A stretch of DNA of 64,000 bases from Nitrososphaerota archaeon (GTDB taxonomy: Archaea > Thermoproteota > Nitrososphaeria > Nitrososphaerales > Nitrosopumilaceae), in NCBI GenBank assembly GCA_028867595.1, contig JAGWGB010000004.1, positions 1-64,000 of the forward strand. Direction: 5' to 3'. Position numbers and translations under genes: made by a program. Within the stretch, counting starts at the first letter, position 1; every line of letters begins with the position of its first letter. Below the pieces are notes generated by a model. It saw only the letters and a program-made list of their open reading frames with translations. It ran no database searches and had not been told where the DNA came from. Shown here one piece after another: positions 1-64,000 of this stretch.

Positions 1-65
1 CATGTGAAAATCTAAACTGAAAAACTCTCATATCTTAAAACTATTTTCTGTGGGGGTGTCGACAT

Positions 66-281
66 CTATGTATTTTTTATCTCACTTGTTTCTTTTTTAA
101 GAATGGCAATCTGAACGAGTTCTCTGAACATCATGTCTGCTGTAACAAGGCTAGTGTACATCTCACGCACTTGATTGTAATCCATACTTGCCTTGTCTGG
201 CATCTTTCCAAGTGGCAAAAGTATCTCTTCTATGAACTTCCACATCTCTTCAAATGGTGGTCTTGCCTCTTCCTGTATCAT
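66..281 (-). CDS. Small hypothetical protein (71 aa), second gene of a bicistron
   Basis: I do not recognise a family. The product is soluble, predicted mainly helical, with no signal peptide, membrane segment or cysteine. Its ATG (281-279) overlaps the TAA stop of the upstream small ORF (283-281) in a TAATG arrangement, so the two are almost certainly co-transcribed and translationally coupled. That coupling is the main evidence that both short frames are genes. The upstream partner resembles a ribbon-helix-helix protein, so a regulator or toxin-antitoxin-like pair is possible, but nothing in this protein resembles a known toxin. Function unknown. Confidence 0.65.
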   Translation of the reverse strand: MIQEEARPPFEEMWKFIEEILLPLGKMPDKASMDYNQVREMYTSLVTADMMFRELVQIAILKKETSEIKNT

Positions 282-436
282 TATCTTTTACCCCTCTGGT
301 GTTGAGTCACAAGCAAATTCAGGAACGAACTATTGTCAAGAGACTTGTCTCTCTTCTTTGCTTCTTTGACTACTTTTTTGAAATATTCATAACATTCATT
401 TTTTACAGTAATGCTTTTGTACTCTTTTCGAGGCAC
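281..436 (-). CDS. Small ribbon-helix-helix-like protein (51 aa)
   Basis: A GTG-started frame reads VPRKEYKSITV, then a helix containing ECYEYFKKVVKEAKKRD, then SSFLNLLV. A short strand (KSITV) followed by two helices is the outline of a ribbon-helix-helix DNA-binding fold of the antitoxin/CopG type. A TATA-like stretch (GTTTATCAAC on the minus strand) lies about 27 bp before the GTG, which fits a leaderless archaeal mRNA. The stop codon overlaps the ATG of the next gene (TAATG). The fold assignment is inferred from pattern only. The coding call rests on the overlap and the promoter spacing. Confidence 0.55.
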   Translation of the reverse strand: MPRKEYKSITVKNECYEYFKKVVKEAKKRDKSLDNSSFLNLLVTQHQRGKR

Positions 437-827
437 AAGTATATTTGTCCGGTACGTTGATAAACCATTTGTAGACGTTTTTTGGAAACATATTAAAAAA
501 TTCTCCTATTTATGGAAATGAAAAACAATCAAGGTGCAAAATCAAATTCGCTAAATCTCGAGCAACCCTATCTACTCATTTTATCTGCACTCATGCTATG
601 ATTGGGTTTTGAATTCTGTGCTATGATGTAATACTCATGAATCTTAGAACTATTTCAACCCACTTTAACCAATTTGGTTCATAGTCTGCAAATGTGAGGC
701 TTTGCATTTTACATCTTGTATAAAACTGTCACAGTTTTTCTAGTGTGGGTTTGGATTGTTACAAATTATGATCACTGAAACGGATGTCGTAAGATCACAT
801 TCCAAACATTCGGTTAAACTTAGATAG
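437..827. other. Intergenic region between divergent genes
   Basis: About 390 bp of AT-rich DNA between the minus-strand bicistron and the plus-strand sugar dehydrogenase. No convincing ORF is visible. A short inverted repeat (AACCAA-T-TTGGTT) lies at 667-679. The rest presumably holds the promoter for the 828 gene; I see no RNA gene. Confidence 0.4.
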
Positions 828-2117
828 TTGTACTTCTGTAGAATTTGCTGCATACCATTGAAATTCTATCTTGTACTTTTTCTATTGCCATTGTTTTTAT
901 CCTCATCTGCTTTTGCAATGCCATCAGTCAAAGATTCTGATCTAGTTGTACAAAAATATGTTTCAGATATATGTTGTAGTCCCACTACAATGGCATTTGT
1001 AGGAAATGATATTCTAGTTCTTGAAAAATCATCAGGAGAAGTACACATAATCCGAGATGGTGTCTTTCAAGGTACGCCAGTGTTAAAAGAGAATGTTACA
1101 AGCTATGACGATCAAGGAATGCTTGGAATTGATGTGGTAGGCAAGAAAGTTTATCTATATTTTACAGAGTCATCTCATCCTGAGGGGCCGGTAATCTGTA
1201 ACTGCGTTTACAGTTATGACTGGGACGGTCAAAATCTGGTGAATAAGACATTGGTAAAAGCAATGCCTCACTTTGAATATTTTCACATAGGAGGTATAAT
1301 GACCACAGACCTTAACGGTTCCACTTACTTGGTAGTAGGAGATAACGGGAGATTTGAAGACAACAAGGGAGGTGTTCTTGCAAACAATGTAACAGGTGTG
1401 CCAGATGATACTGGCGTTATAGTACGTCTTGTCCCTCCTGGGCCGTATTATGCAATTGGAATACGAAATAGTTTTGGTCTTACTGTGGATCCAGTTACGG
1501 GTAAGCTATGGGAAACAGAGAATGGCCCAGATTACGGTGATGAGGTAAACTTGGTAAATCCCAACTTTAACAGTGGTTGGGGAATTGTAGCGGGTCAGGC
1601 AAACGCCACTCAGTTGGCAGAGATTCCGCGTTACCAAAATTATGTTTATCATGACCCACAATTTACATGGCAAAAGCCTGTTGCACCAACGGCGATATCC
1701 TTCGTTGCTTCAGAAAAGTTTCCAAGCTACAAAGATAGTGTACTTGTAGGAGATTGTAACAATGGAAATTTGTATAAATTTGAATTAAATCAAAACAGAG
1801 ATGGATTTGTGTTCAATTCTCCACAACTACAAGGTAATATTGTTCGTACAGGTGATTCTATGGACGAAATAATGTTTGGCAATGGATTTGGGTGCGTCAC
1901 AGACATAAAAGTAGGTCCAGACGGACTGGTCTATATCGTATCTCTTTCTGATGGTGTTATCTACAGACTAGTGCCTACCAAATATGTTGATCCTCTGCAA
2001 ACTATTGGTAATTTCCAATATTTGATATACATTATACCGTTTGTTGGTGGCGCCTTGGCTATTTTCTATTTTAAGAGATCAAAGAAAAAATTTACAACGC
2101 AAAACAAAACTACATAG
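828..2117 (+). CDS. Secreted, membrane-anchored PQQ-dependent sugar (glucose/sorbosone) dehydrogenase-like beta-propeller
   Basis: The 429-aa product has an N-terminal signal peptide (hydrophobic core about residues 11-28, ending SSAFA), a six-bladed-propeller type domain (about 40-385) and a C-terminal membrane helix (about 395-415) with a basic tail. The segment YAIGIRNSFGLTVDP followed by WETENGPDYGDEVN matches the conserved region of the glucose/sorbosone dehydrogenase (GSDH) family, which oxidises sugars with PQQ and calcium outside the membrane. VGDNG and HIGG-type loops are also present. The start is a TTG, since no better in-frame ATG precedes the signal peptide. Substrate and actual PQQ use are unproven; many archaeal members may be structural propellers. 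Confidence 0.8.
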   Translation: MYFCRICCIPLKFYLVLFLLPLFLSSSAFAMPSVKDSDLVVQKYVSDICCSPTTMAFVGNDILVLEKSSGEVHIIRDGVFQGTPVLKENVTSYDDQGMLGIDVVGKKVYLYFTESSHPEGPVICNCVYSYDWDGQNLVNKTLVKAMPHFEYFHIGGIMTTDLNGSTYLVVGDNGRFEDNKGGVLANNVTGVPDDTGVIVRLVPPGPYYAIGIRNSFGLTVDPVTGKLWETENGPDYGDEVNLVNPNFNSGWGIVAGQANATQLAEIPRYQNYVYHDPQFTWQKPVAPTAISFVASEKFPSYKDSVLVGDCNNGNLYKFELNQNRDGFVFNSPQLQGNIVRTGDSMDEIMFGNGFGCVTDIKVGPDGLVYIVSLSDGVIYRLVPTKYVDPLQTIGNFQYLIYIIPFVGGALAIFYFKRSKKKFTTQNKTT

Positions 2118-2194
2118 CGCATATCTACAATTAAATCGATAAGCTCCTGGCCTAAATGAAAAGTAATTTTAATGATGCGACTTGATTCAAAGGA

Positions 2195-3661
2195 ATGACT
2201 TGGCAAATTACTTCAGTCAGACCAAGTTATCTTCTTCTCTTCTTGTTGATACTGTCAGGATTTACACATATATGGAATGCAGTAGGATTTCCTGACATTT
2301 TTTTTGATGAAGGCGTATACATGAGACGTGCAATGCATGTAATGGCAGGGCTTGGTCCGCAAGAATCTTACTTTCATGATCATCCGTTCTTTGGGCAGAT
2401 CTTTCTTGCCGCTACACTTGCCTTGACCGGTTTTCCCAACTCGCTTCACCCATCATCCAGTCCAGATTCTATTTCTACACTATATGTTGTGCCACGAATA
2501 ATCATGGGTATTCTTGCTGTCTTTGATACTTTTTTGATTTACAAGATTACAGAAAACAGATATGGTACAAAGGTAGCGTTAATCGCTTCTATGCTTTTTG
2601 CTGTCATGCCCATAACTTGGCTTGTGCGTAGAATCCTTCTCGATTCAATTCTATTGCCATTTCTTCTTATTTCTATCCTGCTTGCTTTGAATTTAAAAAA
2701 TTCCCATCACAAAAACTTGCTAGTTCTATTTTCAGGCATATGTATGGGTCTTGCAATATTCACCAAGATCCCAGTTTTTACAATGATACCGCTTGTTGCA
2801 GGATTGATTTACTTTAATCAAAGAAATACCAAACTTGTAATGCTATGGTTAATTCCAGTGATCGTAATCCCTCTCCTCTGGCCGCTCCAAAGTCTAGATG
2901 TTGGACAACTTAATCTTTGGATTGGCGACGTTCTTGGTCAAGTGCAAAGGCACAGCTATGGTCTACCGTACATATCTGAAGTGTTCTTACAACTTGATCC
3001 TGTTTTATTCATTTTAGGAATAACGGGAATTGCATTTTGTATTCACAAAAAAGATTATTTTATTCTGATGTGGTTCATTCCATTTGTAATCTTTCTTCTT
3101 GCTATAGGGTTTAACCAGTATTTTTATTGGATTCCAGTCCTGCCAGTTTTCTGCATATCGTCATCTATTATAATCGTAAAAGTCTTGGAATTAATCAAGA
3201 AAAAAGACAAAAACAAGGTCTTGCCATATGTATTAGTTTTGGGAATAGGAGTGTTTGGTCTTACAAGTACTATGTTGATAATCACCACAAACATGACGTC
3301 AAGCGAGTTTCAGGCAGCATCGTTTGTCTTGCAACATGTAAAGGATAATGACAACAAAACTACAATCCTTGCAAGTCCCACATATTCGTGGATGTTAAGT
3401 TATGTATTTCACAAACAAAATGTGTTTGCTGATTATTCCTTTATTCAATGGCAACCAGTTACTACTCCAAAAATCATCTTGATTTTCGATCCTCATTATG
3501 ATCTGAATAATGGAGAACAATTTGTGCGATTGTATAATGATTCAAAATCCATTGCTACATTTGATGGTGACGCATTGAAATATGATATACGATATTATCC
3601 TTATACAAGTATTAAACAAAACTACGAGGGAAGCCACATAGAAATTAGGGAAAAGGGATAG
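2195..3661 (+). CDS. GT39-type polytopic membrane glycosyltransferase
   Basis: The 488-aa protein has roughly ten membrane segments. Near the N terminus the motif FFDEGVYMRRA precedes a loop with HDHPFFGQ. The Asp-Glu pair after the first helix and the following His/Pro loop are typical of dolichyl-phosphate-sugar-dependent transferases of the GT39/PMT/ArnT superfamily. A C-terminal extracellular domain (about 370-488) follows the helices. Such enzymes transfer a sugar from a polyprenyl-phosphate carrier to protein or lipid on the outer face. The convergent neighbour makes dolichol-phosphate sugars, which would supply its donor. Acceptor unknown. Confidence 0.8.
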   Translation: MTWQITSVRPSYLLLFLLILSGFTHIWNAVGFPDIFFDEGVYMRRAMHVMAGLGPQESYFHDHPFFGQIFLAATLALTGFPNSLHPSSSPDSISTLYVVPRIIMGILAVFDTFLIYKITENRYGTKVALIASMLFAVMPITWLVRRILLDSILLPFLLISILLALNLKNSHHKNLLVLFSGICMGLAIFTKIPVFTMIPLVAGLIYFNQRNTKLVMLWLIPVIVIPLLWPLQSLDVGQLNLWIGDVLGQVQRHSYGLPYISEVFLQLDPVLFILGITGIAFCIHKKDYFILMWFIPFVIFLLAIGFNQYFYWIPVLPVFCISSSIIIVKVLELIKKKDKNKVLPYVLVLGIGVFGLTSTMLIITTNMTSSEFQAASFVLQHVKDNDNKTTILASPTYSWMLSYVFHKQNVFADYSFIQWQPVTTPKIILIFDPHYDLNNGEQFVRLYNDSKSIATFDGDALKYDIRYYPYTSIKQNYEGSHIEIREKG

Positions 3662-3679
3662 TCAAAAATCTGGAAGAAA

Positions 3680-4849
3680 CTAACTCCAGACTTTTTCTTT
3701 GAATGTCCATTTTTTGTTGAGTATGAAATTGCCTATGGATGCTATTGCCACTGATACAAACAGAGAAAGTGCATAACTCATGTGCTCTGTACCTACCAGT
3801 AGGTAGACCATGCCAAGTTGAAATATTGCTCCAATGCTGCTAAATGCTAAAAACGTGATATATTGAACAAGCGTCCTTTTGGCAGTGGTATTCCTATCTT
3901 CAAACGTCCACAACTTGTTTAGGACAAAGTTGGATGTCATTGAAAATACGATTCCAATCATTGTGGCATAAATGTACCATAGATTAGAAAATACTGCGCC
4001 AAAGAGGAATGAGACAAGATAATTCACAAGCAGTCCAGACGCCCCAACCGTATAGAATCGTCCAGCTTTTGACAAAAAGCGTACTGAAGTTCTTCTCTCT
4101 TTTTCAGGTTTTCCATATCTGTATAGCTTCCATACTGATTTGACATAATCTGAGATTACTGTCCTGTCAAGTTTGCTTTTGCCAGATTTTCTGTCAGTAA
4201 AATTATAAGGTATTTCTCTAACCTTTGCACCTCTTGCCTTGACAAGTATCTCTAATAGTATCTTGTATCCTATTGCATCAAAACTGATATTTCGTATTAT
4301 GTGTCGCCTAAATGCAAAAAAGCCCGACATGGGATCTTTGATCTTAATTCCAAGGCTTCGCTGGGCTATTTTTGTTGCTCCTCTGCTAATCAACTTGCGT
4401 TTGAAAGGCCATCCTGTTATAGAACCACCTTCAACATATCTTGATGCTACAACAATATCACAATCTGATCTCTTCATCTCTTCTATCATTTTTGCAATGG
4501 TCTCTGGAGGATGAGAAAAGTCGCTATCCATAACCACAACTGATTCTCCAGTTGATGCTCTAATGCCAGTTAGTATGGCTGAGCTTAGACCTTTCTCGTC
4601 TTTGCGATTTATTATCCTAATCTCACAAGTTCCTGTGGTTCTTGCTCTTCTTGCATATTCTTCTGCTATTTTTCCTGTACCGTCTGGAGAGTTGTCATCA
4701 ACTACAATTATCTCTGCGTTTGCTGCCAGAGGCAGGCAAGATGAAACAATATCTAGTATCTTTGTAATGTTTTGAGATTCATTAAATGTTGGAATTATTA
4801 CTGAAAGAGATCGTGTACGAGTAGAGATCTCAGTTTTTGTTAGAGACAT
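3680..4849 (-). CDS. Dolichol-phosphate sugar synthase (GT2) fused to a GtrA-like membrane domain
   Basis: N-terminal GT2 domain with SVIIPTFNESQNI, the VVDDNSPDGT nucleotide-sugar motif and a DSDFSHPP DxD-type metal site, as in dolichol-phosphate mannose synthase (DPM1). The C-terminal part has about four membrane helices with two NFVLNKLWTF-like repeats, typical of the GtrA family. This fusion is common in archaea and makes polyprenyl-phosphate mannose/glucose for surface glycosylation. An ATG further upstream (4939) would add 30 polar residues, but it leaves only 2 bp to the divergent ATG at 4942, so I prefer the MSLTKTE start. It converges with the GT39 gene, 18 bp apart. Confidence 0.82.
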   Translation of the reverse strand: MSLTKTEISTRTRSLSVIIPTFNESQNITKILDIVSSCLPLAANAEIIVVDDNSPDGTGKIAEEYARRARTTGTCEIRIINRKDEKGLSSAILTGIRASTGESVVVMDSDFSHPPETIAKMIEEMKRSDCDIVVASRYVEGGSITGWPFKRKLISRGATKIAQRSLGIKIKDPMSGFFAFRRHIIRNISFDAIGYKILLEILVKARGAKVREIPYNFTDRKSGKSKLDRTVISDYVKSVWKLYRYGKPEKERRTSVRFLSKAGRFYTVGASGLLVNYLVSFLFGAVFSNLWYIYATMIGIVFSMTSNFVLNKLWTFEDRNTTAKRTLVQYITFLAFSSIGAIFQLGMVYLLVGTEHMSYALSLFVSVAIASIGNFILNKKWTFKEKVWS

Positions 4850-4941
4850 GGCTTCTGCCCTTTTTCGAGCCGCATGCCTATTAAAATTTTGAGTTTGATT
4901 GCCTACACCAATATATCTATCTAACAACACTTTATTCATCT

Positions 4942-5349
4942 ATGACAGGACTGTTTAGCAAAAAGAAAACACCATGTGCCATCTGTAAAAAGGAAGTCTC
5001 TCATACTCATAAACCCAAAAACAGCTGGAATGTCAATGGCTTACTGTGTGGCAATTGCTATGTGGATCTCATGGAAAAATACTTTGAAAATGATAATGAT
5101 GACAAATGTACACTTTGTGGCGATACTCCAGGATCATTCAACCTGTGGAAACCAAAAAAGGAATGGGAAGTAACGGGATGGCTCTGCAAGCCATGTTTTG
5201 ATCAGAAAGAAAAACAAGATAACGATCTGAAAAATTTTTGTTGTTTATGTGGAGCAAAGATTGGCTTTGTCAGCTATAGTCCAAAAAAAGAATGGAATAT
5301 GAAAGGTAGCTTGTGTAAAAATTGTTGGACTATGAAAACAAAAACATAA
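4942..5349 (+). CDS. Triple zinc-ribbon protein (135 aa)
   Basis: Three tandem copies of about 40 residues, each with CxxC (CAIC, CTLC, CCLC), a tryptophan-containing linker (NSWNVNG, KEWEVTG, KEWNMKG) and a second CxxC (CGNC, CKPC, CKNC). Each copy should bind one structural zinc. No catalytic domain or membrane segment is present. Such all-zinc-ribbon proteins are frequent in Thaumarchaeota and are usually annotated hypothetical. A TATA-like TATATCT about 26 bp before the ATG, inside the leader of the divergent glycosyltransferase, supports a leaderless start. Confidence 0.75.
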   Translation: MTGLFSKKKTPCAICKKEVSHTHKPKNSWNVNGLLCGNCYVDLMEKYFENDNDDKCTLCGDTPGSFNLWKPKKEWEVTGWLCKPCFDQKEKQDNDLKNFCCLCGAKIGFVSYSPKKEWNMKGSLCKNCWTMKTKT

Positions 5350-5449
5350 CATATCATGAATCTGAGCTTTTCTACTTGTAATGTATTATAGAACAATTTG
5401 TGCATATGAAGATAGACAATACGAAACAATGGTCAATGCAGTGTAAGTA

Positions 5450-6418
5450 TTGTCAAATACAGGGCAAGAAACCCATCTAGGTAAGAGTTTACCTACGATA
5501 TACGGTGTCCTGATCTTGATAATGGTTTTTTGTATTCCAGAAAACAACGCATTCGCTGCTTGTCAGTCGTCTGAAAAATGCAATATAGATACACGTGATA
5601 ACTCTACTTTATTATTCAATCAATTCTCAAATTCCACTTTATTATTCAATCAATTCTCAAATTCCACTTTATTATTCAATCAATTCTCAAATTCTACATA
5701 TTTGGAAAAAACCAATTCATCTGTTGCATTGGAACATCTAGGACTCGTAGATGCAATAGCTGAAAATAGTACCAACCAGACACTTGTACCAGCACCTGTC
5801 AAATCATTTCATTTTACTAACAAAATAGACTCTACAGGAAACAGCAAAAAAAATAATGATGACGTATTGAATCTTCAAGGAGATAAATATCTTAATGAAA
5901 ATTCGTCTACTACAAACCTGGATGCCCTAACTGTATCTGCATGGATAAAACCCGATTATAGTCAAGGCTCTTCTGTTTTTACTGTGATAAGTGATGAAAA
6001 TGCGTTTATGCTTGATATCAATAATAACGTCCCACCACCAAAAATGGCCGTTTTTTCTATATTTGATGGCATCAAGTGGACAACAACTCAATCAACTCAT
6101 CCGATACCGGAACAATGGACATTTCTGACTGCTACATTTAATGGAACTGAGATGAGACTCTATGTAAATGGAACCTTAGAGGGTATGTCCACAGTTACCA
6201 AAGTTCCAATTCTTGTAAATGGCAAGCTCACAACTAGCCTAATACAAAATATCACATCTGATGCAAACGTTACAATTGGTGCATATTATGAAAAAGCCCG
6301 GATGTACACAAGGGATCACTTTTCAGGTGAAATTTCTGATGTAAATCTGTATGATGTATCTTTGACACCGAAACAGATTGAGCAAATATACTTCAACACA
6401 AAAACTGGATTTGGTTAG
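5450..6418 (+). CDS. Secreted LamG/concanavalin A-like surface protein with sequon-bearing repeats
   Basis: The 322-aa product has a signal peptide (hydrophobic stretch about residues 17-30, cleavage near NAFA). A Thr/Asn-rich region follows with three tandem decapeptides of the form STLLFNQFSN, then a LamG/jelly-roll domain (about 125-315). The LamG domain is recognisable by ALTVSAWIKPD, WTFLTATFNGTEMRLYVNGTLEG and FSGEISDVNLYDVSLTPKQIEQIY. LamG domains bind glycans or mediate adhesion. No PEFG tail or membrane anchor is visible, so it may be released or held by glycans. Start is TTG; an internal ATG (MVFCIPEN) would shorten the signal peptide too far. Confidence 0.78.
   Translation: MSNTGQETHLGKSLPTIYGVLILIMVFCIPENNAFAACQSSEKCNIDTRDNSTLLFNQFSNSTLLFNQFSNSTLLFNQFSNSTYLEKTNSSVALEHLGLVDAIAENSTNQTLVPAPVKSFHFTNKIDSTGNSKKNNDDVLNLQGDKYLNENSSTTNLDALTVSAWIKPDYSQGSSVFTVISDENAFMLDINNNVPPPKMAVFSIFDGIKWTTTQSTHPIPEQWTFLTATFNGTEMRLYVNGTLEGMSTVTKVPILVNGKLTTSLIQNITSDANVTIGAYYEKARMYTRDHFSGEISDVNLYDVSLTPKQIEQIYFNTKTGFG
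5601..5690 (+). repeat. Three tandem 30-bp in-frame repeats
   Basis: Three nearly identical 30-bp units (5601-5630, 5631-5660, 5661-5690) inside the LamG protein gene, each containing TTTATTATTCAATCAATTCT. Each encodes ten residues with an N-S-T glycosylation sequon. Differences are limited to a few bases at the first and last unit edges, so copy number probably changed recently by slippage or recombination. Confidence 0.9.
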
Positions 6419-6508
6419 TACGTTCAAATTAATTTTAATCATTCAGATTTTTTAAAACATATGAAAATCTGAGTTACCTTATAATCTACTACGTTGTAAA
6501 TCTATGTC

Positions 6509-6925
6509 ATGGCAGATGCAACATTTAGGACTCACATGCTACACGATCTTAGCCATTTTGGGCTAAGGCTAGTCGTAGGAGTTTTCTTTATTGTTCACAG
6601 CCAACTAAAGTTTGGTAGCGGATTTGGACAATTTCTTTCCAGTCTTGGATTGCCTCCAGAGATGGCTGTTTTAGTCGGATTGTTAGAGCTTGTTGGAGGA
6701 GCCCTTCTCATAGTTGGAGTGTTATCAAGGATAGCAAGCAGTATAATCGCAATTGACATGCTTGGCGCTATAATCTATGTAAAAAAACTAAAGGCATTTT
6801 CAGGAAATCAAGGCGTAGAACTTGAACTTTTGGCGCTAATCATATTGCTCACTATACTGGTTCTTGGACCTGGTAGAATATCTGTGTCCCATATTGTAAA
6901 AAAGATTCCGAGATTTTTACAATAA
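6509..6925 (+). CDS. DoxX-family membrane protein
   Basis: The 138-aa protein has four predicted membrane helices and the DoxX-family layout: LRLVVGVFFIVHSQLKFG in helix 1, a short loop with LPPEMAVLVGLLELVGG in helix 2, and two more helices ending in a basic tail. The name comes from the thiosulfate:quinone oxidoreductase subunit of Acidianus, but most members are small uncharacterised inner-membrane proteins linked to redox stress. It stands alone between unrelated genes. Confidence 0.8.
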   Translation: MADATFRTHMLHDLSHFGLRLVVGVFFIVHSQLKFGSGFGQFLSSLGLPPEMAVLVGLLELVGGALLIVGVLSRIASSIIAIDMLGAIIYVKKLKAFSGNQGVELELLALIILLTILVLGPGRISVSHIVKKIPRFLQ

Positions 6926-6984
6926 TTCTTACGACAAACACATAAAATAAAAATTGAAATTGGCATTATCTACACAATCATACT

Positions 6985-8328
6985 GTGAAAAGTTCAATAG
7001 ACGATGCTTTTAACCCTCTTGAATTCTGTGATCTATGCTTTCAAAGGGGCATGCCAAATCTCTGTGAAACCTACAAAAACACCTTCACAAAAATAAGCCC
7101 AATACATTTTTCCCAACAAGCCAAATTGGATAGGTTGCTCAATACTCTTCAAGTGATACCAAGAATGGTAAATAGACGGTGGACTTGCACAATGGATACC
7201 ACACGGAAGGAATTTCTTGATTCGTTATGGGGAATTGGAGTGTCTGTTCACACCCTAGATGACCATCTCAAAGTCTTGACCAGGTTATACAAACCCGAAA
7301 TAAGAAGACTGGCAGAGCCTGAGATTGTAGATCTTCCAAATCAAGATTCGTGGGAAGAGTTTGATCCAAAAACCAGGGCTTGGAGTCAAGTCAATGTAAT
7401 CAATAAAAACAAAAAATTTACTGCAAAAGTCAGACTAGGTAATATCTTAAAATGCTCCGGCATGGAAGGAACAAGTTACTATCGTACTAACAAAAATGAT
7501 GATTCTATTACTCTTATTCCTATGGAAAAACGCGCTGCACGTAATATCATGTGTGCTATCGCAGAGCCAACCATTGTACATTGGAGACCTGATAAGATGG
7601 AAAAATTTGCTTTCATTGATGTGACAGAACTAGACAATATACCTGATGAAATTTTCAGCTTTTTGCAAAGACTAGGTAAAAAAGACAAAAGAGTTGCTAA
7701 TTCACTTGTGTTTGAAAGTGAAGATCTGGATTTGGTAAGAGACACATTGAGTTGTATCAAAATAAATTTGGAAAAATCATCTGAAACTGTAAATATTGAG
7801 TCATTTGCCAAATCTGGCACATCTATAACAATCAACAATATTGCAAGCGAAAGATTGCAGGTCATGCTTGATATTGTAAAAGAAATGGGAGGAATGATTT
7901 CATCGCAAGAAGATCATCTCATAATTTCAGGAAAACGCGGATCTGTTAAAATTATCTTTGTGGATGATGATAAGAGTATGCAAGATGGAAACATGATGCA
8001 AATTTCAATTTCTGCATTAGAAGATTCTCCCAGACTTTCTGAAGTTTTGTCAATGATACGAAAGAAACTAGGACTTTTAGATGTCTCTCTTGACGCGTTG
8101 CTTGCTCAGCGTTGGCCAATATTGAATGACACAGATTTGCAATATGTAGTACAAACTGCGATCTCTTGGTATTCGTCAAATCCAATCTTGGCCGGAAAAA
8201 TAATAAGCGAAAATAACAAGTTAGATAAGATAAAAGCCTGGTACACAAAAATAAAGGAAGGAAAAATTAGGTCCTCTCTTGATACCATAACACTTGGAAA
8301 AATAATTAAAAGATTGGAATCAAATTAA
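6985..8328 (+). CDS. Hypothetical protein (447 aa), possible N-terminal metal site
   Basis: I do not recognise a family. The product is soluble with no signal peptide. The N terminus has FCDLCFQRGMPNLC (three Cys), which could bind metal. The middle (about 40-200) is mixed alpha/beta; residues about 215-345 look like two alternating strand/helix units (KFAFIDVTELDNIPDEI..., SITINNIASERLQVMLDIV...); the last 90 residues are helical. Start is GTG at 6985. It may be a lineage-specific regulator or RNA/DNA-binding protein, but the sequence gives no direct clue. Confidence 0.6.
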   Translation: MKSSIDDAFNPLEFCDLCFQRGMPNLCETYKNTFTKISPIHFSQQAKLDRLLNTLQVIPRMVNRRWTCTMDTTRKEFLDSLWGIGVSVHTLDDHLKVLTRLYKPEIRRLAEPEIVDLPNQDSWEEFDPKTRAWSQVNVINKNKKFTAKVRLGNILKCSGMEGTSYYRTNKNDDSITLIPMEKRAARNIMCAIAEPTIVHWRPDKMEKFAFIDVTELDNIPDEIFSFLQRLGKKDKRVANSLVFESEDLDLVRDTLSCIKINLEKSSETVNIESFAKSGTSITINNIASERLQVMLDIVKEMGGMISSQEDHLIISGKRGSVKIIFVDDDKSMQDGNMMQISISALEDSPRLSEVLSMIRKKLGLLDVSLDALLAQRWPILNDTDLQYVVQTAISWYSSNPILAGKIISENNKLDKIKAWYTKIKEGKIRSSLDTITLGKIIKRLESN

Positions 8329-8397
8329 TCATATGGGAAAAATCATACTGACAAGTCCTACGCATCTCTTATGTATTAAAAACAACAAATACGTACT

Positions 8398-9348
8398 ATG
8401 AAAGGTAATGGACTTGTTATCATTCCTGTAATTTTCGTAGCAATATGTGTCATAACATTTCAGTATGCATATGCGGATGACCAAATTACGATACCGCTAG
8501 GGGCGTCACACCAGAGCACTGGAGTTTTTTATTCTCCATCTCTCATAGACATTAAAGTAGGAAGTACCATAACTTGGAAAAACGATGACACTGTAGCACA
8601 TACTGTATCAACTGGGACTCCAAATCTTGGGACAGATGGAAGAATAGATAGTGGTATAATTAACTCGGGCAAAACTTTCTCTTATACGTTTGATAATGCT
8701 GGAGTATATGGTTACTATTGTCTTATTCATCCTTGGATGACTGGAACAGTTAATGTCGAAACAGACTCGCCACCACAGACGCCGGTCACACTTTCAATCT
8801 ATACTGATAAAACTGATTATCATGTAGGAGATAATATCACAGTATCAGGACAAGCGTCTAGGTTTGTTCCAAATGAGATAGTCACAGTATGGGTAACTGA
8901 CGTTTCTGGAAATGGTGTTGCATCAAATCACGTATCAACTGAAACATCGGATCAGTTCTCTACAACAATAATGCCAACTAACTTGTGGATTCCAGGAAAA
9001 GAGTATGTAGTTAATGCTCAATATGGGGCAAGAGGAACAATTGCCACTACTAACATACAGTACGAATCTGGGAGCTTGGCAATGCCAAGTTGGATCAAAG
9101 ATAGTGCAAGCCAATGGTCAACTGGTCAATTATCAGACAAATCATTTTCTACAGGGATACAATATATGATAAAGCAGGGTATTGTTCAATCTCCGAAACT
9201 CTATTTTGTAACAGATTCCAACTTTCATATCCCTACATGGGTAAAAAACACTGCAACATGGTGGGTTCAAGGAACTGTATCTGATGCTGACTTTGTAAGT
9301 GAAATTCAATATCTTCTCACGTCGGGAATTATCAGGGTTAGTCCATGA
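8398..9348 (+). CDS. Secreted cupredoxin (plastocyanin-like) with two W/WW modules
   Basis: Signal peptide (residues about 1-26). A type-1 copper domain (about 28-122) has all four ligands visible: His68 (VAHTVS), Cys108, His111 and Met114 (YYCLIHPWMTG). An immunoglobulin-like MG2-type domain follows (about 130-225). Two copies of a 35-residue module end the protein: PSWIKDSASQWS... and IPTWVKNTATWW..., each finishing in a GIQYMIKQGIV/EIQYLLTSGII-type helix. The copper domain should carry electrons outside the membrane, as expected in copper-rich thaumarchaeal respiration. The terminal modules recur in three other secreted proteins here and may bind the envelope. Confidence 0.85.
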   Translation: MKGNGLVIIPVIFVAICVITFQYAYADDQITIPLGASHQSTGVFYSPSLIDIKVGSTITWKNDDTVAHTVSTGTPNLGTDGRIDSGIINSGKTFSYTFDNAGVYGYYCLIHPWMTGTVNVETDSPPQTPVTLSIYTDKTDYHVGDNITVSGQASRFVPNEIVTVWVTDVSGNGVASNHVSTETSDQFSTTIMPTNLWIPGKEYVVNAQYGARGTIATTNIQYESGSLAMPSWIKDSASQWSTGQLSDKSFSTGIQYMIKQGIVQSPKLYFVTDSNFHIPTWVKNTATWWVQGTVSDADFVSEIQYLLTSGIIRVSP

Positions 9349-9360
9349 TCTAATATGAAA

Positions 9361-9511
9361 TTAATTTTCCCAATACCATTTTTGTCTGAAACCCTCGTGT
9401 TTTGCAGGATGAGCTGCCTTGAAATGTCGCTCTAACCTTATGGGATCGTCAAATTTCATTCCGCATTCCTTACACTTGAATTCTTTATGTTCGTCTTTCG
9501 TATTGGGTCAT
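9361..9511 (-). pseudogene. Small C2H2 zinc-finger gene with a +1 frameshift just after its ATG
   Basis: On the minus strand one frame reads PNTKDEHKEFKC, then CGMKF and ERHFKAAHP, giving a CxxC...HxxxxH zinc finger ending in a TAA at 9361-9363. It has no ATG/GTG/TTG of its own: an in-frame TGA sits immediately before it. An ATG at 9511-9509 is followed by one extra base (ATGACCCAAT). Removing that base restores M-P-N-T-K-D-E-H and an intact 49-aa protein. So this is either a recent one-base inactivation or a sequencing error. Similar mini zinc fingers are common in these archaea, and an intact one lies at 59235. Confidence 0.6.
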
Positions 9512-9749
9512 ACTATACTACGTAATCTAGATTTAATGTATTGTGTAACTGTGTTACTCTAACTCTTTTTCAAAATTTGATTAGAAGAGAAAAAACAATT
9601 TACTTCTGTATAGTGTAAACATTCAGGAGAATCATTTTGTATGAAATTTTAATTTTCTAATATTATTCTACATTATTAGAATTAAGATTTGTTTTAAAAA
9701 ATTATCTTTAATCAACAAATTAAATATATATTAAAATTAGTCTGGCCTA

Positions 9750-10565
9750 ATGAAACGATTCACAATTTTACTGCTTGTTGTACTGACCATGTTGTTCTCA
9801 TCAAACTCAGTAAATTATGTTAGTGCTGATACAAATCAGCATATACCTCAATGGTTCAGAACTAATGTAAGCATCTGGCTTTCGGGAGATATGGATGATC
9901 AGCAATTCATGCAGTCAATTCATAAACTTGTTACTGATATGTCATTATCTCAAAACAACACAAAAACAACCACAACATACTTCAGTACATTGCAGCATAC
10001 GAAGAACTGTAACAATCAGAACTTTCCAAAGGTGGATTGGTCTGGCTGTGATTATTCAAACGCATATCTGAGCCATGCTGACCTTAACAATGCAAATCTA
10101 CAAGGAACTAACCTCTCACGTGCAAATCTTGAAAAAGCTGATTTGGTCCAAGCAAATCTACGTGGCGCCAATCTTGACTATGCTGAAATGACAAACATTG
10201 ATTTGCCATATGCAGATATGGCTGGTGCTAGTCTTGTAAGCACTGATGCTTCGTTTGTAGACTTTCACTTTGCAATCTTAAATGATGCGAATCTTACAAA
10301 TGGAAATTTTCATGACAGTTCCTTTTCTTGGTGTCTTCTCGAAGGTGCTGTCTTGAAGCATGCTAATCTTGATCATGCTGAATTGATACAAACAGATCTT
10401 TCTGGTGCTGATCTGAGTAACGCTGATCTTTCTGACGCAAGACTTGATGGTGCAAATCTGACAAACGCAAATCTGTCTGGTGCAAACTTGCATAGTACAG
10501 ACCTCGGAGGTGCAATTCTAACCGGTGCAGACTTGAGATGCGAGAATAATTCTATTTGCAACTAG
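9750..10565 (+). CDS. Secreted pentapeptide-repeat protein
   Basis: The 271-aa product begins with a signal peptide (about 1-26), followed by one degenerate copy of the W/WW module (HIPQWFRTNVSIWLSG...DQQFMQSIHKLV, about 31-65). Residues about 88-262 are pentapeptide repeats of the A(D/N)LxxA type, such as ADLNNANLQGTNLSRANL, which fold as a right-handed quadrilateral beta-helix. A Cys pair brackets the repeats on each side (CNNQNFPKVDWSGC, CENNSIC). A TATA box (TATATATT) 25 bp ahead of the ATG supports a leaderless start. Role unknown; possibly an envelope scaffold. Confidence 0.83.
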   Translation: MKRFTILLLVVLTMLFSSNSVNYVSADTNQHIPQWFRTNVSIWLSGDMDDQQFMQSIHKLVTDMSLSQNNTKTTTTYFSTLQHTKNCNNQNFPKVDWSGCDYSNAYLSHADLNNANLQGTNLSRANLEKADLVQANLRGANLDYAEMTNIDLPYADMAGASLVSTDASFVDFHFAILNDANLTNGNFHDSSFSWCLLEGAVLKHANLDHAELIQTDLSGADLSNADLSDARLDGANLTNANLSGANLHSTDLGGAILTGADLRCENNSICN

Positions 10566-10824
10566 GATGCTCAATAAAACGAATTTAATTTAATTTCTGA
10601 CATTTGACAAATTGAACTTAGTGTGATTTATAGAAAGTTAATATATTCATAGTACGGATATGTACGGTACTTCTCCAGTGAATTATAAAAATAATAATAT
10701 GTAACCAAAAATAATTACTCTAAAATCACAAGTATGTGAATTGATTCAACTCGTATTTTGTTATGCGGTTTCAAACAGCATCTTTTTTATTATCTAAAAG
10801 TTAATGATTATGATCTAGAGACAA

Positions 10825-12825
10825 ATGATTCCGCCTGGCATAGTTGAACGCATGTATAGGACATTTTATGAGATATCGCCTGATCTAGTTTGCACATTGG
10901 ATGATGATGGAATAGTATTGGATGTAAACCAAAGAATGCTTGATCATTTTGGCTACTCTAAAGACTATGTGCTCGGTAGATCATGTTTTGACTTTATTGC
11001 AGATGGATACAAAAAAACCGCATTAGATGGATTCAGGGAGATGAAGGAGAAAGGAATTGGACCTATGATAGAACTGTCATTGATCAAAAATGGCGGTACC
11101 ACATTTTTTGGATTGTGTAGAGGTGCAAGAGTATCCGATGACGAGAAACAGAACGGATATCTCATAACAATACAAGACATTTCACCTATTCGTGAAGCAC
11201 TAGAAAAAGCAAAACATGCAGAAGAGCAGGCAAAAGCAAGATACGACGAACTAAAAAAGACTCATGAATCCCTGCTGGTACTAGAAAAAAAATACCAAAA
11301 TCTCTATGAGAATGCTCCTGATCTATTGCGTACAATTGATCTCTATGGCATAATAGTGGACTGCAACGAATCCTATGCAAAAAACCTTGGATATTCAAAA
11401 GAGGAAATTATTGGCAAATCGCTTATTGAACATACGTCTAAAAAAAGCTATGATGAAATGATGAAAGGAATTGATGAATGGAAGTCTAGCGGAACTATAT
11501 CAAATAAAGAAATTTGGATGAAAAGAAAAGATGGATCTGAGTTTCCCACCCTGCTCTCTGGAGTTAGCATTTATGACGAAAACGGACAAGTTGTTGGTAG
11601 AACGGTCTCACTTAGGAACATTACTGACATCTACCAGGCAAAAATGATAATAGAACAAGATCAATCAAAAATAAACGAGCAGTATGAAGAACTAAAAAAG
11701 ACAAATCTCTTGCTTGGGATGACTGAACAAAAATACCGAAGTCTGTACAACACTTCTCCTGATCTACTACGTACAATTGATTCTGATGGTACAATCACTG
11801 ATTGCAACTATGCATATGCAAAAAACCTTGGCTATTCAAAAGACGAAATTGTAGGAATGCAAATCTATGATCACACTGCAGAAAAAAGCCTTGATAATAT
11901 GAAAGAGATTTTTAACTTGTGGAAAAGTGGTACTAGTGTAGTCAATAAAGAAATTTGGATGAAAAGAAAAGATGGTACAACTTTTCCTGCCTTGTTGAGT
12001 GCAACCATATTTTATCAAGGCAGCAAGATGGGAAGTAATACGGTAATTAAAGACATTACTGATCTATATGATGCAAAAAAGAAGATAGAGGAAAATGAGA
12101 TGCGTCTACGAGAGCAATACGAAGAGCTACGAGACGTCGAAAAATCAAAAGAAGAATTTCTCACCATGATAACACACGAGCTGAAAACTCCTCTTGTGCC
12201 AATACAAGGCTATGTTGACATATTGCTTGCAGAAAAGTTTGGCACGTTAACCAATGAACAAAAACATAGGCTTGAGATAATAAAATCCAACGTAAGATAT
12301 CTCATGAAACTAATGTCTGACCTGTTAGATGTGCAAAAAATTGAACTTCGTCAATTAAAGCTAAATAAAGAAAACAATAACCTTGCTGATATAATGCGTG
12401 AAGTAATAGAGAATGTTAAACCAGATGTAGAAAAACACAACATCAAAATTTCGGCAAATCTCCAACCTGGTCTTTTTTGTATATGTGATAAGTTAAGAAT
12501 GGCCCAAGTCATAAATAATTTGATTAATAATGCATTAGATTTTTGTCCTAAGATAAACGGCCAGATATTTATAAAATTACATGCTGATGGAACAAACTAC
12601 AAGATCATAATAAAAGACAACGGAATTGGAATATCAAAAAGTAAACTTGATAAAATTTTTGTTAAATTCTATCAAGTTGATACATCTACCACTAGGGAAC
12701 ATGGAGGTTCAGGTATAGGGTTGGCAGTGTGCCGTGGAATCGTAGAAGCACACGATGGTAAAATATGGGCCGAATCAGAAGGTGAGGGAAAAGGCACTGA
12801 AATCCATATCTTGCTGCCTCAATAA
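10825..12825 (+). CDS. Cytosolic three-PAS sensor histidine kinase
   Basis: The 666-aa protein has no membrane segment or signal peptide. It has three PAS domains (about residues 8-120, 160-280, 303-415) with very similar cores (SPDLLRTID, AKNLGYSK, EIWMKRKDG), joined by coiled-coil linkers. A HisKA helix follows with phospho-acceptor His451 in ITHELKTPL, then an HATPase domain with N box (INNLINNALDF), DNGIGIS and GGSGIGLAV. PAS2 and PAS3 are near-duplicates, so an internal duplication is likely. The partner response regulator is not adjacent. It probably senses an intracellular redox or ligand signal; which one cannot be read here. Confidence 0.92.
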   Translation: MIPPGIVERMYRTFYEISPDLVCTLDDDGIVLDVNQRMLDHFGYSKDYVLGRSCFDFIADGYKKTALDGFREMKEKGIGPMIELSLIKNGGTTFFGLCRGARVSDDEKQNGYLITIQDISPIREALEKAKHAEEQAKARYDELKKTHESLLVLEKKYQNLYENAPDLLRTIDLYGIIVDCNESYAKNLGYSKEEIIGKSLIEHTSKKSYDEMMKGIDEWKSSGTISNKEIWMKRKDGSEFPTLLSGVSIYDENGQVVGRTVSLRNITDIYQAKMIIEQDQSKINEQYEELKKTNLLLGMTEQKYRSLYNTSPDLLRTIDSDGTITDCNYAYAKNLGYSKDEIVGMQIYDHTAEKSLDNMKEIFNLWKSGTSVVNKEIWMKRKDGTTFPALLSATIFYQGSKMGSNTVIKDITDLYDAKKKIEENEMRLREQYEELRDVEKSKEEFLTMITHELKTPLVPIQGYVDILLAEKFGTLTNEQKHRLEIIKSNVRYLMKLMSDLLDVQKIELRQLKLNKENNNLADIMREVIENVKPDVEKHNIKISANLQPGLFCICDKLRMAQVINNLINNALDFCPKINGQIFIKLHADGTNYKIIIKDNGIGISKSKLDKIFVKFYQVDTSTTREHGGSGIGLAVCRGIVEAHDGKIWAESEGEGKGTEIHILLPQ

Positions 12826-12882
12826 CTCAAAGAGAAACTTATCCACTTGAATAAAAACGCCTGTAATTGTAATACTATTTCA

Positions 12883-12910
12883 TTAACAATGTTCCTTAAC
12901 AAAGTGTCAC
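12883..12910 (+). promoter_or_regulatory. Tandem operator, site A, upstream of the 47-aa peptide
   Basis: Two direct 10-bp repeats, TTAACAATGT (12883-12892) and TTAACAAAGT (12896-12905), are separated by TCC and followed by GTCAC. The site ends 5 bp before a TATA box (TTTATAAAT, 12916-12924). The ATG of the small peptide lies 26-28 bp further on. Two other promoters in the next 5 kb carry the same element with the same spacing to TATA. Confidence 0.7.
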
Positions 12911-12943
12911 AATTTTTTATAAATTATCTGTGTATTGGAAATT

Positions 12944-13087
12944 ATGAGGATAACAAACAATGTTGTAGTTGCATCAATCCTGATGTTGGCTATGCCTTTC
13001 TATGGGGATATTTTTTCAGCAATTGCTCAAGTATCAGCAAAATCACTGATGCCAATGCTGTTATCCTCGTTAGGTATTGCTTCCTAA
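12944..13087 (+). CDS. Small secreted or membrane peptide (47 aa)
   Basis: The frame reads MRITNNVVVASILMLAMP, then FYGDIFSAIAQVSAKS, then a second hydrophobic stretch with LMPMLLSSLGIAS. The first 20 residues look like a signal peptide or membrane helix, with SAIAQ as a possible cleavage point. A clean TATA box sits about 26 bp before the ATG and the shared operator directly abuts it, so a leaderless mRNA for exactly this ORF is well supported although the peptide is tiny. Family unknown. Its co-regulated partners include an ABC exporter and a secreted PepSY protein, so a secreted signal, stress or antimicrobial peptide is conceivable. Confidence 0.6.
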   Translation: MRITNNVVVASILMLAMPFYGDIFSAIAQVSAKSLMPMLLSSLGIAS

Positions 13088-13354
13088 TTGTAACCTATCA
13101 GTGTGTTGATGAAATGTTTGTTAAAATCAAACATTCTTTCATATATCTTGATCTAGCGAATAATCATGAGCTGCATTTCTTGTAAATGATCTGATTTGGA
13201 ATTAATATTAGACAACAATGAAAAGAAACGGGTTTCGGAATGTATCTCAATGTAAAACAATTAAAAATCGAGAAATTTTTGCCAATTGCAATTCATTCAA
13301 AAATTAATTAATTTTTAGTAATTGCTTATATACAAGCAAACAGACTCGTCTTTA

Positions 13355-14323
13355 GTGAGAATCAGCCTTAAAGGATTATTGTTATTCGGTGTTTTGATTA
13401 GCGCTGCCGGCATATCTCCAGCATTTGCTGCCTCTGGCGGTTTTATGGCTCAGCCAAATTCAATGGATGCCAACTCTTCTATGGGTATGACTAATAATAC
13501 AACTCCTGCTAATTTACCTCCTCCAGCTTACTTGGTGACAAATGCTTCTGGCAATTCCGGTACTGTCGTAAGCATGAATACTGCTACCCCTGGAATCTCT
13601 GTTGCAACAGACAAGGCGTCATACAATGATGGAGACAAGATAATGATTACAGGTAAAACTCGAGATTATCTGGGAGACACACCACTTACACTAATTATAA
13701 GAAATCCTGTTGGAAATGTAGTTTCAATAAACCAGATTCCAGTAGGAGCAGACAAAACCTTTTCATCAAGCCTCACTGCTGGTGGTGCCTTGTGGCAGGC
13801 TGCCGGTACATATTCTGTTTATGTGCAGTTTGGAGGGCAAGAAAGGTCTGCTACAACAACGTTCCAATTCTCCGGCTCACATGTTGGGGCTGGAAATACA
13901 ATTCAAGTGGACGGTACCAATTCTTCAGTGACTTATACTATAACAAATGGTAAAGTGCTAGATATCAAAGCAGATACCAACTCAAAGTCGCTTATTGTAT
14001 CAATTCAAACAACCGGTGATGGTGCTTTGACCATTTCTATGCCTAGAACATTGATTGATGCAAAGAAGACCGATGGCTCAGATGATCAATACTTTGTACT
14101 AAATGATGGTCAGGAAAATGACCAATTCCAAGAGACGACCACAACAAACACTGACAGGACTCTCCAAATTCCATTCTCTGACGGAACATCCCAGATAGAA
14201 ATAATCGGAACATTTGTAGTTCCAGAGTTTGGTACAATAGCAGCAATGATACTTGCAATTGCGGTAATATCCATAATCGCAATATCTGCCAAGACTGGAT
14301 TGAGATTTACACCTAAGGTGTAA
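13355..14323 (+). CDS. Secreted PEFG-CTERM surface protein, paralogue 1
   Basis: Signal peptide (ISLKGLLLFGVLISAAG... to AFA). A first Ig-like domain (about residues 65-165) contains YNDGDKIMITGKTRDYLGDT; a second (about 175-285) contains SVTYTITNGKVLDIKADTNS and ISMPRTLIDAKK. The tail is VPEFG, a membrane helix, then a basic end (PEFG-CTERM). The PEFG tail is a known thaumarchaeal archaeosortase-type sorting signal, so the protein is probably processed and anchored at the surface. I choose GTG 13355 rather than TTG 13322 because the TATA box (CTTATATAC, 13325-13333) would fall inside the longer frame and sits about 27 bp before the GTG. Closely paralogous to the 27243 gene; the 47046 gene matches its second domain. 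Confidence 0.85.
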   Translation: MRISLKGLLLFGVLISAAGISPAFAASGGFMAQPNSMDANSSMGMTNNTTPANLPPPAYLVTNASGNSGTVVSMNTATPGISVATDKASYNDGDKIMITGKTRDYLGDTPLTLIIRNPVGNVVSINQIPVGADKTFSSSLTAGGALWQAAGTYSVYVQFGGQERSATTTFQFSGSHVGAGNTIQVDGTNSSVTYTITNGKVLDIKADTNSKSLIVSIQTTGDGALTISMPRTLIDAKKTDGSDDQYFVLNDGQENDQFQETTTTNTDRTLQIPFSDGTSQIEIIGTFVVPEFGTIAAMILAIAVISIIAISAKTGLRFTPKV

Positions 14324-14374
14324 ACCTCACCATAAAATTTTCAACAACATACTACGGCTATTAATGTCAAAATT

Positions 14375-14394
14375 AGACACAAACACAAGTGTCT
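14375..14394. promoter_or_regulatory. Inverted repeat upstream of the DrrAB-like ABC operon
   Basis: AGACAC (14375-14380) and GTGTCT (14389-14394) form a perfect 6-bp inverted repeat with an 8-bp spacer. It lies directly upstream of a TATA-like stretch (GTTATATTA, 14398-14406) and about 45 bp before the ABC ATPase ATG. The position suits a dimeric repressor or activator; no regulator is identified. Confidence 0.4.
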
Positions 14395-14439
14395 TCTGTT
14401 ATATTACACGTATGATCTAGTCATGATATCAGTTGGACC

Positions 14440-15459
14440 ATGGTTCTTGATCTCGATAATGCGAAAACATCTGACATAACTGCTATTAAAGCAGACAATC
14501 TGCAAAAAATATATCGTGATAATATTAGGGCAGTAGATGGAATAAGCTTCTCAGTTAGACAAGGTGAAATATTTGGGCTACTCGGTCCAAATGGAGCAGG
14601 AAAAACTACCACAATTAAGATGATGATAACTCTCACGAAAGCAACATCTGGACAATTACATGTATTTGGAATCGATGTTTCAAAATCTCCAGAAGAAGTA
14701 AGAGAAATGCTGGGATATGTTCCACAAAGCATTTCTGTTGACGGTGATCTTACCGCCTATGAGAATTTACTCATATTTGCTAAACTTTCATACGTTGACA
14801 AAAAGGAGCGTAATGAAAGAATCCAAAATGCACTGGAATACATGGATCTTTCAGAGAGGGCAAATGATCTTGTCAAACGTTATAGCGGGGGAATGATGCG
14901 CAGATTAGAAATAGCGCAGGCTCTTGTAAATCGTCCAAGATTATTACTCTTGGATGAGCCAAGTATTGGTCTTGACCCTTCTTCAAAAAAACAAGTGTGG
15001 AAAAGCATCAAGCAACTAAATCAAGAATTCGGTACTACAATTTTAATCACTACGCATGATATGAATGAGGCAGATGAACTCTGTGACAGAATTGCCATAA
15101 TGTCTGAAGGTAAGATAGCAATCATGGGTACTCCTGCAGATCTGAAAAAAGGCGTAGGTGGAGACATTATCACGGTTAATCTTGGATCTGCATGTCCATC
15201 CATATCATTTCCAAAAGAGATAGGTACAATTATCCTTGATAATGAAAAATCCATTCAAATTTTGACCACAAATGGTGAGGAAGCAATTCCACTCATTGCC
15301 GATTTTTTTAAAAGTCATGAAATTAAAATGGATTCCATCTCAATTAACAAAGCAAACTTGGATGACGTCTTCATGAAGTACGCTAAACGTAGACTGAGCA
15401 ATGACGTATACAAGACTGTACGCAGTACGCGTAGGGATTTTACGAGGCACTCGAGATGA
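14440..15459 (+). CDS. ABC exporter ATP-binding protein (DrrA/CcmA-like)
   Basis: The 339-aa ATPase has Walker A GPNGAGKT (residues 49-56), Q-loop (VPQS), signature YSGGMMRRLEIAQAL, Walker B LLLLDEPSIGLDP and the switch His in TTHDMNEADELC. A C-terminal extension of about 100 residues is typical of the drug-resistance DrrA subgroup. It pairs with the permease gene, which overlaps it by 4 bp (ATGA), forming a two-gene export operon for a lipid, drug-like or polysaccharide substrate. It lies within the cluster of operator-controlled genes, but I do not see the tandem operator at its own promoter. Confidence 0.93.
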   Translation: MVLDLDNAKTSDITAIKADNLQKIYRDNIRAVDGISFSVRQGEIFGLLGPNGAGKTTTIKMMITLTKATSGQLHVFGIDVSKSPEEVREMLGYVPQSISVDGDLTAYENLLIFAKLSYVDKKERNERIQNALEYMDLSERANDLVKRYSGGMMRRLEIAQALVNRPRLLLLDEPSIGLDPSSKKQVWKSIKQLNQEFGTTILITTHDMNEADELCDRIAIMSEGKIAIMGTPADLKKGVGGDIITVNLGSACPSISFPKEIGTIILDNEKSIQILTTNGEEAIPLIADFFKSHEIKMDSISINKANLDDVFMKYAKRRLSNDVYKTVRSTRRDFTRHSR

Positions 15460-16226
15460 ATATTGTAAGATTTGTCAAAAGCTCTGTCACAGTAGCTGAA
15501 ATGGAAGCAAGGAAGATCCGCCATGATTCAACTGAGCTTTGGACTAGAATAATACAACCAGCGCTGTGGCTCTTGATCTTTGGAGAGACCTTTAACGCCA
15601 TAAGGGCAATGCCATCAGGCAACTTTTCGTACTTGCAGTTCATTACTCCTGGAATTTTAGCACAATCTGTCTTGTTCATATCTATCTTCTATGGGATAAC
15701 TGTAGTATGGGAAAGAGATGTTGGGATAATCACGAAACTACTATCGACGCCCTCTCCTCGCTCATCCATAGTGTTAGGAAAATCACTTGCGGCAAGCCTT
15801 AGGGGAGTTTTTCAGGCCATAATGATATTTGGTCTTGCATTGTTGTTAGGAGTCAAGATAAGGCTTGACTTGCCTGACATTTTAGGAATTTTTGCAGTAG
15901 TTATACTGTTTGCCATGTGCTTTTCTAGCCTTTCAATGCTGCTTGCCTCTTTTATGAAGACGAGGGACAGGATGATGGGAATAGGTCAGGCACTTACCAT
16001 GCCACTTTTCTTTGCAAGCAATGCCATATACCCAATTTCTATAATGCCAGTTTGGCTCCAATACATATCGATAGCAAATCCGCTCAGCTATGTAGTTGAT
16101 GCAATTCGATCTATGTTACTTTCTGGAACTTATGCAAATTTACCTGTAGATATACTGGCATTGCTTATTTCCACGACTATTTTTGTAGTGTTGGCTTCTA
16201 AAACAATAAAACAATTGCTTGAATAG
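15456..16226 (+). CDS. ABC-2 type permease (DrrB-like)
   Basis: The 256-aa protein has six predicted membrane helices with the ABC-2 family pattern: a cytosolic N terminus (RKIRHDSTELWTRIIQPALWLLIFG), a central loop with YGITVVWERDVGIITKLLSTP, and PLFFASNAIYPISIMPVWLQYISIANPLSYVVDAIR near the end, a hallmark of DrrB/NodJ-like permeases. Start overlaps the ATPase stop by 4 bp, so translation is coupled. Two copies should assemble with two ATPases in the membrane. Substrate unknown. Confidence 0.92.
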   Translation: MNIVRFVKSSVTVAEMEARKIRHDSTELWTRIIQPALWLLIFGETFNAIRAMPSGNFSYLQFITPGILAQSVLFISIFYGITVVWERDVGIITKLLSTPSPRSSIVLGKSLAASLRGVFQAIMIFGLALLLGVKIRLDLPDILGIFAVVILFAMCFSSLSMLLASFMKTRDRMMGIGQALTMPLFFASNAIYPISIMPVWLQYISIANPLSYVVDAIRSMLLSGTYANLPVDILALLISTTIFVVLASKTIKQLLE

Positions 16227-16320
16227 CATCACAAGTAAAAAATACCTTGCAATTCAAAAATGTGTGATGGTATAGTATCGGAACAATTTGAAATAAAAAT
16301 AGAAAAAGTGGTCCTGAAGT

Positions 16321-16845
16321 TTATTCTTGGAATCCACTTGGAGTTGTTGTGCTAGGAGCTGTACCACTAGGTGTTTGTGGTTTTGACCAACTTCCTGACA
16401 TGCCCATATGTTTGTGCATCATAATTCCGTAACCACCTCTCATACCGCCAATCAAAGAGCCTAAGCTCAATGGATGTCCTTGTGATGTCTTGAGTACTTG
16501 GCCATTTCCTGCATCTACTATTACAGAGTAGACGCTCTTGCCGTCAGTTACCTTGAAGGCATAAACGACATAGCCTTGTTGTACGACAAGACCTCCGGAC
16601 AACACTTGTCCACCAGTTACTTGTCCTGCAGCTGTGTTTGCAGCAGTAGTAAAGCTGGTCTTCACACTAGACAAAATATTCTGTGGAAGATTGATTGAAC
16701 CTTGTATTGGTGTTGGTCCCTGACCGGAACCAGATGGTGATGTGGTCTGTGCATATGCCAGTGAGCTTCCAACTGTAGCAATGATTGCTACACTGAGAAT
16801 CACGGCAAGCATTTTTTGATGCGCCTTTAGATTTTGTAGGTTCAT
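16321..16845 (-). CDS. Secreted PepSY-like protein with Met/His-rich tail
   Basis: The 174-aa product has a signal peptide (MLAVILSVAIIATVGSSLAYA) and a PepSY-like domain (about residues 50-125) containing AGQVTGGQVLSGG, YVVYAFKVTDG and VIVDAGNGQVLK. A Gly/Met/His stretch (YGIMMHKHMGMSGSW) follows, then a Ser/Thr/Pro tail. PepSY domains typically inhibit or regulate proteases or sense the envelope; the Met/His cluster could bind copper. The ATG is 24-30 bp from a TATA box (TTATAAA on the minus strand), directly preceded by the tandem operator (site B), so it is probably co-regulated with the 47-aa peptide and the ABC operon. Confidence 0.75.
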   Translation of the reverse strand: MNLQNLKAHQKMLAVILSVAIIATVGSSLAYAQTTSPSGSGQGPTPIQGSINLPQNILSSVKTSFTTAANTAAGQVTGGQVLSGGLVVQQGYVVYAFKVTDGKSVYSVIVDAGNGQVLKTSQGHPLSLGSLIGGMRGGYGIMMHKHMGMSGSWSKPQTPSGTAPSTTTPSGFQE

Positions 16846-16881
16846 TCTGACATGGTATATCTATTCAGTTTATAATGGATT

Positions 16882-16909
16882 GCGACACCATGTTAAGGAA
16901 CAAGGTTAG
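16882..16909 (-). promoter_or_regulatory. Tandem operator, site B, upstream of the PepSY gene
   Basis: Read on the minus strand: CTAACCTTGT (16909-16900), TCC, TTAACATGGT (16896-16887), then GTCGC. This is the same layout as sites A and C. Five bases later comes ATTATAAAC, the TATA box for the gene starting at 16845. The spacing to TATA is identical to site A although the gene points the other way, which argues against chance. Confidence 0.7.
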
Positions 16910-17095
16910 TGATTATATAACAATCTCACATTTCATCATTCTTATGCATGGATGTGCTCTCGTGCATTTCTGATTTGTAATAAAATAATACGTGAAATTC
17001 TAATTGTAAAAATAATTTTTAATATTAATTTTGATGCACGTGATTTTTACTTTATATTAATTTGGATTTTTATTGTAAATAAAAAACAAAAAGTT

Positions 17096-17629
17096 CTAAT
17101 CTTTACCTAGCTCGTCATCTATCTTGTCTTGTGTAGATTTGTATTTTTTATATCGTGTATTCCATTTTGCAAAGAAACTGTATTCCTTGAGTGCTACAAA
17201 AAGCAGCACCGCAGAAAATATTATGCAGATGAAAATGAATATTTGTATTCCTATGAATATGGGTGCGTCTTGATGCATGAATCTGGGAGGGTGGAAAGGA
17301 ATCTCATTGATGACATTACTTCCATTCTTTTCAACTATGTAAAATTGTGCTCCATTAGGCATCATGTTGCCTGCCGTCATATTGCCAAATTCTTCGTTAT
17401 TTCTTTCAAGATGAGTAATGCTATATCTAGGATGACCAAGCAATATGCCTCCCATCACTAGAGCAACAGGAGCAAAAATTAGGGCAGAAGCAATAAAGAT
17501 TAGAAATATACGCCTTGAGCTATTTGTGTGACTAAGAAGATCATCTATCATCTTAAACAGATTTTCTGGAGCCTCTTTATTGGCATCTTTGTTAGGTTCT
17601 TTATCGTTATTTTGAGGAGGCTGTGACAT
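17096..17629 (-). CDS. Two-helix membrane protein (177 aa)
   Basis: A charged, Asn/Lys-rich cytosolic N terminus (about 1-40) is followed by a first helix (RIFLIFIASALIFAPVALVMG). An extracellular loop of about 60 residues with several Asn-linked sequons (NMT, NGS) comes next, then a second helix (IFIGIQIFIFICIIFSAVLLFV) and a basic cytosolic tail. I do not recognise a family. It is 40 bp downstream of the winged-helix gene in the same direction, so the two probably form an operon. It could be a membrane partner that informs the regulator, but this is inference. Confidence 0.65.
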   Translation of the reverse strand: MSQPPQNNDKEPNKDANKEAPENLFKMIDDLLSHTNSSRRIFLIFIASALIFAPVALVMGGILLGHPRYSITHLERNNEEFGNMTAGNMMPNGAQFYIVEKNGSNVINEIPFHPPRFMHQDAPIFIGIQIFIFICIIFSAVLLFVALKEYSFFAKWNTRYKKYKSTQDKIDDELGKD

Positions 17630-17669
17630 TTAGATGAACAACTCCCTTATGTACAAATAAAACATTTCG

Positions 17670-17975
17670 CTAACTTTGTTCCTTGTCACTTTTTTCACTC
17701 CTTGGAAAAATTTCTTCGTAAGGCTCTAAAACCATCTTGCAAAACTGTCGCCCTTTCTCTGTTACTGAATATTTTATCACTTTTTTGTTTCCCCATGGTA
17801 TTTCTGTTCTTTTTATGAAGCCTTTACGTTCTAGACTCTCTAGTATATCTTTATGCTTCATCAAATTCAAACCACAATAACTCAACAAATTTGTCTGATT
17901 GAGTTCCCCAAACTCTGTTAACTTTAGGATGATATCCTTTCTTATATAGACTCGATCACGATATTCGTGTGACAA
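17670..17975 (-). CDS. Winged-helix DNA-binding protein (101 aa)
   Basis: One winged-helix domain fills the protein: YIRKDIILKLTEFGELNQTNLLSYCGLNLMKHKDILESLERKGFIKRTE, then a wing (GNKKVIKYSVTEKGRQFCK). LxxLExKGFI and YxVTEKG are typical of archaeal PadR/ArsR-like transcription factors of the DUF4364/wHTH_45 kind. TTG start. It sits between operator sites B and C, with site C about 80 bp upstream of its own start, and is the obvious candidate to bind the tandem operator. No effector domain is visible, so sensing may involve the membrane protein encoded just downstream. Confidence 0.8.
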   Translation of the reverse strand: MSHEYRDRVYIRKDIILKLTEFGELNQTNLLSYCGLNLMKHKDILESLERKGFIKRTEIPWGNKKVIKYSVTEKGRQFCKMVLEPYEEIFPRSEKSDKEQS

Positions 17976-18056
17976 GGATATCGCATTTGTTGGATGTAAA
18001 ATTCTGTATTAAGCTTTTACTCTACTTGAGAGGTTGTTCTTGATTACAGATATGCA

Positions 18057-18084
18057 TTAACAATGTTCCTGAACAAGGTTTGAC
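18057..18084 (+). promoter_or_regulatory. Tandem operator, site C, upstream of the MacB-like exporter operon
   Basis: TTAACAATGT (18057-18066), TCC, TGAACAAGGT (18070-18079), then TTGAC. This matches sites A and B. A weak TATA-like TTTAATTCC follows at 18090-18098, and about 26 bp beyond is a GTG (18119). The site lies between the divergent winged-helix gene and the ABC operon and could control both. Confidence 0.65.
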
Positions 18085-18118
18085 AATTATTTAATTCCAC
18101 TAATTAAATGAAAGATAC

Positions 18119-18370
18119 GTGGGCATGATTTTGAGTTCTACCGTGGAGAAAACTAGAGTTTTTCGCAACCCCATAGATCTTAGCGCATGCTCTTCTGGTG
18201 GATATGCCCACAAAAATCGTCTTCATATTACAAAACATCATAGGTTTGTAACACAGTATGGTTTCTTCCAATTTTCTATGAAAGACTATTTTTACAATCT
18301 TGGTAATATTTTTGTAAACTCATCCAATTATACTGGAAAAATAAACCGGAATGTAGAGCGAATTGATTAG
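18119..18370 (+). CDS. Uncertain 83-aa leader ORF before the ABC ATPase
   Basis: An open frame starts with GTG at the position where transcription from the site C promoter should begin, and ends 8 bp inside the ABC ATPase frame. The composition (many His, Tyr, Phe, Asn; no clear hydrophobic or repeated pattern) is not convincing for a folded protein. It may be a leader peptide, a short regulatory gene or simply untranslated leader of about 240 nt. Its only support is the promoter geometry and the overlap. Confidence 0.25.
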   Translation: MGMILSSTVEKTRVFRNPIDLSACSSGGYAHKNRLHITKHHRFVTQYGFFQFSMKDYFYNLGNIFVNSSNYTGKINRNVERID

Positions 18371-19127
18371 AGATAAATCAGGTACTAAATCCAGCTCAAC
18401 CGCAATGGTAAATGAACCAAAACCAGATGAAGTAAATTCAAATTCAACAGCATTAACAGTGAAAAACCTATCAAAAATTTACGACTCGGCAGCAGGCAAA
18501 GTAGTTGCATTAGACAATATCAATTTCGCTGTAAAGAAAGGAGAGTTTGTTTCCATAGTGGGCCCGTCAGGAAGTGGCAAGTCTACCCTCCTTAACATGA
18601 TAGGGGCGCTGGACAGACCAACATCTGGGAACGTCTACATAAATGATGTGGATATTTTTTCTCTAAATGATTCTGATATTGCCACAATGAGAAATAATCT
18701 GATTGGATTTATTTTCCAATCCTTTAATCTAATCAACAGGACAACCGTATTAAAAAATGTAAAACTACCGGGAACCATATCTGGAATGTCTGCATCCGAG
18801 GCCAATGAGCGTGCAATGAGAATTTTGGAGGCTCTGGGTATTGCTGACAAGGCAACACAAAAACCGGTTAATCTGAGCGGAGGTCAGCAGCAAAGAGTTG
18901 CGATAGCAAGATCGCTGGTAAATAATCCTGCAATAGTGTTAGCAGACGAGCCTACGGGAAATCTCGACACTAAAACTGGAGAGGATGTTTTTGATATGCT
19001 CAAGACACTATCGCACAAGTTTAAACGTACAATAATAATGGTTACACATAATCCAGAACTTGCAGAATCCACTGATAGATCTATATTGATAAGAGATGGG
19101 AGAATCGACAAAGATGTCATCAACTAG
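18363..19127 (+). CDS. ABC transporter ATPase, MacB/LolD type
   Basis: The 254-aa ATPase has Walker A GPSGSGKS (residues 66-73), Q-loop (FIFQSFNLI), signature LSGGQQQRVAIARSL, Walker B IVLADEPTGNLD and switch His (MVTHNPELAE). The FQSFNLI and ADEPTGNLDT patterns define the MacB/LolD/FtsE subfamily, which drives mechanotransmission rather than substrate passage through a pore. TTG at 18363 is used; an ATG at 18402 (MVNEPKP) is an alternative. It overlaps the secreted adaptor gene, which in turn overlaps the permease gene, giving a tight three-gene operon. Confidence 0.92.
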   Translation: MIRDKSGTKSSSTAMVNEPKPDEVNSNSTALTVKNLSKIYDSAAGKVVALDNINFAVKKGEFVSIVGPSGSGKSTLLNMIGALDRPTSGNVYINDVDIFSLNDSDIATMRNNLIGFIFQSFNLINRTTVLKNVKLPGTISGMSASEANERAMRILEALGIADKATQKPVNLSGGQQQRVAIARSLVNNPAIVLADEPTGNLDTKTGEDVFDMLKTLSHKFKRTIIMVTHNPELAESTDRSILIRDGRIDKDVIN

Positions 19128-21192
19128 TTTTAGAAAAAATCTGACTCTGAAGATTGTAGTCGTAGCCTTAGTTGCATTATTATTTGTACCAATGTTTAAC
19201 GCACCTTCAAATGCACAAGTGCAAAATAATTGCGCGGCTCCACTGACAACCACTATAGAGGAATTCTATAATGGACCAATAGCAGTAGACGCGTATTGGG
19301 TTAACCAAGGAACATCGTCAGCTAACAACTCAACTTCAAATAACCCAGTAAAAAAAGAAGTTGGACCAGGTGAAGGTATAGAGGAATTTGCTGTTGTATT
19401 AGTTAACAGAGGAAACTTTCCAATCAATTCAATTACAGGCTTTTTGAATCTCCCCGCTGGATTTGCCCCAACTGGAGAAAGCAAGCTGCCACAACTTCTT
19501 CAACAATACAATCCTGCCTCAAAGGTAGCAAGCCACTATGCGCTTTCCACTTTTTACGGTACTGTGCAGCCTGGAGGTACATTCACCTTGTACTTTAATG
19601 TCAATGTGCTGGATACAGCACAGGTACAAACATACAATACACAACTCGTAGCTAACTATTACATACTGCAAAGTAACCAGGCCGGTACCTATATTGAAGA
19701 TTGCACCTCGGCTATACTTCAAATTCCGTTGGTTCTTCCAGGTAAGGTTGTCCTAGATGTGACATCCCCTGACAGTAATATCACGCCATCACAAAGTGAT
19801 CCAATTACAATAACAATTCAGAACAAGGGTTCAGCTCCTGCAACCGGAGTCATAGCTACTATAACAAATCTTGGTCAAAAAGGAAATTCTGGCTCAGGAA
19901 GCAGTGGTACATTAACACTATCATCAACAACTACTAACATTGTAAATCTAGGAGCAAATCAATTTAACTTGGGTACTATACCAGCTGGCGGTTCTGCAAA
20001 TATTACCACTACAGTTTTTCCTTCTAGTTCTGCAGCAGGTCAAACGCAAGATGTCTCAATAGGGCTTTCATATGAAAATGCATGGGGAGCATCAGAAAGC
20101 ACCGCTCTGAATACCGGACTGGTAGTTAGCCCTATTCCGCCGGAATCATTAAGCCTCAATTATATAGGAAATACCACTTCGCCAGTAATTACCTCTGGAA
20201 ATCTAGCTAACCTCAATTTTGCAGTGTCAAATAACAGTACTGCTGAAGCATCAAATGTAGTAATATCTCTAGTTCCACAATCAACATCTGTATCAGTTGT
20301 GGGTCAGTCCACATGGACAATACCAAAACTGGAACCTGGACAACAGCAGTATCTGTCTACCCAAGTGTTTGCAGCAAACTCTTTGATTGATACTCCGACT
20401 TCCTTTACCCTTACGGCAAATTACGTGGCAAATGGACAGACTGAGACTAACTCCTTAACGTTAGGTGCGTTTGTAGTTGGCGATATCAAATTGCAGATAT
20501 ATGGTTTGGCAATAAGCACCGTGGGTAATTCACCGCAAATTGCAGGCAGTCTGCTAAACCAGGGAAGCACGACTGGGCTTTATGGCACAATACAGCTAGC
20601 TCCATCTCCACTGCTTGATGCTATAAGGCAAGCTAGAATGGCTAACGGCAATGGTTCCAATTATACTTCGTCATTGCCACAAGCTGACGCTCAATCATCA
20701 TTTGGTCAAGGAGGACAAGGTGGTGGATTTGGTGGAGGACAAGGTGGACGTGGATCCGGTGGCGGAGCTGGTGGGCGTGGAATGGCATCGACTCAACAGT
20801 TCTTGGGTGACCTTACCGCAGACTCTCCTATACCATTTAGTATACCAATTTACGGTTTGAATCTACTTCCACCTGGGAGCTATCCCGTATCATTCAAAGT
20901 TGTGTATGCTGATGATCTCAAGAACATTCATACAGTTACTCTGACTCAAAATGTGATGGTTGCCAGAAGTACATCTACACATGTGAAAACGCAAACCTCA
21001 ATTATTGATGAAATTCTAGGTAATACTACACTTCAACTTGCTATTGGTGTTTCTATCGCAGGTGCTATAGCTGCAGTTATAATAATTCGAAAGCGAAAAT
21101 CTCGTAAGAAACTAAAAATGCTTACTGGAAACGATACTGATATTGTGACTGTCCTAAAGGACACTGATAAGAAACAAAATGAATCCAAGTGA
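19114..21192 (+). CDS. Secreted multi-domain adaptor-like protein of the MacB operon
   Basis: The 692-aa product has a signal peptide (LKIVVVALVALLFVPMFNAPSNA) and then repeated CARDB/COG1361-like Ig domains (about residues 60-210, 215-340, 345-460), with phrases such as VVLVNRGNFPINSITG and ITIQNKGSAPATGV. A Gly-rich linker (about 530-565, GGQGGGFGGGQGG), another beta domain, and a C-terminal helix (LAIGVSIAGAIAAVIII) with a basic tail follow. It sits between ATPase and permease with overlaps on both sides (14 bp each). That is where Gram-negative operons carry the MacA adaptor, so I infer an extracellular partner of the transporter. The ATG at 19114 is preferred over 19096. Confidence 0.8.
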   Translation: MSSTSFRKNLTLKIVVVALVALLFVPMFNAPSNAQVQNNCAAPLTTTIEEFYNGPIAVDAYWVNQGTSSANNSTSNNPVKKEVGPGEGIEEFAVVLVNRGNFPINSITGFLNLPAGFAPTGESKLPQLLQQYNPASKVASHYALSTFYGTVQPGGTFTLYFNVNVLDTAQVQTYNTQLVANYYILQSNQAGTYIEDCTSAILQIPLVLPGKVVLDVTSPDSNITPSQSDPITITIQNKGSAPATGVIATITNLGQKGNSGSGSSGTLTLSSTTTNIVNLGANQFNLGTIPAGGSANITTTVFPSSSAAGQTQDVSIGLSYENAWGASESTALNTGLVVSPIPPESLSLNYIGNTTSPVITSGNLANLNFAVSNNSTAEASNVVISLVPQSTSVSVVGQSTWTIPKLEPGQQQYLSTQVFAANSLIDTPTSFTLTANYVANGQTETNSLTLGAFVVGDIKLQIYGLAISTVGNSPQIAGSLLNQGSTTGLYGTIQLAPSPLLDAIRQARMANGNGSNYTSSLPQADAQSSFGQGGQGGGFGGGQGGRGSGGGAGGRGMASTQQFLGDLTADSPIPFSIPIYGLNLLPPGSYPVSFKVVYADDLKNIHTVTLTQNVMVARSTSTHVKTQTSIIDEILGNTTLQLAIGVSIAGAIAAVIIIRKRKSRKKLKMLTGNDTDIVTVLKDTDKKQNESK

Positions 21193-22441
21193 TATCTTTT
21201 CTCTTGCATATGATGCACTTGTAGATAGAAAAGTTAGAACAATACTTACCGTATTGATGGTAGTACTAGGGGCAAGCCTTGTAGTAGTGATAAATGGTCT
21301 AAGTGCTGGACAGTCTGCATTCTTGCAAAAACAGCTAAGCTCTCTTGCCTCTAATGTTATCTATGCCTCATCTGGACAGCGTTCGTATTACGGCGGCGAA
21401 TCATCACAGGCGTCTTTGATCGTCAATGATGTGATAGCAAATAAAATCAGGACACTACCATACGTTACAGATGTTGTTCCGCAATATTCTGGTTCAGTAA
21501 CAATTGATTCGTATGGCAATGTTCAGCATGTTTCTGTAGTTGGGATGGATCCTACCAAGTTGACAGTCATGTTACCGAATCTAGTATTTGTTGATGGTTC
21601 TACACTTGCACCAAATGATAGGTCAGCAGCTGTCGTAGGAGATACAATAGCCAACCCTCCTGGGTCAACTACACCATTTGTGATAGTGGGTCAGACTCTT
21701 AAAATAACTTATAGTTACTCTGATTCTACAGGTAAACAGCAACAGGAGGTTAGGAATTTTCTTGTAACTGCAATAATGAAACCTTCTGGAAACACAAGAA
21801 TTGATAACGCCCTTGTGATAAACTCCGATGCCGCAAATCAACTCTTACGTAAATCTGGAAGATATGATTCCTTGGTTATACAAACTACTGATGACACTTA
21901 TGTGAATACAGTTCAGCAAGAGATCACTGGTATCTATGGAAAAAATATCGGCATAACCATTCCTCAGGCATTTTTACAGGTAAGGCAACAAACAGCCCAA
22001 GGAAATGCAATGTTTGTAGAAATGATTGGGTTCATTGCTTTGGTTGTTGGAGCCGTAGGAATCGTAACTACACTTTACAATTCAGTGACAGAGAGAATTC
22101 GTGAGATTGGCACCATGAAGGCAATTGGTGCCCAAAATTCATCAATATTGGCACTCTTCTTGGTTGAAGCCGCTTTAATTGGAGTAATGGGTGCTACTCT
22201 AGGTCTAGCTATTGGAGTTGTTGGAGGTTACGCAATGACAAGCTTTCCCTCACATACTGCTGGAGGTCCAGGTGGGTTTGGTCCCGGTGGTGGTAGTATC
22301 AGTTCTTTTCCGCCAATCTTTCTTCCAGAAGATCTAATCAAAGTCTGGCTTTTATCAGTGTCGTTGGCAGTTGGTGCAGGAATTTTTCCTGCATGGAAAG
22401 CATCAAAATTATCTCCTATGGTAGCACTGAGACGAGAATAA
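21179..22441 (+). CDS. MacB-like ABC permease (FtsX domain)
   Basis: The 420-aa protein has an N-terminal helix (VRTILTVLMVVLGASLVVVINGL), a large extracellular periplasmic-core domain (about 45-275) and three C-terminal helices. The segments EMIGFIALVVGAVGIVTTLYNSVTERIREIGTMKAIGA and FPAWKASKLSPMVALRRE are signatures of the FtsX/MacB family. A Gly/Pro-rich insertion (GGPGGFGPGGG) lies between the last two helices. Start overlaps the adaptor stop by 14 bp. In archaea without an outer membrane such transporters act on peptides or lipids at the cell surface. Confidence 0.92.
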   Translation: MNPSDIFSLAYDALVDRKVRTILTVLMVVLGASLVVVINGLSAGQSAFLQKQLSSLASNVIYASSGQRSYYGGESSQASLIVNDVIANKIRTLPYVTDVVPQYSGSVTIDSYGNVQHVSVVGMDPTKLTVMLPNLVFVDGSTLAPNDRSAAVVGDTIANPPGSTTPFVIVGQTLKITYSYSDSTGKQQQEVRNFLVTAIMKPSGNTRIDNALVINSDAANQLLRKSGRYDSLVIQTTDDTYVNTVQQEITGIYGKNIGITIPQAFLQVRQQTAQGNAMFVEMIGFIALVVGAVGIVTTLYNSVTERIREIGTMKAIGAQNSSILALFLVEAALIGVMGATLGLAIGVVGGYAMTSFPSHTAGGPGGFGPGGGSISSFPPIFLPEDLIKVWLLSVSLAVGAGIFPAWKASKLSPMVALRRE

Positions 22442-22496
22442 TTCTCTAACTTAACGTAAAGAAAAAAATCTGGGGCTAACCTGACTAGTTATTGTA

Positions 22497-22835
22497 TCAT
22501 GAACTAAGAATTGTAATTCCTGTAATTTTTTTGATCTCTTCTCGGCTTAATCCGCTTGCAGCTAAAAATACGGCTAGTTTGATTGCATCTTGTCCTTTCT
22601 CTGATATTTTCAAGAGATTGATATTGCCAAGATCGATTAAGCGTTTTGAAGCATCTTGAGTATCATTTTTCTTCTCTAATTTTTCTATTTCTGATACCGC
22701 ATCAACTTTTTTGCCATTGAGCAGAGTATCTATTCTACCAAAATCTATTTTTTCTAACTGTTCTTCAAAATCCTTCATATCTGAAAATTCTATAGTAATC
22801 TCGCCTCCGGATAGGTTGATCTTTATCTTGGCCAT
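22497..22835 (-). CDS. Hypothetical protein (112 aa)
   Basis: Soluble protein with an N-terminal strand-rich part (KIKINLSGGEITIEFSD), a charged helix/coiled-coil middle and a C-terminal helix-turn-helix-like end (KLAVFLAASGLSREEIKKITGI). The last segment resembles a small HTH (AxxLxxxGLSREEIKKITGI), so DNA binding is possible. It lies head-to-tail with the next minus-strand gene upstream (48 bp gap). Family not recognised. Confidence 0.6.
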   Translation of the reverse strand: MAKIKINLSGGEITIEFSDMKDFEEQLEKIDFGRIDTLLNGKKVDAVSEIEKLEKKNDTQDASKRLIDLGNINLLKISEKGQDAIKLAVFLAASGLSREEIKKITGITILSS

Positions 22836-22882
22836 GATTTACTAGTAATTACATACTGCGTCGGAAATTAATCTATTCACTA

Positions 22883-23278
22883 TCAACCACCATACCCGGA
22901 GTTTCCAATGAAAGGTGCACTTGCAGGCTCTCTATATGGCTGTGTTACATTGACTCCCTGATCAGCTGTAACTCTGACCATGCTAAGATCACTACCTTGT
23001 GGTGGGGAAAGTGAAATTTTGTCACCTGGGTTGAGTAGTGGAATCATATCTGGTTTTGCAGTTCCGCCGTAATCTATTTTCACATTCGTGAGCGGATTAA
23101 TTCCTGTATTTTTGATCATCACATGTGTCTCTATTCCCATCTCATCTTTTACAATAATGGGGTTGACAGAAATATCATATTTTTGAGTGGGCGCAGATAA
23201 AAGAAAAGTGAATACGAGAAAGATTCCTATTGCGGCAAGGCCACCGCCTATTGTTATTGAAAGTAATGGCTTTTTCAA
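22883..23278 (-). CDS. Membrane-anchored extracellular hypothetical protein (131 aa)
   Basis: An uncleaved N-terminal helix (PLLSITIGGGLAAIGIFLVFTFLL) is followed by an extracellular beta domain of about 95 residues, with a CARDB-like phrase (VMIKNTGINPLTNVKIDYG) and a Pro/Gly-rich tail. No catalytic motif. Probably an envelope protein. It is divergent from the J-domain gene, and a short intergenic region (about 150 bp) serves both promoters. Confidence 0.6.
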   Translation of the reverse strand: MKKPLLSITIGGGLAAIGIFLVFTFLLSAPTQKYDISVNPIIVKDEMGIETHVMIKNTGINPLTNVKIDYGGTAKPDMIPLLNPGDKISLSPPQGSDLSMVRVTADQGVNVTQPYREPASAPFIGNSGYGG

Positions 23279-23425
23279 CTACTAGTGAATTTACTGCTAA
23301 ATATTTCAATGTGCTGTATCTGGTTTTCGTAAGACTCATTCTGTCTTTGTGATCGAATTTGTTTTCCAATTAAGACAAAAAAATGATATTAAAGTTTTTT
23401 AAAATAGTTCAGTATGTTATAATCA

Positions 23426-23920
23426 TTGAATAATTACAGATGTTATCAAATGCTTGGTTTGCATGAAGGTGCAACTATGCAAGAAATAAAGGAAGCATAT
23501 AGAAAACTGGCATTACGATATCACCCTGACAAAAACGTTTCAAAACAAGATGGCGAAAAGTTCAAGATTATAACAGAGGCTTATCAGATGCTTCGTACCA
23601 ATTATGATGATGGCCTAAAAAAATCGGTTTATTCAAGTTATGGCACGAGTAGACCTAATTCAAAAATATCGCATTGGCGTAAGATTGTGGTTGATGATAA
23701 AGCTCTCATTGAATGGTTTCAATATGCAAAATATGCAGACCGTGCATACAAAGAAATTTGTAAATGTGAACAAATGTTCTTGAAATATTGTGAAAAAATA
23801 ACAAACCCATTAAATTCGAATCTCCTTTCTTCTTTTTCCACACCCTGTAACCGGGATAATCTCTTTCTTACTTTGAACACTTGTAAACAATTCCTGAAAA
23901 AAAAGATCAAAGAATTTTAA
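23426..23920 (+). CDS. J-domain protein (DnaJ-like co-chaperone)
   Basis: Residues 3-65 form a J domain: YQMLGLHEGATMQEIKEAYRKLALRYHPD, with the HPD triad at 33-35, then KFKIITEAYQML. The remaining 100 residues lack the Gly/Phe, zinc and CTD regions of DnaJ; they are helical with several Cys. It should stimulate an Hsp70 ATPase for a specific client. TTG start inferred from frame and length; the first few residues are already inside the J domain. Confidence 0.85.
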   Translation: MNNYRCYQMLGLHEGATMQEIKEAYRKLALRYHPDKNVSKQDGEKFKIITEAYQMLRTNYDDGLKKSVYSSYGTSRPNSKISHWRKIVVDDKALIEWFQYAKYADRAYKEICKCEQMFLKYCEKITNPLNSNLLSSFSTPCNRDNLFLTLNTCKQFLKKKIKEF

Positions 23921-24026
23921 ATCCACCTTCAATCTTTAACTTTTCAATATGTTGTTAGCATAAAATCACATTATGATTTTCTAAATGAAAAAAATTAAAA
24001 AAGAAAATGATGATGTTTGGCTCTGA

Positions 24027-24827
24027 CTATCTTCGTCGTACTGATGACCATACTCCAATACCGGTCATTATTGCTACTACTGCCATTCCAGCTCCCCATC
24101 CGGTCATTTGAAGAGGACCAGTAGGATTATCTGCATCTGAATAGCCAACTGAAGCACTTGGAGAAGTTGTAGTTGTTGTAGTTGGTGCATATGTTGCTGG
24201 TGTTGCTGGTGCGCTGTTTACAGGCACTGCAGGAGCAGATGTAGAAGTTGTACTAGTGTTATTTGTCGTATTCATGCTTGAAGGCATGCTACTAGTCGTA
24301 CTTGGAGTGGATGGCATACTTGGAGTAGACGGTGTACTTGAAGTTGTACTAGTGTTATTTGTCGTATTCATGCTTGAAGGCATGCTACTAGTCGTACTTG
24401 GAGTAGACGGTGTACTTGGAATTGTAGCTGCAGATGCGCTTACAATTACCTGACCTGTCATCCATGGATGAACTTGACAAAAGTAATTGTATGTTCCAGG
24501 ATTGTTGAAAGTGAATGTAAAGTCTTTTCCAGCTGCAATCAAGCTGCTATCGAAGATAGTACCAGTCTGATTGTCTGATGGACTGCCACTTGTTACGGTG
24601 TGGCTGACTTTGTCGTTATTTTGCCATTCTACAGTCGTTCCTGGGGCCACAGTTACAGTGTCGGGACTAAAACAATTGTTCGATTGTGAACAGTTTGGGC
24701 CCGAACCGGCTCCCGCCGAGATGTTTACTGTTGTTTGTGATTCGTCTGCAAATGCTGATGGAGCAATTGCGAGAATCGCAACTAGAGTCAAAACGCCAAA
24801 TAATGCGCTTATAGGTTTCGACATCAT
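24027..24827 (-). CDS. Secreted cupredoxin with Ser/Thr-rich repeat stalk and C-terminal anchor
   Basis: Signal peptide (to SAFA, about residue 27) and a type-1 copper domain (about 30-130) with His76, Cys117, His120 and Met123 (YFCQVHPWMTG). A Cys pair near residues 46 and 52 is also found in the 33253 cupredoxin. A low-complexity stalk of about 90 Ser/Thr/Pro residues with two 32-residue repeats follows, then a C-terminal helix with RRR. It is a tethered blue-copper electron carrier. The stalk is probably glycosylated. An inverted repeat lies upstream at 24886-24902. Confidence 0.88.
   Translation of the reverse strand: MMSKPISALFGVLTLVAILAIAPSAFADESQTTVNISAGAGSGPNCSQSNNCFSPDTVTVAPGTTVEWQNNDKVSHTVTSGSPSDNQTGTIFDSSLIAAGKDFTFTFNNPGTYNYFCQVHPWMTGQVIVSASAATIPSTPSTPSTTSSMPSSMNTTNNTSTTSSTPSTPSMPSTPSTTSSMPSSMNTTNNTSTTSTSAPAVPVNSAPATPATYAPTTTTTTSPSASVGYSDADNPTGPLQMTGWGAGMAVVAIMTGIGVWSSVRRR
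24244..24404 (-). repeat. Two in-frame direct copies, 96-bp period
   Basis: A 65-bp segment at 24244-24308 recurs identically at 24340-24404, period 96 bp (32 codons), within the cupredoxin stalk. The intervening part also contains shorter Ser/Thr/Pro repeats (cttggagtagacggtgt-like). It suggests recent stalk-length change. Confidence 0.85.
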
Positions 24828-24885
24828 ACGTCCATTACCGCCCTAATCAGTTAATAAATTCTATGAATATTCCAAGATCCGTGGC

Positions 24886-24902
24886 CATGGTTTACCACCA
24901 TG
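24886..24902. promoter_or_regulatory. Inverted repeat upstream of the tethered cupredoxin
   Basis: CATGGT (24886-24891) and ACCATG (24897-24902) are perfect inverted arms with a 5-bp spacer, about 60 bp upstream of the cupredoxin ATG (24827) and beyond its likely TATA (TTTATTAAC on the minus strand). A plausible operator; the minus strand also reads ACATGGTG, shared with operator site B. Confidence 0.3.
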
Positions 24903-25010
24903 TCAAGTCAAAAATCGTCTTTTTATCAAAATAAAAGTGCAAAATATTGCAAACACTGTAAGAGCCCGATTAGCAATGTACAATAAATACTGCCGTAATC
25001 TAGATTCTAT

Positions 25011-25154
25011 ATGACAAGTACGAAATGCGTTGTATGTGGAATAGGTTTCTTTTCTGCCACAGGCTCTGACAAATGTTCACGATGTGAAGGAAAGGGAAAA
25101 CCCGAGACCACTGAAAGCCATGATTCTTGTGGTTGTGGACATCACCACCACTAG
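25011..25154 (+). CDS. Small zinc-ribbon protein with CGCGHHHH tail (47 aa)
   Basis: The frame begins MTSTKCVVCGIGFF, contains a second pair CSRC, and ends HDSCGCGHHHH. CxxC...CxxC is a minimal zinc ribbon. The two extra Cys and four terminal His form a likely metal-binding tail, as in small metallochaperones. The arrangement of Cys/His is too regular for a random frame. It stands alone between divergent neighbours. Could be a zinc, nickel or copper carrier; function unproven. Confidence 0.65.
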   Translation: MTSTKCVVCGIGFFSATGSDKCSRCEGKGKPETTESHDSCGCGHHHH

Positions 25155-25282
25155 ACTCGTTTTTTATTCTTCTAAAAGCCCTACAAAAATTACTATCTTT
25201 GTATTCGTGGGGCCATATTGAAAAAATTCTAGTATGTGAAGATCGTTCTATTAATATTGCCAAAGAGAAAGTTAGATGAACT

Positions 25283-26353
25283 ATGAAAGCTTTAGTGTAT
25301 GAAGAATATGCGCCAAATGATGATTATGCAAGAATTTTAAAAATTAAAGAAATACCTGATCCTAAACCAAAACCAAACGAAGTGGTTTTCAAAGTAAAGT
25401 TTGCGGGTTTAAATCACGATGACATATGGGGCATGCGAGGAAAACCAATTCAGATTCCAATGCCACATGTATCAGGAACTGACGCCGCAGGAGAAGTTAT
25501 TGCAGTAGGGGATGATGTCTCTACGGTTAAGGTTGGCGATAGAGTGGTTTCTCATGGTAATCTATCATGTCGTATCTGCATGGCATGCACAGATGGCCGT
25601 GAATATGATTGCAGATCTAGGAAGATTTGGGGGTTTCAAACGGGTCCGCTCTGGGGAGGATATTGTGAATATGCTCATCTGCCCGAAGTCAACGTAGTGA
25701 AAATTCCAGAAAATGTAAGTTATGAAGAAGCCGCCGCAGCTTCTATGGTGATGGTAACTTCGTGGCATATGCTAGTTGGAAGAGCCAAGATCAAACCAGG
25801 ACAGACAGTACTCATAATGGGCGGAGCTTCTGGAATGGGAATATTTGGAATTCAAATTGCAAAGTTGTATGGGTGCGATGTAATTGCTACCGCAAGTCCA
25901 AATAAGCTTGAAAGCTGCCTAAAACTTGGGGCGGATTTTGTAGTAGATCACCGAAAGGAAGATTGGGACAAACAAGTTTTTGCAATTACAAAAGATATAG
26001 CAAAAAAGAAGAACACCAAACCTGGAATAGACATAGTTTATGAACACATTGGTGGCTCTCATTGGAATAAAGAGCTAGCTCTCCTAAAGTATGGTGCGAC
26101 CATTGTAACAACTGGAGCCACCACAGGGTATGAGGTACAGACAGACTTGAGACACATATTTTTCAAAGGCATAAACGTCTTGGGCTCTACTCAGGGCACT
26201 CGTTCAGAACTTATTGATGGACTATATTGGTTGTCGCAAGGAAAACTCAAATCAATAGTTGACTCCATTTACACTTTTGAAACTGCGGTTGAGGCCCACA
26301 CCAAGATGCTAAAGGGTGACTTTGTAGGGAAAATACTAATGAAGCCAAATTAA
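25283..26353 (+). CDS. Zinc-containing medium-chain dehydrogenase/reductase
   Basis: MDR-superfamily enzyme, 356 aa. The N-terminal GroES-like domain has FAGLNHDDIWGMRG and MPHVSGTDAAGEV; the structural-zinc lobe is CRICMACTDGREYDC (four Cys); the Rossmann motif is GGASGMGIFGIQIAK. The usual catalytic-zinc Cys is replaced (GLNHDD instead of GICHSD), and GHE is SGTD. This pattern suits quinone oxidoreductases and enoyl/acryloyl-CoA reductases rather than zinc alcohol dehydrogenases. In the thaumarchaeal hydroxypropionate/hydroxybutyrate cycle an acryloyl-CoA reductase is required and such proteins are candidates; here that is only a suggestion. Confidence 0.85.
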   Translation: MKALVYEEYAPNDDYARILKIKEIPDPKPKPNEVVFKVKFAGLNHDDIWGMRGKPIQIPMPHVSGTDAAGEVIAVGDDVSTVKVGDRVVSHGNLSCRICMACTDGREYDCRSRKIWGFQTGPLWGGYCEYAHLPEVNVVKIPENVSYEEAAAASMVMVTSWHMLVGRAKIKPGQTVLIMGGASGMGIFGIQIAKLYGCDVIATASPNKLESCLKLGADFVVDHRKEDWDKQVFAITKDIAKKKNTKPGIDIVYEHIGGSHWNKELALLKYGATIVTTGATTGYEVQTDLRHIFFKGINVLGSTQGTRSELIDGLYWLSQGKLKSIVDSIYTFETAVEAHTKMLKGDFVGKILMKPN

Positions 26354-26500
26354 AGGGCAATCGGAAAACAACTGTAAATCATGATCTGAAAAACACACTG
26401 TAAAAAATGAACCATGCCTGTGACATCTGATCAATTTTACAAGCTCGTTAACTGATACTCATAGAAAACATGAAAATACTGATTTGGTCTCTATGACCTG

Positions 26501-26830
26501 TTGGATCTTATCCTGTTAGATATCTGGGGGTGCATGCCAGAATTTTCAAAAGCATGTGTTGACATGAGTAACGCTTCCTCTGCATATCTTGGAATCGTTG
26601 CAGGTGCAATAATTGGTGGTATAGTAAGCTGGTGGGTATACAATAGACAGAAGAAGACCTCCAACTCGCAAGACTACATTTTGCATAGGATAGAAGAGTT
26701 AGAGGAAAGCCATGATGTAATATTGAAAAAACTTGCTAATTTTGATGATGTTCATGAAGCGTCCATTAATGCGATAAGTGAATTGAACCGAAAACTTGAT
26801 TCGCTCTTGGACAAAAACGACAAGTCGTAG
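26501..26830 (+). CDS. Single-helix membrane protein with cytosolic coiled coil (109 aa)
   Basis: One membrane helix (YLGIVAGAIIGGIVSWWVY) is followed by NRQKK and a charged, heptad-like coiled coil to the C terminus. TTG at 26501 is used; an ATG at 26564 (MSNASS) would give 88 aa and is equally possible. Family not recognised. It ends about 145 bp before the nested hairpin. Confidence 0.6.
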   Translation: MDLILLDIWGCMPEFSKACVDMSNASSAYLGIVAGAIIGGIVSWWVYNRQKKTSNSQDYILHRIEELEESHDVILKKLANFDDVHEASINAISELNRKLDSLLDKNDKS

Positions 26831-26973
26831 AGGCTGTAACAAGTAAATGTCTGATGCATGAGCAATATCCCAAAGCACTGTTCGTATCATTTGATTTTAT
26901 TTTAGTGATACTAATTATCGAAAATGAAAATCCGTAACTTTTTCTTAAATAGATGAAACGAGATTAAGACATT

Positions 26974-27043
26974 GAAGAAAACCCGAAATTCCAGACACAC
27001 ACAAGTGCCAAAGAATTCCCTTTGGCACTTTTGGGTTTTCTTC
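26974..27043 (+). ncRNA. Nested perfect hairpin, candidate small RNA
   Basis: Outer arms GAAGAAAACCC (26974-26984) and GGGTTTTCTTC (27033-27043) are an 11-bp perfect inverted repeat. Inside is a second 11-bp perfect stem, AAGTGCCAAAG (27003-27013) with CTTTGGCACTT (27020-27030), closing a 6-nt loop. An 18-nt bulge lies only on the 5' side. A TATA-like CTTAAATAG (26944-26952) about 26 bp before the outer arm would start a transcript exactly at the stem. The rest of the 412-bp gap (26831-27242) is AT-rich with no convincing gene. Alternatives are a terminator or a TTG-started 47-aa ORF through the stem (from 26972). Confidence 0.45.
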
Positions 27044-27242
27044 CTTGTCTCAGTTGTTATGATTTTTAAAATTTGTTATTTCGACAGTTTCTACGCTGAT
27101 CACAAAGTTACATGAAAGAGACTCCAATTGAAGTTCATGGCACCATAATTTCATTAGCCAAAATTTTTGACAAATACAACTGATCGAGAAATTAAAACTT
27201 TTTTTACAATTACTTATATAGCGGTTAGATTGACTTGCATCG

Positions 27243-28175
27243 TTGGATAAAAAGTTTAAAGGATTATCACTACTTGTAATCATGTTGGGTTCTATAGCCG
27301 TTATTCCTGTATTTGCTGATTCTAATAATTCAAGTGCGACGAATTCGACGAATTCAACGATGGGTGGCATATATCCTCCTGCTCATCTGCTTAATTCTAA
27401 TCAGAGTTTGCCTATTGGAGCTCCTTCTTCTGGAATTCTTGCAGTAACAGTTGTCACTGACAAGTCATCCTACAACGATGGTGATAAGGTACTGGTATCT
27501 GGCACAACACGAGATTATATGGGAGACACTCCTCTTACATTAATTCTGAGAAACCCCGTGGGAAATGTGATCAAAGTAGATCAAATTACAGTGGGAACTG
27601 ACAAAACTTTCTCTACTTCGGTAATTGCTACTGGCGCATTGTGGATGCAAGCCGGCACTTATTCAATATCTGTCCAATATGGTAGCCCAGACAGATCTGC
27701 AAAAACAACATTCCAATTCTCAGGCTCTTCAGTATCGTCAGGACCTAGTACAATTCCAGTAGATGGCACTAACTCTTCAATTACTTATACTATAACTAAT
27801 GGTAAAGTGCTTGACATCAAGGCAAACACCCAGTCCAAATCATTGATTGTAACAATTCAGACTACGGGTGATGGCTTGCTAACAATTACGATGCCAAGAA
27901 CAGTAATTGACGCCAAAAAGTCTGACGGCACAGATGACCAATTTATCGTATTAAACGACGGTCAGCAAAATGGTCAAGCCAATGAAACTATGACAACAGT
28001 TACCGATAGAACTTTGGCGATTCCATTCAAGAATGGCACACAGCAAATTGAGATCGTTGGTACATTTGTAATACCAGAGTTTGGTCCAATTGCAGCTCTA
28101 GTGCTCACAATTGCAATTGTATCTATAGTTGCAATATCCAAAAAGACAGGGCTCAGATTCCCAACACAATTTTAA
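27243..28175 (+). CDS. Secreted PEFG-CTERM surface protein, paralogue 2
   Basis: The 310-aa product has a signal peptide (LSLLVIMLGSIAVIPVFA), an Asn/Ser/Thr-rich segment with repeated NST sequons, an Ig-like domain with YNDGDKVLVSGTTRDYMGDT, a second domain with ITYTITNGKVLDIKANTQS and MPRTVIDAKK, then IPEFG, a helix and a basic tail. Large blocks are nearly identical to the 13355 gene product, so the two arose by duplication. The TTG start lies about 27 bp after a TATA box (CTTATATAG, 27212-27220), the same geometry as its paralogue. Likely sortase-anchored envelope protein of unknown role. Confidence 0.87.
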   Translation: MDKKFKGLSLLVIMLGSIAVIPVFADSNNSSATNSTNSTMGGIYPPAHLLNSNQSLPIGAPSSGILAVTVVTDKSSYNDGDKVLVSGTTRDYMGDTPLTLILRNPVGNVIKVDQITVGTDKTFSTSVIATGALWMQAGTYSISVQYGSPDRSAKTTFQFSGSSVSSGPSTIPVDGTNSSITYTITNGKVLDIKANTQSKSLIVTIQTTGDGLLTITMPRTVIDAKKSDGTDDQFIVLNDGQQNGQANETMTTVTDRTLAIPFKNGTQQIEIVGTFVIPEFGPIAALVLTIAIVSIVAISKKTGLRFPTQF

Positions 28176-28212
28176 GTAGACTGTATACTGTCTGAAATAC
28201 CTAATTTACCAA

Positions 28213-28377
28213 ATGGTATTTAGCATGTATGCTGTTCTAGATTGTGTGGAAAACCTATTAACTACTGAAGAGATTGACTGGCTTTGCAAATTCCTAGAAG
28301 GAAAAGGCAGCAACGACGATATGATGATGAAAATAGTCAATATCACAAGAAAACTCCAAAAAATGAAGCGAAGATAA
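28213..28377 (+). CDS. Small hypothetical protein (54 aa)
   Basis: A short frame with ATG (28213; second ATG at 28225) encodes an acidic N-terminal half (MYAVLDCVENLLTTEEIDWL) and a basic helical C terminus (ITRKLQKMKRR). Codon choice resembles neighbouring genes and the frame is free of odd residues. Family unknown. It sits 37 bp after the PEFG gene and 71 bp before the next membrane protein. Confidence 0.45.
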   Translation: MVFSMYAVLDCVENLLTTEEIDWLCKFLEGKGSNDDMMMKIVNITRKLQKMKRR

Positions 28378-28448
28378 CCTCATGCGTGTAACTGCATGAA
28401 CTTCTAGTTTAGGATATAAATCAGGCCCTAAAGAAAATCTAGTAAGAA

Positions 28449-28955
28449 ATGGAAAATACAAACATTTTGTATCGTGAAGCAAATCTTTTTTCACATTCTG
28501 CCATATGGCTTGTTGTTATCTGTATCACCTTTTGCAGTGTTTACTTTGCTTTGCCACAACTATTTGCTATTGAAAGTGATAATGCGCCTACTGCCGGAGT
28601 GGTGATTGCCTCCTCTGTTTTCTTGGCAATTGGATTTATCTTGCCAATTCTATTGCTTGTAATCAAACTTAGGATCCAAGTACGAAATGATGGCCTATAC
28701 ATACAGATCACTCCATTTCATTTTTCATTTAAGAAAATCTCGTTGGCCGAACTGAAAAATTGTGAGTCATACATGCCACAGGGAAAAGAAAAAAACAAAC
28801 TGAGCCTAAGTCATGCAATTTCAAAAAAGGCATATTCACTTGGGGGTAAGCGAGGTATACAGCTAGAATTCAAAGACGGGCATATAATATTGCTAGAATC
28901 AAAACGTCCAGAAAAAATTATTCAGGCTATTAAAATTGCAAATAACCTGAATTGA
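28449..28955 (+). CDS. Membrane protein with a PH-like cytosolic domain (168 aa)
   Basis: Two membrane helices (about residues 17-38 and 48-72) are followed by a beta-rich domain: RNDGLYIQITPFHFSFKKISLAELKNCESYMP, then GKRGIQLEFKDGHIILLESKRPEKIIQAI. This layout of two helices plus a strand-rich domain ending in a helix matches bacterial/archaeal membrane PH-like (DUF6141/bPH) proteins. Function unknown. Confidence 0.65.
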   Translation: MENTNILYREANLFSHSAIWLVVICITFCSVYFALPQLFAIESDNAPTAGVVIASSVFLAIGFILPILLLVIKLRIQVRNDGLYIQITPFHFSFKKISLAELKNCESYMPQGKEKNKLSLSHAISKKAYSLGGKRGIQLEFKDGHIILLESKRPEKIIQAIKIANNLN

Positions 28956-29042
28956 AGATCTAAAGCATTTTAGAATCAGAGACACATTATATCATGTGAA
29001 CTCAACCTCATACTTTAATACATCTGATTCAATTCTTATGAT

Positions 29043-29273
29043 GTGAATGAAGCATATGTACTACTAAATGTAGATTATAAAAAACAGAAAAATGTCGTTG
29101 AACAGGCAAAAAAACTACCCACCGTAAAATCAGTTAAAACTACATATGGAATTTATGATATTTTAATTGTACTTGAATCAAACAACATGCAAGAGATCAA
29201 ACAAACCATAGATGTAGGCTTGCATGGAATCGATGGCATAAACAACCTCACATCGCTTATCTCAATCATATAA
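29043..29273 (+). CDS. Free-standing Lrp/AsnC ligand-binding (RAM) domain (76 aa)
   Basis: The whole protein is one ferredoxin-like RAM domain: AYVLLNVDYKKQKNVVEQAKKLPTVKSVKTTYGIYDILIVLES, then IKQTIDVGLHGIDGINNLTSLISI. The VxxxxxxYGxYD motif is diagnostic of AsnC_trans_reg. There is no DNA-binding domain. Such free RAM domains form decamers that bind amino acids or modulate partners. The next gene (flavoprotein disulfide reductase) begins 1 bp after the stop, so the two are co-transcribed. GTG start. Confidence 0.85.
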   Translation: MNEAYVLLNVDYKKQKNVVEQAKKLPTVKSVKTTYGIYDILIVLESNNMQEIKQTIDVGLHGIDGINNLTSLISII

Positions 29274-29274
29274 C

Positions 29275-30249
29275 TTGGTTCAGGAATACGAAGTAATTGT
29301 AATAGGGGGAGGACCTGCTGGACTGAGTGCGGGAATTTTTGTTGCAAGGCAAAAAACATCTTGCCTTCTAATATCAAAGGACTTGGGAGGACAAATGAAT
29401 CTAATTCCAAAGCTTGAGAATTATCCTGGCACAATGATGTCAAGCGGGCCGCTACTTGCAAAAACATTGGAAAGCCAGTTCCTCTCATTTAGTGGAGAGA
29501 TGGTATATGATACAGTAGTATCAATAGAAGAGACCGAGTCTGGAATGAAGGTAAAAACAAGTCGTTCTGAATATATTGGAAAATCCATCGTTCTTGCCCC
29601 CGGCAAAGTGCCCAACAATCTTGGGGTGGAAAATGAATCTGTGTTGTCGAACAAGGGTGTGCATTACTGCACAAAATGTGATGCGCCATTCTATCAAGGT
29701 AGAGTTACAGCCACTGTAGGAGTTGGGGGCTATTTGTTAGAATCTGGAATTTTGCTTTCCCGTATGGCATCAAAAGTGTATCTTATCTATAAAGGAGGTA
29801 CACTTGGCGGAGATAAGGACATGATTGCCTCTATTGAAAAGAAGGAAAACGTGCAACTAGTACCGCAATCGTCAATCAAATCTATATCTGGTACAAACAA
29901 TCTGCAGTCAATTACAGTTGTAGATAATTCCGGTAAGGAGACAACACTACAAGTGGACGGTCTTTTCATTGAGATGGGTTCTAAGATAAACTTGGATTTT
30001 GTAAAACATCTTGTGAAAATTAATTCAAAAGGCGAAATTGAGATAACCGAAGGTGGAAAGACAGCGCATCCAGCAATATTTGCTGCAGGTGATGCAACTA
30101 ACATTCCGTACAAACAAATTGTAGCAGCTTGTGCAGGCGGTGCAAATGCTGGTCTTTCAGCATTCAATTATGTGGAGCGACTAAAGGGAAGACCCGGAAT
30201 CCGAGCAGACTGGAAAAAGACAATTGGAGACACCGTATTTCACTACTAG
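29275..30249 (+). CDS. Thioredoxin-reductase-like flavoprotein lacking the usual NADPH motif
   Basis: The 324-aa protein has an FAD Rossmann motif (VIVIGGGPAGLSAGIF, glycines 11-16), the redox pair Cys132-Cys135 (YCTKCDAPF), a second Rossmann-like segment (ATVGVGGYLLESGILL) and the C-terminal FAD motif (IFAAGDATNIPYKQIVAACAGG). Typical NADPH-dependent reductases carry GGGNSAxE and HRRxxxR in the second domain; here these read GVGGYLLE and IYKGGTLGG. It may use another donor or act as a ferredoxin- or NADH-dependent or donor-free disulfide flavoprotein. TTG start one base after the RAM gene stop. Confidence 0.85.
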   Translation: MVQEYEVIVIGGGPAGLSAGIFVARQKTSCLLISKDLGGQMNLIPKLENYPGTMMSSGPLLAKTLESQFLSFSGEMVYDTVVSIEETESGMKVKTSRSEYIGKSIVLAPGKVPNNLGVENESVLSNKGVHYCTKCDAPFYQGRVTATVGVGGYLLESGILLSRMASKVYLIYKGGTLGGDKDMIASIEKKENVQLVPQSSIKSISGTNNLQSITVVDNSGKETTLQVDGLFIEMGSKINLDFVKHLVKINSKGEIEITEGGKTAHPAIFAAGDATNIPYKQIVAACAGGANAGLSAFNYVERLKGRPGIRADWKKTIGDTVFHY

Positions 30250-30338
30250 TCTCTTTACTTCCAGTTTTCTAAACAAGGTAAATTTGATCATTTTATTATA
30301 CAATACTCCATTCCCACCGAAGCCGTTATCTATCAGTT

Positions 30339-30725
30339 ATGATGGGTATGATTGTAGATTTGAAAACCCATAGCACTGAAGACTATGATTCTGTGTGTGA
30401 CAATATATTGAAACTTGATTCTGCAATAAGGTTTGTAGGCGTAATCAATGGAAGGGGCAAACTTCTTGCAGGAGGACTGCGTGAGGGACTCAAATCACTC
30501 GAGGATCCAAAAGATGATGAAATGCTATTCACTGAAGTTGCGCTACGGGCAAGGATGAGAAAGGAATTTGATTCTCAGTTAGGGAAAGTTAGATTTGCAA
30601 TGTCAGTTCGTGACAAGGTCATAATCATGAGCTTTCCAATTAATGATGACGAGATACTGTATGTTTCTGCAAATACTGGACTAGACTATAACAAAATACC
30701 TGAAAAGATATTGGGAATGCTATAG
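30339..30725 (+). CDS. DUF6659-like protein 1 (128 aa)
   Basis: A single alpha/beta domain: SAIRFVGVINGRGKLLAGGLREGL, MLFTEVALRARMRKEFDSQLGKVRFAMSVRDKVIIMSFPI, then a C-terminal helix. The FxGVIN-x-G start, the central LxxxMRxxFDxxLG helix and the strand with FP are the pattern of thaumarchaeal DUF6659 proteins, roadblock/profilin-like in outline. Two more members occur here (30731, 56018). Function unknown. It converges with the next one, 5 bp apart. Confidence 0.75.
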   Translation: MMGMIVDLKTHSTEDYDSVCDNILKLDSAIRFVGVINGRGKLLAGGLREGLKSLEDPKDDEMLFTEVALRARMRKEFDSQLGKVRFAMSVRDKVIIMSFPINDDEILYVSANTGLDYNKIPEKILGML

Positions 30726-30730
30726 TTATA

Positions 30731-31108
30731 CTAATAGTGTTTTACTATTGGAAGACAACTATCTATTATTCGAAGTACTTCGGAACGGATCACATTTTTA
30801 TCAATTGAAATCCAGACTGTATTTTTGCCTAATGCAAACGAGATTGTCTGAACTTTTTCCCGTTCTTCCCAAAGAAATTTTACGCTTCCAAGTTGCCTGT
30901 TAAACTGTACTGCCATGCCGCTTTGTGTTGCAAGGTGTGAGAACTTGTTTTTTGTATTTTTTGGATTGAGCAGGGGCTTTAAATCTGACCTTCTTACGTA
31001 GGCTATCAGTCCACCATTACTATTAATGATACCAGCAAATCTAACATAACGACTAATCTCACTTATTCTTTCTGCAATTTCCTGTGCCTCTACTTTGTTC
31101 ACTATCAC
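30731..31108 (-). CDS. DUF6659-like protein 2 (125 aa)
   Basis: Same domain plan as the converging neighbour: RYVRFAGIINSNGGLIAYVRRSDL, then FSHLATQSGMAVQFNRQLGSVKFLWEEREKVQTISFALG and a C-terminal helix. The pair is tail-to-tail with only 5 bp between stops. No catalytic residue is evident. Possibly a roadblock-like signalling adaptor; unproven. Confidence 0.72.
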   Translation of the reverse strand: MIVNKVEAQEIAERISEISRYVRFAGIINSNGGLIAYVRRSDLKPLLNPKNTKNKFSHLATQSGMAVQFNRQLGSVKFLWEEREKVQTISFALGKNTVWISIDKNVIRSEVLRIIDSCLPIVKHY

Positions 31109-31225
31109 AATTCTAAATGTTTGATATTTAACTATTGAGTGACAAAATCAATTCAAACATTTCTGAGCCAATGGAGAAAAAAGTTAGATTTCGCTAATTA
31201 ACAATGAATACAAAAAGTATCCAGC

Positions 31226-31975
31226 GTGAAAATAAACCATTTGGCATTAATTCCGATAGTGGCAATACTGTTTGTAATCGCTTTTTCAAGCGTTCAGGTG
31301 TCCCACTCTGTACTTACTTACAAGATGCTTGTCTCAGTCAAACCTCAAAAAGATCCTATAATGCAAGGTGATTATCCTGTAATAGTTGGAAATGTGACCG
31401 ATGAAGCATACAAACCTGTTACAAATGCTAATGTCTTCATTATTTTTGGATCTGAGGCAGTAACAACAACCACTGACAATCAGGGCCAGTTTAAATATCA
31501 ATCAGCCATTCCTGCAACACCTGGAACTTATGAAATAGATGTTACCATCACAAAACCCGGGTATGTGAAACAACTTGCAAGCTCGGCATATACTGTTAAT
31601 CCCTATCCAACCACAAAAACAACTGTGGCGAATGTAACTACTCCTATAACAAATCTGATCTCCGGGCTGCCGGTGTTTGCAGGGAACTATACTGTATACT
31701 TGGGCAAGGTTGCCCAGTGGAATCTTGAAACCACCTGTTTTGTAGATTTTTCTGACAAGTACGTGAGATTTTTGAAAACATGTGATTTGTATAATTTAGA
31801 TCCTCAGGATTTCAAGATAGACCAGCAAGTAATACCGATGGTTTCAGTAATACAGTATAACAATACGTACAGACTATTTCCAGACAATGTCTACAATGAA
31901 GCATACTATCTAGGAAATGATACTGCAGAAGGCTTTATTGAAGAAACATGGAAGAGCTATACTGCTCCAAACTAG
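31226..31975 (+). CDS. Secreted Ig-like protein (249 aa)
   Basis: Signal peptide (LALIPIVAILFVIAFSSVQVSHS). A carboxypeptidase-regulatory-like beta sandwich (about 35-125) contains DYPVIVGNVTDEAYKPVTNANVFI and DNQGQFKYQSAIPATPGTYEI. A second domain of about 100 residues has a single disulfide-capable Cys pair (CFVDFS...LKTCD). No anchor is visible. GTG start, with TATA-like sequence unclear. Envelope or secreted protein of unknown role. Confidence 0.7.
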   Translation: MKINHLALIPIVAILFVIAFSSVQVSHSVLTYKMLVSVKPQKDPIMQGDYPVIVGNVTDEAYKPVTNANVFIIFGSEAVTTTTDNQGQFKYQSAIPATPGTYEIDVTITKPGYVKQLASSAYTVNPYPTTKTTVANVTTPITNLISGLPVFAGNYTVYLGKVAQWNLETTCFVDFSDKYVRFLKTCDLYNLDPQDFKIDQQVIPMVSVIQYNNTYRLFPDNVYNEAYYLGNDTAEGFIEETWKSYTAPN

Positions 31976-32002
31976 TTCTAAAAGAATTTTTGAAAAACCC
32001 GT

Positions 32003-32608
32003 CTAAACAAAAAGATCTCTATCTCTCATCTTAATTGCGTCTTTTTTCCATTCTAACGCAAAAAAGTTATTTGGTTCGTCTTCAAGTACTCTATCAAAAT
32101 ATGCAACGGCTTCATCATACTTGCCTAGATGCAGTAATGATAAACCCTTGTTCATAGTTATATTGAGATCACTTGGATGTTTTTCCAAAACAATATCAAA
32201 ACACGCTATGGCCTCTCTGTATCTTCCTAACCTGTCAAGGGTATAACCATTCAGAGATAACACACCTGGATCGTTTGGATCTATTCTACGAGCCTCTTCA
32301 AAACATAGGAGAGCTTCTTCTTGTCTGTTTATGTCTGGGTTTGAAAGGCAAAGTCCTTTGTTGACAAGGGCTGCAAAGTTATTCGGTTCTATTGATAATA
32401 CTTTATCGTAAAAACCTATTGCATCATTGAACTGAAGAACAATCTGCAGAGATATTGCCTTATCATACAAAAATTCAGCATTGTCTGGTTCTAATTCTAT
32501 TGCCATGTCAAAATACGTTATTGCCTTTTCGTGTTTTCCTTGCTGCTGTAGATCAAGGCCACTTTCATGAAGTATTTTGCTATCTTTCATATGTTTTGAT
32601 TTGTGCAC
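32003..32608 (-). CDS. Tetratricopeptide-repeat protein (201 aa)
   Basis: About five TPR units of 34 residues, e.g. GLDLQQQGKHEKAITYFDMAIELEPDN and GLSLLHLGKYDEAVAYFDRVLEDEPNN, fill the protein. No signal peptide or other domain. TPRs form a superhelical protein-binding scaffold. A second TPR protein (34496) is nearby and may share origin. Confidence 0.85.
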   Translation of the reverse strand: MHKSKHMKDSKILHESGLDLQQQGKHEKAITYFDMAIELEPDNAEFLYDKAISLQIVLQFNDAIGFYDKVLSIEPNNFAALVNKGLCLSNPDINRQEEALLCFEEARRIDPNDPGVLSLNGYTLDRLGRYREAIACFDIVLEKHPSDLNITMNKGLSLLHLGKYDEAVAYFDRVLEDEPNNFFALEWKKDAIKMRDRDLFV

Positions 32609-32724
32609 TGATGTTTTTACATAGTAAATGGATAAAGATGTACCTCTATCAGATTAAATGAATTGTTGAGAATGTTGAGACGTTTATAGCAAATATCAAA
32701 TACTATCTCAGTACAACAGAACGT

Positions 32725-33228
32725 ATGAAAGAAGAAGTCGTAAAACTATCTAACGTCGATGTTGGGAAACTAATTTCTGATATTAAGAAACATTTTGTAG
32801 AACTTGGGCTGCAGATTATACATGAAGATAACCATGATGGGTATTGGAGCATCAAAGCCCACAAAGGAGGAAATCTGTCTGCTATCACAGGAAGTATAAG
32901 AGATGTTGAAATATTGATGACTGGCTCAAACAACAATTATGATCTGACTCTTAGAACTGGAGCTTGGGGGCGAGATATTGCAATTCCAGCCCTTCTTGCA
33001 AGTGCAATTTCCTTTGGAGCGGGAGCCGCAATAGCAGGAGCAGAAGCCTACAGGGCATACAAATTTGAAAAGAATTTTTGGGAATGGTTAAACCAACAAA
33101 TAAGATCTCTTAACGCCACAATAAGTACTCCTTCCTCGGTATCATCTGGTGATAGAACGTGCAACAAATGTCATCTGCCGCTTCAGGCTGAGGCAAAGTT
33201 TTGCATGCATTGTGGGTCACCGCAATGA
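32725..33228 (+). CDS. Hypothetical protein with C-terminal zinc ribbon (167 aa)
   Basis: An N-terminal alpha/beta domain (about 1-85) contains VGKLISDIKKHFVELGLQIIHEDNHDGYWSIKAHKGG. A Gly/Ala-rich hydrophobic helix (LLASAISFGAGAAIAGAEAY) follows, and the C-terminal zinc ribbon is CNKCHLPL...CMHCGSP. Zinc-ribbon ends of this kind are widespread in archaeal membrane-associated proteins. Function unknown. Confidence 0.65.
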   Translation: MKEEVVKLSNVDVGKLISDIKKHFVELGLQIIHEDNHDGYWSIKAHKGGNLSAITGSIRDVEILMTGSNNNYDLTLRTGAWGRDIAIPALLASAISFGAGAAIAGAEAYRAYKFEKNFWEWLNQQIRSLNATISTPSSVSSGDRTCNKCHLPLQAEAKFCMHCGSPQ

Positions 33229-33252
33229 GTTCTCTCACAGGATATCATGCTT

Positions 33253-33750
33253 TCATGATCTGAAAGTAAGCTTGTTTTTGGCAAGAAATATCGCTGTAAA
33301 AATCGACAGTATGAAGATAAACGCAACTGCGGGGCCAAACTCTGGAGTCGTAACACTATTTGAATTTGTAGCGTTTTCTACAATTATCTCACCTGTCATC
33401 CAAGGATGAATTGAACAAAAATAGTTGTACGTACCTGGGCTTATGAACATGAAAGAATACGTGGCACTGGGATTTATTGTACTGCTGTCAAAGACTTGAC
33501 CTGTGTAATTTTCTGTAGGTTTTCCACTGGTCACTGTGTGTGCCGTACCATCAATGTTTGTCCACGTGATCATCGTTTTGGGTGATATGGTTACAGTGTC
33601 TGGTTCATAACAGTTTTTGGCAGTAACGCAACCCTGACCTGCCTCACTGCCCCCTGTGATGCTTATTGCTACATTAGAGCTGTCCGCAAATACCGGAAAA
33701 ACAGACAATATTCCAATTGCCACTAATAAGAGAATTATTGATAATTTCAT
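33253..33750 (-). CDS. Secreted PEFG-anchored cupredoxin
   Basis: Signal peptide (to VFA, about residue 22). The type-1 copper domain (about 25-125) has His71, Cys112, His115 and Met118 (YFCSIHPWMTG), plus a Cys pair at residues 41 and 47 as in the 24027 cupredoxin. The tail TPEFG, a helix (AVAFIFILSIFTAIFLA) and a basic end form a PEFG-CTERM sorting signal. It is a minimal, surface-anchored blue-copper protein for extracellular electron transfer. Confidence 0.9.
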   Translation of the reverse strand: MKLSIILLLVAIGILSVFPVFADSSNVAISITGGSEAGQGCVTAKNCYEPDTVTISPKTMITWTNIDGTAHTVTSGKPTENYTGQVFDSSTINPSATYSFMFISPGTYNYFCSIHPWMTGEIIVENATNSNSVTTPEFGPAVAFIFILSIFTAIFLAKNKLTFRS

Positions 33751-33864
33751 TTCCTAGTTGATATTGTGCTTAACCCAGAATCAAACGTATCGGTAATTTT
33801 CTTGTGTCTCGTAGGCATCCAAACCAACCTAACGTATTAAAATAGGAAAAAGATGAGGTGACGC

Positions 33865-34221
33865 GTGAAAGGTTCAAGTGCCCTAGATGCATATGACCAT
33901 AAAAAAGCAGACAAGGCTCTCAAAATGCTGTATGCTGATAAGAGTAATGAGTTCCACGAACTTGCGCAGGCAACAGGTTATCCTGTGGGTAACAAAGACT
34001 GGGAAAAAATTATCCTGAATTTCTGCCTTGATTTTGATGATTGTTTCAAAGCCTGGTCAGACGAAGCCACTCCATCTGACCACAATAAAGTACACAAATG
34101 CATGACAATGATGAGGCAGTTGGCACGTGGAAAAACAAACATGACAGAGGTAACGAAACTTCAAACAATAGCGTATAGGATAGCTGAAGACTTCAAATCA
34201 ATCTATAAAAGAATAGAGTGA
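33865..34221 (+). CDS. Hypothetical helical protein (118 aa)
   Basis: Soluble, predicted all-helical, with Cys in NFCLDFDDC and HKCM that could coordinate metal. The GTG start is used. Family not recognised. The protein could be thaumarchaeal-specific. No operon partner in the same direction except the 49-aa ORF about 100 bp downstream. Confidence 0.55.
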   Translation: MKGSSALDAYDHKKADKALKMLYADKSNEFHELAQATGYPVGNKDWEKIILNFCLDFDDCFKAWSDEATPSDHNKVHKCMTMMRQLARGKTNMTEVTKLQTIAYRIAEDFKSIYKRIE

Positions 34222-34318
34222 GTTCTAGTCGTCTCATGAACTTTGATCATACAAGCTGAGCAGGTGCTATGAAAACTCTCACACCTTGTTATATTATTAA
34301 TTTGTGAAATTCACCTAT

Positions 34319-34468
34319 ATGTCAAGTTCAAACTTAACTGTAGACGAGATGTGGAAAAAACTAGAAGGTTGTGGCATAAAGCGGGAAATGCTTGAGAAAC
34401 TGCATCCCTCAGCTGAGACACTGCTGCATATCTATTCTTCAATAAAAAACCAAAAGACAGGTCAATAA
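34319..34468 (+). CDS. Small hypothetical protein (49 aa)
   Basis: The frame reads MSSSNLTVDEMWKKLEGCGIKREMLEKLHPSAETLLHIYSS and ends KTGQ. It is a clean amphipathic-helical sequence with normal composition. A TATA-like TATATTATTAA (34290-34300) lies about 25 bp before the ATG. Family unknown. Confidence 0.5.
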   Translation: MSSSNLTVDEMWKKLEGCGIKREMLEKLHPSAETLLHIYSSIKNQKTGQ

Positions 34469-34495
34469 TTCACACAATTTTAAAAAATGAAATGT

Positions 34496-35488
34496 TTACT
34501 TGACAACTTCTCTGAACCGCGGATTTGATCTAAGGCCGTCAAGATCTCTGTCCTGTTTTGCAGCCTCTTTCCACGAAGAGTCAAGCCTAATTGCTTTTTC
34601 AAGAGATGTAATTGCCCCATATTCATCGCCTTTCATAGCGCAAAGACATGCTTTGTTGTACAACGCTTCTGCATTGTTGTTATCTAATCTTATTACCTTG
34701 TTGTACCATTCAAGCGCGTCTTTTTTTTGTCCTAATCTGTACAGGGCATGTCCTTTGAATGTGAGCGCACTGATGTAACCTGCATCAAGTTTTAATGCGG
34801 AGTCAAAACACTCAAGCGCTTGTTCATATTTTTCACTTTTGTATAAAGTAATTCCTTTGTTTGACAGAACATGTATGTTCTCTGGTACTTTGTTTAATGC
34901 GTAATCATAATGCTGTAAGGCAGCATCATACTGACCCTCTGAATCCAATACCACTCCTTTGTTATTTAGGACTGCCATCTTAGTAGGGTTTTTCTTGAGT
35001 ATGTAATCATACATTTCTATTGCCTTTTGAGAATCCCCTATTGCATGATAAAAATTAGCACTCCTCAATAGATATTCTTCATCTTCATCTGCGACTCCTT
35101 CGTTTTTTACAAGTGCTTCTTTTAATTTGCTATTTTCTTCTAAAAGTGTTAATACTTCTCGTTTTGTCTCTTCTTGCAAGGAAATGTTCTGTTCAGCCCT
35201 GAGAACTAGCGGTAAGCCTGCCATAGTCAAAGTCTTTACGATGTATTTTCTATTGTCTTCAAATCTGATACTGTCGTCTTGATTAGTCAAAATGATGTCT
35301 GCTGGTTTGTCCACCTGTGGTTGTTCTTCTTGTGGAATAGATACTGGCTCTTCTTTTTTGTCTACGCTCTCTTCCTCAGACGTCTTGACTTTGCTTAGCG
35401 AAGGAAATTTCAATTCTATACTACTGGTACAAATCCGATTAATAATGCAATCTTTTGTAGTCGTTTTTTCACAATCTTGTTCGGTCAC
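34496..35488 (-). CDS. Tetratricopeptide-repeat protein with acidic N-terminal region (330 aa)
   Basis: The N-terminal 85 residues are low-complexity, Glu/Pro/Ser-rich. Residues about 90-125 may form a coiled coil. Six TPRs follow (about 135-310), such as GVVLDSEGQYDAALQHYDYALNKVPEN and GHALYRLGQKKDALEWYNKVIRLDNNN. The C terminus ends LDGLRSNPRFREVVK, a common TPR end-cap. Likely a cytosolic scaffold. It is divergent from the HD-hydrolase gene, with 26 bp between starts. Confidence 0.85.
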   Translation of the reverse strand: MTEQDCEKTTTKDCIINRICTSSIELKFPSLSKVKTSEEESVDKKEEPVSIPQEEQPQVDKPADIILTNQDDSIRFEDNRKYIVKTLTMAGLPLVLRAEQNISLQEETKREVLTLLEENSKLKEALVKNEGVADEDEEYLLRSANFYHAIGDSQKAIEMYDYILKKNPTKMAVLNNKGVVLDSEGQYDAALQHYDYALNKVPENIHVLSNKGITLYKSEKYEQALECFDSALKLDAGYISALTFKGHALYRLGQKKDALEWYNKVIRLDNNNAEALYNKACLCAMKGDEYGAITSLEKAIRLDSSWKEAAKQDRDLDGLRSNPRFREVVK

Positions 35489-35514
35489 GGAACTCTAGAA
35501 GATCACATTTTTCA

Positions 35515-36225
35515 ATGACTATGCAGTATATTGGGGTGATGATCGAGTCTGTAAAGAAGAAGGATTTCTTGGCTTTTGTAGAAACGGAAGCAAAAATTCA
35601 CGTTGACAGTTACATTGAAAGCGCCATTCATCTGGCAGAAGAGGTTCATTATGGCGTTAAAAGAGAAGATGGCACCTCATCATTTCTTGAGACTCATATC
35701 TTCCCTGTTGCCATGAATGTAATTCGGCATTATAGATGGGCCAATAAACCTATGACTACTATTCAGATAGTGTCTGCAATATTGCATGATGTTATGGAAG
35801 ACAATGACCGAATTTTGGATCTGCATGCTTCTAAATCATATGGATTTGATGCATACTTTAGCCACAAGTTTGGTGACTATGTTTACAAGGTTTCATCTAT
35901 TCTAAAAACAAAATCACTAGAGTTCTACTCTGGTCTTACAGACAAAGAAAAAGAATTAGAAAGATTTCGTGAATATTGCAATGTTCTAACAAAGTCGGAC
36001 TATGACATCAAGACGATAAAGCTTGCAGACCGAATCAACAATATGAGATTCATATCAAAAATTGCCGGTCACGAAAAAATAGCACGGTATGTGAGAGAAG
36101 CTGAAGACTTTTACATTGCGTATACCGTAATTGAACCTAGGATGGATGATTTTTATTTAGAAATAAGAGAAGCGTACGAAGATCTACGAAAACTTGCACA
36201 AGAAAACCCAAAGATAACTATCTGA
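35515..36225 (+). CDS. SpoT/MESH1-like HD-domain hydrolase
   Basis: The 236-aa protein is a single HD domain of RelA/SpoT type. It has His61 (ETHIFPVAMN), His91-Asp92 (AILHDVMED) with the following acidic pair, and Asp172 (KLADRINN). These four positions bind the catalytic metal in alarmone hydrolases. There is no synthetase or TGS domain, so it resembles stand-alone hydrolases (MESH1-like). Archaea generally lack a full stringent response, so the true substrate may be another nucleotide. Start could be a few residues further in (MIESVKK). Confidence 0.8.
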   Translation: MTMQYIGVMIESVKKKDFLAFVETEAKIHVDSYIESAIHLAEEVHYGVKREDGTSSFLETHIFPVAMNVIRHYRWANKPMTTIQIVSAILHDVMEDNDRILDLHASKSYGFDAYFSHKFGDYVYKVSSILKTKSLEFYSGLTDKEKELERFREYCNVLTKSDYDIKTIKLADRINNMRFISKIAGHEKIARYVREAEDFYIAYTVIEPRMDDFYLEIREAYEDLRKLAQENPKITI

Positions 36226-36231
36226 TCTAAA

Positions 36232-38100
36232 CTATCCGTATTGGTAATTGATTCCTTTCTCTCCTCTAGGATGTTTCCAGTCTGTTTCTTCTGAACATGT
36301 GCCGCATTCAACACATCCTTCATGTTGTATCATGACCCCGTCTTTTTCCATAAAGTAGCACCCAGTGGGGCATAATGTTATCATTTTTTTCATGAATTCG
36401 CTTGTGGGCTTGAGTACTTTGATGTGCGATATGTTATCATCATTGTATTTTAGCTTGGCAACTCTTTGTGCAATTGGTGGAATGCTTGGAGTGTATGATG
36501 ATTGTATGCTCTTGCCAAGTCTTTCTGCAATCTCTGTTGGCACCTTGACATACGTTTCAGTAGTTTCAATCACTGGCAATAGTTTCTCATATCCTAAAAT
36601 ATTTGCAACCCCCACAGCAAAATTTCGCAGTGTTTTGCTTGACATCATTTTCACAACCATGCCATATTTCGCACTGATGATGTCTTTTGGAACATCTTTT
36701 GCAGCATCAAGAAATATCTTCAGGTAGTCCTTGTCAATTGATTTCAGATCATGTGTATAGGGACTTTCTTCTACTGATTGTGAGTAATATTGACCAAGAT
36801 AGTCATCACTAAAGTTGTTTTTATCAAGTGATCTTGCAACTGCGTTGGCAGCTCTTGCCGCATCATCGATTCCCACGTTTAGCCCCTCAATTCTTGGGCC
36901 TACAAATACGCCCCTTCCGGCAGCGTCTCCCACAAACAGTATGTTCTTAAAGTAAGGCTTTTCCATCCTGCAACGCTTTCCATCTGGCACAAGTTTTGCG
37001 CTGTACTCTGCTTCTACATAGTCTGTCTCAAACTTGATGCCATATTTGCTTGACATTTGTTCTCTGATTGATGACAATTGTGACCCAATCTCATCTTCTG
37101 AACCGTACTTTCCTTCTTTGACAAGTCTTTCTTTTTGGCTTTTTGAGTAATATGCATCTCTAAGTTCTGTCCACGTTTTGATCATCTTTGTTACTGCAAA
37201 ACGAATTCTCATCTGTTCTTCCTTTGCCATATTCTTGTCAATTTCACCCCTGACAGGAACTTCATCTTTGATAAACTCGCTTATCATAGGATTTTTCAAT
37301 AATGTATTTACGAGATCGTAAGGTTCAACCGGAGCATCCAAAAGTGAGTCAAGGTGATACACTGCTCCAACAGATAAGGTATCGCGATTGGTGTAAAGAA
37401 ATCCTCCGCCTATGTGGTTTAGTGTTACATCGCCTGCAAAAAGATGTGCGGCGCCATCGTCCTGGCCTATTGAAAACCGCTCATTCATAATTTCTTCTGG
37501 AAGTTTTATTACCACTTTGACTCCTTGGTAGAGCTGACTTGGAGAAAATTTTTGCCTAGCTCCAGTCATGTAAGCAACTTCTGAATTTACCCCATCTGCT
37601 GCAATTATTGCTTTAACCTCGACCTCTTCCAACTCGTCGGTCTGTACGATAGTGCGCTCGCCTTCCCATCTGATGTCTCTGACGTGCACTCCTGGTACTA
37701 TTCCTCCGCCATGTTTTTGTGCGGTCTCTGTTACCTGTTGCAAAAACCACTGGTTTAGCTTATTCATAAGTACTGAGCAACCGAAATTTGCTTCATAGTT
37801 GTGAGCCTCTGTTAGGTCAATCGAGAAGACCTTGTCTTTTGATGTTGCATGCAGGATGTATTTTGTTATCTTTCTCTCAAAGGGCGCATCAGTTAGAAAG
37901 TTTTCATATATGTCTTCAACATTGTATGTTTTTCCTTTTTTTGGTTTTTTGGAATATAATATGCCTCCTGAAATATTTTTAGAACCAACTTTACTTCCAG
38001 CTTCGAAAAGAATTGCCTGTTTTCCTAAATTTGAGAGCTGCTTGAGTGCTGCAAGCCCTGCAGAGCCTCCTCCAATTATTGCTACATCATATTTTTCCAA
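36232..38100 (-). CDS. fixC: FixC/ETF-quinone oxidoreductase fused to a FixX-type ferredoxin
   Basis: The 622-aa flavoprotein has an N-terminal FAD motif (VAIIGGGSAGLAALKQL) and the GG-motif and central geranylgeranyl-reductase-like fold of the FixC/ETF-QO family. LFVGDAAGRGVFVG (second FAD motif) and a C-terminal ferredoxin-like domain with CPTGCYF and CVECGTC follow. It accepts electrons from the ETF encoded by the next two genes and passes them to quinone. The fused FixX-like end makes a four-part FixABCX set in three genes. Last gene of the minus-strand operon; the gap to the ETF-alpha gene is 13 bp. Confidence 0.9.
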   Translation of the reverse strand: MEKYDVAIIGGGSAGLAALKQLSNLGKQAILFEAGSKVGSKNISGGILYSKKPKKGKTYNVEDIYENFLTDAPFERKITKYILHATSKDKVFSIDLTEAHNYEANFGCSVLMNKLNQWFLQQVTETAQKHGGGIVPGVHVRDIRWEGERTIVQTDELEEVEVKAIIAADGVNSEVAYMTGARQKFSPSQLYQGVKVVIKLPEEIMNERFSIGQDDGAAHLFAGDVTLNHIGGGFLYTNRDTLSVGAVYHLDSLLDAPVEPYDLVNTLLKNPMISEFIKDEVPVRGEIDKNMAKEEQMRIRFAVTKMIKTWTELRDAYYSKSQKERLVKEGKYGSEDEIGSQLSSIREQMSSKYGIKFETDYVEAEYSAKLVPDGKRCRMEKPYFKNILFVGDAAGRGVFVGPRIEGLNVGIDDAARAANAVARSLDKNNFSDDYLGQYYSQSVEESPYTHDLKSIDKDYLKIFLDAAKDVPKDIISAKYGMVVKMMSSKTLRNFAVGVANILGYEKLLPVIETTETYVKVPTEIAERLGKSIQSSYTPSIPPIAQRVAKLKYNDDNISHIKVLKPTSEFMKKMITLCPTGCYFMEKDGVMIQHEGCVECGTCSEETDWKHPRGEKGINYQYG

Positions 38101-38113
38101 ATTGCAATCTCCC

Positions 38114-39298
38114 TTATGCCTGCACTACCTGTTTTTGTTTTCTTATTTCCTCAATAAGAATGGGAATCACATCTTCCATTCTGCCTTTTATGAATACGTC
38201 GCATTCGTCCTTTATCGATGCGTTCTCATCTGGATTTATTGCAATGATAAACTCCGAGTCCTTCATGCCAGAAATGTGTTGCATGGCACCGCTGATTCCT
38301 ACTGCAATGTACACCTTGGGACTGACCTTTCTTCCGCTGATGCCAATAACCCTGTCAGGTATGAGGTATGTCGAGTCTACCACCTGACTTACAGAAAATG
38401 GTTTTTTTGACAAGGGTAACGTAATGCCAATTTGAGCGTCAAGCTCTGATGCAAGCTCTTCTATCATCTTGATGTTTTTCTCAGGTGCGTCCTTGACTCC
38501 ACGGCCAAAGCTTACTATGGCCTTGTGACTGTCAAAATCGATCTCATTTTTAATTATTTTACGGTCTATAATCTTGACTTTTAGATCTTGCTCGTCAAAT
38601 TTTGGTGCATACTCTATTATCGTTCCTTCTCTGCTGACGTTTGGTTGTAAAGGCTCAAAAACTCCAGGTATTATGCTGCATGCCTGGGGATGATAGTCTT
38701 TTTGCATTGCAGGATTTTTGTTATCAAGGCATAGTATTGTGGTCCACAAAAATCCAGAAAAGTCTGGCCTGTACATCTCAAGTGTCTTTTCATACGTAAG
38801 CGGTTTACCACCCGTCTTGTTTTGGTGTGTTATCTGCAAGTCTCCTACAACAAGCTTGTTTATGTCTGATGCAAGACCTGATTCTAATTGAGCCAAAACT
38901 GTGGCAGAAAGATGTCTCCCTATGCTGTCTGCTGCAAAGAACATATATCTCGGTCTTTTGAATTGTGCAGAATATTCTGGCTCTACTTTTGCCGCAATTT
39001 CTCTGTCTAGTGCTATATGAGAAATTGTTTTGGTATAAATCGTATTTCTTACATATCTTAATTCTGGATTGTCAGCATAAATTACTGCATCTGCACCATG
39101 TTGAATCAAAACTTTTGGAATCTCTTTGACATTATATCCAAGTAAAACGGCGACTACTTTTTCCTTTGACAAATATTTTTTATTAAAGTCATCAAGCATT
39201 CTTCTTGCTTCTCCAAGCATCTCCAAGCTTACTTGCAGTATCTTTCCATCTTCATGCTCTATTATGACATAGACATGCCTATAGTCGCCTTCTGTCAT
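38114..39298 (-). CDS. fixB: Electron transfer flavoprotein alpha subunit (FixB)
   Basis: The 394-aa protein has the N-terminal ETF domain (VYVIIEHEDGKILQVSLEMLGEARRM) and the C-terminal FAD-binding domain with IVSFGRGVKDAPEKN, PDRVIGISGRKVSPKVYIAVGISGAMQHISGM and the closing AINPDENASI. These are ETF-alpha signatures. It overlaps the ETF-beta gene by 4 bp (ATGA), so the two chains are made together. Fatty-acid or amino-acid-derived acyl-CoA oxidation, or Fix-type electron bifurcation, are the possible roles. Confidence 0.92.
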   Translation of the reverse strand: MTEGDYRHVYVIIEHEDGKILQVSLEMLGEARRMLDDFNKKYLSKEKVVAVLLGYNVKEIPKVLIQHGADAVIYADNPELRYVRNTIYTKTISHIALDREIAAKVEPEYSAQFKRPRYMFFAADSIGRHLSATVLAQLESGLASDINKLVVGDLQITHQNKTGGKPLTYEKTLEMYRPDFSGFLWTTILCLDNKNPAMQKDYHPQACSIIPGVFEPLQPNVSREGTIIEYAPKFDEQDLKVKIIDRKIIKNEIDFDSHKAIVSFGRGVKDAPEKNIKMIEELASELDAQIGITLPLSKKPFSVSQVVDSTYLIPDRVIGISGRKVSPKVYIAVGISGAMQHISGMKDSEFIIAINPDENASIKDECDVFIKGRMEDVIPILIEEIRKQKQVVQA

Positions 39299-40176
39299 TT
39301 TATCACCATTGTTGATAATGACTGTCGCATCTTTGCAACCACTTTACGAATCTGTTCCTGGTCAGTGCCATCTATTATCTCAGCTTGTCTTGTTGCTTTT
39401 CCTTTTGGAATGCGTTCTACTTTGTAGACAATGGTTGGTGAACCTGAAATCCCAATAAGCTTTGGGTCAGCCTCTATCTGTGCTGCATTGAATGTCTTTA
39501 GATACTGTTTAAAGTTCTGAGCACGCTGTGTTGCTTCTCTTTGATATTTTTCATAAGCAAGTCTTTGTGATACTGTATTGAATTTGGGGACATATGACGG
39601 GTCTATTGCGATAAAGACTGGAAGGGGTGCCTCTATCTCTTCCACTACATCGTAAATTCCTTGTAATCTGACAAGTCTTTTTGCTCTAACTGTTCTTGTC
39701 TCCATGTTTATTTCATAATCTATCGCGTTTCCAAGAAATGTCATTCCAAGCTTCCATGCTGTCTGGGGGCCTGTCTGACCTGTTTCTCCATCTGATGCTC
39801 TGTGACCTGAAAACACGATATCCATCTTTCCTTGCATTTTAAGTACTCCAGACTTGAGTACTTCAGCTGTAGCCAGTGTATCTGCTCCTGCAAAAATTCT
39901 ATCGCTGTAAAGATAAAGATCATCTGCGTCTGATATCAACTGAGCATGTTGCAGCATAGATTCTGCTGTAGGTGGTCCCATTGTGCCAATTGAGATGTTT
40001 GCACCATACTTGACTTTTGCATAAAATGCAGCATTGACAGCTATCTCGCTATGTGGACCAAGTATGTTTTTAGTTTCTGCCCGATTAAGCGTACCGTCGG
40101 GATTGTAGCTCACATTTCCCTCTGAAAAATCAGGCTCTAGCTTGACAATCACTGCCACATTTATGGAATTCATCAT
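39295..40176 (-). CDS. fixA: Electron transfer flavoprotein beta subunit (FixA)
   Basis: The 293-aa protein is an ETF-beta (FixA) type: VAVIVKLEPDFSEGNVSYNPDGTLNR, LGPHSEIAVNAA, GADTLATAEVLKS and the middle FSGHRASDGETGQTGPQTAWKLG nucleotide-binding segment. It is first in the operon and followed by FixB with a 4-bp overlap. The upstream gap of about 230 bp to the divergent 40406 gene should hold its promoter. Whether the complex bifurcates (extra FAD in FixA) cannot be decided by eye. Confidence 0.92.
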   Translation of the reverse strand: MMNSINVAVIVKLEPDFSEGNVSYNPDGTLNRAETKNILGPHSEIAVNAAFYAKVKYGANISIGTMGPPTAESMLQHAQLISDADDLYLYSDRIFAGADTLATAEVLKSGVLKMQGKMDIVFSGHRASDGETGQTGPQTAWKLGMTFLGNAIDYEINMETRTVRAKRLVRLQGIYDVVEEIEAPLPVFIAIDPSYVPKFNTVSQRLAYEKYQREATQRAQNFKQYLKTFNAAQIEADPKLIGISGSPTIVYKVERIPKGKATRQAEIIDGTDQEQIRKVVAKMRQSLSTMVIK

Positions 40177-40405
40177 TTTCTAAGTATCATGCTTTGATTT
40201 TATCTATTATGGTTATTCCCAGCCGCAAAAATAAAATGCCTTTTCACGATTATCATTAATGTTGAAAATTACATTATTGTTACAGGCATGTTGCATTTAG
40301 ATAGTTCAAGTTAAATAACAGGATGTAAATTGTGATTGATACCGTGATGTATATTGGATTTTTCAATAGCATGAAAAACATCTTGTATCAAATATGTCGT
40401 AAATA

Positions 40406-40711
40406 GTGGATGGCATGATAAGACAAAACAAAAATTTTGTTAATCTAAAAATGGTGGTTTTCATTGCAATATATGCATCTCTTATTGCATTTTCTCTTGC
40501 ATGGTATCATACACTAACAAATATCAACTGTGATCTGACACAACCAATATCATCAAATTCTGTAAAGGCTGATTCTTCTGAAGGTGCGGCACAGAATTGT
40601 AGCGAGCAATTGCACTTTCACTGGATAAAGTTCTACGGAATAAACGGCCTCATATACGGAGCATCATTATTTGCGTTTGTTACAAGCATAAGGAAGAGCA
40701 ACAAAAGCTAG
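40406..40711 (+). CDS. Two-helix membrane protein (101 aa)
   Basis: A first helix (MVVFIAIYASLIAFSLAWYHTL), an extracellular loop of about 40 residues with two Cys (CDLTQ, NCSEQ), then a second helix (FYGINGLIYGASLFAFVTSI) and a basic tail. GTG start; an ATG four codons on is possible. Family not recognised. Confidence 0.6.
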   Translation: MDGMIRQNKNFVNLKMVVFIAIYASLIAFSLAWYHTLTNINCDLTQPISSNSVKADSSEGAAQNCSEQLHFHWIKFYGINGLIYGASLFAFVTSIRKSNKS

Positions 40712-40801
40712 ACAAAAATACGCCATAACACAAAATTATTGAGAATCTGAATAAAATTTATAATTGAGAAAAAGTGATCCTAGCTAAACTGCGGTCTGCA
40801 T

Positions 40802-41827
40802 ATGAAAAAATTCATGATCATTGCAATATCTATAATCCTGTTTACGGCAGTGTTCTCTCTAGCGTATTCGGTCAAAGTATCAGCACAAGAAACTTCGATA
40901 CCGAACTGGATAAAAAAAACTGCACAATGGTGGTCGCAGAATCAAACAAGCGATTCGGAATTCTTGGCAGCGATTCAATACCTGATTGATAATAACATAC
41001 TGCATGGCACATCTGTCAAACTGACAAATCAGAACATGTCTGACACATCAAACCAAAATGCTCAACTAATGCAAAAGGTAAATGATCTACAGAGTAGATA
41101 TAATACTCTGCAGTCAAAATACAATTTGCTATTAGAACAGGTCAAGAGTATATCTCCTCCATCTTTGTCTACAAACGAAAATAATGATTCTATATTTGCC
41201 GTAGCAGTAAAGCCTGTTATAGAAAGTGATGGATTTTTTGAAACAACAACATATCAAGGATCGATACTCAAAATCAATGTGGAAATTCGAGATGGGTCTG
41301 GTCTTGTCTTGATCAACACTGCACTTCCTGCCGGGGTTGATTTCCAATCATCTGCACGCACTGCTGTAGCAGTAGCGCAAAACGTAACTGGGATGAACCT
41401 GTCAAAAAAAGATGTGATATTTTCAATTAATTCTATAAGCGATCAAGACTTGCAAGCTGTTGATGGCCCTAGTGCAGGAGGTGCCATGACAGTTCTACTG
41501 ATTTCAGATATGCTTGGCAAACCCATTAACAGTCACATATTGATGACAGGTACTATCCAGGCCGATGGCACTATAGGACCCATAGGGGCAGCTTCTGACA
41601 AGGCTGATGCAGCAGGCCTATATGGCGCAAAAATATTTCTTGTACCAAAAGGACAGGCAGTTGTGTCTGTACAGAATTGCACTGAAAGAAATGAAGGACC
41701 TATAACCTACCAAACATGCACTATGGAACAAAAACCACTCTCCCCTATAACACAGAGCAAATACGGTATGCAAGTAATTGAGGTTGCCACCATTCAGGAC
41801 GCACTCAAGTACTTTAATTCTCCATGA
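40802..41827 (+). CDS. Secreted or anchored Lon-type (S16) protease with a W/WW module
   Basis: The 341-aa product has a signal peptide or anchor (IIAISIILFTAVFSLAYSVKVSA) and one W/WW module (IPNWIKKTAQWW...AIQYLIDNNIL, about 33-67). A coiled coil (about 85-115) and a Lon proteolytic domain (about 140-341) follow. The catalytic dyad is visible: Ser224 in DGPSAGG and Lys267 in AASDKADAA, and the GTIQADGTIGPIGA strand is conserved. There is no AAA ATPase. It would act outside the membrane without ATP-driven unfolding, as proposed for YlbL-like S16 proteins. Confidence 0.85.
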   Translation: MKKFMIIAISIILFTAVFSLAYSVKVSAQETSIPNWIKKTAQWWSQNQTSDSEFLAAIQYLIDNNILHGTSVKLTNQNMSDTSNQNAQLMQKVNDLQSRYNTLQSKYNLLLEQVKSISPPSLSTNENNDSIFAVAVKPVIESDGFFETTTYQGSILKINVEIRDGSGLVLINTALPAGVDFQSSARTAVAVAQNVTGMNLSKKDVIFSINSISDQDLQAVDGPSAGGAMTVLLISDMLGKPINSHILMTGTIQADGTIGPIGAASDKADAAGLYGAKIFLVPKGQAVVSVQNCTERNEGPITYQTCTMEQKPLSPITQSKYGMQVIEVATIQDALKYFNSP

Positions 41828-41946
41828 TCTTAGTGCAATCAGTTGCAATCACCGAAATCAAGTTTATCTTTAGGATTGTACTAATTTGATATGACACGAT
41901 TACAAATCAAAATAAGCAAAGTGATGGCATAGTACCTGAACCATTA

Positions 41947-42219
41947 TTGAAAATATTATCTGAAAAAAACGTCATACGTATTTTGCAATCTGCTACCCTA
42001 CCAAAAAACGCTTCTGAACTAAGCAAAGAATGTAACGTATCGCTGACAACAGTATACAGACAGGTTAAGAGACTAAATGACAAAAAGTTGCTTATAGTAT
42101 CAGGTTCTATAGATGATGGCGGGAAAAAACATTTTACCTTCAAGAGTAAGAACAGTGTATACTGCAAGTGTGCATGTTCTACTGTAGATCTAACGTCATT
42201 TCTACAATCAAAAGAATAA
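41947..42219 (+). CDS. Winged-helix transcription regulator, ArsR-like (90 aa)
   Basis: LSEKNVIRILQSATLPKNASELSKECNVSLTTVYRQVKRLNDKKLLIVSG is a compact winged helix with a clear recognition helix (SLTTVYRQVKRL). The end carries CKCACS, a possible metal or redox site. The only in-frame start codon is TTG 41947. Codons just upstream still read like protein (SDGIVPEPLL) until a TGA, so the annotated start may be wrong or the 5' end altered. Likely ArsR/MarR-type regulator. Confidence 0.75.
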   Translation: MKILSEKNVIRILQSATLPKNASELSKECNVSLTTVYRQVKRLNDKKLLIVSGSIDDGGKKHFTFKSKNSVYCKCACSTVDLTSFLQSKE

Positions 42220-42296
42220 CTGAAAGACCAGATTTTTACTGCCTGATTTTTCAGAATAGTTTCTTATTAGGTGGTAATTTTTGTAAATGCAACTTG

Positions 42297-42866
42297 GTGC
42301 GATTGCGTACTCTTCGAGGTCTTATAACTGCCTCTGTTGGCGTGGCTTTGCTCATCGTCGGTGCAAGCATATTTGACAGTGCATATGATGTGGTTGAATC
42401 TGTGATGGACAAAAAACAATACCTCTTTGAAGACAAACTGATACCACAAGGACAAACCGTAAATTCATCAATTACTTGGGACCAACTTGATACTCATAGT
42501 ATTCTGATAGTCAATGTTACTCCAATATACAATCAGGTAAAATTGCAAGTAACTGAGCCAAACAGCGGCACATTTGAAAAAGAAAGCAACAATGGTTTTG
42601 TATATCACATAATAGGTAAAAGTACACAAAACCAAGGAAATTATTATTTTGATGTGTTTAATTTAGGAACTGAACCAGTTCACGTCAACGTAGTTTTAGG
42701 GGAAGACCCGTATCTTAGTGGAAAGTGCAACACTGACAACCAAACTGCTTGCTATGCAATTCCTGCTACTATTGGTATCGTTATAGCAGGCATGCTTGCT
42801 TTGATAATAGGCTCCGCAGTTGCCGTAAATGATTTGAGAAAGAAGAAAAAACAACAGCCTACATGA
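42297..42866 (+). CDS. Membrane-anchored extracellular protein with two helices (189 aa)
   Basis: An N-terminal helix (GLITASVGVALLIVGASIF), an extracellular beta domain (about 50-150, with VNSSITWDQLDTHSILIVNVTP and a Cys pair CNTDNQTACYA) and a C-terminal helix (PATIGIVIAGMLALIIGSAV) with a basic tail. GTG 42297 is chosen because TTCTTATTA (42261-42269) lies about 27 bp upstream, as in other leaderless genes here. Family not recognised. Confidence 0.65.
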   Translation: MRLRTLRGLITASVGVALLIVGASIFDSAYDVVESVMDKKQYLFEDKLIPQGQTVNSSITWDQLDTHSILIVNVTPIYNQVKLQVTEPNSGTFEKESNNGFVYHIIGKSTQNQGNYYFDVFNLGTEPVHVNVVLGEDPYLSGKCNTDNQTACYAIPATIGIVIAGMLALIIGSAVAVNDLRKKKKQQPT

Positions 42867-42884
42867 TCTTCAAAAGTAAAAATG

Positions 42885-43763
42885 TCACACCTTGATGATG
42901 CCATTGCTGATGAGATACTGTATCCCTTTCACAAAGTCATCGTCTGATATTACACCATTTGCCCACCATCCGGCCGAATTTTTTATCCATGCCGGAATTT
43001 GCTGTGATTGGCCAGTGCCGCTGGTGTGTGGAACCACAATGATTCCCTTTTCTATTAGATACTTGATACCATTTACAAAATTCTGGTCATCGATTGTACC
43101 TTCTGACCACCATTTGGCGTTATTTTTCACCCATGGAGGTATGTGCACATCGGTAGGCATGGCACCCACGTAAAATGTATAGGCTGATCCTTCAAACTCT
43201 ACGGCATTTTGTTCAAGACCATTACGGGATGAAACCATGACAAGAAAATACTGCCTACCATCATTTAGCCAAAAAGAAAATTCTTCTATGACCGGGCTGG
43301 TCTGTGAAGTGTCATTTCTTGAAACCAAGGCCTGAATCACAAATCCATCTGAAAACCTCTGGATATTTTTTTGGTATATGGTAAATTTTGAACTGTCAAA
43401 CAACTTTGAAATAGACAGATCTAGAATTTGAGAGTCTGGCATCAAAAATACCATGTCTGATATGGGTTTGCCTTGATAATAATAAATTGCAAAGGTTGCA
43501 GGTCTGTCTGGATTCTCATTTGCAAACTCGACTAGTGAACTATCAGAACTGTTGCCCTGACTTGTGGGAATCCATCCTTGCGGAGGCGTAATGGAAAAGT
43601 TGTATGCTTGATTGCTGTACGTGTTTGTCTTTGTGTTTGCAGGATTGAACATTGGTACCTGAGAGCCACTAGTTTGTATTGTCATGTTATCATCGGCCCA
43701 TGCATACCCAGTTAAGAAAGTAAGAGTCAAACCAAGCAGAACAGAATAAAAAACTAATTTCAA
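42885..43763 (-). CDS. Secreted PsbP-like protein with two W/WW modules (292 aa)
   Basis: Signal peptide (to AWA, about residue 23). A mixed alpha/beta domain (about 45-205) contains FSITPPQGWIPTSQGNSSDSSLVEF and FVIQALVSRNDTS, resembling PsbP/MOG1-type folds. Two W/WW modules follow: IPPWVKNNAKWW... and IPAWIKNSAGWW..., each ending GIKYLIEKGII/GIQYLISNGII. The modules match those in the 8398 cupredoxin and 40802 protease. Probably an envelope-attached protein. Confidence 0.75.
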   Translation of the reverse strand: MKLVFYSVLLGLTLTFLTGYAWADDNMTIQTSGSQVPMFNPANTKTNTYSNQAYNFSITPPQGWIPTSQGNSSDSSLVEFANENPDRPATFAIYYYQGKPISDMVFLMPDSQILDLSISKLFDSSKFTIYQKNIQRFSDGFVIQALVSRNDTSQTSPVIEEFSFWLNDGRQYFLVMVSSRNGLEQNAVEFEGSAYTFYVGAMPTDVHIPPWVKNNAKWWSEGTIDDQNFVNGIKYLIEKGIIVVPHTSGTGQSQQIPAWIKNSAGWWANGVISDDDFVKGIQYLISNGIIKV

Positions 43764-43913
43764 TTAAAATTCCTCTCAAAATCTGATATAAGAATCATGC
43801 ATTGGCTTGCCCAGTTGAAACAAAATAATGATCTTCCTGTATTACTCTGTCCCAATTACCTTTCATTAAAAGATTTGAACATATTTTTATTCTATCTTGT
43901 CTGAATATGCCTT

Positions 43914-45125
43914 GTGATAAAGTACGCATTGTTGTTTTTGCTTTTTATTCCAATGCAAGCTCTTGCATTTACAACTGGGCAGAACGCTACGCTGGTTATA
44001 GGACACAGCGATTTTGATACGGGAGGAACAATACATGATACGCCATCTGCAAGCACTCTCTATCTTCCTGAAGGAATTGCTTTTGACAAGGCAGGAAATC
44101 TATGGGTTGTAGATACTGGCTTTAATCGTATATTGATGTTTTCTTCTCCATTCACAAATGACAAAAATGCGGAACTTGTAATTGGACAAGACAACTTTAC
44201 ATCAACTGGTGCTGCTCTGTCTCCAACTGGGCTTGACCAGCCATATGGTATGGCATTTGATAACGACGGAAACATGTGGGTTGCCGATACTAATAACAAC
44301 CGCATAGTAGAATACAAGGAACCTTTTGTGACAGGCGAAGCGGCATCAATTGTTATAGGCTCTCCAAGTTTTGATAAAGGAATGTATCCAACAACTGCAA
44401 GTTCGCTTGCAGCTCCATATGGCCTTGCCTTTGACAAGGCAGGAAACCTCTGGGCTGTGGATTATTATGATAACAGGATATTGGAATACATGCCACCGTT
44501 CAAAAACGAAATGAATGCATCGCTTGTAATAGGTCAGCCTGATTTTACAAGTAATTCTGATGGTTCCACAAAAGATAGGACAAATCTGCCAAGCTCTATT
44601 GCATTTGACGGCAGTGGAAACTTGTGGGTGACTGATAGCTTGAACAATAGAGCACTAGAGTTTGCCCAACCGCTTTCTACTGATGAGCAAGCATCGATGG
44701 TAATAGGACAAAAAGACTTTACATCAAACAATGCTGGAATTGCGAACGATTCTTTGAATACTCCATATGGGATAATATTTGATAAATCTGGGAATCTCTG
44801 GATAACTGACGGAAACAACGCTCGTGTCTTGGAATATGATATGCCATTTAGTAACGGGATGAGTGCGTCTACTGTTCTAGGTCAGACAGACTTTGAAGGT
44901 ATGCACGAGGGAACATCCTCAAACATGTTGGCAGAACCTTACGACGTAAAAATAGATGACAAGGGAAACCTCTGGGTTGCCGATACTGACAATAATCGTG
45001 TACTAGAGTTTTCTTCCGCTAGCACAGTTCCAGAGTTTGGTCCTCTTGCGTTGGCAATGCTTGCGGTGTCTGTTACAATCTTGGTTATGTTGACTAGATC
45101 AAAACTGACTTTATTAAGACTGTAG
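43914..45125 (+). CDS. NHL-repeat beta-propeller with PEFG anchor
   Basis: The 403-aa protein has a signal peptide (to ALA) and six similar blades, each containing YGxAFDKxGNLWVxDxxNNRIxEY-like text (for instance PYGMAFDNDGNMWVADTNNN and GIAFDKAGNLWVVDTGFNR), which are NHL repeats. It ends VPEFG, a helix and a basic tail. NHL propellers bind protein, RNA or ligands; the surface location suggests a scaffold or adhesin. GTG start. Confidence 0.88.
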   Translation: MIKYALLFLLFIPMQALAFTTGQNATLVIGHSDFDTGGTIHDTPSASTLYLPEGIAFDKAGNLWVVDTGFNRILMFSSPFTNDKNAELVIGQDNFTSTGAALSPTGLDQPYGMAFDNDGNMWVADTNNNRIVEYKEPFVTGEAASIVIGSPSFDKGMYPTTASSLAAPYGLAFDKAGNLWAVDYYDNRILEYMPPFKNEMNASLVIGQPDFTSNSDGSTKDRTNLPSSIAFDGSGNLWVTDSLNNRALEFAQPLSTDEQASMVIGQKDFTSNNAGIANDSLNTPYGIIFDKSGNLWITDGNNARVLEYDMPFSNGMSASTVLGQTDFEGMHEGTSSNMLAEPYDVKIDDKGNLWVADTDNNRVLEFSSASTVPEFGPLALAMLAVSVTILVMLTRSKLTLLRL

Positions 45126-45134
45126 CAGAATGTG

Positions 45135-45152
45135 ATTGCAATTAATTGCAAT
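45135..45152. other. 18-bp perfect palindrome after the NHL gene
   Basis: ATTGCAAT-TA-ATTGCAAT is perfectly palindromic and starts 10 bp after the propeller gene stop. Being AT-rich and short it could be a protein-binding site or part of a terminator. The 169-bp gap (45126-45294) holds no gene I can see, though GC-richer sequence at 45190-45260 is unexplained. Confidence 0.4.
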
Positions 45153-45294
45153 TTAATGCTGTCGTTTTAATAACAAACGACTATCATCTGCACGTAGAAG
45201 CTGTAGGGTCAAGCCTGGAGACATAACAACCCCATCCCTTCAGGCCATCCTGCAGTTTCATTTCTTGTTAACTAAAAACTTATTTTGAATGGAA

Positions 45295-45825
45295 CTAAGC
45301 CTTGCGTGATCTTATGAACTTGGCAAGATGTGCAATGCCAATAAATGGCCAAGCTAGTACCATGAAAACAAAGATCCATCCTACGACCATACTCACACCA
45401 AAAATGTTTGCAATTGTATTGAGTGGAAACAAGTATTGGCTTGTATCCTGAGGAAGATGCGGTCCAAGTATCAACATGAGAGAATTTTGAAATGCATGCC
45501 ACCCAAAAAATGCAGTTACAAAGAAAAATACTGCCTTTTTTCCTATGTATTTTTCAAATCCTCTCTTTTCTAGTCTTCCAAGCCGTTCGTCTAATGTCTT
45601 TATCTCACCTTGTAAAGAGTTGATTGCTTGCTCTGCATGCCTTTGTATTGATTCTGTGTCCTGAGGACCAAGATATAGTGGAATAATGCTCTCAAGATAT
45701 TTTTGGTCTGAAAGAGGTAGGGCTTTGCCGCTTGTTAGCATCCCAAGTATGTATTCTAGCCTTCCCCTGTCTCCTTTGCCTGACAAAATAATCTGTTGAA
45801 TGGAACTTATCACGTTCTCTGACAA
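45295..45825 (-). CDS. Two-helix membrane protein with cytosolic coiled coil (176 aa)
   Basis: The N-terminal 90 residues are cytosolic with a coiled coil (SIQRHAEQAINSLQGEIKTLDERLGRLEKRG). Two membrane helices follow (KKAVFFFVTAFFGWHAFQNSLMLI, SMVVGWIFVFMVLAWPFIGIAHL) and a basic tail. Last member of a four-gene minus-strand operon. Family not recognised. Confidence 0.65.
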   Translation of the reverse strand: MSENVISSIQQIILSGKGDRGRLEYILGMLTSGKALPLSDQKYLESIIPLYLGPQDTESIQRHAEQAINSLQGEIKTLDERLGRLEKRGFEKYIGKKAVFFFVTAFFGWHAFQNSLMLILGPHLPQDTSQYLFPLNTIANIFGVSMVVGWIFVFMVLAWPFIGIAHLAKFIRSRKA

Positions 45826-45866
45826 TAGTTGATTGCCATCTTAACCCAGATAAAAGCGATGAGATG

Positions 45867-46013
45867 TTATTGCAAAGACCTGAACTTTTTGATTGCCTCT
45901 CTTGCCATTTCCTCTTGGGCATCCTTTGATATCTTGGTAGGATCGTCTGAGGCCAAAGCCTTGTTGTACTCATCTTCTGTGTTTGATTTCATCTTCTTTT
46001 TTTCTTCTGACAT
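45867..46013 (-). CDS. Small charged hypothetical protein (48 aa)
   Basis: MSEEKKKMKSNTEDEYNK...EEMAREAIKKFRSLQ: highly charged, helical, no hydrophobic core. ATG 46013 has an AAATATC TATA-like box about 27 bp upstream; ATG 46061 would add 16 less typical residues. Lies between the degenerate HD gene and the coiled-coil membrane protein, all in the same direction. Confidence 0.55.
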   Translation of the reverse strand: MSEEKKKMKSNTEDEYNKALASDDPTKISKDAQEEMAREAIKKFRSLQ

Positions 46014-46074
46014 TGGCAATAATTGGAATCTTGTATTGATATTTCTTACTAAACCAATCATACGTGATTTGAAA

Positions 46075-46623
46075 CTACAAAATTATTGGCCTTTGGCCAT
46101 ATGACGAACTTGTCTCATTTATGCTGTCTATGATATTTTGAATTCCGGGGTATTGTAGTTTGGCCTTGGATATATCTTGCTTCATTATGCTAAGGTAATA
46201 CATCTCTTTTTTTACTTGCTTTGTTCTCTTGGTCTTTGACAGCATGGCGTTCTTCAAATCTTTGAGAGATGTAGACATGTCACAGAGTTTGATGAGTTTG
46301 GCCTCTAGTGGGGACTCCTTTAACTGTTTGACGTATTGCCTGTCTATCTGATCTTTTGCAATGCTGGTATCTCTTGATAACGCAAGGACAATAACTGATA
46401 TTCTGCTGCCAAACCTCTTGTCAATCTCGTTAAAGGTCGAAATGGAATCGTCAATCATTGCATACAGCCAAGCTGCTGCAAGAACCTCACTGTCTGCAAT
46501 TCCAAGACTTTTGAGCCTTGTCACAACTCCTCTCAAATGGTCCAAGTGCAAAATACCGTCTTTTCTTTTTGTACTTGCATATTTTTCTTTAGCAAATAAC
46601 TCTGCAGATTCTGCTATTTGCAT
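46075..46623 (-). CDS. Degenerate SpoT-like HD-domain protein (182 aa)
   Basis: The fold follows RelA/SpoT HD domains: GILHLDHLRGVVTRL (His29 retained), AAAWLYAMIDDS where the HD pair should be (Tyr54-Ala55), and KLIKLCDMSTSL with Asp115. The loss of His-Asp implies no metal catalysis, so it may bind a nucleotide or act as a regulator. Its stop overlaps nothing, but its start overlaps the upstream coiled-coil gene stop by 1 bp. Compare the intact HD hydrolase at 35515. Confidence 0.7.
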   Translation of the reverse strand: MQIAESAELFAKEKYASTKRKDGILHLDHLRGVVTRLKSLGIADSEVLAAAWLYAMIDDSISTFNEIDKRFGSRISVIVLALSRDTSIAKDQIDRQYVKQLKESPLEAKLIKLCDMSTSLKDLKNAMLSKTKRTKQVKKEMYYLSIMKQDISKAKLQYPGIQNIIDSINETSSSYGQRPIIL

Positions 46624-46880
46624 TATTCTTCTGCCTTTTCAAGTTCTTGACAAAGTTTTTTGTAATCATCTAATAAAACTCTGAAAGAGGATAATGCTGT
46701 ATTGACAGTTTTTTGAGCAAGCTCAAAACGCATGGTTTTTTCTACCAGATAAGATGGATCTTTTGGATCTAGGCCTGTTTCTTCCCAAATTGTTTGTACT
46801 TCGTCTATTAGTTTTTGAAGGCGCGCCTCATCTTTGTCTATCTTTTCCTTTAATTGCTTTACTGCCATGGTCTCTGCCAA
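46623..46880 (-). CDS. Coiled-coil hypothetical protein (85 aa)
   Basis: VKQLKEKIDKDEARLQKLIDEVQTIWEETG and LAQKTVNTALSSFRVLLDDYKKLCQELEKAEE are two long helices likely forming an antiparallel coiled coil. Its stop shares one base with the ATG of the degenerate HD gene, so the two are coupled and may form a complex. Internal ATG (MAVKQ) is an alternative start. Family unknown. Confidence 0.65.
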   Translation of the reverse strand: MAETMAVKQLKEKIDKDEARLQKLIDEVQTIWEETGLDPKDPSYLVEKTMRFELAQKTVNTALSSFRVLLDDYKKLCQELEKAEE

Positions 46881-47045
46881 GCCTTTCAGTATGAATTTGG
46901 AAGAGCGATATAATAACCTCGACTAGATAATTTTTTAAAACTTGAGAATACCTGCTCCGAAATTTACTGAATCTGGAACCGGGGCATTCTTTTTCTCTAG
47001 TCGGTTACCAGCAAAGGAAAAATACAAGTCAATGTCACACCTGTT

Positions 47046-47549
47046 GTGCACTTGCGACCGTATGCAATCTTGGCTGTACTAGTTCTTTCCCTTGCAAGCG
47101 TGCCGTCATTTGCCCAACTAACCAATAGTTATACTGTGAAAAATCCTCAAGGAGGACAATCTTATACAATCAATTATACGCTAACAGGTGCAACAATTAG
47201 TGATGTCCAAGTCAATACCCATGACACCTCGCTTGTAATACTGATAAATTCCACAAGTGATGGAAATTTGGTCGTTGATATGCCACGAAGCCTAATTGAT
47301 GCCAAGGCAGGCGCAAACGACGATAATTTCATAGTGCTTGTGGATGATACCTATACTAGCTTTCATGAGACAAAGACTGGTACTGACAGAACACTTTCCA
47401 TTGCATTTAATGGCGGAACAGAAAGAATTGAGATAATAGGCACGCAGGTACTTCCAGAATTTGGTTCAGTATCTGTTGCCATTTTAGCCATGTCTGTTGT
47501 ATCGATTGTTGTAATCTCTGCCAGATCTAGATTCAAGTTTGGTTTCTAG
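47046..47549 (+). CDS. Secreted PEFG-CTERM protein, short paralogue 3 (167 aa)
   Basis: Signal peptide (ILAVLVLSLASVPSFA). One domain (about 25-130) corresponds to the second domain of the 13355 and 27243 proteins: SYTINYTLTGATISDVQVNTHDTSLVI, VDMPRSLIDAK and TDRTLSIAFNGGTERIEIIGT. It ends LPEFG, a helix and a basic tail. The first Ig-like domain of the paralogues is absent. GTG start with a TATA-like AAATACAAG about 27 bp upstream. Confidence 0.83.
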   Translation: MHLRPYAILAVLVLSLASVPSFAQLTNSYTVKNPQGGQSYTINYTLTGATISDVQVNTHDTSLVILINSTSDGNLVVDMPRSLIDAKAGANDDNFIVLVDDTYTSFHETKTGTDRTLSIAFNGGTERIEIIGTQVLPEFGSVSVAILAMSVVSIVVISARSRFKFGF

Positions 47550-47563
47550 TTGAACTGTAACAT

Positions 47564-47812
47564 CTAGCTAAACCCTGCTCCAAACTCGTCACCGTGTTGA
47601 AGTGGATCTATCGAATCAGCGTTTTTTAGTTTTAGATACAAAAATGCTTCATTGATTAGCTGTGCTGCAGGCTCGCCTGTTAGGTTAAAATGCGTTTTTG
47701 CAAAATTATAGTATTTTTGCAATTTTGCACTATCTTGCTCGTCAAGTGATATCCTGTCTTCTGCAATCAATGTAGCAATTTTTTCAATTTGAGAATTGTA
47801 TTCTTCACTCAA
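47564..47812 (-). CDS. Small hypothetical protein (82 aa)
   Basis: Soluble, acidic, helical: IEKIATLIAEDRISLDEQDSAKLQKYYNFAKTHFNLTGEPAAQLINEAFLYLKLKNADSID. No motif recognised. It converges with the PEFG gene, 14 bp apart. Probably a thaumarchaeal-specific protein. Confidence 0.55.
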   Translation of the reverse strand: MSEEYNSQIEKIATLIAEDRISLDEQDSAKLQKYYNFAKTHFNLTGEPAAQLINEAFLYLKLKNADSIDPLQHGDEFGAGFS

Positions 47813-47896
47813 TATTTTATGACATTCAAACTGGCTTTTAAGTGATTGTAAAAATATTTTGCAAATATAACTTGGACACTCTGCATTAGTTGTACA

Positions 47897-48022
47897 TCAG
47901 TCCTTATCTTTTGGATTGTCTTCATCATATTCCTCATCCAAGTACTCTACTTGTTCCTCTTCGTCTTCTGTTGTTTCATCCAGAAACTCTCCTTCCTTTG
48001 TTCTTACCTGTTTGTCAGTCAA
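47897..48022 (-). CDS. Very acidic small protein (41 aa)
   Basis: A TTG-started frame reads MTDKQVRTKEGEFL followed by an almost continuous Asp/Glu run (DEEEQVEYLDEEYDEDN) and ends KDKD. The strongly biased but clean composition and clear stop suggest a real small acidic protein, possibly a histone-like mimic or disordered tail. The non-ATG start lowers confidence. Confidence 0.4.
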   Translation of the reverse strand: MTDKQVRTKEGEFLDETTEDEEEQVEYLDEEYDEDNPKDKD

Positions 48023-48085
48023 TGTATGGAATTACTAAAAACATGGACAAATGAATACCTTGCTGTATTCCTGGCTTGCAACAAG

Positions 48086-48430
48086 TTATTTTTTCATATA
48101 TTCTTGCAAAAATACGGCATTGTTATGTTCTGTATCCTTTGCGGCATAAAGAAGTGTTATCTTTTTCTTTTCTTTTTCTATGGCTCGTAACTTTGATATG
48201 GCATCTTTTTTCCCGTTCAATTCTTTTTGATACCTACTCTTGAAATCCTGCCATTTTTTTGGATCATGGGAAAACCACTTTCTTAGAGCATCGCTTGGAG
48301 CTATCTCTTTTAGCCACATGTCTATCCTGGCTGATTCCTTTGACAATCCACGCGGCCACAACCTATCAATCAGTATTCTAAAGCCATCTTGGTCAGAAAA
48401 AGACTCGTAGGCTCGCTTTATCTTGATCAA
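48086..48430 (-). CDS. DUF488 family protein (114 aa)
   Basis: [56 protein letters not shown] is the signature of YeaO-like DUF488 proteins ([19 protein letters not shown], LRKWFxHDP). These are small soluble proteins of unknown biochemical activity, sometimes proposed as nucleotide or DNA binders. A 19-bp gap separates it from the upstream hydrolase gene in the same direction. Confidence 0.88.
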
Positions 48431-48449
48431 GGGTTAATTGTAATTGTTC

Positions 48450-49238
48450 TTACTTGGATAAAAAGTCAAGCACAAGTTTAGAAAATTCAAAAGGCCTTTC
48501 TTCATACGGTATGTGACCGCATCCATCCATTATAACCAGTTCACAGTTTGGAATTGATGAGGCAAAATCTTTTGAATATTCTACTGGGATCATCTTGTCA
48601 TTGCTTCCCCATATGAGCAGTGTTGGGATCTTGATATGGCCAAGTTTTTCTGATATGGCAGGTGAATTTTTCATCCCTAAAAGCGTGGAGAGAAAAACCA
48701 TCTTTGCATTGTGTCTTTCCATGCTTGAGATAAAGTTCTCAACAGATTTGGAGTTTATCTCTGTGTTTTTTCCTGACATCATTTGATAAGCCAACTTGAC
48801 AGATTCAGGAGTGGGATGCAGCGCAGCCATGATATATGCATCAAGAACTGGGGTGGATTTTTTCATGATTCCTGCAGGAGAAGACAAGACAATTTTTTTA
48901 ATCCGGGGGTTTTGTGCGGCTGCACACTCTGCCACAACCTCGCCTCCAAGCGAAGTGCCTATCATGAATACATTTTGCAGTGACAACACTTTTAGAAACT
49001 CAAGCATGGTTTCCCTGAAAAGATCTGCTGTGTAATCTATCTGCGGCTTGTCGCTTTGGCCATATCCTATCAAGTCTGGTGCGATTACGCGATATTTTTT
49101 ACTCAATAATGGAATTAAAGGAAGCCATCTTTCTGCCATTCCGCCAAGACCGTGGAGCAAAACAACAGTACCATCCGAATGTCCTTCTTCAAGATATCTT
49201 ATCTTGTTTCCATTTATTGTGGCATAATTTTCTTGCAT
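48450..49238 (-). CDS. Alpha/beta hydrolase 1 of the PHA island
   Basis: The 262-aa hydrolase has the oxyanion HGLGG (about 29-33), nucleophile Ser96 in GTSLGG, acid Asp214 (GSNDKMIP) and His242 (GCGHIPYEERP). The layout is that of meta-cleavage-product hydrolases, lactonases and short-chain esterases. Its close paralogue at 52470 and its position beside PHA genes suggest a hydrolase for hydroxyalkanoate oligomers or thioesters. The exact substrate is not visible in the sequence. Confidence 0.85.
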   Translation of the reverse strand: MQENYATINGNKIRYLEEGHSDGTVVLLHGLGGMAERWLPLIPLLSKKYRVIAPDLIGYGQSDKPQIDYTADLFRETMLEFLKVLSLQNVFMIGTSLGGEVVAECAAAQNPRIKKIVLSSPAGIMKKSTPVLDAYIMAALHPTPESVKLAYQMMSGKNTEINSKSVENFISSMERHNAKMVFLSTLLGMKNSPAISEKLGHIKIPTLLIWGSNDKMIPVEYSKDFASSIPNCELVIMDGCGHIPYEERPFEFSKLVLDFLSK

Positions 49239-49330
49239 GCCTGAGTTGGGTGTGATGCATTGTGAGATAAGCTTTTGTTGTTATTACATTTGGCAATTAT
49301 TCAATCAAGTCTTGACAAATGAAAATGAAT

Positions 49331-49771
49331 CTAAGATCCAGATTTTTTGATAAAATCAAGTGAGCCTGAAAGCATTTTCGAATAATAGCCAAGCATCAGA
49401 TGTATGTACATGTCAAGCGTCTTGACTGCCGACACTTGAATCTGCATGTATGTCTGCTGTATGTTGTTTGCCATTTCTATTTGGGTTATTGTCGACTTGG
49501 TGGCCATCTTGGAATATGTCTCAAATGCCTGCAGTACTTTTTGGTCTATTCCCATCTTGGACAAGATCTCATTTTCTGCAATATTGCAAGCTCCGAAAAG
49601 GTCCTGAAGTGAGTGAAGGCATTCGGTATAAAAGTCCGAGTATATCTCCATGTTTGCAGGCAAGAGAGATTCCATCTTGTCAATTACACTGTTGGCATTT
49701 GCGTGCATGATGTCGCATACTGATATGTCCTGTACATTGTCTGTCTTCTCTAGAGTTTTCTTTTGTGCCAT
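49331..49771 (-). CDS. Phasin-like helical protein (146 aa)
   Basis: An all-helical protein with long amphipathic segments (ANMEIYSDFYTECLHSLQDLFGACN, KVLQAFETYSKMATKSTITQIEMANNIQQTYMQIQ, VKTLDMYIHLMLGYYSKMLSGSLDFIKK). This is the look of phasins, which coat PHA granules. It is divergent from phaE and shares the intergenic inverted repeat. The family assignment rests on composition and context, not on a sharp motif. Confidence 0.65.
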   Translation of the reverse strand: MAQKKTLEKTDNVQDISVCDIMHANANSVIDKMESLLPANMEIYSDFYTECLHSLQDLFGACNIAENEILSKMGIDQKVLQAFETYSKMATKSTITQIEMANNIQQTYMQIQVSAVKTLDMYIHLMLGYYSKMLSGSLDFIKKSGS

Positions 49772-49883
49772 CGTATGATATCATAGGTGCAAGGTTTCTT
49801 TTAATGATTTGTGAGTTTAAGATAAAACTTGAAATGTTAACATGAGTGTCTCATTGTTCATTTATTGATGAGACGTTTTTAGC

Positions 49884-49905
49884 TTGCGACAAAACCATGT
49901 CGCAA
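49884..49905. promoter_or_regulatory. Perfect inverted-repeat operator at the phaE promoter
   Basis: TTGCGACA (49884-49891) and TGTCGCAA (49898-49905) are perfect 8-bp inverted arms with a 6-bp spacer. The downstream arm abuts a TATA-like CTATAAG (49909-49915), which lies about 28 bp ahead of the phaE ATG. It also faces the divergent phasin-like gene. The 9 bp TGTCGCAAT next to TATA are also found next to TATA at operator site B (TGTCACAAT at site A). Confidence 0.65.
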
Positions 49906-49942
49906 TCTCTATAAGCTGTAGGTACTATCATAACATACTAAA

Positions 49943-50521
49943 ATGAGTTCTACGGAAAATTTCAAAAAATCACAAGAATACTACAAGCACGTATCTCTAT
50001 TTTGGACTGATTTGCTTTCTCTCATGTCAAGCAGGCCACAGTCACTCATGTCTACAGGGCCTTTTCGAAAACTTGGCGTTAATGCCAAAAAAGTGAATAC
50101 GGAAATGATAGAGATAAACCAAGAATTGACAGAGTTTAACGCTAGGCTTGCAGAATATTACAAGCAACTAATCGATACATGGAACGAGGCACAAAAGCAG
50201 TTTTCCAAAAAAGTGCCAGAAATTCCAACGGATACCGAACATCTCGATTCCACAAAACGCATTTGGATAGATATCTTTGAAAACTATTTTACACGCCTTT
50301 TTGATTCTTCTGAATTTGCAGAAAATTTTGGGAAAATGGTATCAAGCGAACTTGAGCTTGCAAAGCGCTGGAATAACATAACATCGCTCATGCTAGAGTC
50401 TGCCAGCATGCCTACAAAGAACGAGGTTGATGAACTGTACAAAGAATTACACTTGTTGCGAAAAAGAGTTGCCAAACTTGAAAAAATAGCTAATCATGGA
50501 GGAAGCAGAAATGACAAGTGA
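49943..50521 (+). CDS. phaE: Class III PHA synthase subunit PhaE
   Basis: The 192-aa helical protein has FWTDLLSLM near the start and a long C-terminal coiled coil (TKNEVDELYKELHLLRKRVAKLEKIANHGG). PhaE subunits of class III synthases show this architecture, including the RKLEKLGVNAKK-type middle and the heptad end. It is immediately followed, with an 11-bp overlap, by phaC. It should bind PhaC and control its activity. The protein is shorter than the roughly 350 residues of bacterial PhaE, as is usual in archaeal PhaE. Confidence 0.85.
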   Translation: MSSTENFKKSQEYYKHVSLFWTDLLSLMSSRPQSLMSTGPFRKLGVNAKKVNTEMIEINQELTEFNARLAEYYKQLIDTWNEAQKQFSKKVPEIPTDTEHLDSTKRIWIDIFENYFTRLFDSSEFAENFGKMVSSELELAKRWNNITSLMLESASMPTKNEVDELYKELHLLRKRVAKLEKIANHGGSRNDK

Positions 50522-51581
50522 GCTTAAGATAGATCCAAAGTTGTTGGAAGAATTTCTTCAGATGAACAAAAACATCCTGGAAGCGCCAAAGCTTGTTGCT
50601 GCACCTGACGAGATAAGCATGGAGATGACTCCATATGATGTAGTATATACTGAGGGAAAGATGAGACTGCTTCACTTTAACTCTGATGTGAAAAAACAAG
50701 TCAAGACGCCGCTGTTGATAGCATATGCGTTGATCAACCGATATCACATACTGGACATACATCCACAGAAAAGCTGGGTTAGAAACATGTTGGAGCAAGG
50801 TCTTGATGTATACTTGATAGATTGGGGCACGCCGACCAAGATGGATAGGTATCTTGGATTTGATGATTATGTGAACTATTACATGGACAACTGCATCGAT
50901 TTTATTTTGAACGAATCATCAATTGAAAATGTCTCGCTGCAAGGATATTGTACAGGTGGTACACTTGCTACAGTTTACACCGCGCTTCATCCTAAAAAGA
51001 TACGAAACCTTGTTCTTACTGCTCCAGTAATAGATGGGAGCAAGGACAGCACTGTTGTGGCAAATCTTGCAAAGCACATCGATGTTGATATGATGGCAAA
51101 TGTTGTTGGAAACGTTCCGCCTGAATTCATGTATTATGTTTTTTCTATCCTCAAGCCATTTGAGCAAGGTCTTGAAAAATATAACCAGTTTTTCAAGAAC
51201 ATACACAATAAGGAATACGTTGAAAACTTTATTCGTGTGGAAAAATGGCTCAGTGACACGCCTCCAATCCCAGGTGAACTATACAGAGAATGGGTAAAAA
51301 ATGTCTACCAAGACAACCTCTTGATAAGAAACCAGATGAATGTGGCAGGAAGGCAAGTTGACCTCAAAAACATATCCATGCCTGTATTTACGCAGGTTGC
51401 AGTAGGAGACCACCTTGTCTCACCAGAATGCAGCATGCCTATCCATTATGCTGTATCCACAGATGACAAGACATTGAGAATCTACGCTACCGGTCACGTT
51501 GGAATGATAGCAAGTTCGTTTTCTCAGAAAAAGGTATTGCCAGAACTTGGTCTCTGGATAAAAGAAAGGTCGGAAAAATAA
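50511..51581 (+). CDS. phaC: Class III poly(3-hydroxyalkanoate) synthase catalytic subunit
   Basis: The 356-aa alpha/beta-hydrolase-fold polymerase has its nucleophile Cys147 in GYCTGG (lipase box with Cys for Ser), Asp300 in VGDHLVSP and His329 in GHVG. LLIAYALINRYHILDIHPQKSWVRNMLEQGLDVYLIDWG is a PhaC hallmark. It polymerises hydroxyacyl-CoA into PHA. ATG 50511 is chosen because a strong ribosome site (GGAGG, 50498-50502) stands 8 bp before it within phaE. The length fits class III PhaC (about 355). Confidence 0.95.
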   Translation: MTSELKIDPKLLEEFLQMNKNILEAPKLVAAPDEISMEMTPYDVVYTEGKMRLLHFNSDVKKQVKTPLLIAYALINRYHILDIHPQKSWVRNMLEQGLDVYLIDWGTPTKMDRYLGFDDYVNYYMDNCIDFILNESSIENVSLQGYCTGGTLATVYTALHPKKIRNLVLTAPVIDGSKDSTVVANLAKHIDVDMMANVVGNVPPEFMYYVFSILKPFEQGLEKYNQFFKNIHNKEYVENFIRVEKWLSDTPPIPGELYREWVKNVYQDNLLIRNQMNVAGRQVDLKNISMPVFTQVAVGDHLVSPECSMPIHYAVSTDDKTLRIYATGHVGMIASSFSQKKVLPELGLWIKERSEK

Positions 51582-51601
51582 AAAAGGAATTCAGATACCA
51601 A

Positions 51602-52018
51602 CTAGTTTCTTGTTGGTGTCCATGCTGAGAACCATGATTGCAGTATGTTTGCGTTCATATCTGAAAATGCTCGTGTGTTGTCATTGAATGTTTTTACATT
51701 CTGTCTTACTGCATCTATTGTTGCAAGTACTGCTTTGCTTTGAACTGAACTTGTCTTTACTATCTCCTCTGTTGCATCATTTACCGCTTTGAGGTATGCT
51801 GATGGTACGTTCGTAGATAGACCAGTTCTTGATGCGTATTCTTGGTGCATTGAAATTGCATTCTCGATTGTGTTCTTGCATGCTGTTGCATATTCCTGCT
51901 GCAGGTTGGTTACTGCTTGCAAGTACTGTGCTACATTTTTCTCTGCTTCGTCAAAGTATCTATTGACGTTCTGCTTGCATACTGAAAAGATCTCTTTTGT
52001 CTCTGTTGTCTTACTCAC
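51602..52018 (-). CDS. Phasin-like protein (138 aa)
   Basis: A long helical protein: NVNRYFDEAEKNVAQYLQAVTNLQQEYATACKNTIENAISMHQEYA and VKTSSVQSKAVLATIDAVRQNVKTFNDNTRAFSDMNANILQSWFSAW. The pattern matches phasin/PhaP-family granule proteins. Its GTG start overlaps the stop of the upstream AbrB-phasin fusion gene by 4 bp and is preceded by a purine-rich GAGGGGGTGA ribosome site. It converges with phaC. Confidence 0.75.
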   Translation of the reverse strand: MSKTTETKEIFSVCKQNVNRYFDEAEKNVAQYLQAVTNLQQEYATACKNTIENAISMHQEYASRTGLSTNVPSAYLKAVNDATEEIVKTSSVQSKAVLATIDAVRQNVKTFNDNTRAFSDMNANILQSWFSAWTPTRN

Positions 52019-52431
52019 TCTTTCACCCCCTCTTTTCGTTTCTTTCTTTCGACCGGAATCACTATCACCTGGACTAGGTCTTCCTCGTTTACACCAAGAG
52101 CCTCACGTTCGGCCTCTGGTATTGAGATACGACCATTGCTTCCAACTGTTGTCTTGAAAGTGCCCCACGATAACAGCGATGGTAGAAATTGTGATGGATT
52201 GAACAAGTTGTATGCCCCACCTTGCATGTTTGACATGTTTTGTACAAACTCAGATTGGGCCTTGACAGTTTTGTCAGACATCTCTTTTAACATGTTAAGA
52301 GGATTTTGTTGGTGGCTTTTGGCCATCATATCGCCAAACGTCTTCATGAAATCCATCTGTGCCTTTCCGCTTCTCTGTATCCACTCGCGGAACATTTCAG
52401 CAGGATCATATTGGTTGTCATTACCAGTCAT
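52015..52431 (-). CDS. Phasin-like helix fused to an AbrB/SpoVT DNA-binding domain
   Basis: The 138-aa protein has a helical N-terminal part (about 8-70, FREWIQRSGKAQMDFMKTFGDMMAK, MSDKTVKAQSEFVQNMSNM) resembling phasins. A swapped-hairpin AbrB/SpoVT domain (about 91-127) follows, with KTTVGSNGRISIPEAEREALGVNEEDLVQVIVIPV, and the tail is basic. In haloarchaea the AbrB-type PhaR repressor and the phasin PhaP are separate neighbouring genes; here both features are in one chain. The ATG at 52431 is preferred over a long upstream frame overlapping the hydrolase gene. Confidence 0.8.
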   Translation of the reverse strand: MTGNDNQYDPAEMFREWIQRSGKAQMDFMKTFGDMMAKSHQQNPLNMLKEMSDKTVKAQSEFVQNMSNMQGGAYNLFNPSQFLPSLLSWGTFKTTVGSNGRISIPEAEREALGVNEEDLVQVIVIPVERKKRKEGVKE

Positions 52432-52469
52432 TGGTAAATATAACCAATAAATGGTATTTAAATCTGCTG

Positions 52470-53267
52470 CTATTTGACCATGACTAGCCTTGAGCCTAGA
52501 AACTCTAATACTGAATCTGAGAATACGTCTGGAACCTCTACATGCGGCAAGTGGCCACACTCGTCCAGCTCCAAAAACGTGCAGTCCTTGATAGATGATA
52601 CAAATTGGTCTGCATGTTGGATTGGTATTACTTTGTCATGTTTTCCCCACATGACAAGGGTTGGAACCATTATTTTCTTGAGACTTTCTTCTATGTTGGA
52701 ATTTTTGATTCCAAGCACAGACGAGATGAATGCAAGTTTGGCATTTGGCATGGACATTCTTTTTACAAAATCTGAGACAGTAAAGTCGTCTACCGTTCCT
52801 GATCTTGACATCATCTCAAATGCCTCTCTAGCGCTTGTGTGATTGGGATATAGGGCAGCCATCATGTATGCGTCAATTGCGGGAGTGGGAGACTTCATGG
52901 CTCCAGAAGGCGCTACCAACACTATCTTTTCTACGGAATCGTTTATGCTTGCGCAGTGAGCGGCAATCTGTCCTCCAAGCGATGTGCCCACAAGAATTGT
53001 TGACTTGAGGCCAGTACTGTTGATAAAGCCAGAAAGAAACTTGGCGAAAAAATCTATTGTGTAATCCTCTGATGGCTTGTCGCTGTAGCCAAAACCTATC
53101 ATGTCTGGTGCAATAACTCTGTATTTGGAACTAAGACGAGGGATGACTTTGAGCCATCTTTCTGCAGATCCGCCCAATCCGTGGATCAAGATGATCGATT
53201 TATCTGACCTGCCCTCCTCAAGATATCTTATCTTGTGCCCCCAGACCTCTGCAAACTTGGTTTGCAA
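52470..53267 (-). CDS. Alpha/beta hydrolase 2 of the PHA island
   Basis: The 265-aa protein is a paralogue of the 48450 hydrolase (IRYLEEGRSDKSIILIHGLGG, RVIAPDMIGFGYSDKP). Nucleophile Ser96 in GTSLGG, Asp211 (GKHDKVIP) and His239 (ECGHLPHVE) complete the triad. It lies just upstream of the AbrB-phasin fusion in the same direction (about 40 bp). A role in hydroxyalkanoate ester or thioester hydrolysis is suggested by position only. Confidence 0.85.
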   Translation of the reverse strand: MQTKFAEVWGHKIRYLEEGRSDKSIILIHGLGGSAERWLKVIPRLSSKYRVIAPDMIGFGYSDKPSEDYTIDFFAKFLSGFINSTGLKSTILVGTSLGGQIAAHCASINDSVEKIVLVAPSGAMKSPTPAIDAYMMAALYPNHTSAREAFEMMSRSGTVDDFTVSDFVKRMSMPNAKLAFISSVLGIKNSNIEESLKKIMVPTLVMWGKHDKVIPIQHADQFVSSIKDCTFLELDECGHLPHVEVPDVFSDSVLEFLGSRLVMVK

Positions 53268-53343
53268 CTATATCTACGGATAAAACATCGATGATAAGTC
53301 TTTTTCGTTATAATCCTTTGACACAGTGTAAATTGTCTTTGGT

Positions 53344-54435
53344 CTATCCGCTTCTAGCAAGTGCCTCTTTTGCGTCCCTTTCGCCCCTATCTATCAATTC
53401 TTTGATTGTGGCAAGCGAAAAGTCGGCATCTTCGAAGAGAAAATGGATATGTTCACGGCGCTGTATCCTAATTATTTGATCTATTATTCCGCCACGGTCA
53501 GAGGCAAGTTTTTGGTATTCTTTCTCAAGTTGTCCAAGCCTTGACTTTGCCTTTTCGTCAAGTGATGATGTGGTAAGTATGTCATGCATCTCGCGTATTA
53601 TCTTGAGGTAGCGCGTCACTATCTTTGACATGTGTACGTTATGCTCTGTCTTGTCAGCGTACATAATGTCCCTTGCTCTGTGCCACACCTCGAACATGTT
53701 GTTTGGAATCTCGTGCTGGTCTCTTGGAAATAGGTCTACGACGTATACTTTTTTATCATACTTTGGAGACGCGTTGATTACTTCACGCAGAGGAGTGTTG
53801 CTCAAAAGCGTCCCATCCCAAAGGTACTTTCCGCTCTTCTGTGTCCATGCTATGCCATAGAATGGATATCCTGCACTTGCAAGTACATGCTCTGCCTCGA
53901 TTTTGTCATACTTGCTGTCAAAGACAGAAGGCTTTGCATTCTGAATGTCAGTTGATGAAACTATCAATCTTGGCTTTTTTGGATCCTGAATTTTTTGAAA
54001 ATCGACATATTGGTTTAGTGTGTTTTTGAGTGGCGTTATATCATACAAGTACTGCCAAAAATATGGTGTAAAATAGTCTGGGCTTGGCAAGAACCATCTT
54101 GGAAAAAACGCCTTGGGGTTTCCAAAAATAGCGGAATAGGCTGATGCAAAGTATGGTCTAATCTCATCAGGCAGTCCGGGAGGCGTGACACCCTCTGACA
54201 AGTCAAGCCAAAACTCTTCTAGCGCTCTTGCGGGTTCGTCACTCTTACTTCCAGTGATGATTGATGCATTGATTGCACCAATTGAGGTTCCGGCAACAAT
54301 ATCAAACTTGATTCCATGTCTATCCAATGCCTTGTAAACTCCACATTCGTAGGCACCAAGAGACCCGCCTCCTTGCAAAATAAGAACTGTCTCAAAATGT
54401 AACGACTGTTTTTCTTTGGAAGAAAGAGACTGCAT
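53344..54435 (-). CDS. Patatin-like phospholipase (DUF3734-type)
   Basis: The 363-aa lipase has the oxyanion GGGSLGAYE (residues 22-30), nucleophile Ser51 in GTSIGAIN and Asp207 in DGTLLSNTPL. A C-terminal extension after the patatin domain (about 250-363) contains VWHRARDIMYADKTEHN, as in the DUF3734 subgroup often found beside PHB and acetoacetate genes. It could act on granule lipid or PHA itself. The divergent gene is the semialdehyde dehydrogenase. Confidence 0.88.
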   Translation of the reverse strand: MQSLSSKEKQSLHFETVLILQGGGSLGAYECGVYKALDRHGIKFDIVAGTSIGAINASIITGSKSDEPARALEEFWLDLSEGVTPPGLPDEIRPYFASAYSAIFGNPKAFFPRWFLPSPDYFTPYFWQYLYDITPLKNTLNQYVDFQKIQDPKKPRLIVSSTDIQNAKPSVFDSKYDKIEAEHVLASAGYPFYGIAWTQKSGKYLWDGTLLSNTPLREVINASPKYDKKVYVVDLFPRDQHEIPNNMFEVWHRARDIMYADKTEHNVHMSKIVTRYLKIIREMHDILTTSSLDEKAKSRLGQLEKEYQKLASDRGGIIDQIIRIQRREHIHFLFEDADFSLATIKELIDRGERDAKEALARSG

Positions 54436-54543
54436 CTGGCATTCAATTCTTTATCAAAATATTAAAAGCTTTGAAAGATTGCAAATTATTCATTTGCACG
54501 GTGCACTTGGAAGATTATATACCTGACTTTGTCTTATCTCTGT

Positions 54544-55929
54544 ATGGCAATCACAACAATCAACCCTGCAACAGAACAAGTACTTGCACATTATGATGTG
54601 ATAAAAAAAGAAGAACTTGACAAAAAAATAGAAAACGCAAAAAAGACGTTTTCTAGCTGGAAAGCAGATATCAAAAAAAGATCAGATTTTCTTAACATAT
54701 TTGCAGACACTCTTCGAAAGAACAAGCAACACCTTGCACTTACTGCAACAAAAGAGATGGGAAAAGCAATCAAAGAATCTCTCTCTGAAGTTGAAAAGTG
54801 TGCATGGGTGATGGAGTTTTATGCAGACAACGGTGCGACGTTTCTTCATGACGAATCGATAAACACGGATGCTCGAAAGAGCTTTATCGCATTTGAGCCA
54901 GTAGGTGTAATAGGAAGTATAATGCCGTGGAACTTTCCATACTGGCAGGCCTTGAGATTTGCTGCACCATCTCTGATGGCAGGAAATACTGTGGTGCTAA
55001 AACCTGCAAGTGCAACAATGCAATGCGGTATCGAAATTGAGAACATGTTTCAGAAAGCGGGATTGCCACAAGGCGTTTTTCAGACAGCAATTGCAGATTC
55101 TGTCATGGCAGAACAACTCATAGACTCTGTCAATGCAGTAACATTTACGGGAAGTAATGTGGCAGGCGCCAAAGTTGGACAACGGGCAACATCACAGGTG
55201 AAAAAATGTGTCTTGGAGCTTGGGGGCAGCGATCCCTTCATTGTATGTCATGACGCTGACGTGGAAAAGGCATCTGCTGGAGCAGTAAAAGGGAGATTTA
55301 TCAACTGTGGGCAAAGCTGTATTGCATCAAAGAGGTTTTTTGTAACAAAAAATCTTGCCAAAGAATTTATCGAAAAGTTTGTGCAAAAAACAGAAAAACT
55401 TCGTGTCGGGGATCCAATGTCTGAAGATACTGACATGGGACCAATGGTAAATTCTGCAGGACTAGAAAAGATTGAAGCACTTGTCAAGGACGCCGTAGAC
55501 AAGGGAGCTGAGATACTCACTGGCGGGAAGAGGCTTGGTACAAAGGGATATTTTTTCAGCCCCACCATACTTGGAAACGTCACACCAAAGATGCGCATAG
55601 CACAAGAAGAAGCGTTTGGGCCTGTTGCGCCAGTTACAGTTGTGGAGGACGAGATGCACGCGATAAAGTTTGCAAACGAGTCGCAGTATGGGCTTGGTGC
55701 AAGCATATGGACACAGGATCTTGCCAATGCAGACAAACTATCAAGAATGGTCGAGTCTGGAATCATAACTGTAAACAACGTAGTCATATCTGATCCTAGA
55801 ATACCGTTTGGCGGAGTAAAACAGAGCGGCTTTGGGCGAGAACTATCAAGATACGGGATGCTGGAGTTTGTCAACATCAAGTCTGTTCGATTCTATGACA
55901 ACTTGACGGTACAACACCATGTAGAATGA
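54544..55929 (+). CDS. Succinate-semialdehyde-type aldehyde dehydrogenase
   Basis: The 461-aa ALDH has INPATEQ near the start, MPWNFPYWQ, TFTGSNVAGAKVG (cofactor loop), catalytic Glu in LELGGSDPF, Cys in GQSCIASKR, and EEAFGPVAPV and PFGGVKQSGFGRELS toward the end. The GKAIKES and NFPYWQ text fits NAD(P)-dependent succinate-semialdehyde or short-chain aldehyde dehydrogenases (GabD/YneI). In this lineage it could interconvert succinate semialdehyde, an intermediate of the hydroxypropionate/hydroxybutyrate cycle. ATG 54544 is preferred over TTG 54529. Confidence 0.88.
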   Translation: MAITTINPATEQVLAHYDVIKKEELDKKIENAKKTFSSWKADIKKRSDFLNIFADTLRKNKQHLALTATKEMGKAIKESLSEVEKCAWVMEFYADNGATFLHDESINTDARKSFIAFEPVGVIGSIMPWNFPYWQALRFAAPSLMAGNTVVLKPASATMQCGIEIENMFQKAGLPQGVFQTAIADSVMAEQLIDSVNAVTFTGSNVAGAKVGQRATSQVKKCVLELGGSDPFIVCHDADVEKASAGAVKGRFINCGQSCIASKRFFVTKNLAKEFIEKFVQKTEKLRVGDPMSEDTDMGPMVNSAGLEKIEALVKDAVDKGAEILTGGKRLGTKGYFFSPTILGNVTPKMRIAQEEAFGPVAPVTVVEDEMHAIKFANESQYGLGASIWTQDLANADKLSRMVESGIITVNNVVISDPRIPFGGVKQSGFGRELSRYGMLEFVNIKSVRFYDNLTVQHHVE

Positions 55930-56017
55930 TCTTTTCGCAAACCTCTTAGATTTATCATTGCAAGCTAGTGCACCAAATTGCATGCATCTTTTAGTACAAT
56001 AATGACCATATTAGTTC

Positions 56018-56419
56018 ATGGAAGAAAAAGATCTGGAACACCACATTAGTTCATTGCTAAAATATGATTTGAAGTATGTCGGAGTGATAAACTCTCAAGG
56101 GCGAATGATTGAACATGCGTCAAAAGATCTTATCATAAGTCCTGAAAAACTTGAGATGCTTTGCATGGGGATAAGGTTGCAACACTCGATGCAATCAGAC
56201 TTTGATGATGACCTTGGGGCAGTAAGCTATGTTGTAACTGAGAGGCGAAATCTCAAGTTTGTATCAATGCCAGTATCAAGAGATGTCTTGTTTGCCATTG
56301 CTCAAAAGGGAACAGACCACAGTAAGTTGGTTCGCAAAGTATACTCAAAGCAATTCTTTGATGTGTTGAAAAATCACCTAGACAAATACAACATGGTTGC
56401 AGTTGGAATGAGAATCTGA
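56018..56419 (+). CDS. DUF6659-like protein 3 (133 aa)
   Basis: LKYVGVINSQGRMIEHASKDL, then LEMLCMGIRLQHSMQSDFDDDLGAVSYVVTERRNLKFVSMPV and a C-terminal helix. The same layout appears in the 30339 and 30731 proteins, making a paralogous family of three here. It is 89 bp downstream of the semialdehyde dehydrogenase. Function unknown. Confidence 0.75.
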   Translation: MEEKDLEHHISSLLKYDLKYVGVINSQGRMIEHASKDLIISPEKLEMLCMGIRLQHSMQSDFDDDLGAVSYVVTERRNLKFVSMPVSRDVLFAIAQKGTDHSKLVRKVYSKQFFDVLKNHLDKYNMVAVGMRI

Positions 56420-56514
56420 TTGCCTGAAAACTCCTCGATATCACTAGAGACGCTATAAAAATACGCAAGAACCCAGTTACGCAATCTTAATCAGTACGAA
56501 TCAAGCCAAACTGC

Positions 56515-57072
56515 ATGATGGACAATGAATCTACAATTGAGAAGAATAGAACAGTCACATTTAGAATCGACAAGAATGTCCTTGACAAGATAAAATCTCA
56601 CGCAACATTTGAGAGGATAACCCTCAATGCACTAGTAAACCAGCTGCTGGCACATGCGGTGGACTGGGATCTTGTTGCAACCAAGTCTGGATGGATTCCT
56701 GTGCCAAAAGCACTGCTCATGTCGTGGTTTGACAAACTTGATGAAAAGGAGATTCAAAGCATTGCAGAAGAAAAGGGAAAACTTGTCTCAAGAGACATGC
56801 TGTATACTATGAAAGGAAAATACGGTATATGGGAATGGATATCTATACTACGTGGACGGGCAAAAGCCGCAGGGTTTAGCTTTACGCAAATCGATGACAA
56901 AAACGATGTCAAGTTCATCATGAGGCATGACATGGGCATCAAGTGGTCTAAACACTTCAAATCATTTTACGAATCTGCATTCAAGGAACTTGGGTGTGCA
57001 GTAAAGTTTGATCTAACAGAAAACACAATCGTCTACAAGCTTGACAAAAAATATGTACAACACGATGATTGA
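56515..57072 (+). CDS. Ribbon-helix-helix-like protein (185 aa)
   Basis: The N-terminal 45 residues read RTVTFRIDKNVLDKIKSHATFERITLNALVNQLLAHAVDWD, a classic ribbon-helix-helix (strand VTFRID, helices). The remaining 140 residues (GWIPVPKALLMSWFDKLDEKEIQSIAEEKG... ) form an unknown domain. Its stop overlaps the frame of the malic enzyme gene, so it may regulate or be co-transcribed with it. Possibly a DNA-binding regulator. Confidence 0.7.
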   Translation: MMDNESTIEKNRTVTFRIDKNVLDKIKSHATFERITLNALVNQLLAHAVDWDLVATKSGWIPVPKALLMSWFDKLDEKEIQSIAEEKGKLVSRDMLYTMKGKYGIWEWISILRGRAKAAGFSFTQIDDKNDVKFIMRHDMGIKWSKHFKSFYESAFKELGCAVKFDLTENTIVYKLDKKYVQHDD

Positions 57073-57092
57073 AGGAATCCAAATGTGTTAGT

Positions 57093-58259
57093 ATGACATA
57101 CGACAAAAACTCAAAAAAAGCAATCAAACTGCATGAAAAATTACGTGGAAAAATCGTCGTTACCGGAAAAATAAGGAACCTAAAGTCTGGTGAGATAAAG
57201 CTAATCTATACTCCTGGAGTTGCAGCAGTCTGCGAGGAGATATATCGGCACCCGGAAAAAAAATACGACCTTACATCAAAGGGAAACAACGTGGCAATTG
57301 TAACCGATGGAACTAGAATACTTGGGCTTGGAAACATCGGGCCGTATGCATCACTTCCAGTAATGGAAGGCAAGGCAGTGCTATACCAGGAGTTTGGTCA
57401 AGTGAGTGCCTTTCCAATTTGTCTTAACACTACAAAAAAAGATGAGATTGTTGCCACAATAAAGGCAATAGAGCCTGCATTTGGGGCAATAAACCTAGAA
57501 GACATTGAATCGCCAAAGGTGCTTGAAATATCTGACGAACTTGATAGACTGCTTTCCATACCAGTATTTCATGACGACAGGCATGGCACGTCAGTTGTGG
57601 TCTTGTCTGCACTGATAAACTCGCTAAAACTTGTCAAAAAACAACTTGCTACAATTAGAATCGTTGTTGCGGGGGCTGGCTCTGCAGGATATGGAATCTG
57701 CAAACTACTTGTAGCCGCAGGATGCAAAAACATCCTTGTCACAGACTCTAATGGGATAATCTACAAGGGGCGACCTGGGGATATGAACAAGTACAAAAAT
57801 GAACTTGCAAGCATTACCAACCCAAAAAAGGAAAAGGGATTGCTGCGCGATGCAATGCAGGGCGCCGACGTTTTCATAGGTGTCTCTGGAAAAAATAACT
57901 TGGTGACTCCGGCAATGGTAAAAGAGATGAACGACAAGTCGATAATTTTTGCATTGACAAATCCAGACCCTGAGATAAAGCCTGAGCTTGCTAAAAAAGC
58001 AGGTGCAAGGATTGTGGCAACTGGAAGTTACCTGTATCCAAACAAGGTCAATAATGCCCTTGTCTTTCCGCATATAATGCGGGCAATACTTGACAAGAAA
58101 ATAAAAAAGATAACAATGGAGCTATTGCTTGCCACTGCAAGAGCGATATCTGATACGGTTCCAGACAAAAAGCTGCACTATGAGAACATAATACCTGACA
58201 TGTATGACAAAAGAATACAGAAAAACATTGCAAAGGCACTATCAAGGCTGAAAAAATAA
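57093..58259 (+). CDS. NAD(P)-dependent malic enzyme
   Basis: The 388-aa enzyme has the malic motif IKLIYTPGVAAVCEEIY, the LGNIGPYASLPVMEGKAVLYQEFG block, the metal ligands in NLEDIESP and FHDDRHGTSVV, and the Rossmann GAGSAGYGI. The usual TGRSDYPNQ near the end reads TGSYLYPNKVNN. It oxidatively decarboxylates malate to pyruvate with NAD or NADP. ATG 57093 is used; TTG 57069 would add 8 residues overlapping the previous gene. Confidence 0.9.
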   Translation: MTYDKNSKKAIKLHEKLRGKIVVTGKIRNLKSGEIKLIYTPGVAAVCEEIYRHPEKKYDLTSKGNNVAIVTDGTRILGLGNIGPYASLPVMEGKAVLYQEFGQVSAFPICLNTTKKDEIVATIKAIEPAFGAINLEDIESPKVLEISDELDRLLSIPVFHDDRHGTSVVVLSALINSLKLVKKQLATIRIVVAGAGSAGYGICKLLVAAGCKNILVTDSNGIIYKGRPGDMNKYKNELASITNPKKEKGLLRDAMQGADVFIGVSGKNNLVTPAMVKEMNDKSIIFALTNPDPEIKPELAKKAGARIVATGSYLYPNKVNNALVFPHIMRAILDKKIKKITMELLLATARAISDTVPDKKLHYENIIPDMYDKRIQKNIAKALSRLKK

Positions 58260-58287
58260 CAAATCCGTATTTTTCGTGCAAAAATAC

Positions 58288-59097
58288 TTACTGTCTGTTT
58301 TCAACTACTAGCAAAGTATTCTGGTCTTTCCACGTTATTTTGTCCAGATCATTGTAATGATTCAGTATGTTTTGCACAAACTTGTGCAATGCATCTTTGA
58401 ACTCATGCCTTTTGTATAGCCTAAAAGTAGAATAATGGTGATTTTTTGCTTGTTCCACAAGTCTTTCAAGAGGATACACTCTGTTGTGTTCAAACAGCTT
58501 TACTGAATTGATGTTGAGATTAGGGTCTTTTTCAAAGGCCGACTTTAATTCTTCCAACTCATACAACCTACTTTCCTTTTTGGTAAACGAAGGAAAATGC
58601 ATTCCCCAAATAGTTTTTGCGTTCTGGTCACGCAACCTAGTATAAACAAATAACTTGCCATTATTTTTCAATATTCTTGAAGATTCTCTTAGAAAGTCTG
58701 GGAGGGGAAAATGATGTATTGCATTAAAAGACATGACGCAGTCAAGTGAATCTGTCTGTAGTGGTATTCTATGTGAGTCGCTGTGGATGGGAGTGAAATT
58801 TGTTATGTTGTGTTTTGCAAAGTCTTCTTTTAGATGGTGAAGCATCTCCTCGTTGTTATCAACGCAGAATAAATGGCATTTTTCTCCAAGCTGTTCTACA
58901 AATTTGAGGCTATATCTGCCTGTCCCGCATCCAATGTCAGCAGCTTGTATATTTTGAAGATTTTTTATCTTGTTTGTAATATGTAACAAGGGGCCAAGAT
59001 CTGTAGTCCTCAATTCCTTGTATCTTGGGGCAATGTGTAAAAAATGATCATGCATTTTATCTAACATTGAATTCTTTTTACCCCTTGAAATTTTCAT
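58288..59097 (-). CDS. Class I SAM-dependent methyltransferase
   Basis: The 269-aa enzyme has motif I AADIGCGTGRY (about 56-66), motif II HLFCVDNNEEML and post-motif MSFNAIHHFPLPDFLRESSRILKNNGKLFVYTRL typical of UbiE/Coq5/biotin-type methyltransferases. Substrate unknown. Its ATG is part of KISRGKKN; the promoter region is about 140 bp. Confidence 0.88.
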   Translation of the reverse strand: MKISRGKKNSMLDKMHDHFLHIAPRYKELRTTDLGPLLHITNKIKNLQNIQAADIGCGTGRYSLKFVEQLGEKCHLFCVDNNEEMLHHLKEDFAKHNITNFTPIHSDSHRIPLQTDSLDCVMSFNAIHHFPLPDFLRESSRILKNNGKLFVYTRLRDQNAKTIWGMHFPSFTKKESRLYELEELKSAFEKDPNLNINSVKLFEHNRVYPLERLVEQAKNHHYSTFRLYKRHEFKDALHKFVQNILNHYNDLDKITWKDQNTLLVVENRQ

Positions 59098-59234
59098 TAG
59101 GTTTGTAACAATTTTATAATTTTAAAATTTTGCCCAAAACAGATAAAAATCATGAATGCCAAAAAGTGAGAAACATAACATCTGTGATAATGTGAAATAC
59201 CTTAAAATAGAATTTTTACTCATTTCTGTTATCT

Positions 59235-59390
59235 ATGGCGGGTTTTGAGAAGAACTGTCCAATATGCGATAAAAAATTCACCAGTCTTCTAGAATACACG
59301 ACACATCTTGGAAATGACCACAAAGACATTCCAGTTGAGAGGATACTGAAGATGGACAAGGAAGACAAGTGGAGTATGGCAGAAAAATAG
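59235..59390 (+). CDS. Small C2H2 zinc-finger protein (51 aa)
   Basis: MAGFEKNCPICDKKFTSLLEYTTHLGNDHKD gives CxxC followed by HxxxxxH at C2H2 spacing. A charged helix ends the protein. A TATA-like CTTAAAATAG (59200-59209) about 27 bp upstream supports the start. It is the intact counterpart of the frameshifted gene at 9361. Such mini zinc fingers are common in Thaumarchaeota and may bind nucleic acid or protein. Confidence 0.7.
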   Translation: MAGFEKNCPICDKKFTSLLEYTTHLGNDHKDIPVERILKMDKEDKWSMAEK

Positions 59391-59401
59391 ATTTTTTGGG
59401 T

Positions 59402-59689
59402 CTATTTGCTCATCTTTGCTATGAATTCTTCTATAGTTGGTTCTTGCCTGAACTCAATTAGGCGTTTTTCTATGGAATTTATGATCTCGGTGTATGATTT
59501 GCCAAACACTTCTTCGAGGATTTTGCGGAGGTATTGTGGGTTGTCACATGAATCCGCTAGGGTGCATTGGTATCTCTCTTGAAGCAAGGTTTCGACTTTA
59601 TCAAAAGTTGGTTTGCCTATGTGCAGCAGGGTCTGCTCTATAACTAGACCTACCAATGTCTTTTCAAGCCGTTCATAACTCATGCTCAT
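59402..59689 (-). CDS. Hypothetical helical protein (95 aa)
   Basis: ERLEKTLVGLVIEQTLLHIGKPTFDKVETLLQERYQCTLADSCDNPQYLRKILEEVFGKSYTEIINSIEKRLIEF. All helical, soluble, family not recognised. It converges with the small zinc-finger gene, 11 bp apart. The pattern of leucine-rich helices suggests a protein-protein module of archaeal origin. Confidence 0.65.
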   Translation of the reverse strand: MSMSYERLEKTLVGLVIEQTLLHIGKPTFDKVETLLQERYQCTLADSCDNPQYLRKILEEVFGKSYTEIINSIEKRLIEFRQEPTIEEFIAKMSK

Positions 59690-59888
59690 ACTTTATTTTT
59701 CTTTTTTGTATACTAAAGAAGGGTGGAAGATGGACATCATATGAGATTCCAAATTGGCATTCTGTCTTCTACTGGCGGGTGTTACAGAGATCTGGTGCGA
59801 TCTGCTGAAAATTATAAAAACTATCATCATTTATCAGCACGGCATATCACCAAGGCATTTTAAAGGGAATGGTAGTAGATAAGAAAAG

Positions 59889-60590
59889 TTGGCTGAAAAT
59901 GACAAAGACCAAGACCTATCGGTAAAACCCGAGGAATACATTGAGGTAATAAGTACTGAGGATGAACGAATCAAGATAATAGGAGAAGAGCTGGCAAATG
60001 ACACGGGCCGCGCTATTTTTGGAAAGATATCACAAGGCATTGCAAGCTCAAACGAGCTTGCAAAGACACTTGAGATATCGCTACCTCTTGTCAATTGGCA
60101 CGTAAACAGACTTTTGGGCGTGGGCCTCATCAAGGTTGAAAAAGTGGAGATGAGCCAAAAAAACAAGCAGATGAAATACTATGCGCCTGTCAAGACCGCA
60201 CTTGTAATAATACCACCGGAAAATCTGTCTGCCAAGGGATCGAAAAAGGAAACAGTATTGATGAAGTTGCGTCACTATATGGCAGGTATCGTATCATTTG
60301 TTGTTGGTGCATCTGGGATATACATTGCAGAAAAAAGTCAATTGCAACAAGAGACATCATATGTTCCGGAAAACACTGCAGCTCCACAAGCAGGCATGCA
60401 TGCTGCAATGAAGACCGCAGCCCCTTTGGCATCTCAAACTCCTACACCTGAGCCGTCCGCATTTTCTGGAGACTTGGTGATGATTCTAATTGCGCTGTTA
60501 GCAGGAGGGGCATTCTTTTGTGCTGTATTTTTTGGGACAAAACTTGCAAAAATGGTAAAAAGCAGAAAATCAAAACGGGCCATAGGTTAG
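59889..60590 (+). CDS. Membrane-bound ArsR-type regulator (233 aa)
   Basis: The N-terminal winged helix (about 25-100) reads ERIKIIGEELANDTGRAIFGKISQGIASSNELAKTLEISLPLVNWHVNRLLGVGLIKVEK. Then come a first membrane helix (YMAGIVSFVVGASGIYIAEKS, about 127-147), a Pro/Thr-rich extracellular loop, a second helix (LVMILIALLAGGAFFCAVFF) and a basic tail. DNA binding is thus tethered to the membrane, as in archaeal DUF7347-like regulators. It could sense an envelope signal. TTG start. Confidence 0.8.
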   Translation: MAENDKDQDLSVKPEEYIEVISTEDERIKIIGEELANDTGRAIFGKISQGIASSNELAKTLEISLPLVNWHVNRLLGVGLIKVEKVEMSQKNKQMKYYAPVKTALVIIPPENLSAKGSKKETVLMKLRHYMAGIVSFVVGASGIYIAEKSQLQQETSYVPENTAAPQAGMHAAMKTAAPLASQTPTPEPSAFSGDLVMILIALLAGGAFFCAVFFGTKLAKMVKSRKSKRAIG

Positions 60591-60720
60591 ATTTTTGCAT
60601 AACACGCATAAAAATAAAAATTTTCAACTACATGACGCTTTAACATAATTTTTTTGCATAAATTTATGTTAAAATGAAATTTAATCAAAGCCTATAAGCT
60701 CTAAAATTTAATACTGTATA

Positions 60721-61509
60721 ATGACAAATAAACTCACGACAGTTCTGGCAATTGCTGCAATTGCAATTGTATCAATGACAGTCTTTGGTGGAATGCAGAG
60801 TTCAAGCGATAATGCGTATGCACAACAAGTTCCATACTATTATCAGCCTCCGCAAAATACAATATCTGTGACTGGTACTGCTACGGCAACAGTCTCACCT
60901 GATCTTGTAACCATACATCTAGGTGTTGATACGCAAGCAAAGACCGCGCAGGATGCATTGAGCCAAAATGCTCAAGCAATGAACGCAACTGCATCTGCAA
61001 TCCAAAGCCTTGGAATAACAAATGCTGAAATTAGCACCACTAATTTCACAATTGAGCCAGTCTACAATAACACTGGACCATATCCTCCATACAATGAGTA
61101 CAAGAGTGAATTTGTTGGATACAAAGTATCTAACACACTGCTCATCAAGACCACAAAACTTGGACTAGCAGGGAACATACTTGACACTGCAGTCGGAGCA
61201 GGAGCAAATAGGGTAGACAGCGTGTCTTTCTCACTCTCACCTGCAAAGCAGCAAAGTATTCAAAATAGCTTGCTTGCCAATTCTATCCAAGATGCCAAGT
61301 CAAGGGCGCAACAAGCATTGACTCCTCTTGGTCAGAAAATAATAGGTGTGAAATCAGTGGATCTCTCTGGATTTATGCCACAACCAATCTATACGTATAA
61401 CAAAATGAGCATGGCGGCTCCCGCAGCAGCAGTACAGACACCAATATTTGCATCAAACCAGGACATAACAACAAGCGTCGATGTCATTTTCCTGATTGGG
61501 GCACAATAG
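60721..61509 (+). CDS. SIMPL-domain (DUF541) secreted protein
   Basis: Signal peptide (LTTVLAIAAIAIVSMTVFGG... NAYA). ISVTGTATATVSPDLVTIHLGVDTQAKTAQDALSQNAQAMNA is the hallmark start of SIMPL domains, followed by GITNAEISTTNFTIEPVY and the C-terminal VDSVSFSLSPAKQQSIQNSLLANSIQDAKSRAQQAL. These secreted proteins oligomerise and are linked to stress resistance. A Tyr/Pro/Gln stretch precedes the domain. Confidence 0.88.
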   Translation: MTNKLTTVLAIAAIAIVSMTVFGGMQSSSDNAYAQQVPYYYQPPQNTISVTGTATATVSPDLVTIHLGVDTQAKTAQDALSQNAQAMNATASAIQSLGITNAEISTTNFTIEPVYNNTGPYPPYNEYKSEFVGYKVSNTLLIKTTKLGLAGNILDTAVGAGANRVDSVSFSLSPAKQQSIQNSLLANSIQDAKSRAQQALTPLGQKIIGVKSVDLSGFMPQPIYTYNKMSMAAPAAAVQTPIFASNQDITTSVDVIFLIGAQ

Positions 61510-61592
61510 CTCCTTACTTTTTTTTATTTTTTACGGTACATGACTCCATTTTCGTAAAAATTTTCATATACTATGTTCACGTATTATTATGG

Positions 61593-61823
61593 TTGGAAAC
61601 AGCTTATGTAATGATAAACTGTGAGATGGGGTCGGAAAGTTCAATCATAGAAAAAATAAAGCCAATCGAAGGCGTAAAGGAAGTCCTAGGAGTGTTTGGG
61701 AACTACGACGTGCTAGTAAAGATTCAATCCTCAAAAATTGATGAGATTAGAAGAACCATCGTTGCAAACATTCGCAGTATAGATAAGATTCGATGTACTA
61801 CTACACTAATGTGTGCTAACTGA
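61593..61823 (+). CDS. Free-standing Lrp/AsnC ligand-binding (RAM) domain (76 aa)
   Basis: AYVMINCEMGSESSIIEKIKPIEGVKEVLGVFGNYDVLVKIQS and IRRTIVANIRSIDKIRCTTTLM form one RAM domain with the VFGNYD motif. No HTH. It is similar in length and plan to the 29043 protein and again precedes an enzyme gene (radical SAM) in the same direction. TTG start. Confidence 0.83.
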   Translation: METAYVMINCEMGSESSIIEKIKPIEGVKEVLGVFGNYDVLVKIQSSKIDEIRRTIVANIRSIDKIRCTTTLMCAN

Positions 61824-61909
61824 GACTGTGTGGAAACTTGGGAATAATCCCTATCGGTAGATGTAGTCTCGGCATCTTTTTTAAGGCACGCACTCTACAC
61901 AGGAATATC

Positions 61910-62857
61910 ATGGAAATAATGGGTAGAGGGGTTGGCCAAATAATTCGTGAGACTCCATCCTATGTGCACATACTTACCAAGTTTGCTGGATACAGGCTGT
62001 TTCATAAACGCAGTCCGATATATGGCTCTGCAGATATAATCAACGTATGCAACTTACACTGTACTCACTGTTACTGGTGGTTAAACAGGAAAGAAAATGA
62101 GGAGCTTACCGTAGAGCAGTGGAAAAAAGTAATCGACGAAAAATTCAAAAAAAATCATGTATTCATAATTACACTGGTTGGGGGCGAGCCAACTATGAGG
62201 CCTGATGTCATAGAACTTTTCATAAAAGAATTTCCAAAAAGAATCTGTATAGTATCAAATGGGACGCTACCATTGAAGCGCTATCAAGACCTCTACTTTT
62301 ACTGGATATCAATAGACGGGACAAAGGAGATTCATGACAAGATTAGAGGCAACGGTGCATGGGACAAGACAAGAAAAAATGTCATTGACTATGTGGAAAA
62401 AAATGGCAAACTTGCATACAAGGACATTTGGATTACCATGACAATAAACGCACTAAACTACAAGACTGTAAAAAATGTCATAGAAGATTGGTCTGACTAT
62501 TCAAACAAGATTGGGTTTCAATTTCATACCCCCTTTATGAAAAATGATCCTCTCTGGTTTCCGTTTGGTGAAGAACGAACTCGGGTGGTAGATGAGATAA
62601 TTGCAATGAGAAAGAAATATCCGGATTACATCATAAACCCAACTAGCCAGCTTGAATTGATGAAAAAGAACTGGGGCGGCAGGGGCACAACACCAGTTGA
62701 CTGTCCTACATGGGCAATAATATCAGTAGATCACATGGGAAGAGAAAAGATGCCTTGCTGTATTGGCAGTGCAGAAAGCAAATCCATGAAACCAATTTGT
62801 GAGGACTGTGGTCTTGGATGTTATTCCGTTCTGGTTGGCTATGGCATGAAGGGATAA
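61910..62857 (+). CDS. Radical SAM enzyme with SPASM-like C terminus
   Basis: The 315-aa enzyme has the 4Fe-4S motif CNLHCTHC (CxxxCxxC) after SADIINV, the GGEPTMRPD SAM-binding loop, and IVSNGTLP and SIDGTKEIHDKIRG barrel strands. A C-terminal region has CC...CEDCGLGC that may bind a second cluster. The subgroup resembles HpnH/PqqE-like or GeoRSP-type proteins; substrate unknown. ATG 61910 is preferred over 61838 because a TATA-like TTTTTTAAG lies about 27 bp upstream. Confidence 0.85.
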   Translation: MEIMGRGVGQIIRETPSYVHILTKFAGYRLFHKRSPIYGSADIINVCNLHCTHCYWWLNRKENEELTVEQWKKVIDEKFKKNHVFIITLVGGEPTMRPDVIELFIKEFPKRICIVSNGTLPLKRYQDLYFYWISIDGTKEIHDKIRGNGAWDKTRKNVIDYVEKNGKLAYKDIWITMTINALNYKTVKNVIEDWSDYSNKIGFQFHTPFMKNDPLWFPFGEERTRVVDEIIAMRKKYPDYIINPTSQLELMKKNWGGRGTTPVDCPTWAIISVDHMGREKMPCCIGSAESKSMKPICEDCGLGCYSVLVGYGMKG

Positions 62858-62860
62858 ATC

Positions 62861-64000
62861 CTATCTTAGCCTGAGCACGCTTGTCTTTGTAACATATATC
62901 ATTAGCACAAACATGCTTGCAAGCACTACAAATGCTGCAAGCGGAAACTCTGGCACTGTAGACTGGTTGGTAGATGATAATGTCGCAGCAGTCTGTAAGC
63001 TAACTGTTGCAGGAAACTCTGTTGATGCAAAACTGCTATCATTTAGGTTCTCAAATGCTATTGTAACTGATCCTGTGTAATTGGATGGGAATGGCACACT
63101 GATGTTGTCTCCCATATCAGAACCGCTAGTCCTCCCCACCTGGTGATATATGGCGCCGTTCTCTCCCTCGATTACAGAAAAGTCGTAAGGTATTGAGCTG
63201 ATAGTTTTATTTGCAGTATACGGATCCATGACCTTAAAGTTAAACTGCATTGTGGTACCTGGTGTGATCTTTGGAGGATCCCAGCTCAAAGCTATCTTGT
63301 ACTGTGCATTTCTTGTGAACTGTATTATGGGAAACGCATTGTCAGCGCTTGGCCTTAATGCAAAGTTCATCACTTGTGGTGGGTTGTTTTGTTCTGACTG
63401 GAGGTCTTGCACATTTGATTTGTATAAAATGAGATGGACTATTCTATACGCATCCATGGAATAGTCATCTATTGAGATAAGCTTGTTAGGTATCTTGATG
63501 TTATTCACATATGCGTCATACTTTGTTGTAACAAAATCTCCAAGCGCCCTTGGAATTCTTATTTCTTGGTGTACTACAGTAAGTTGACCTATGGTCTGGT
63601 TTGACCAGTCAAACGGCATCGTAAAGTTGACAAATTTTTTGGCCTCGTCATACTTGACATCGTGGAGTTGGTCATAGTATGCTATTATCTGAATTTGATG
63701 TGTTCCATATCCTGGGTCGTTAATTGTAAGATTGTCATATTCTGGGATGGATATTCCTGCACTGTATGATTTGCTGACTTGGTTGTCATATGCACCCATT
63801 GTGATAACCTCTATCTTGAAGCGATACAACCCTCCGGAATTGAAGACAGGACCCTTTACGTCATAATTTCCGCTGTCTTGACCAAACATTCCTGAGAGAA
63901 TTCCTCCTTTTTCGTCAAATGTTGTGTTGCCTGATTGTTGTGGATAAAAATTCAAAATGAAATTTCCGCTGTCACTTTTGAAGATGTGGCCAAACACTGC
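62861..64000 (-). CDS. PEF-CTERM surface protein, 5' end beyond the window
   Basis: The visible 378 residues continue past the window end (the frame is open to 63998-64000), so the N terminus and signal peptide are missing. The sequence shows beta-rich domains (YRFKIEVITMGAYDNQVSKSY, FNFKVMDPYTANKTISSIPYDFSVIEGENGAIYHQ) and ends VPEFPLAAFVVLASMFVLM with a basic tail: a PEF-type variant of the PEFG sorting signal. Likely a large envelope protein. It converges with the radical SAM gene, 3 bp apart. Confidence 0.8.
   Translation of the reverse strand, partial: AVFGHIFKSDSGNFILNFYPQQSGNTTFDEKGGILSGMFGQDSGNYDVKGPVFNSGGLYRFKIEVITMGAYDNQVSKSYSAGISIPEYDNLTINDPGYGTHQIQIIAYYDQLHDVKYDEAKKFVNFTMPFDWSNQTIGQLTVVHQEIRIPRALGDFVTTKYDAYVNNIKIPNKLISIDDYSMDAYRIVHLILYKSNVQDLQSEQNNPPQVMNFALRPSADNAFPIIQFTRNAQYKIALSWDPPKITPGTTMQFNFKVMDPYTANKTISSIPYDFSVIEGENGAIYHQVGRTSGSDMGDNISVPFPSNYTGSVTIAFENLNDSSFASTEFPATVSLQTAATLSSTNQSTVPEFPLAAFVVLASMFVLMIYVTKTSVLRLR

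Follow-up and report, generated by a model that had tools for sequence, protein, structure and literature searches.

In a 64,000-nucleotide stretch of Nitrosopumilaceae DNA (the window), the gene phaR (52015-52431, minus strand, ATG start) encodes a 138-aa AbrB-family PHA regulator, which we read as an ortholog of haloarchaeal PhaR that represses its own phaR-phaP operon and is titrated by granules. We assign this reading a probability of roughly 0.77. Ammonia-oxidizing archaea rank with the most abundant of all archaea, and PHA synthase genes are present in them. For their PHA, only synthase and degradation genes are named in PMC11082331 and PMC4084955, and our literature search, which took in few subscription journals, found no earlier assignment of a PhaR or a phasin in these organisms. 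With the present reading, a regulator and a candidate phasin could be named for them, along with an operator located to single-base precision, and a regulator known from haloarchaea only would be extended to a second archaeal phylum. PhaR here is ordinary in kind; the location of its operator is the new detail.

The open reading frame proposed in the first-pass annotation is genuine and conserved, with the full-length protein kept in 63/101 relatives. Its N-terminus is MTGNDNQYDPAEMFREWIQRSGKAQMDFMKTF, and the AbrB/SpoVT domain lies toward the other end, at aa 93-126 (52054-52155, minus strand). Domain search upheld the annotated AbrB/SpoVT half. The matches of PhaR to PF04014 (E = 4e-4) and TIGR01439 (E = 3.6e-5) fell short of the curated cut-offs when this sequence was taken alone; among PhaR family members TIGR01439 matched 40/40 (E ≤ 0.1) and PF04014 37/40 (E ≤ 0.01). 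When the family profile was compared with solved structures, the AbrB fold 2glw was the best match (E = 5e-10), followed weakly by 5itm and 2l66. The AlphaFold model was poor overall (mean pLDDT 57; 67-79 in the AbrB part), and a fold search with it against the PDB returned mostly AbrB-like folds at insignificant E-values. Judged by the profile matches, the C-terminal third of PhaR (about aa 93-126) is an AbrB/SpoVT swapped-hairpin domain. PhaR has this DNA-binding fold in common with AbrB, SpoVT, Sso7c4, and MazE proteins, but adds an N-terminal helical half and a PHA-linked context. The Pfam domain is named MazE_antitoxin, as would suit an AbrB/MazE-type antitoxin of a toxin-antitoxin pair. 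That reading was rejected on gene context, with no neighbouring toxin, a phasin candidate as the partner gene, and a strict link to phaC, and its probability is negligible.

Homology to haloarchaeal PhaR exceeds generic AbrB similarity. A PhaR family HMM trained exclusively on ammonia-oxidizing-archaeal proteins gave 73-82 bits for three haloarchaeal PhaRs, versus 18 bits as the top score of any other AbrB protein in the genome of the window. Two of these three haloarchaeal genes are housed in maoC-phaR-phaP-phaE-phaC clusters. Across 40 sequences from ammonia-oxidizing archaea and haloarchaea, GRISIP and A-E-R are invariant, and the invariant positions include K93, G100-P105, A107-R109, Q121, and P126. 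By these sequence comparisons, the window protein is orthologous to haloarchaeal PhaR and is its counterpart in ammonia-oxidizing archaea. Both have a C-terminal AbrB domain with the GRISIP-AER signature and a helical N-terminus, short in haloarchaea, and both have phaP next downstream and a tie to class III phaEC. They differ in that window PhaR has a longer N-terminal part with a duplicated helix, and in that phaE-phaC forms a separate convergent unit in the window, whereas it lies downstream in one run in the maoC(phaJ)-phaR-phaP-phaE-phaC clusters of Haloferax mediterranei and its relatives.

Directly downstream of phaR, and overlapping its stop by 4 bp, lies the candidate phasin gene phaP (51602-52018, minus strand, 138 aa, GTG start). 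This phaR-phaP operon layout is convergent with the adjacent class III PHA synthase genes phaE (49943-50521, plus strand; PF09712, E = 8.7e-15) and phaC (50496-51581, plus strand; TIGR01836, 414 bits, above cut-off). The facing arrangement recurs in nearly all family relatives examined. Among 101 relatives, phaR was present in 63, every one with phaC; four had phaC alone and 34 had neither (Fisher p = 8e-23, with no correction for relatedness). When 300 genomes were sampled from the phylum, 47/47 hits belonged to the same taxonomic order. At three loci (L057, L066, L068), phaC directly abuts phaR with no adjacent phaP, and PhaP homologs are found elsewhere in the genome. Structure prediction gave the PhaP candidate two long helices, at a mean pLDDT of 80, and its relatives gave weak matches to Phasin_2, phasin_2, and Bacillus megaterium PHA proteins. 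It thereby resembles known phasins (Phasin_2, Bacillus megaterium PhaP, haloarchaeal PhaP), which have no significant match to PhaR itself. A fold search of its predicted structure against the PDB found nothing, and it gave no alignment with haloarchaeal PhaP; we call the product a PhaP candidate. Several relatives (G047, G001, G014, G043) have up to six scattered PhaP-like genes, and many carry further phaC paralogs.

The first-pass annotation had named an inverted repeat at phaE as the natural candidate target of the protein. The conserved site lies instead at phaR's own start codon. The candidate PhaR operator there, TTTACCAATGACTGGTAAT (52420-52438, minus strand; arms TTTACC and GGTAAT around AATGACT), spans the start codon. 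An overlapping upstream palindrome, ATTGGTTATATTTACCAAT (52430-52448, minus strand), adds a further half-site with GG at -14/-13. The TATA box TTTAAATA (52455-52462, minus strand) is at -31 to -24 relative to phaR, and in 81 of 92 aligned distinct homologous promoters it is at -31 or -30. Because the TATA box is fixed at this spacing from the ATG, the phaR transcript is predicted to be leaderless. Across Nitrosopumilaceae, the palindrome (T/A)TTACC-N7-GGTAAT is kept in its place over the start codon, and ATTACC-N7-GGTAAT lies at -7 to +12 in the majority of the 92 promoters. Conservation per base is 83-91% in its upstream arm, and its downstream arm forms phaR codons 3-4. Since the palindrome extends into the coding sequence, the codon 3 Gly is GGT in 90/94 genes, versus 238/812 (29%) at the remaining Gly codons in these genes (binomial 8e-43, without correction for kinship). 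By pattern search, the window site is the sole perfect WTTACCN7GGTAAW match in the 1.68-Mb assembly. One relative (G023) has a second perfect site, inside phaC, which is probably due to chance.

The half-sites follow a regular pitch. In 52 non-redundant promoters, CC/GG pairs spaced 10 bp apart were found at -23 (58%), -13 (60%, with another 29% at -14), -3 (88%), and +7 (100%), where the background frequency is 6.6%. Sliding the register abolished the signal except at about one repeat unit. The pair at -23 may be part of the TATA box, which it adjoins. At phaR of the order's other families, the palindrome is not recognisable. In one such family, the phaR promoters (L062-L064, L067) are without ATTACC-N7-GGTAAT, and TCCAATTTATTTCTTGG or a sequence near it adjoins the TATA box, possibly as a diverged operator.

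From this conservation pattern, the palindrome at the phaR start is likely the PhaR operator, and PhaR would be the protein that binds it. Its symmetry and its position across the start codon would also suit an RNA hairpin controlling phaR translation, or a site for a regulator other than PhaR; a different regulator may read it, as the palindrome was looked for at phaR genes only. With the TATA box at -31 to -24, the predicted transcription start coincides with the ATG or lies beside it, which would leave the upstream arm out of the mRNA, and the 10-bp pitch fits DNA binding. We consider a hairpin or a different regulator unlikely.

The inverted repeat at phaE, TTGCGACA-N6-TGTCGCAA (49884-49905, plus strand), is present as annotated, yet it is unconserved. 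None of the close relatives examined has it at phaE, whereas the adjoining TATA-box stretch is retained in them. Half-sites of the TTACC/GGTAA type occur at 1.7 per kb upstream of phaE versus 12 per kb upstream of phaR, seven times more rarely. On these counts, the repeat is probably not a PhaR target. PhaR control of phaEC was rejected as well, because such half-sites are wanting at phaE. A second inverted repeat, GTCTCAT-N13-ATGAGAC (49848-49874), lies between a 146-aa gene and phaE. It is better conserved than the first; GAGAC/GTCTC-like arms are also found in L076 and, less exactly, in L077 and L090.

The N-terminal half had been annotated as phasin-like, and the protein as a phasin-AbrB fusion. 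Two helices were predicted there, at aa 10-38 (with a break of one residue) and aa 44-66 (together 52234-52404, minus strand). Both are more amphipathic than shuffled sequences (p = 0.003 and 0.009), and they appear to be two related copies, with a mutual similarity score of 45 versus 20 ± 4 in shuffles; in 26/27 homologs, the two helices are more alike than in at least 97% of shuffles. PhaRs of haloarchaea and of other families in the order lack helix 1 and retain the second helix only, and the N-terminal half is barely alignable with that of haloarchaeal PhaR (9.6 bits). Scans of aa 1-90 with Pfam and NCBIfam models gave no match to any phasin family. The phasin-related NCBIfam model NF047773 was touched by 2/40 PhaR family members (best E = 0.0027), and hhalign gave no alignment between this half and the neighbouring phasin family (probability 1.7%). 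The term phasin-like therefore describes the amphipathic helices and not kinship. These helices are the candidate granule-binding part of PhaR.

A fusion that takes the place of two proteins, PhaP and PhaR, and targets the phaE repeat would agree with a helical, amphipathic N-terminal half joined to an AbrB half. It is very improbable given that the N-terminal half has no homology to phasins, that a separate PhaP candidate follows in the same operon, that haloarchaeal PhaR has the identical domain order, and that the phaE repeat is not conserved. The supposed contrast with haloarchaea also fails, as their PhaR is already one chain with an AbrB-like domain, located on granules (PMC9049629, PMC7137286). 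PhaR (GAP12) of Haloferax mediterranei is granule-located and represses phaRP (reviewed in PMC9049629 and PMC7137286), and its C-terminal AbrB-like domain is required for this repression (PMC9049629). A granule sensor and DNA binder in one chain was thus already known. The annotated idea of an AbrB-type protein tied to PHA granules and titrated by their surface is probably right; its novelty did not stand, since the logic is that of the Haloferax mediterranei protein.

Under the autorepressor reading, a PhaR dimer would bind the ACC/GGT half-site array on one helix face through its C-terminal AbrB domain. The array would run from just past the TATA box, over the predicted transcription start, to phaR codon 4, and by covering this stretch, bound PhaR would block transcription of phaR and phaP. 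On granule formation, PhaR would adsorb to the PHA surface through its N-terminal amphipathic helices, free PhaR would drop, and PhaR would be released from the DNA. Synthesis of PhaR and the coat protein PhaP would then proceed until the new surface is covered.

Alternatively, PhaR might act mainly as a tether between granule and chromosome, binding DNA loosely instead of repressing specifically. PhaM and PhaF have been described as such tethers in bacteria, and a granule link combined with a DNA-binding fold in one chain would allow tethering. This role seems quite improbable, as the site at phaR's own promoter is specific, conserved, and unique in the genome, and AbrB-domain-dependent repression is reported in Haloferax (PMC9049629).

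The autorepressor reading also agrees with known systems. The Haloferax mediterranei phaRP promoter is more active with PHA present (PMC7137286) and contains four tandem repeats (PMC9049629). Bacterial PhaR, for example, that of Cupriavidus necator, is a granule-titrated repressor of phasin expression (PMC9049629) and works as proposed for window PhaR. The two are unrelated in sequence, and a Pfam scan found no PHB_acc-type domain in window PhaR. In bacteria, phaP and phaR are each under a promoter of their own (PMC9049629).

The phaR promoter of Haloferax larsenii has CC/GG at -80, -70, -60, -51, and -42/-41, the same 10-bp half-site pitch as in the window lineage. This suggests an operator layout shared between the two archaeal groups, although with only one Haloferax promoter the likeness is a lead and not a test. 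The half-site itself differs, being TTACC/GGTAA in the window lineage and ACCATC-like in haloarchaea, and the operator lies over the start codon in the former and about 40-80 bp upstream in the haloarchaeal case. We slightly favor the broader view that one PHA-granule control circuit is common to haloarchaea and ammonia-oxidizing archaea. In this circuit, PhaR would read ACC half-sites arrayed in phase with the DNA helix. In Nitrosopumilaceae, the array would continue through the leaderless start codon into the gene, and the operator would there dictate N-terminal codons of PhaR, for the residues Gly-Asn.

Further genes of possible relevance to PHA flank the cluster. The 146-aa protein next to phaE (49331-49771, minus strand), encoded divergently from it and kept in close relatives only, has no Pfam match at E ≤ 0.01 and is possibly another granule protein. 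Two alpha/beta hydrolases (52470-53267 and 48450-49238, both minus strand), 50% identical to each other, lie on either side of the PHA genes. They match NF050089 (intracellular short-chain PHA depolymerase) below its cut-off (E = 4e-32 and 1e-26), and by these matches are candidate depolymerases. A patatin-like protein (53344-54435, minus strand; PF01734, E = 3e-28) also adjoins the PHA genes, in a position kept in close relatives. Because the granule depolymerase of Haloferax mediterranei is a patatin-like protein, according to a title cited in PMC10948481, this protein is a candidate counterpart of PhaZh1.
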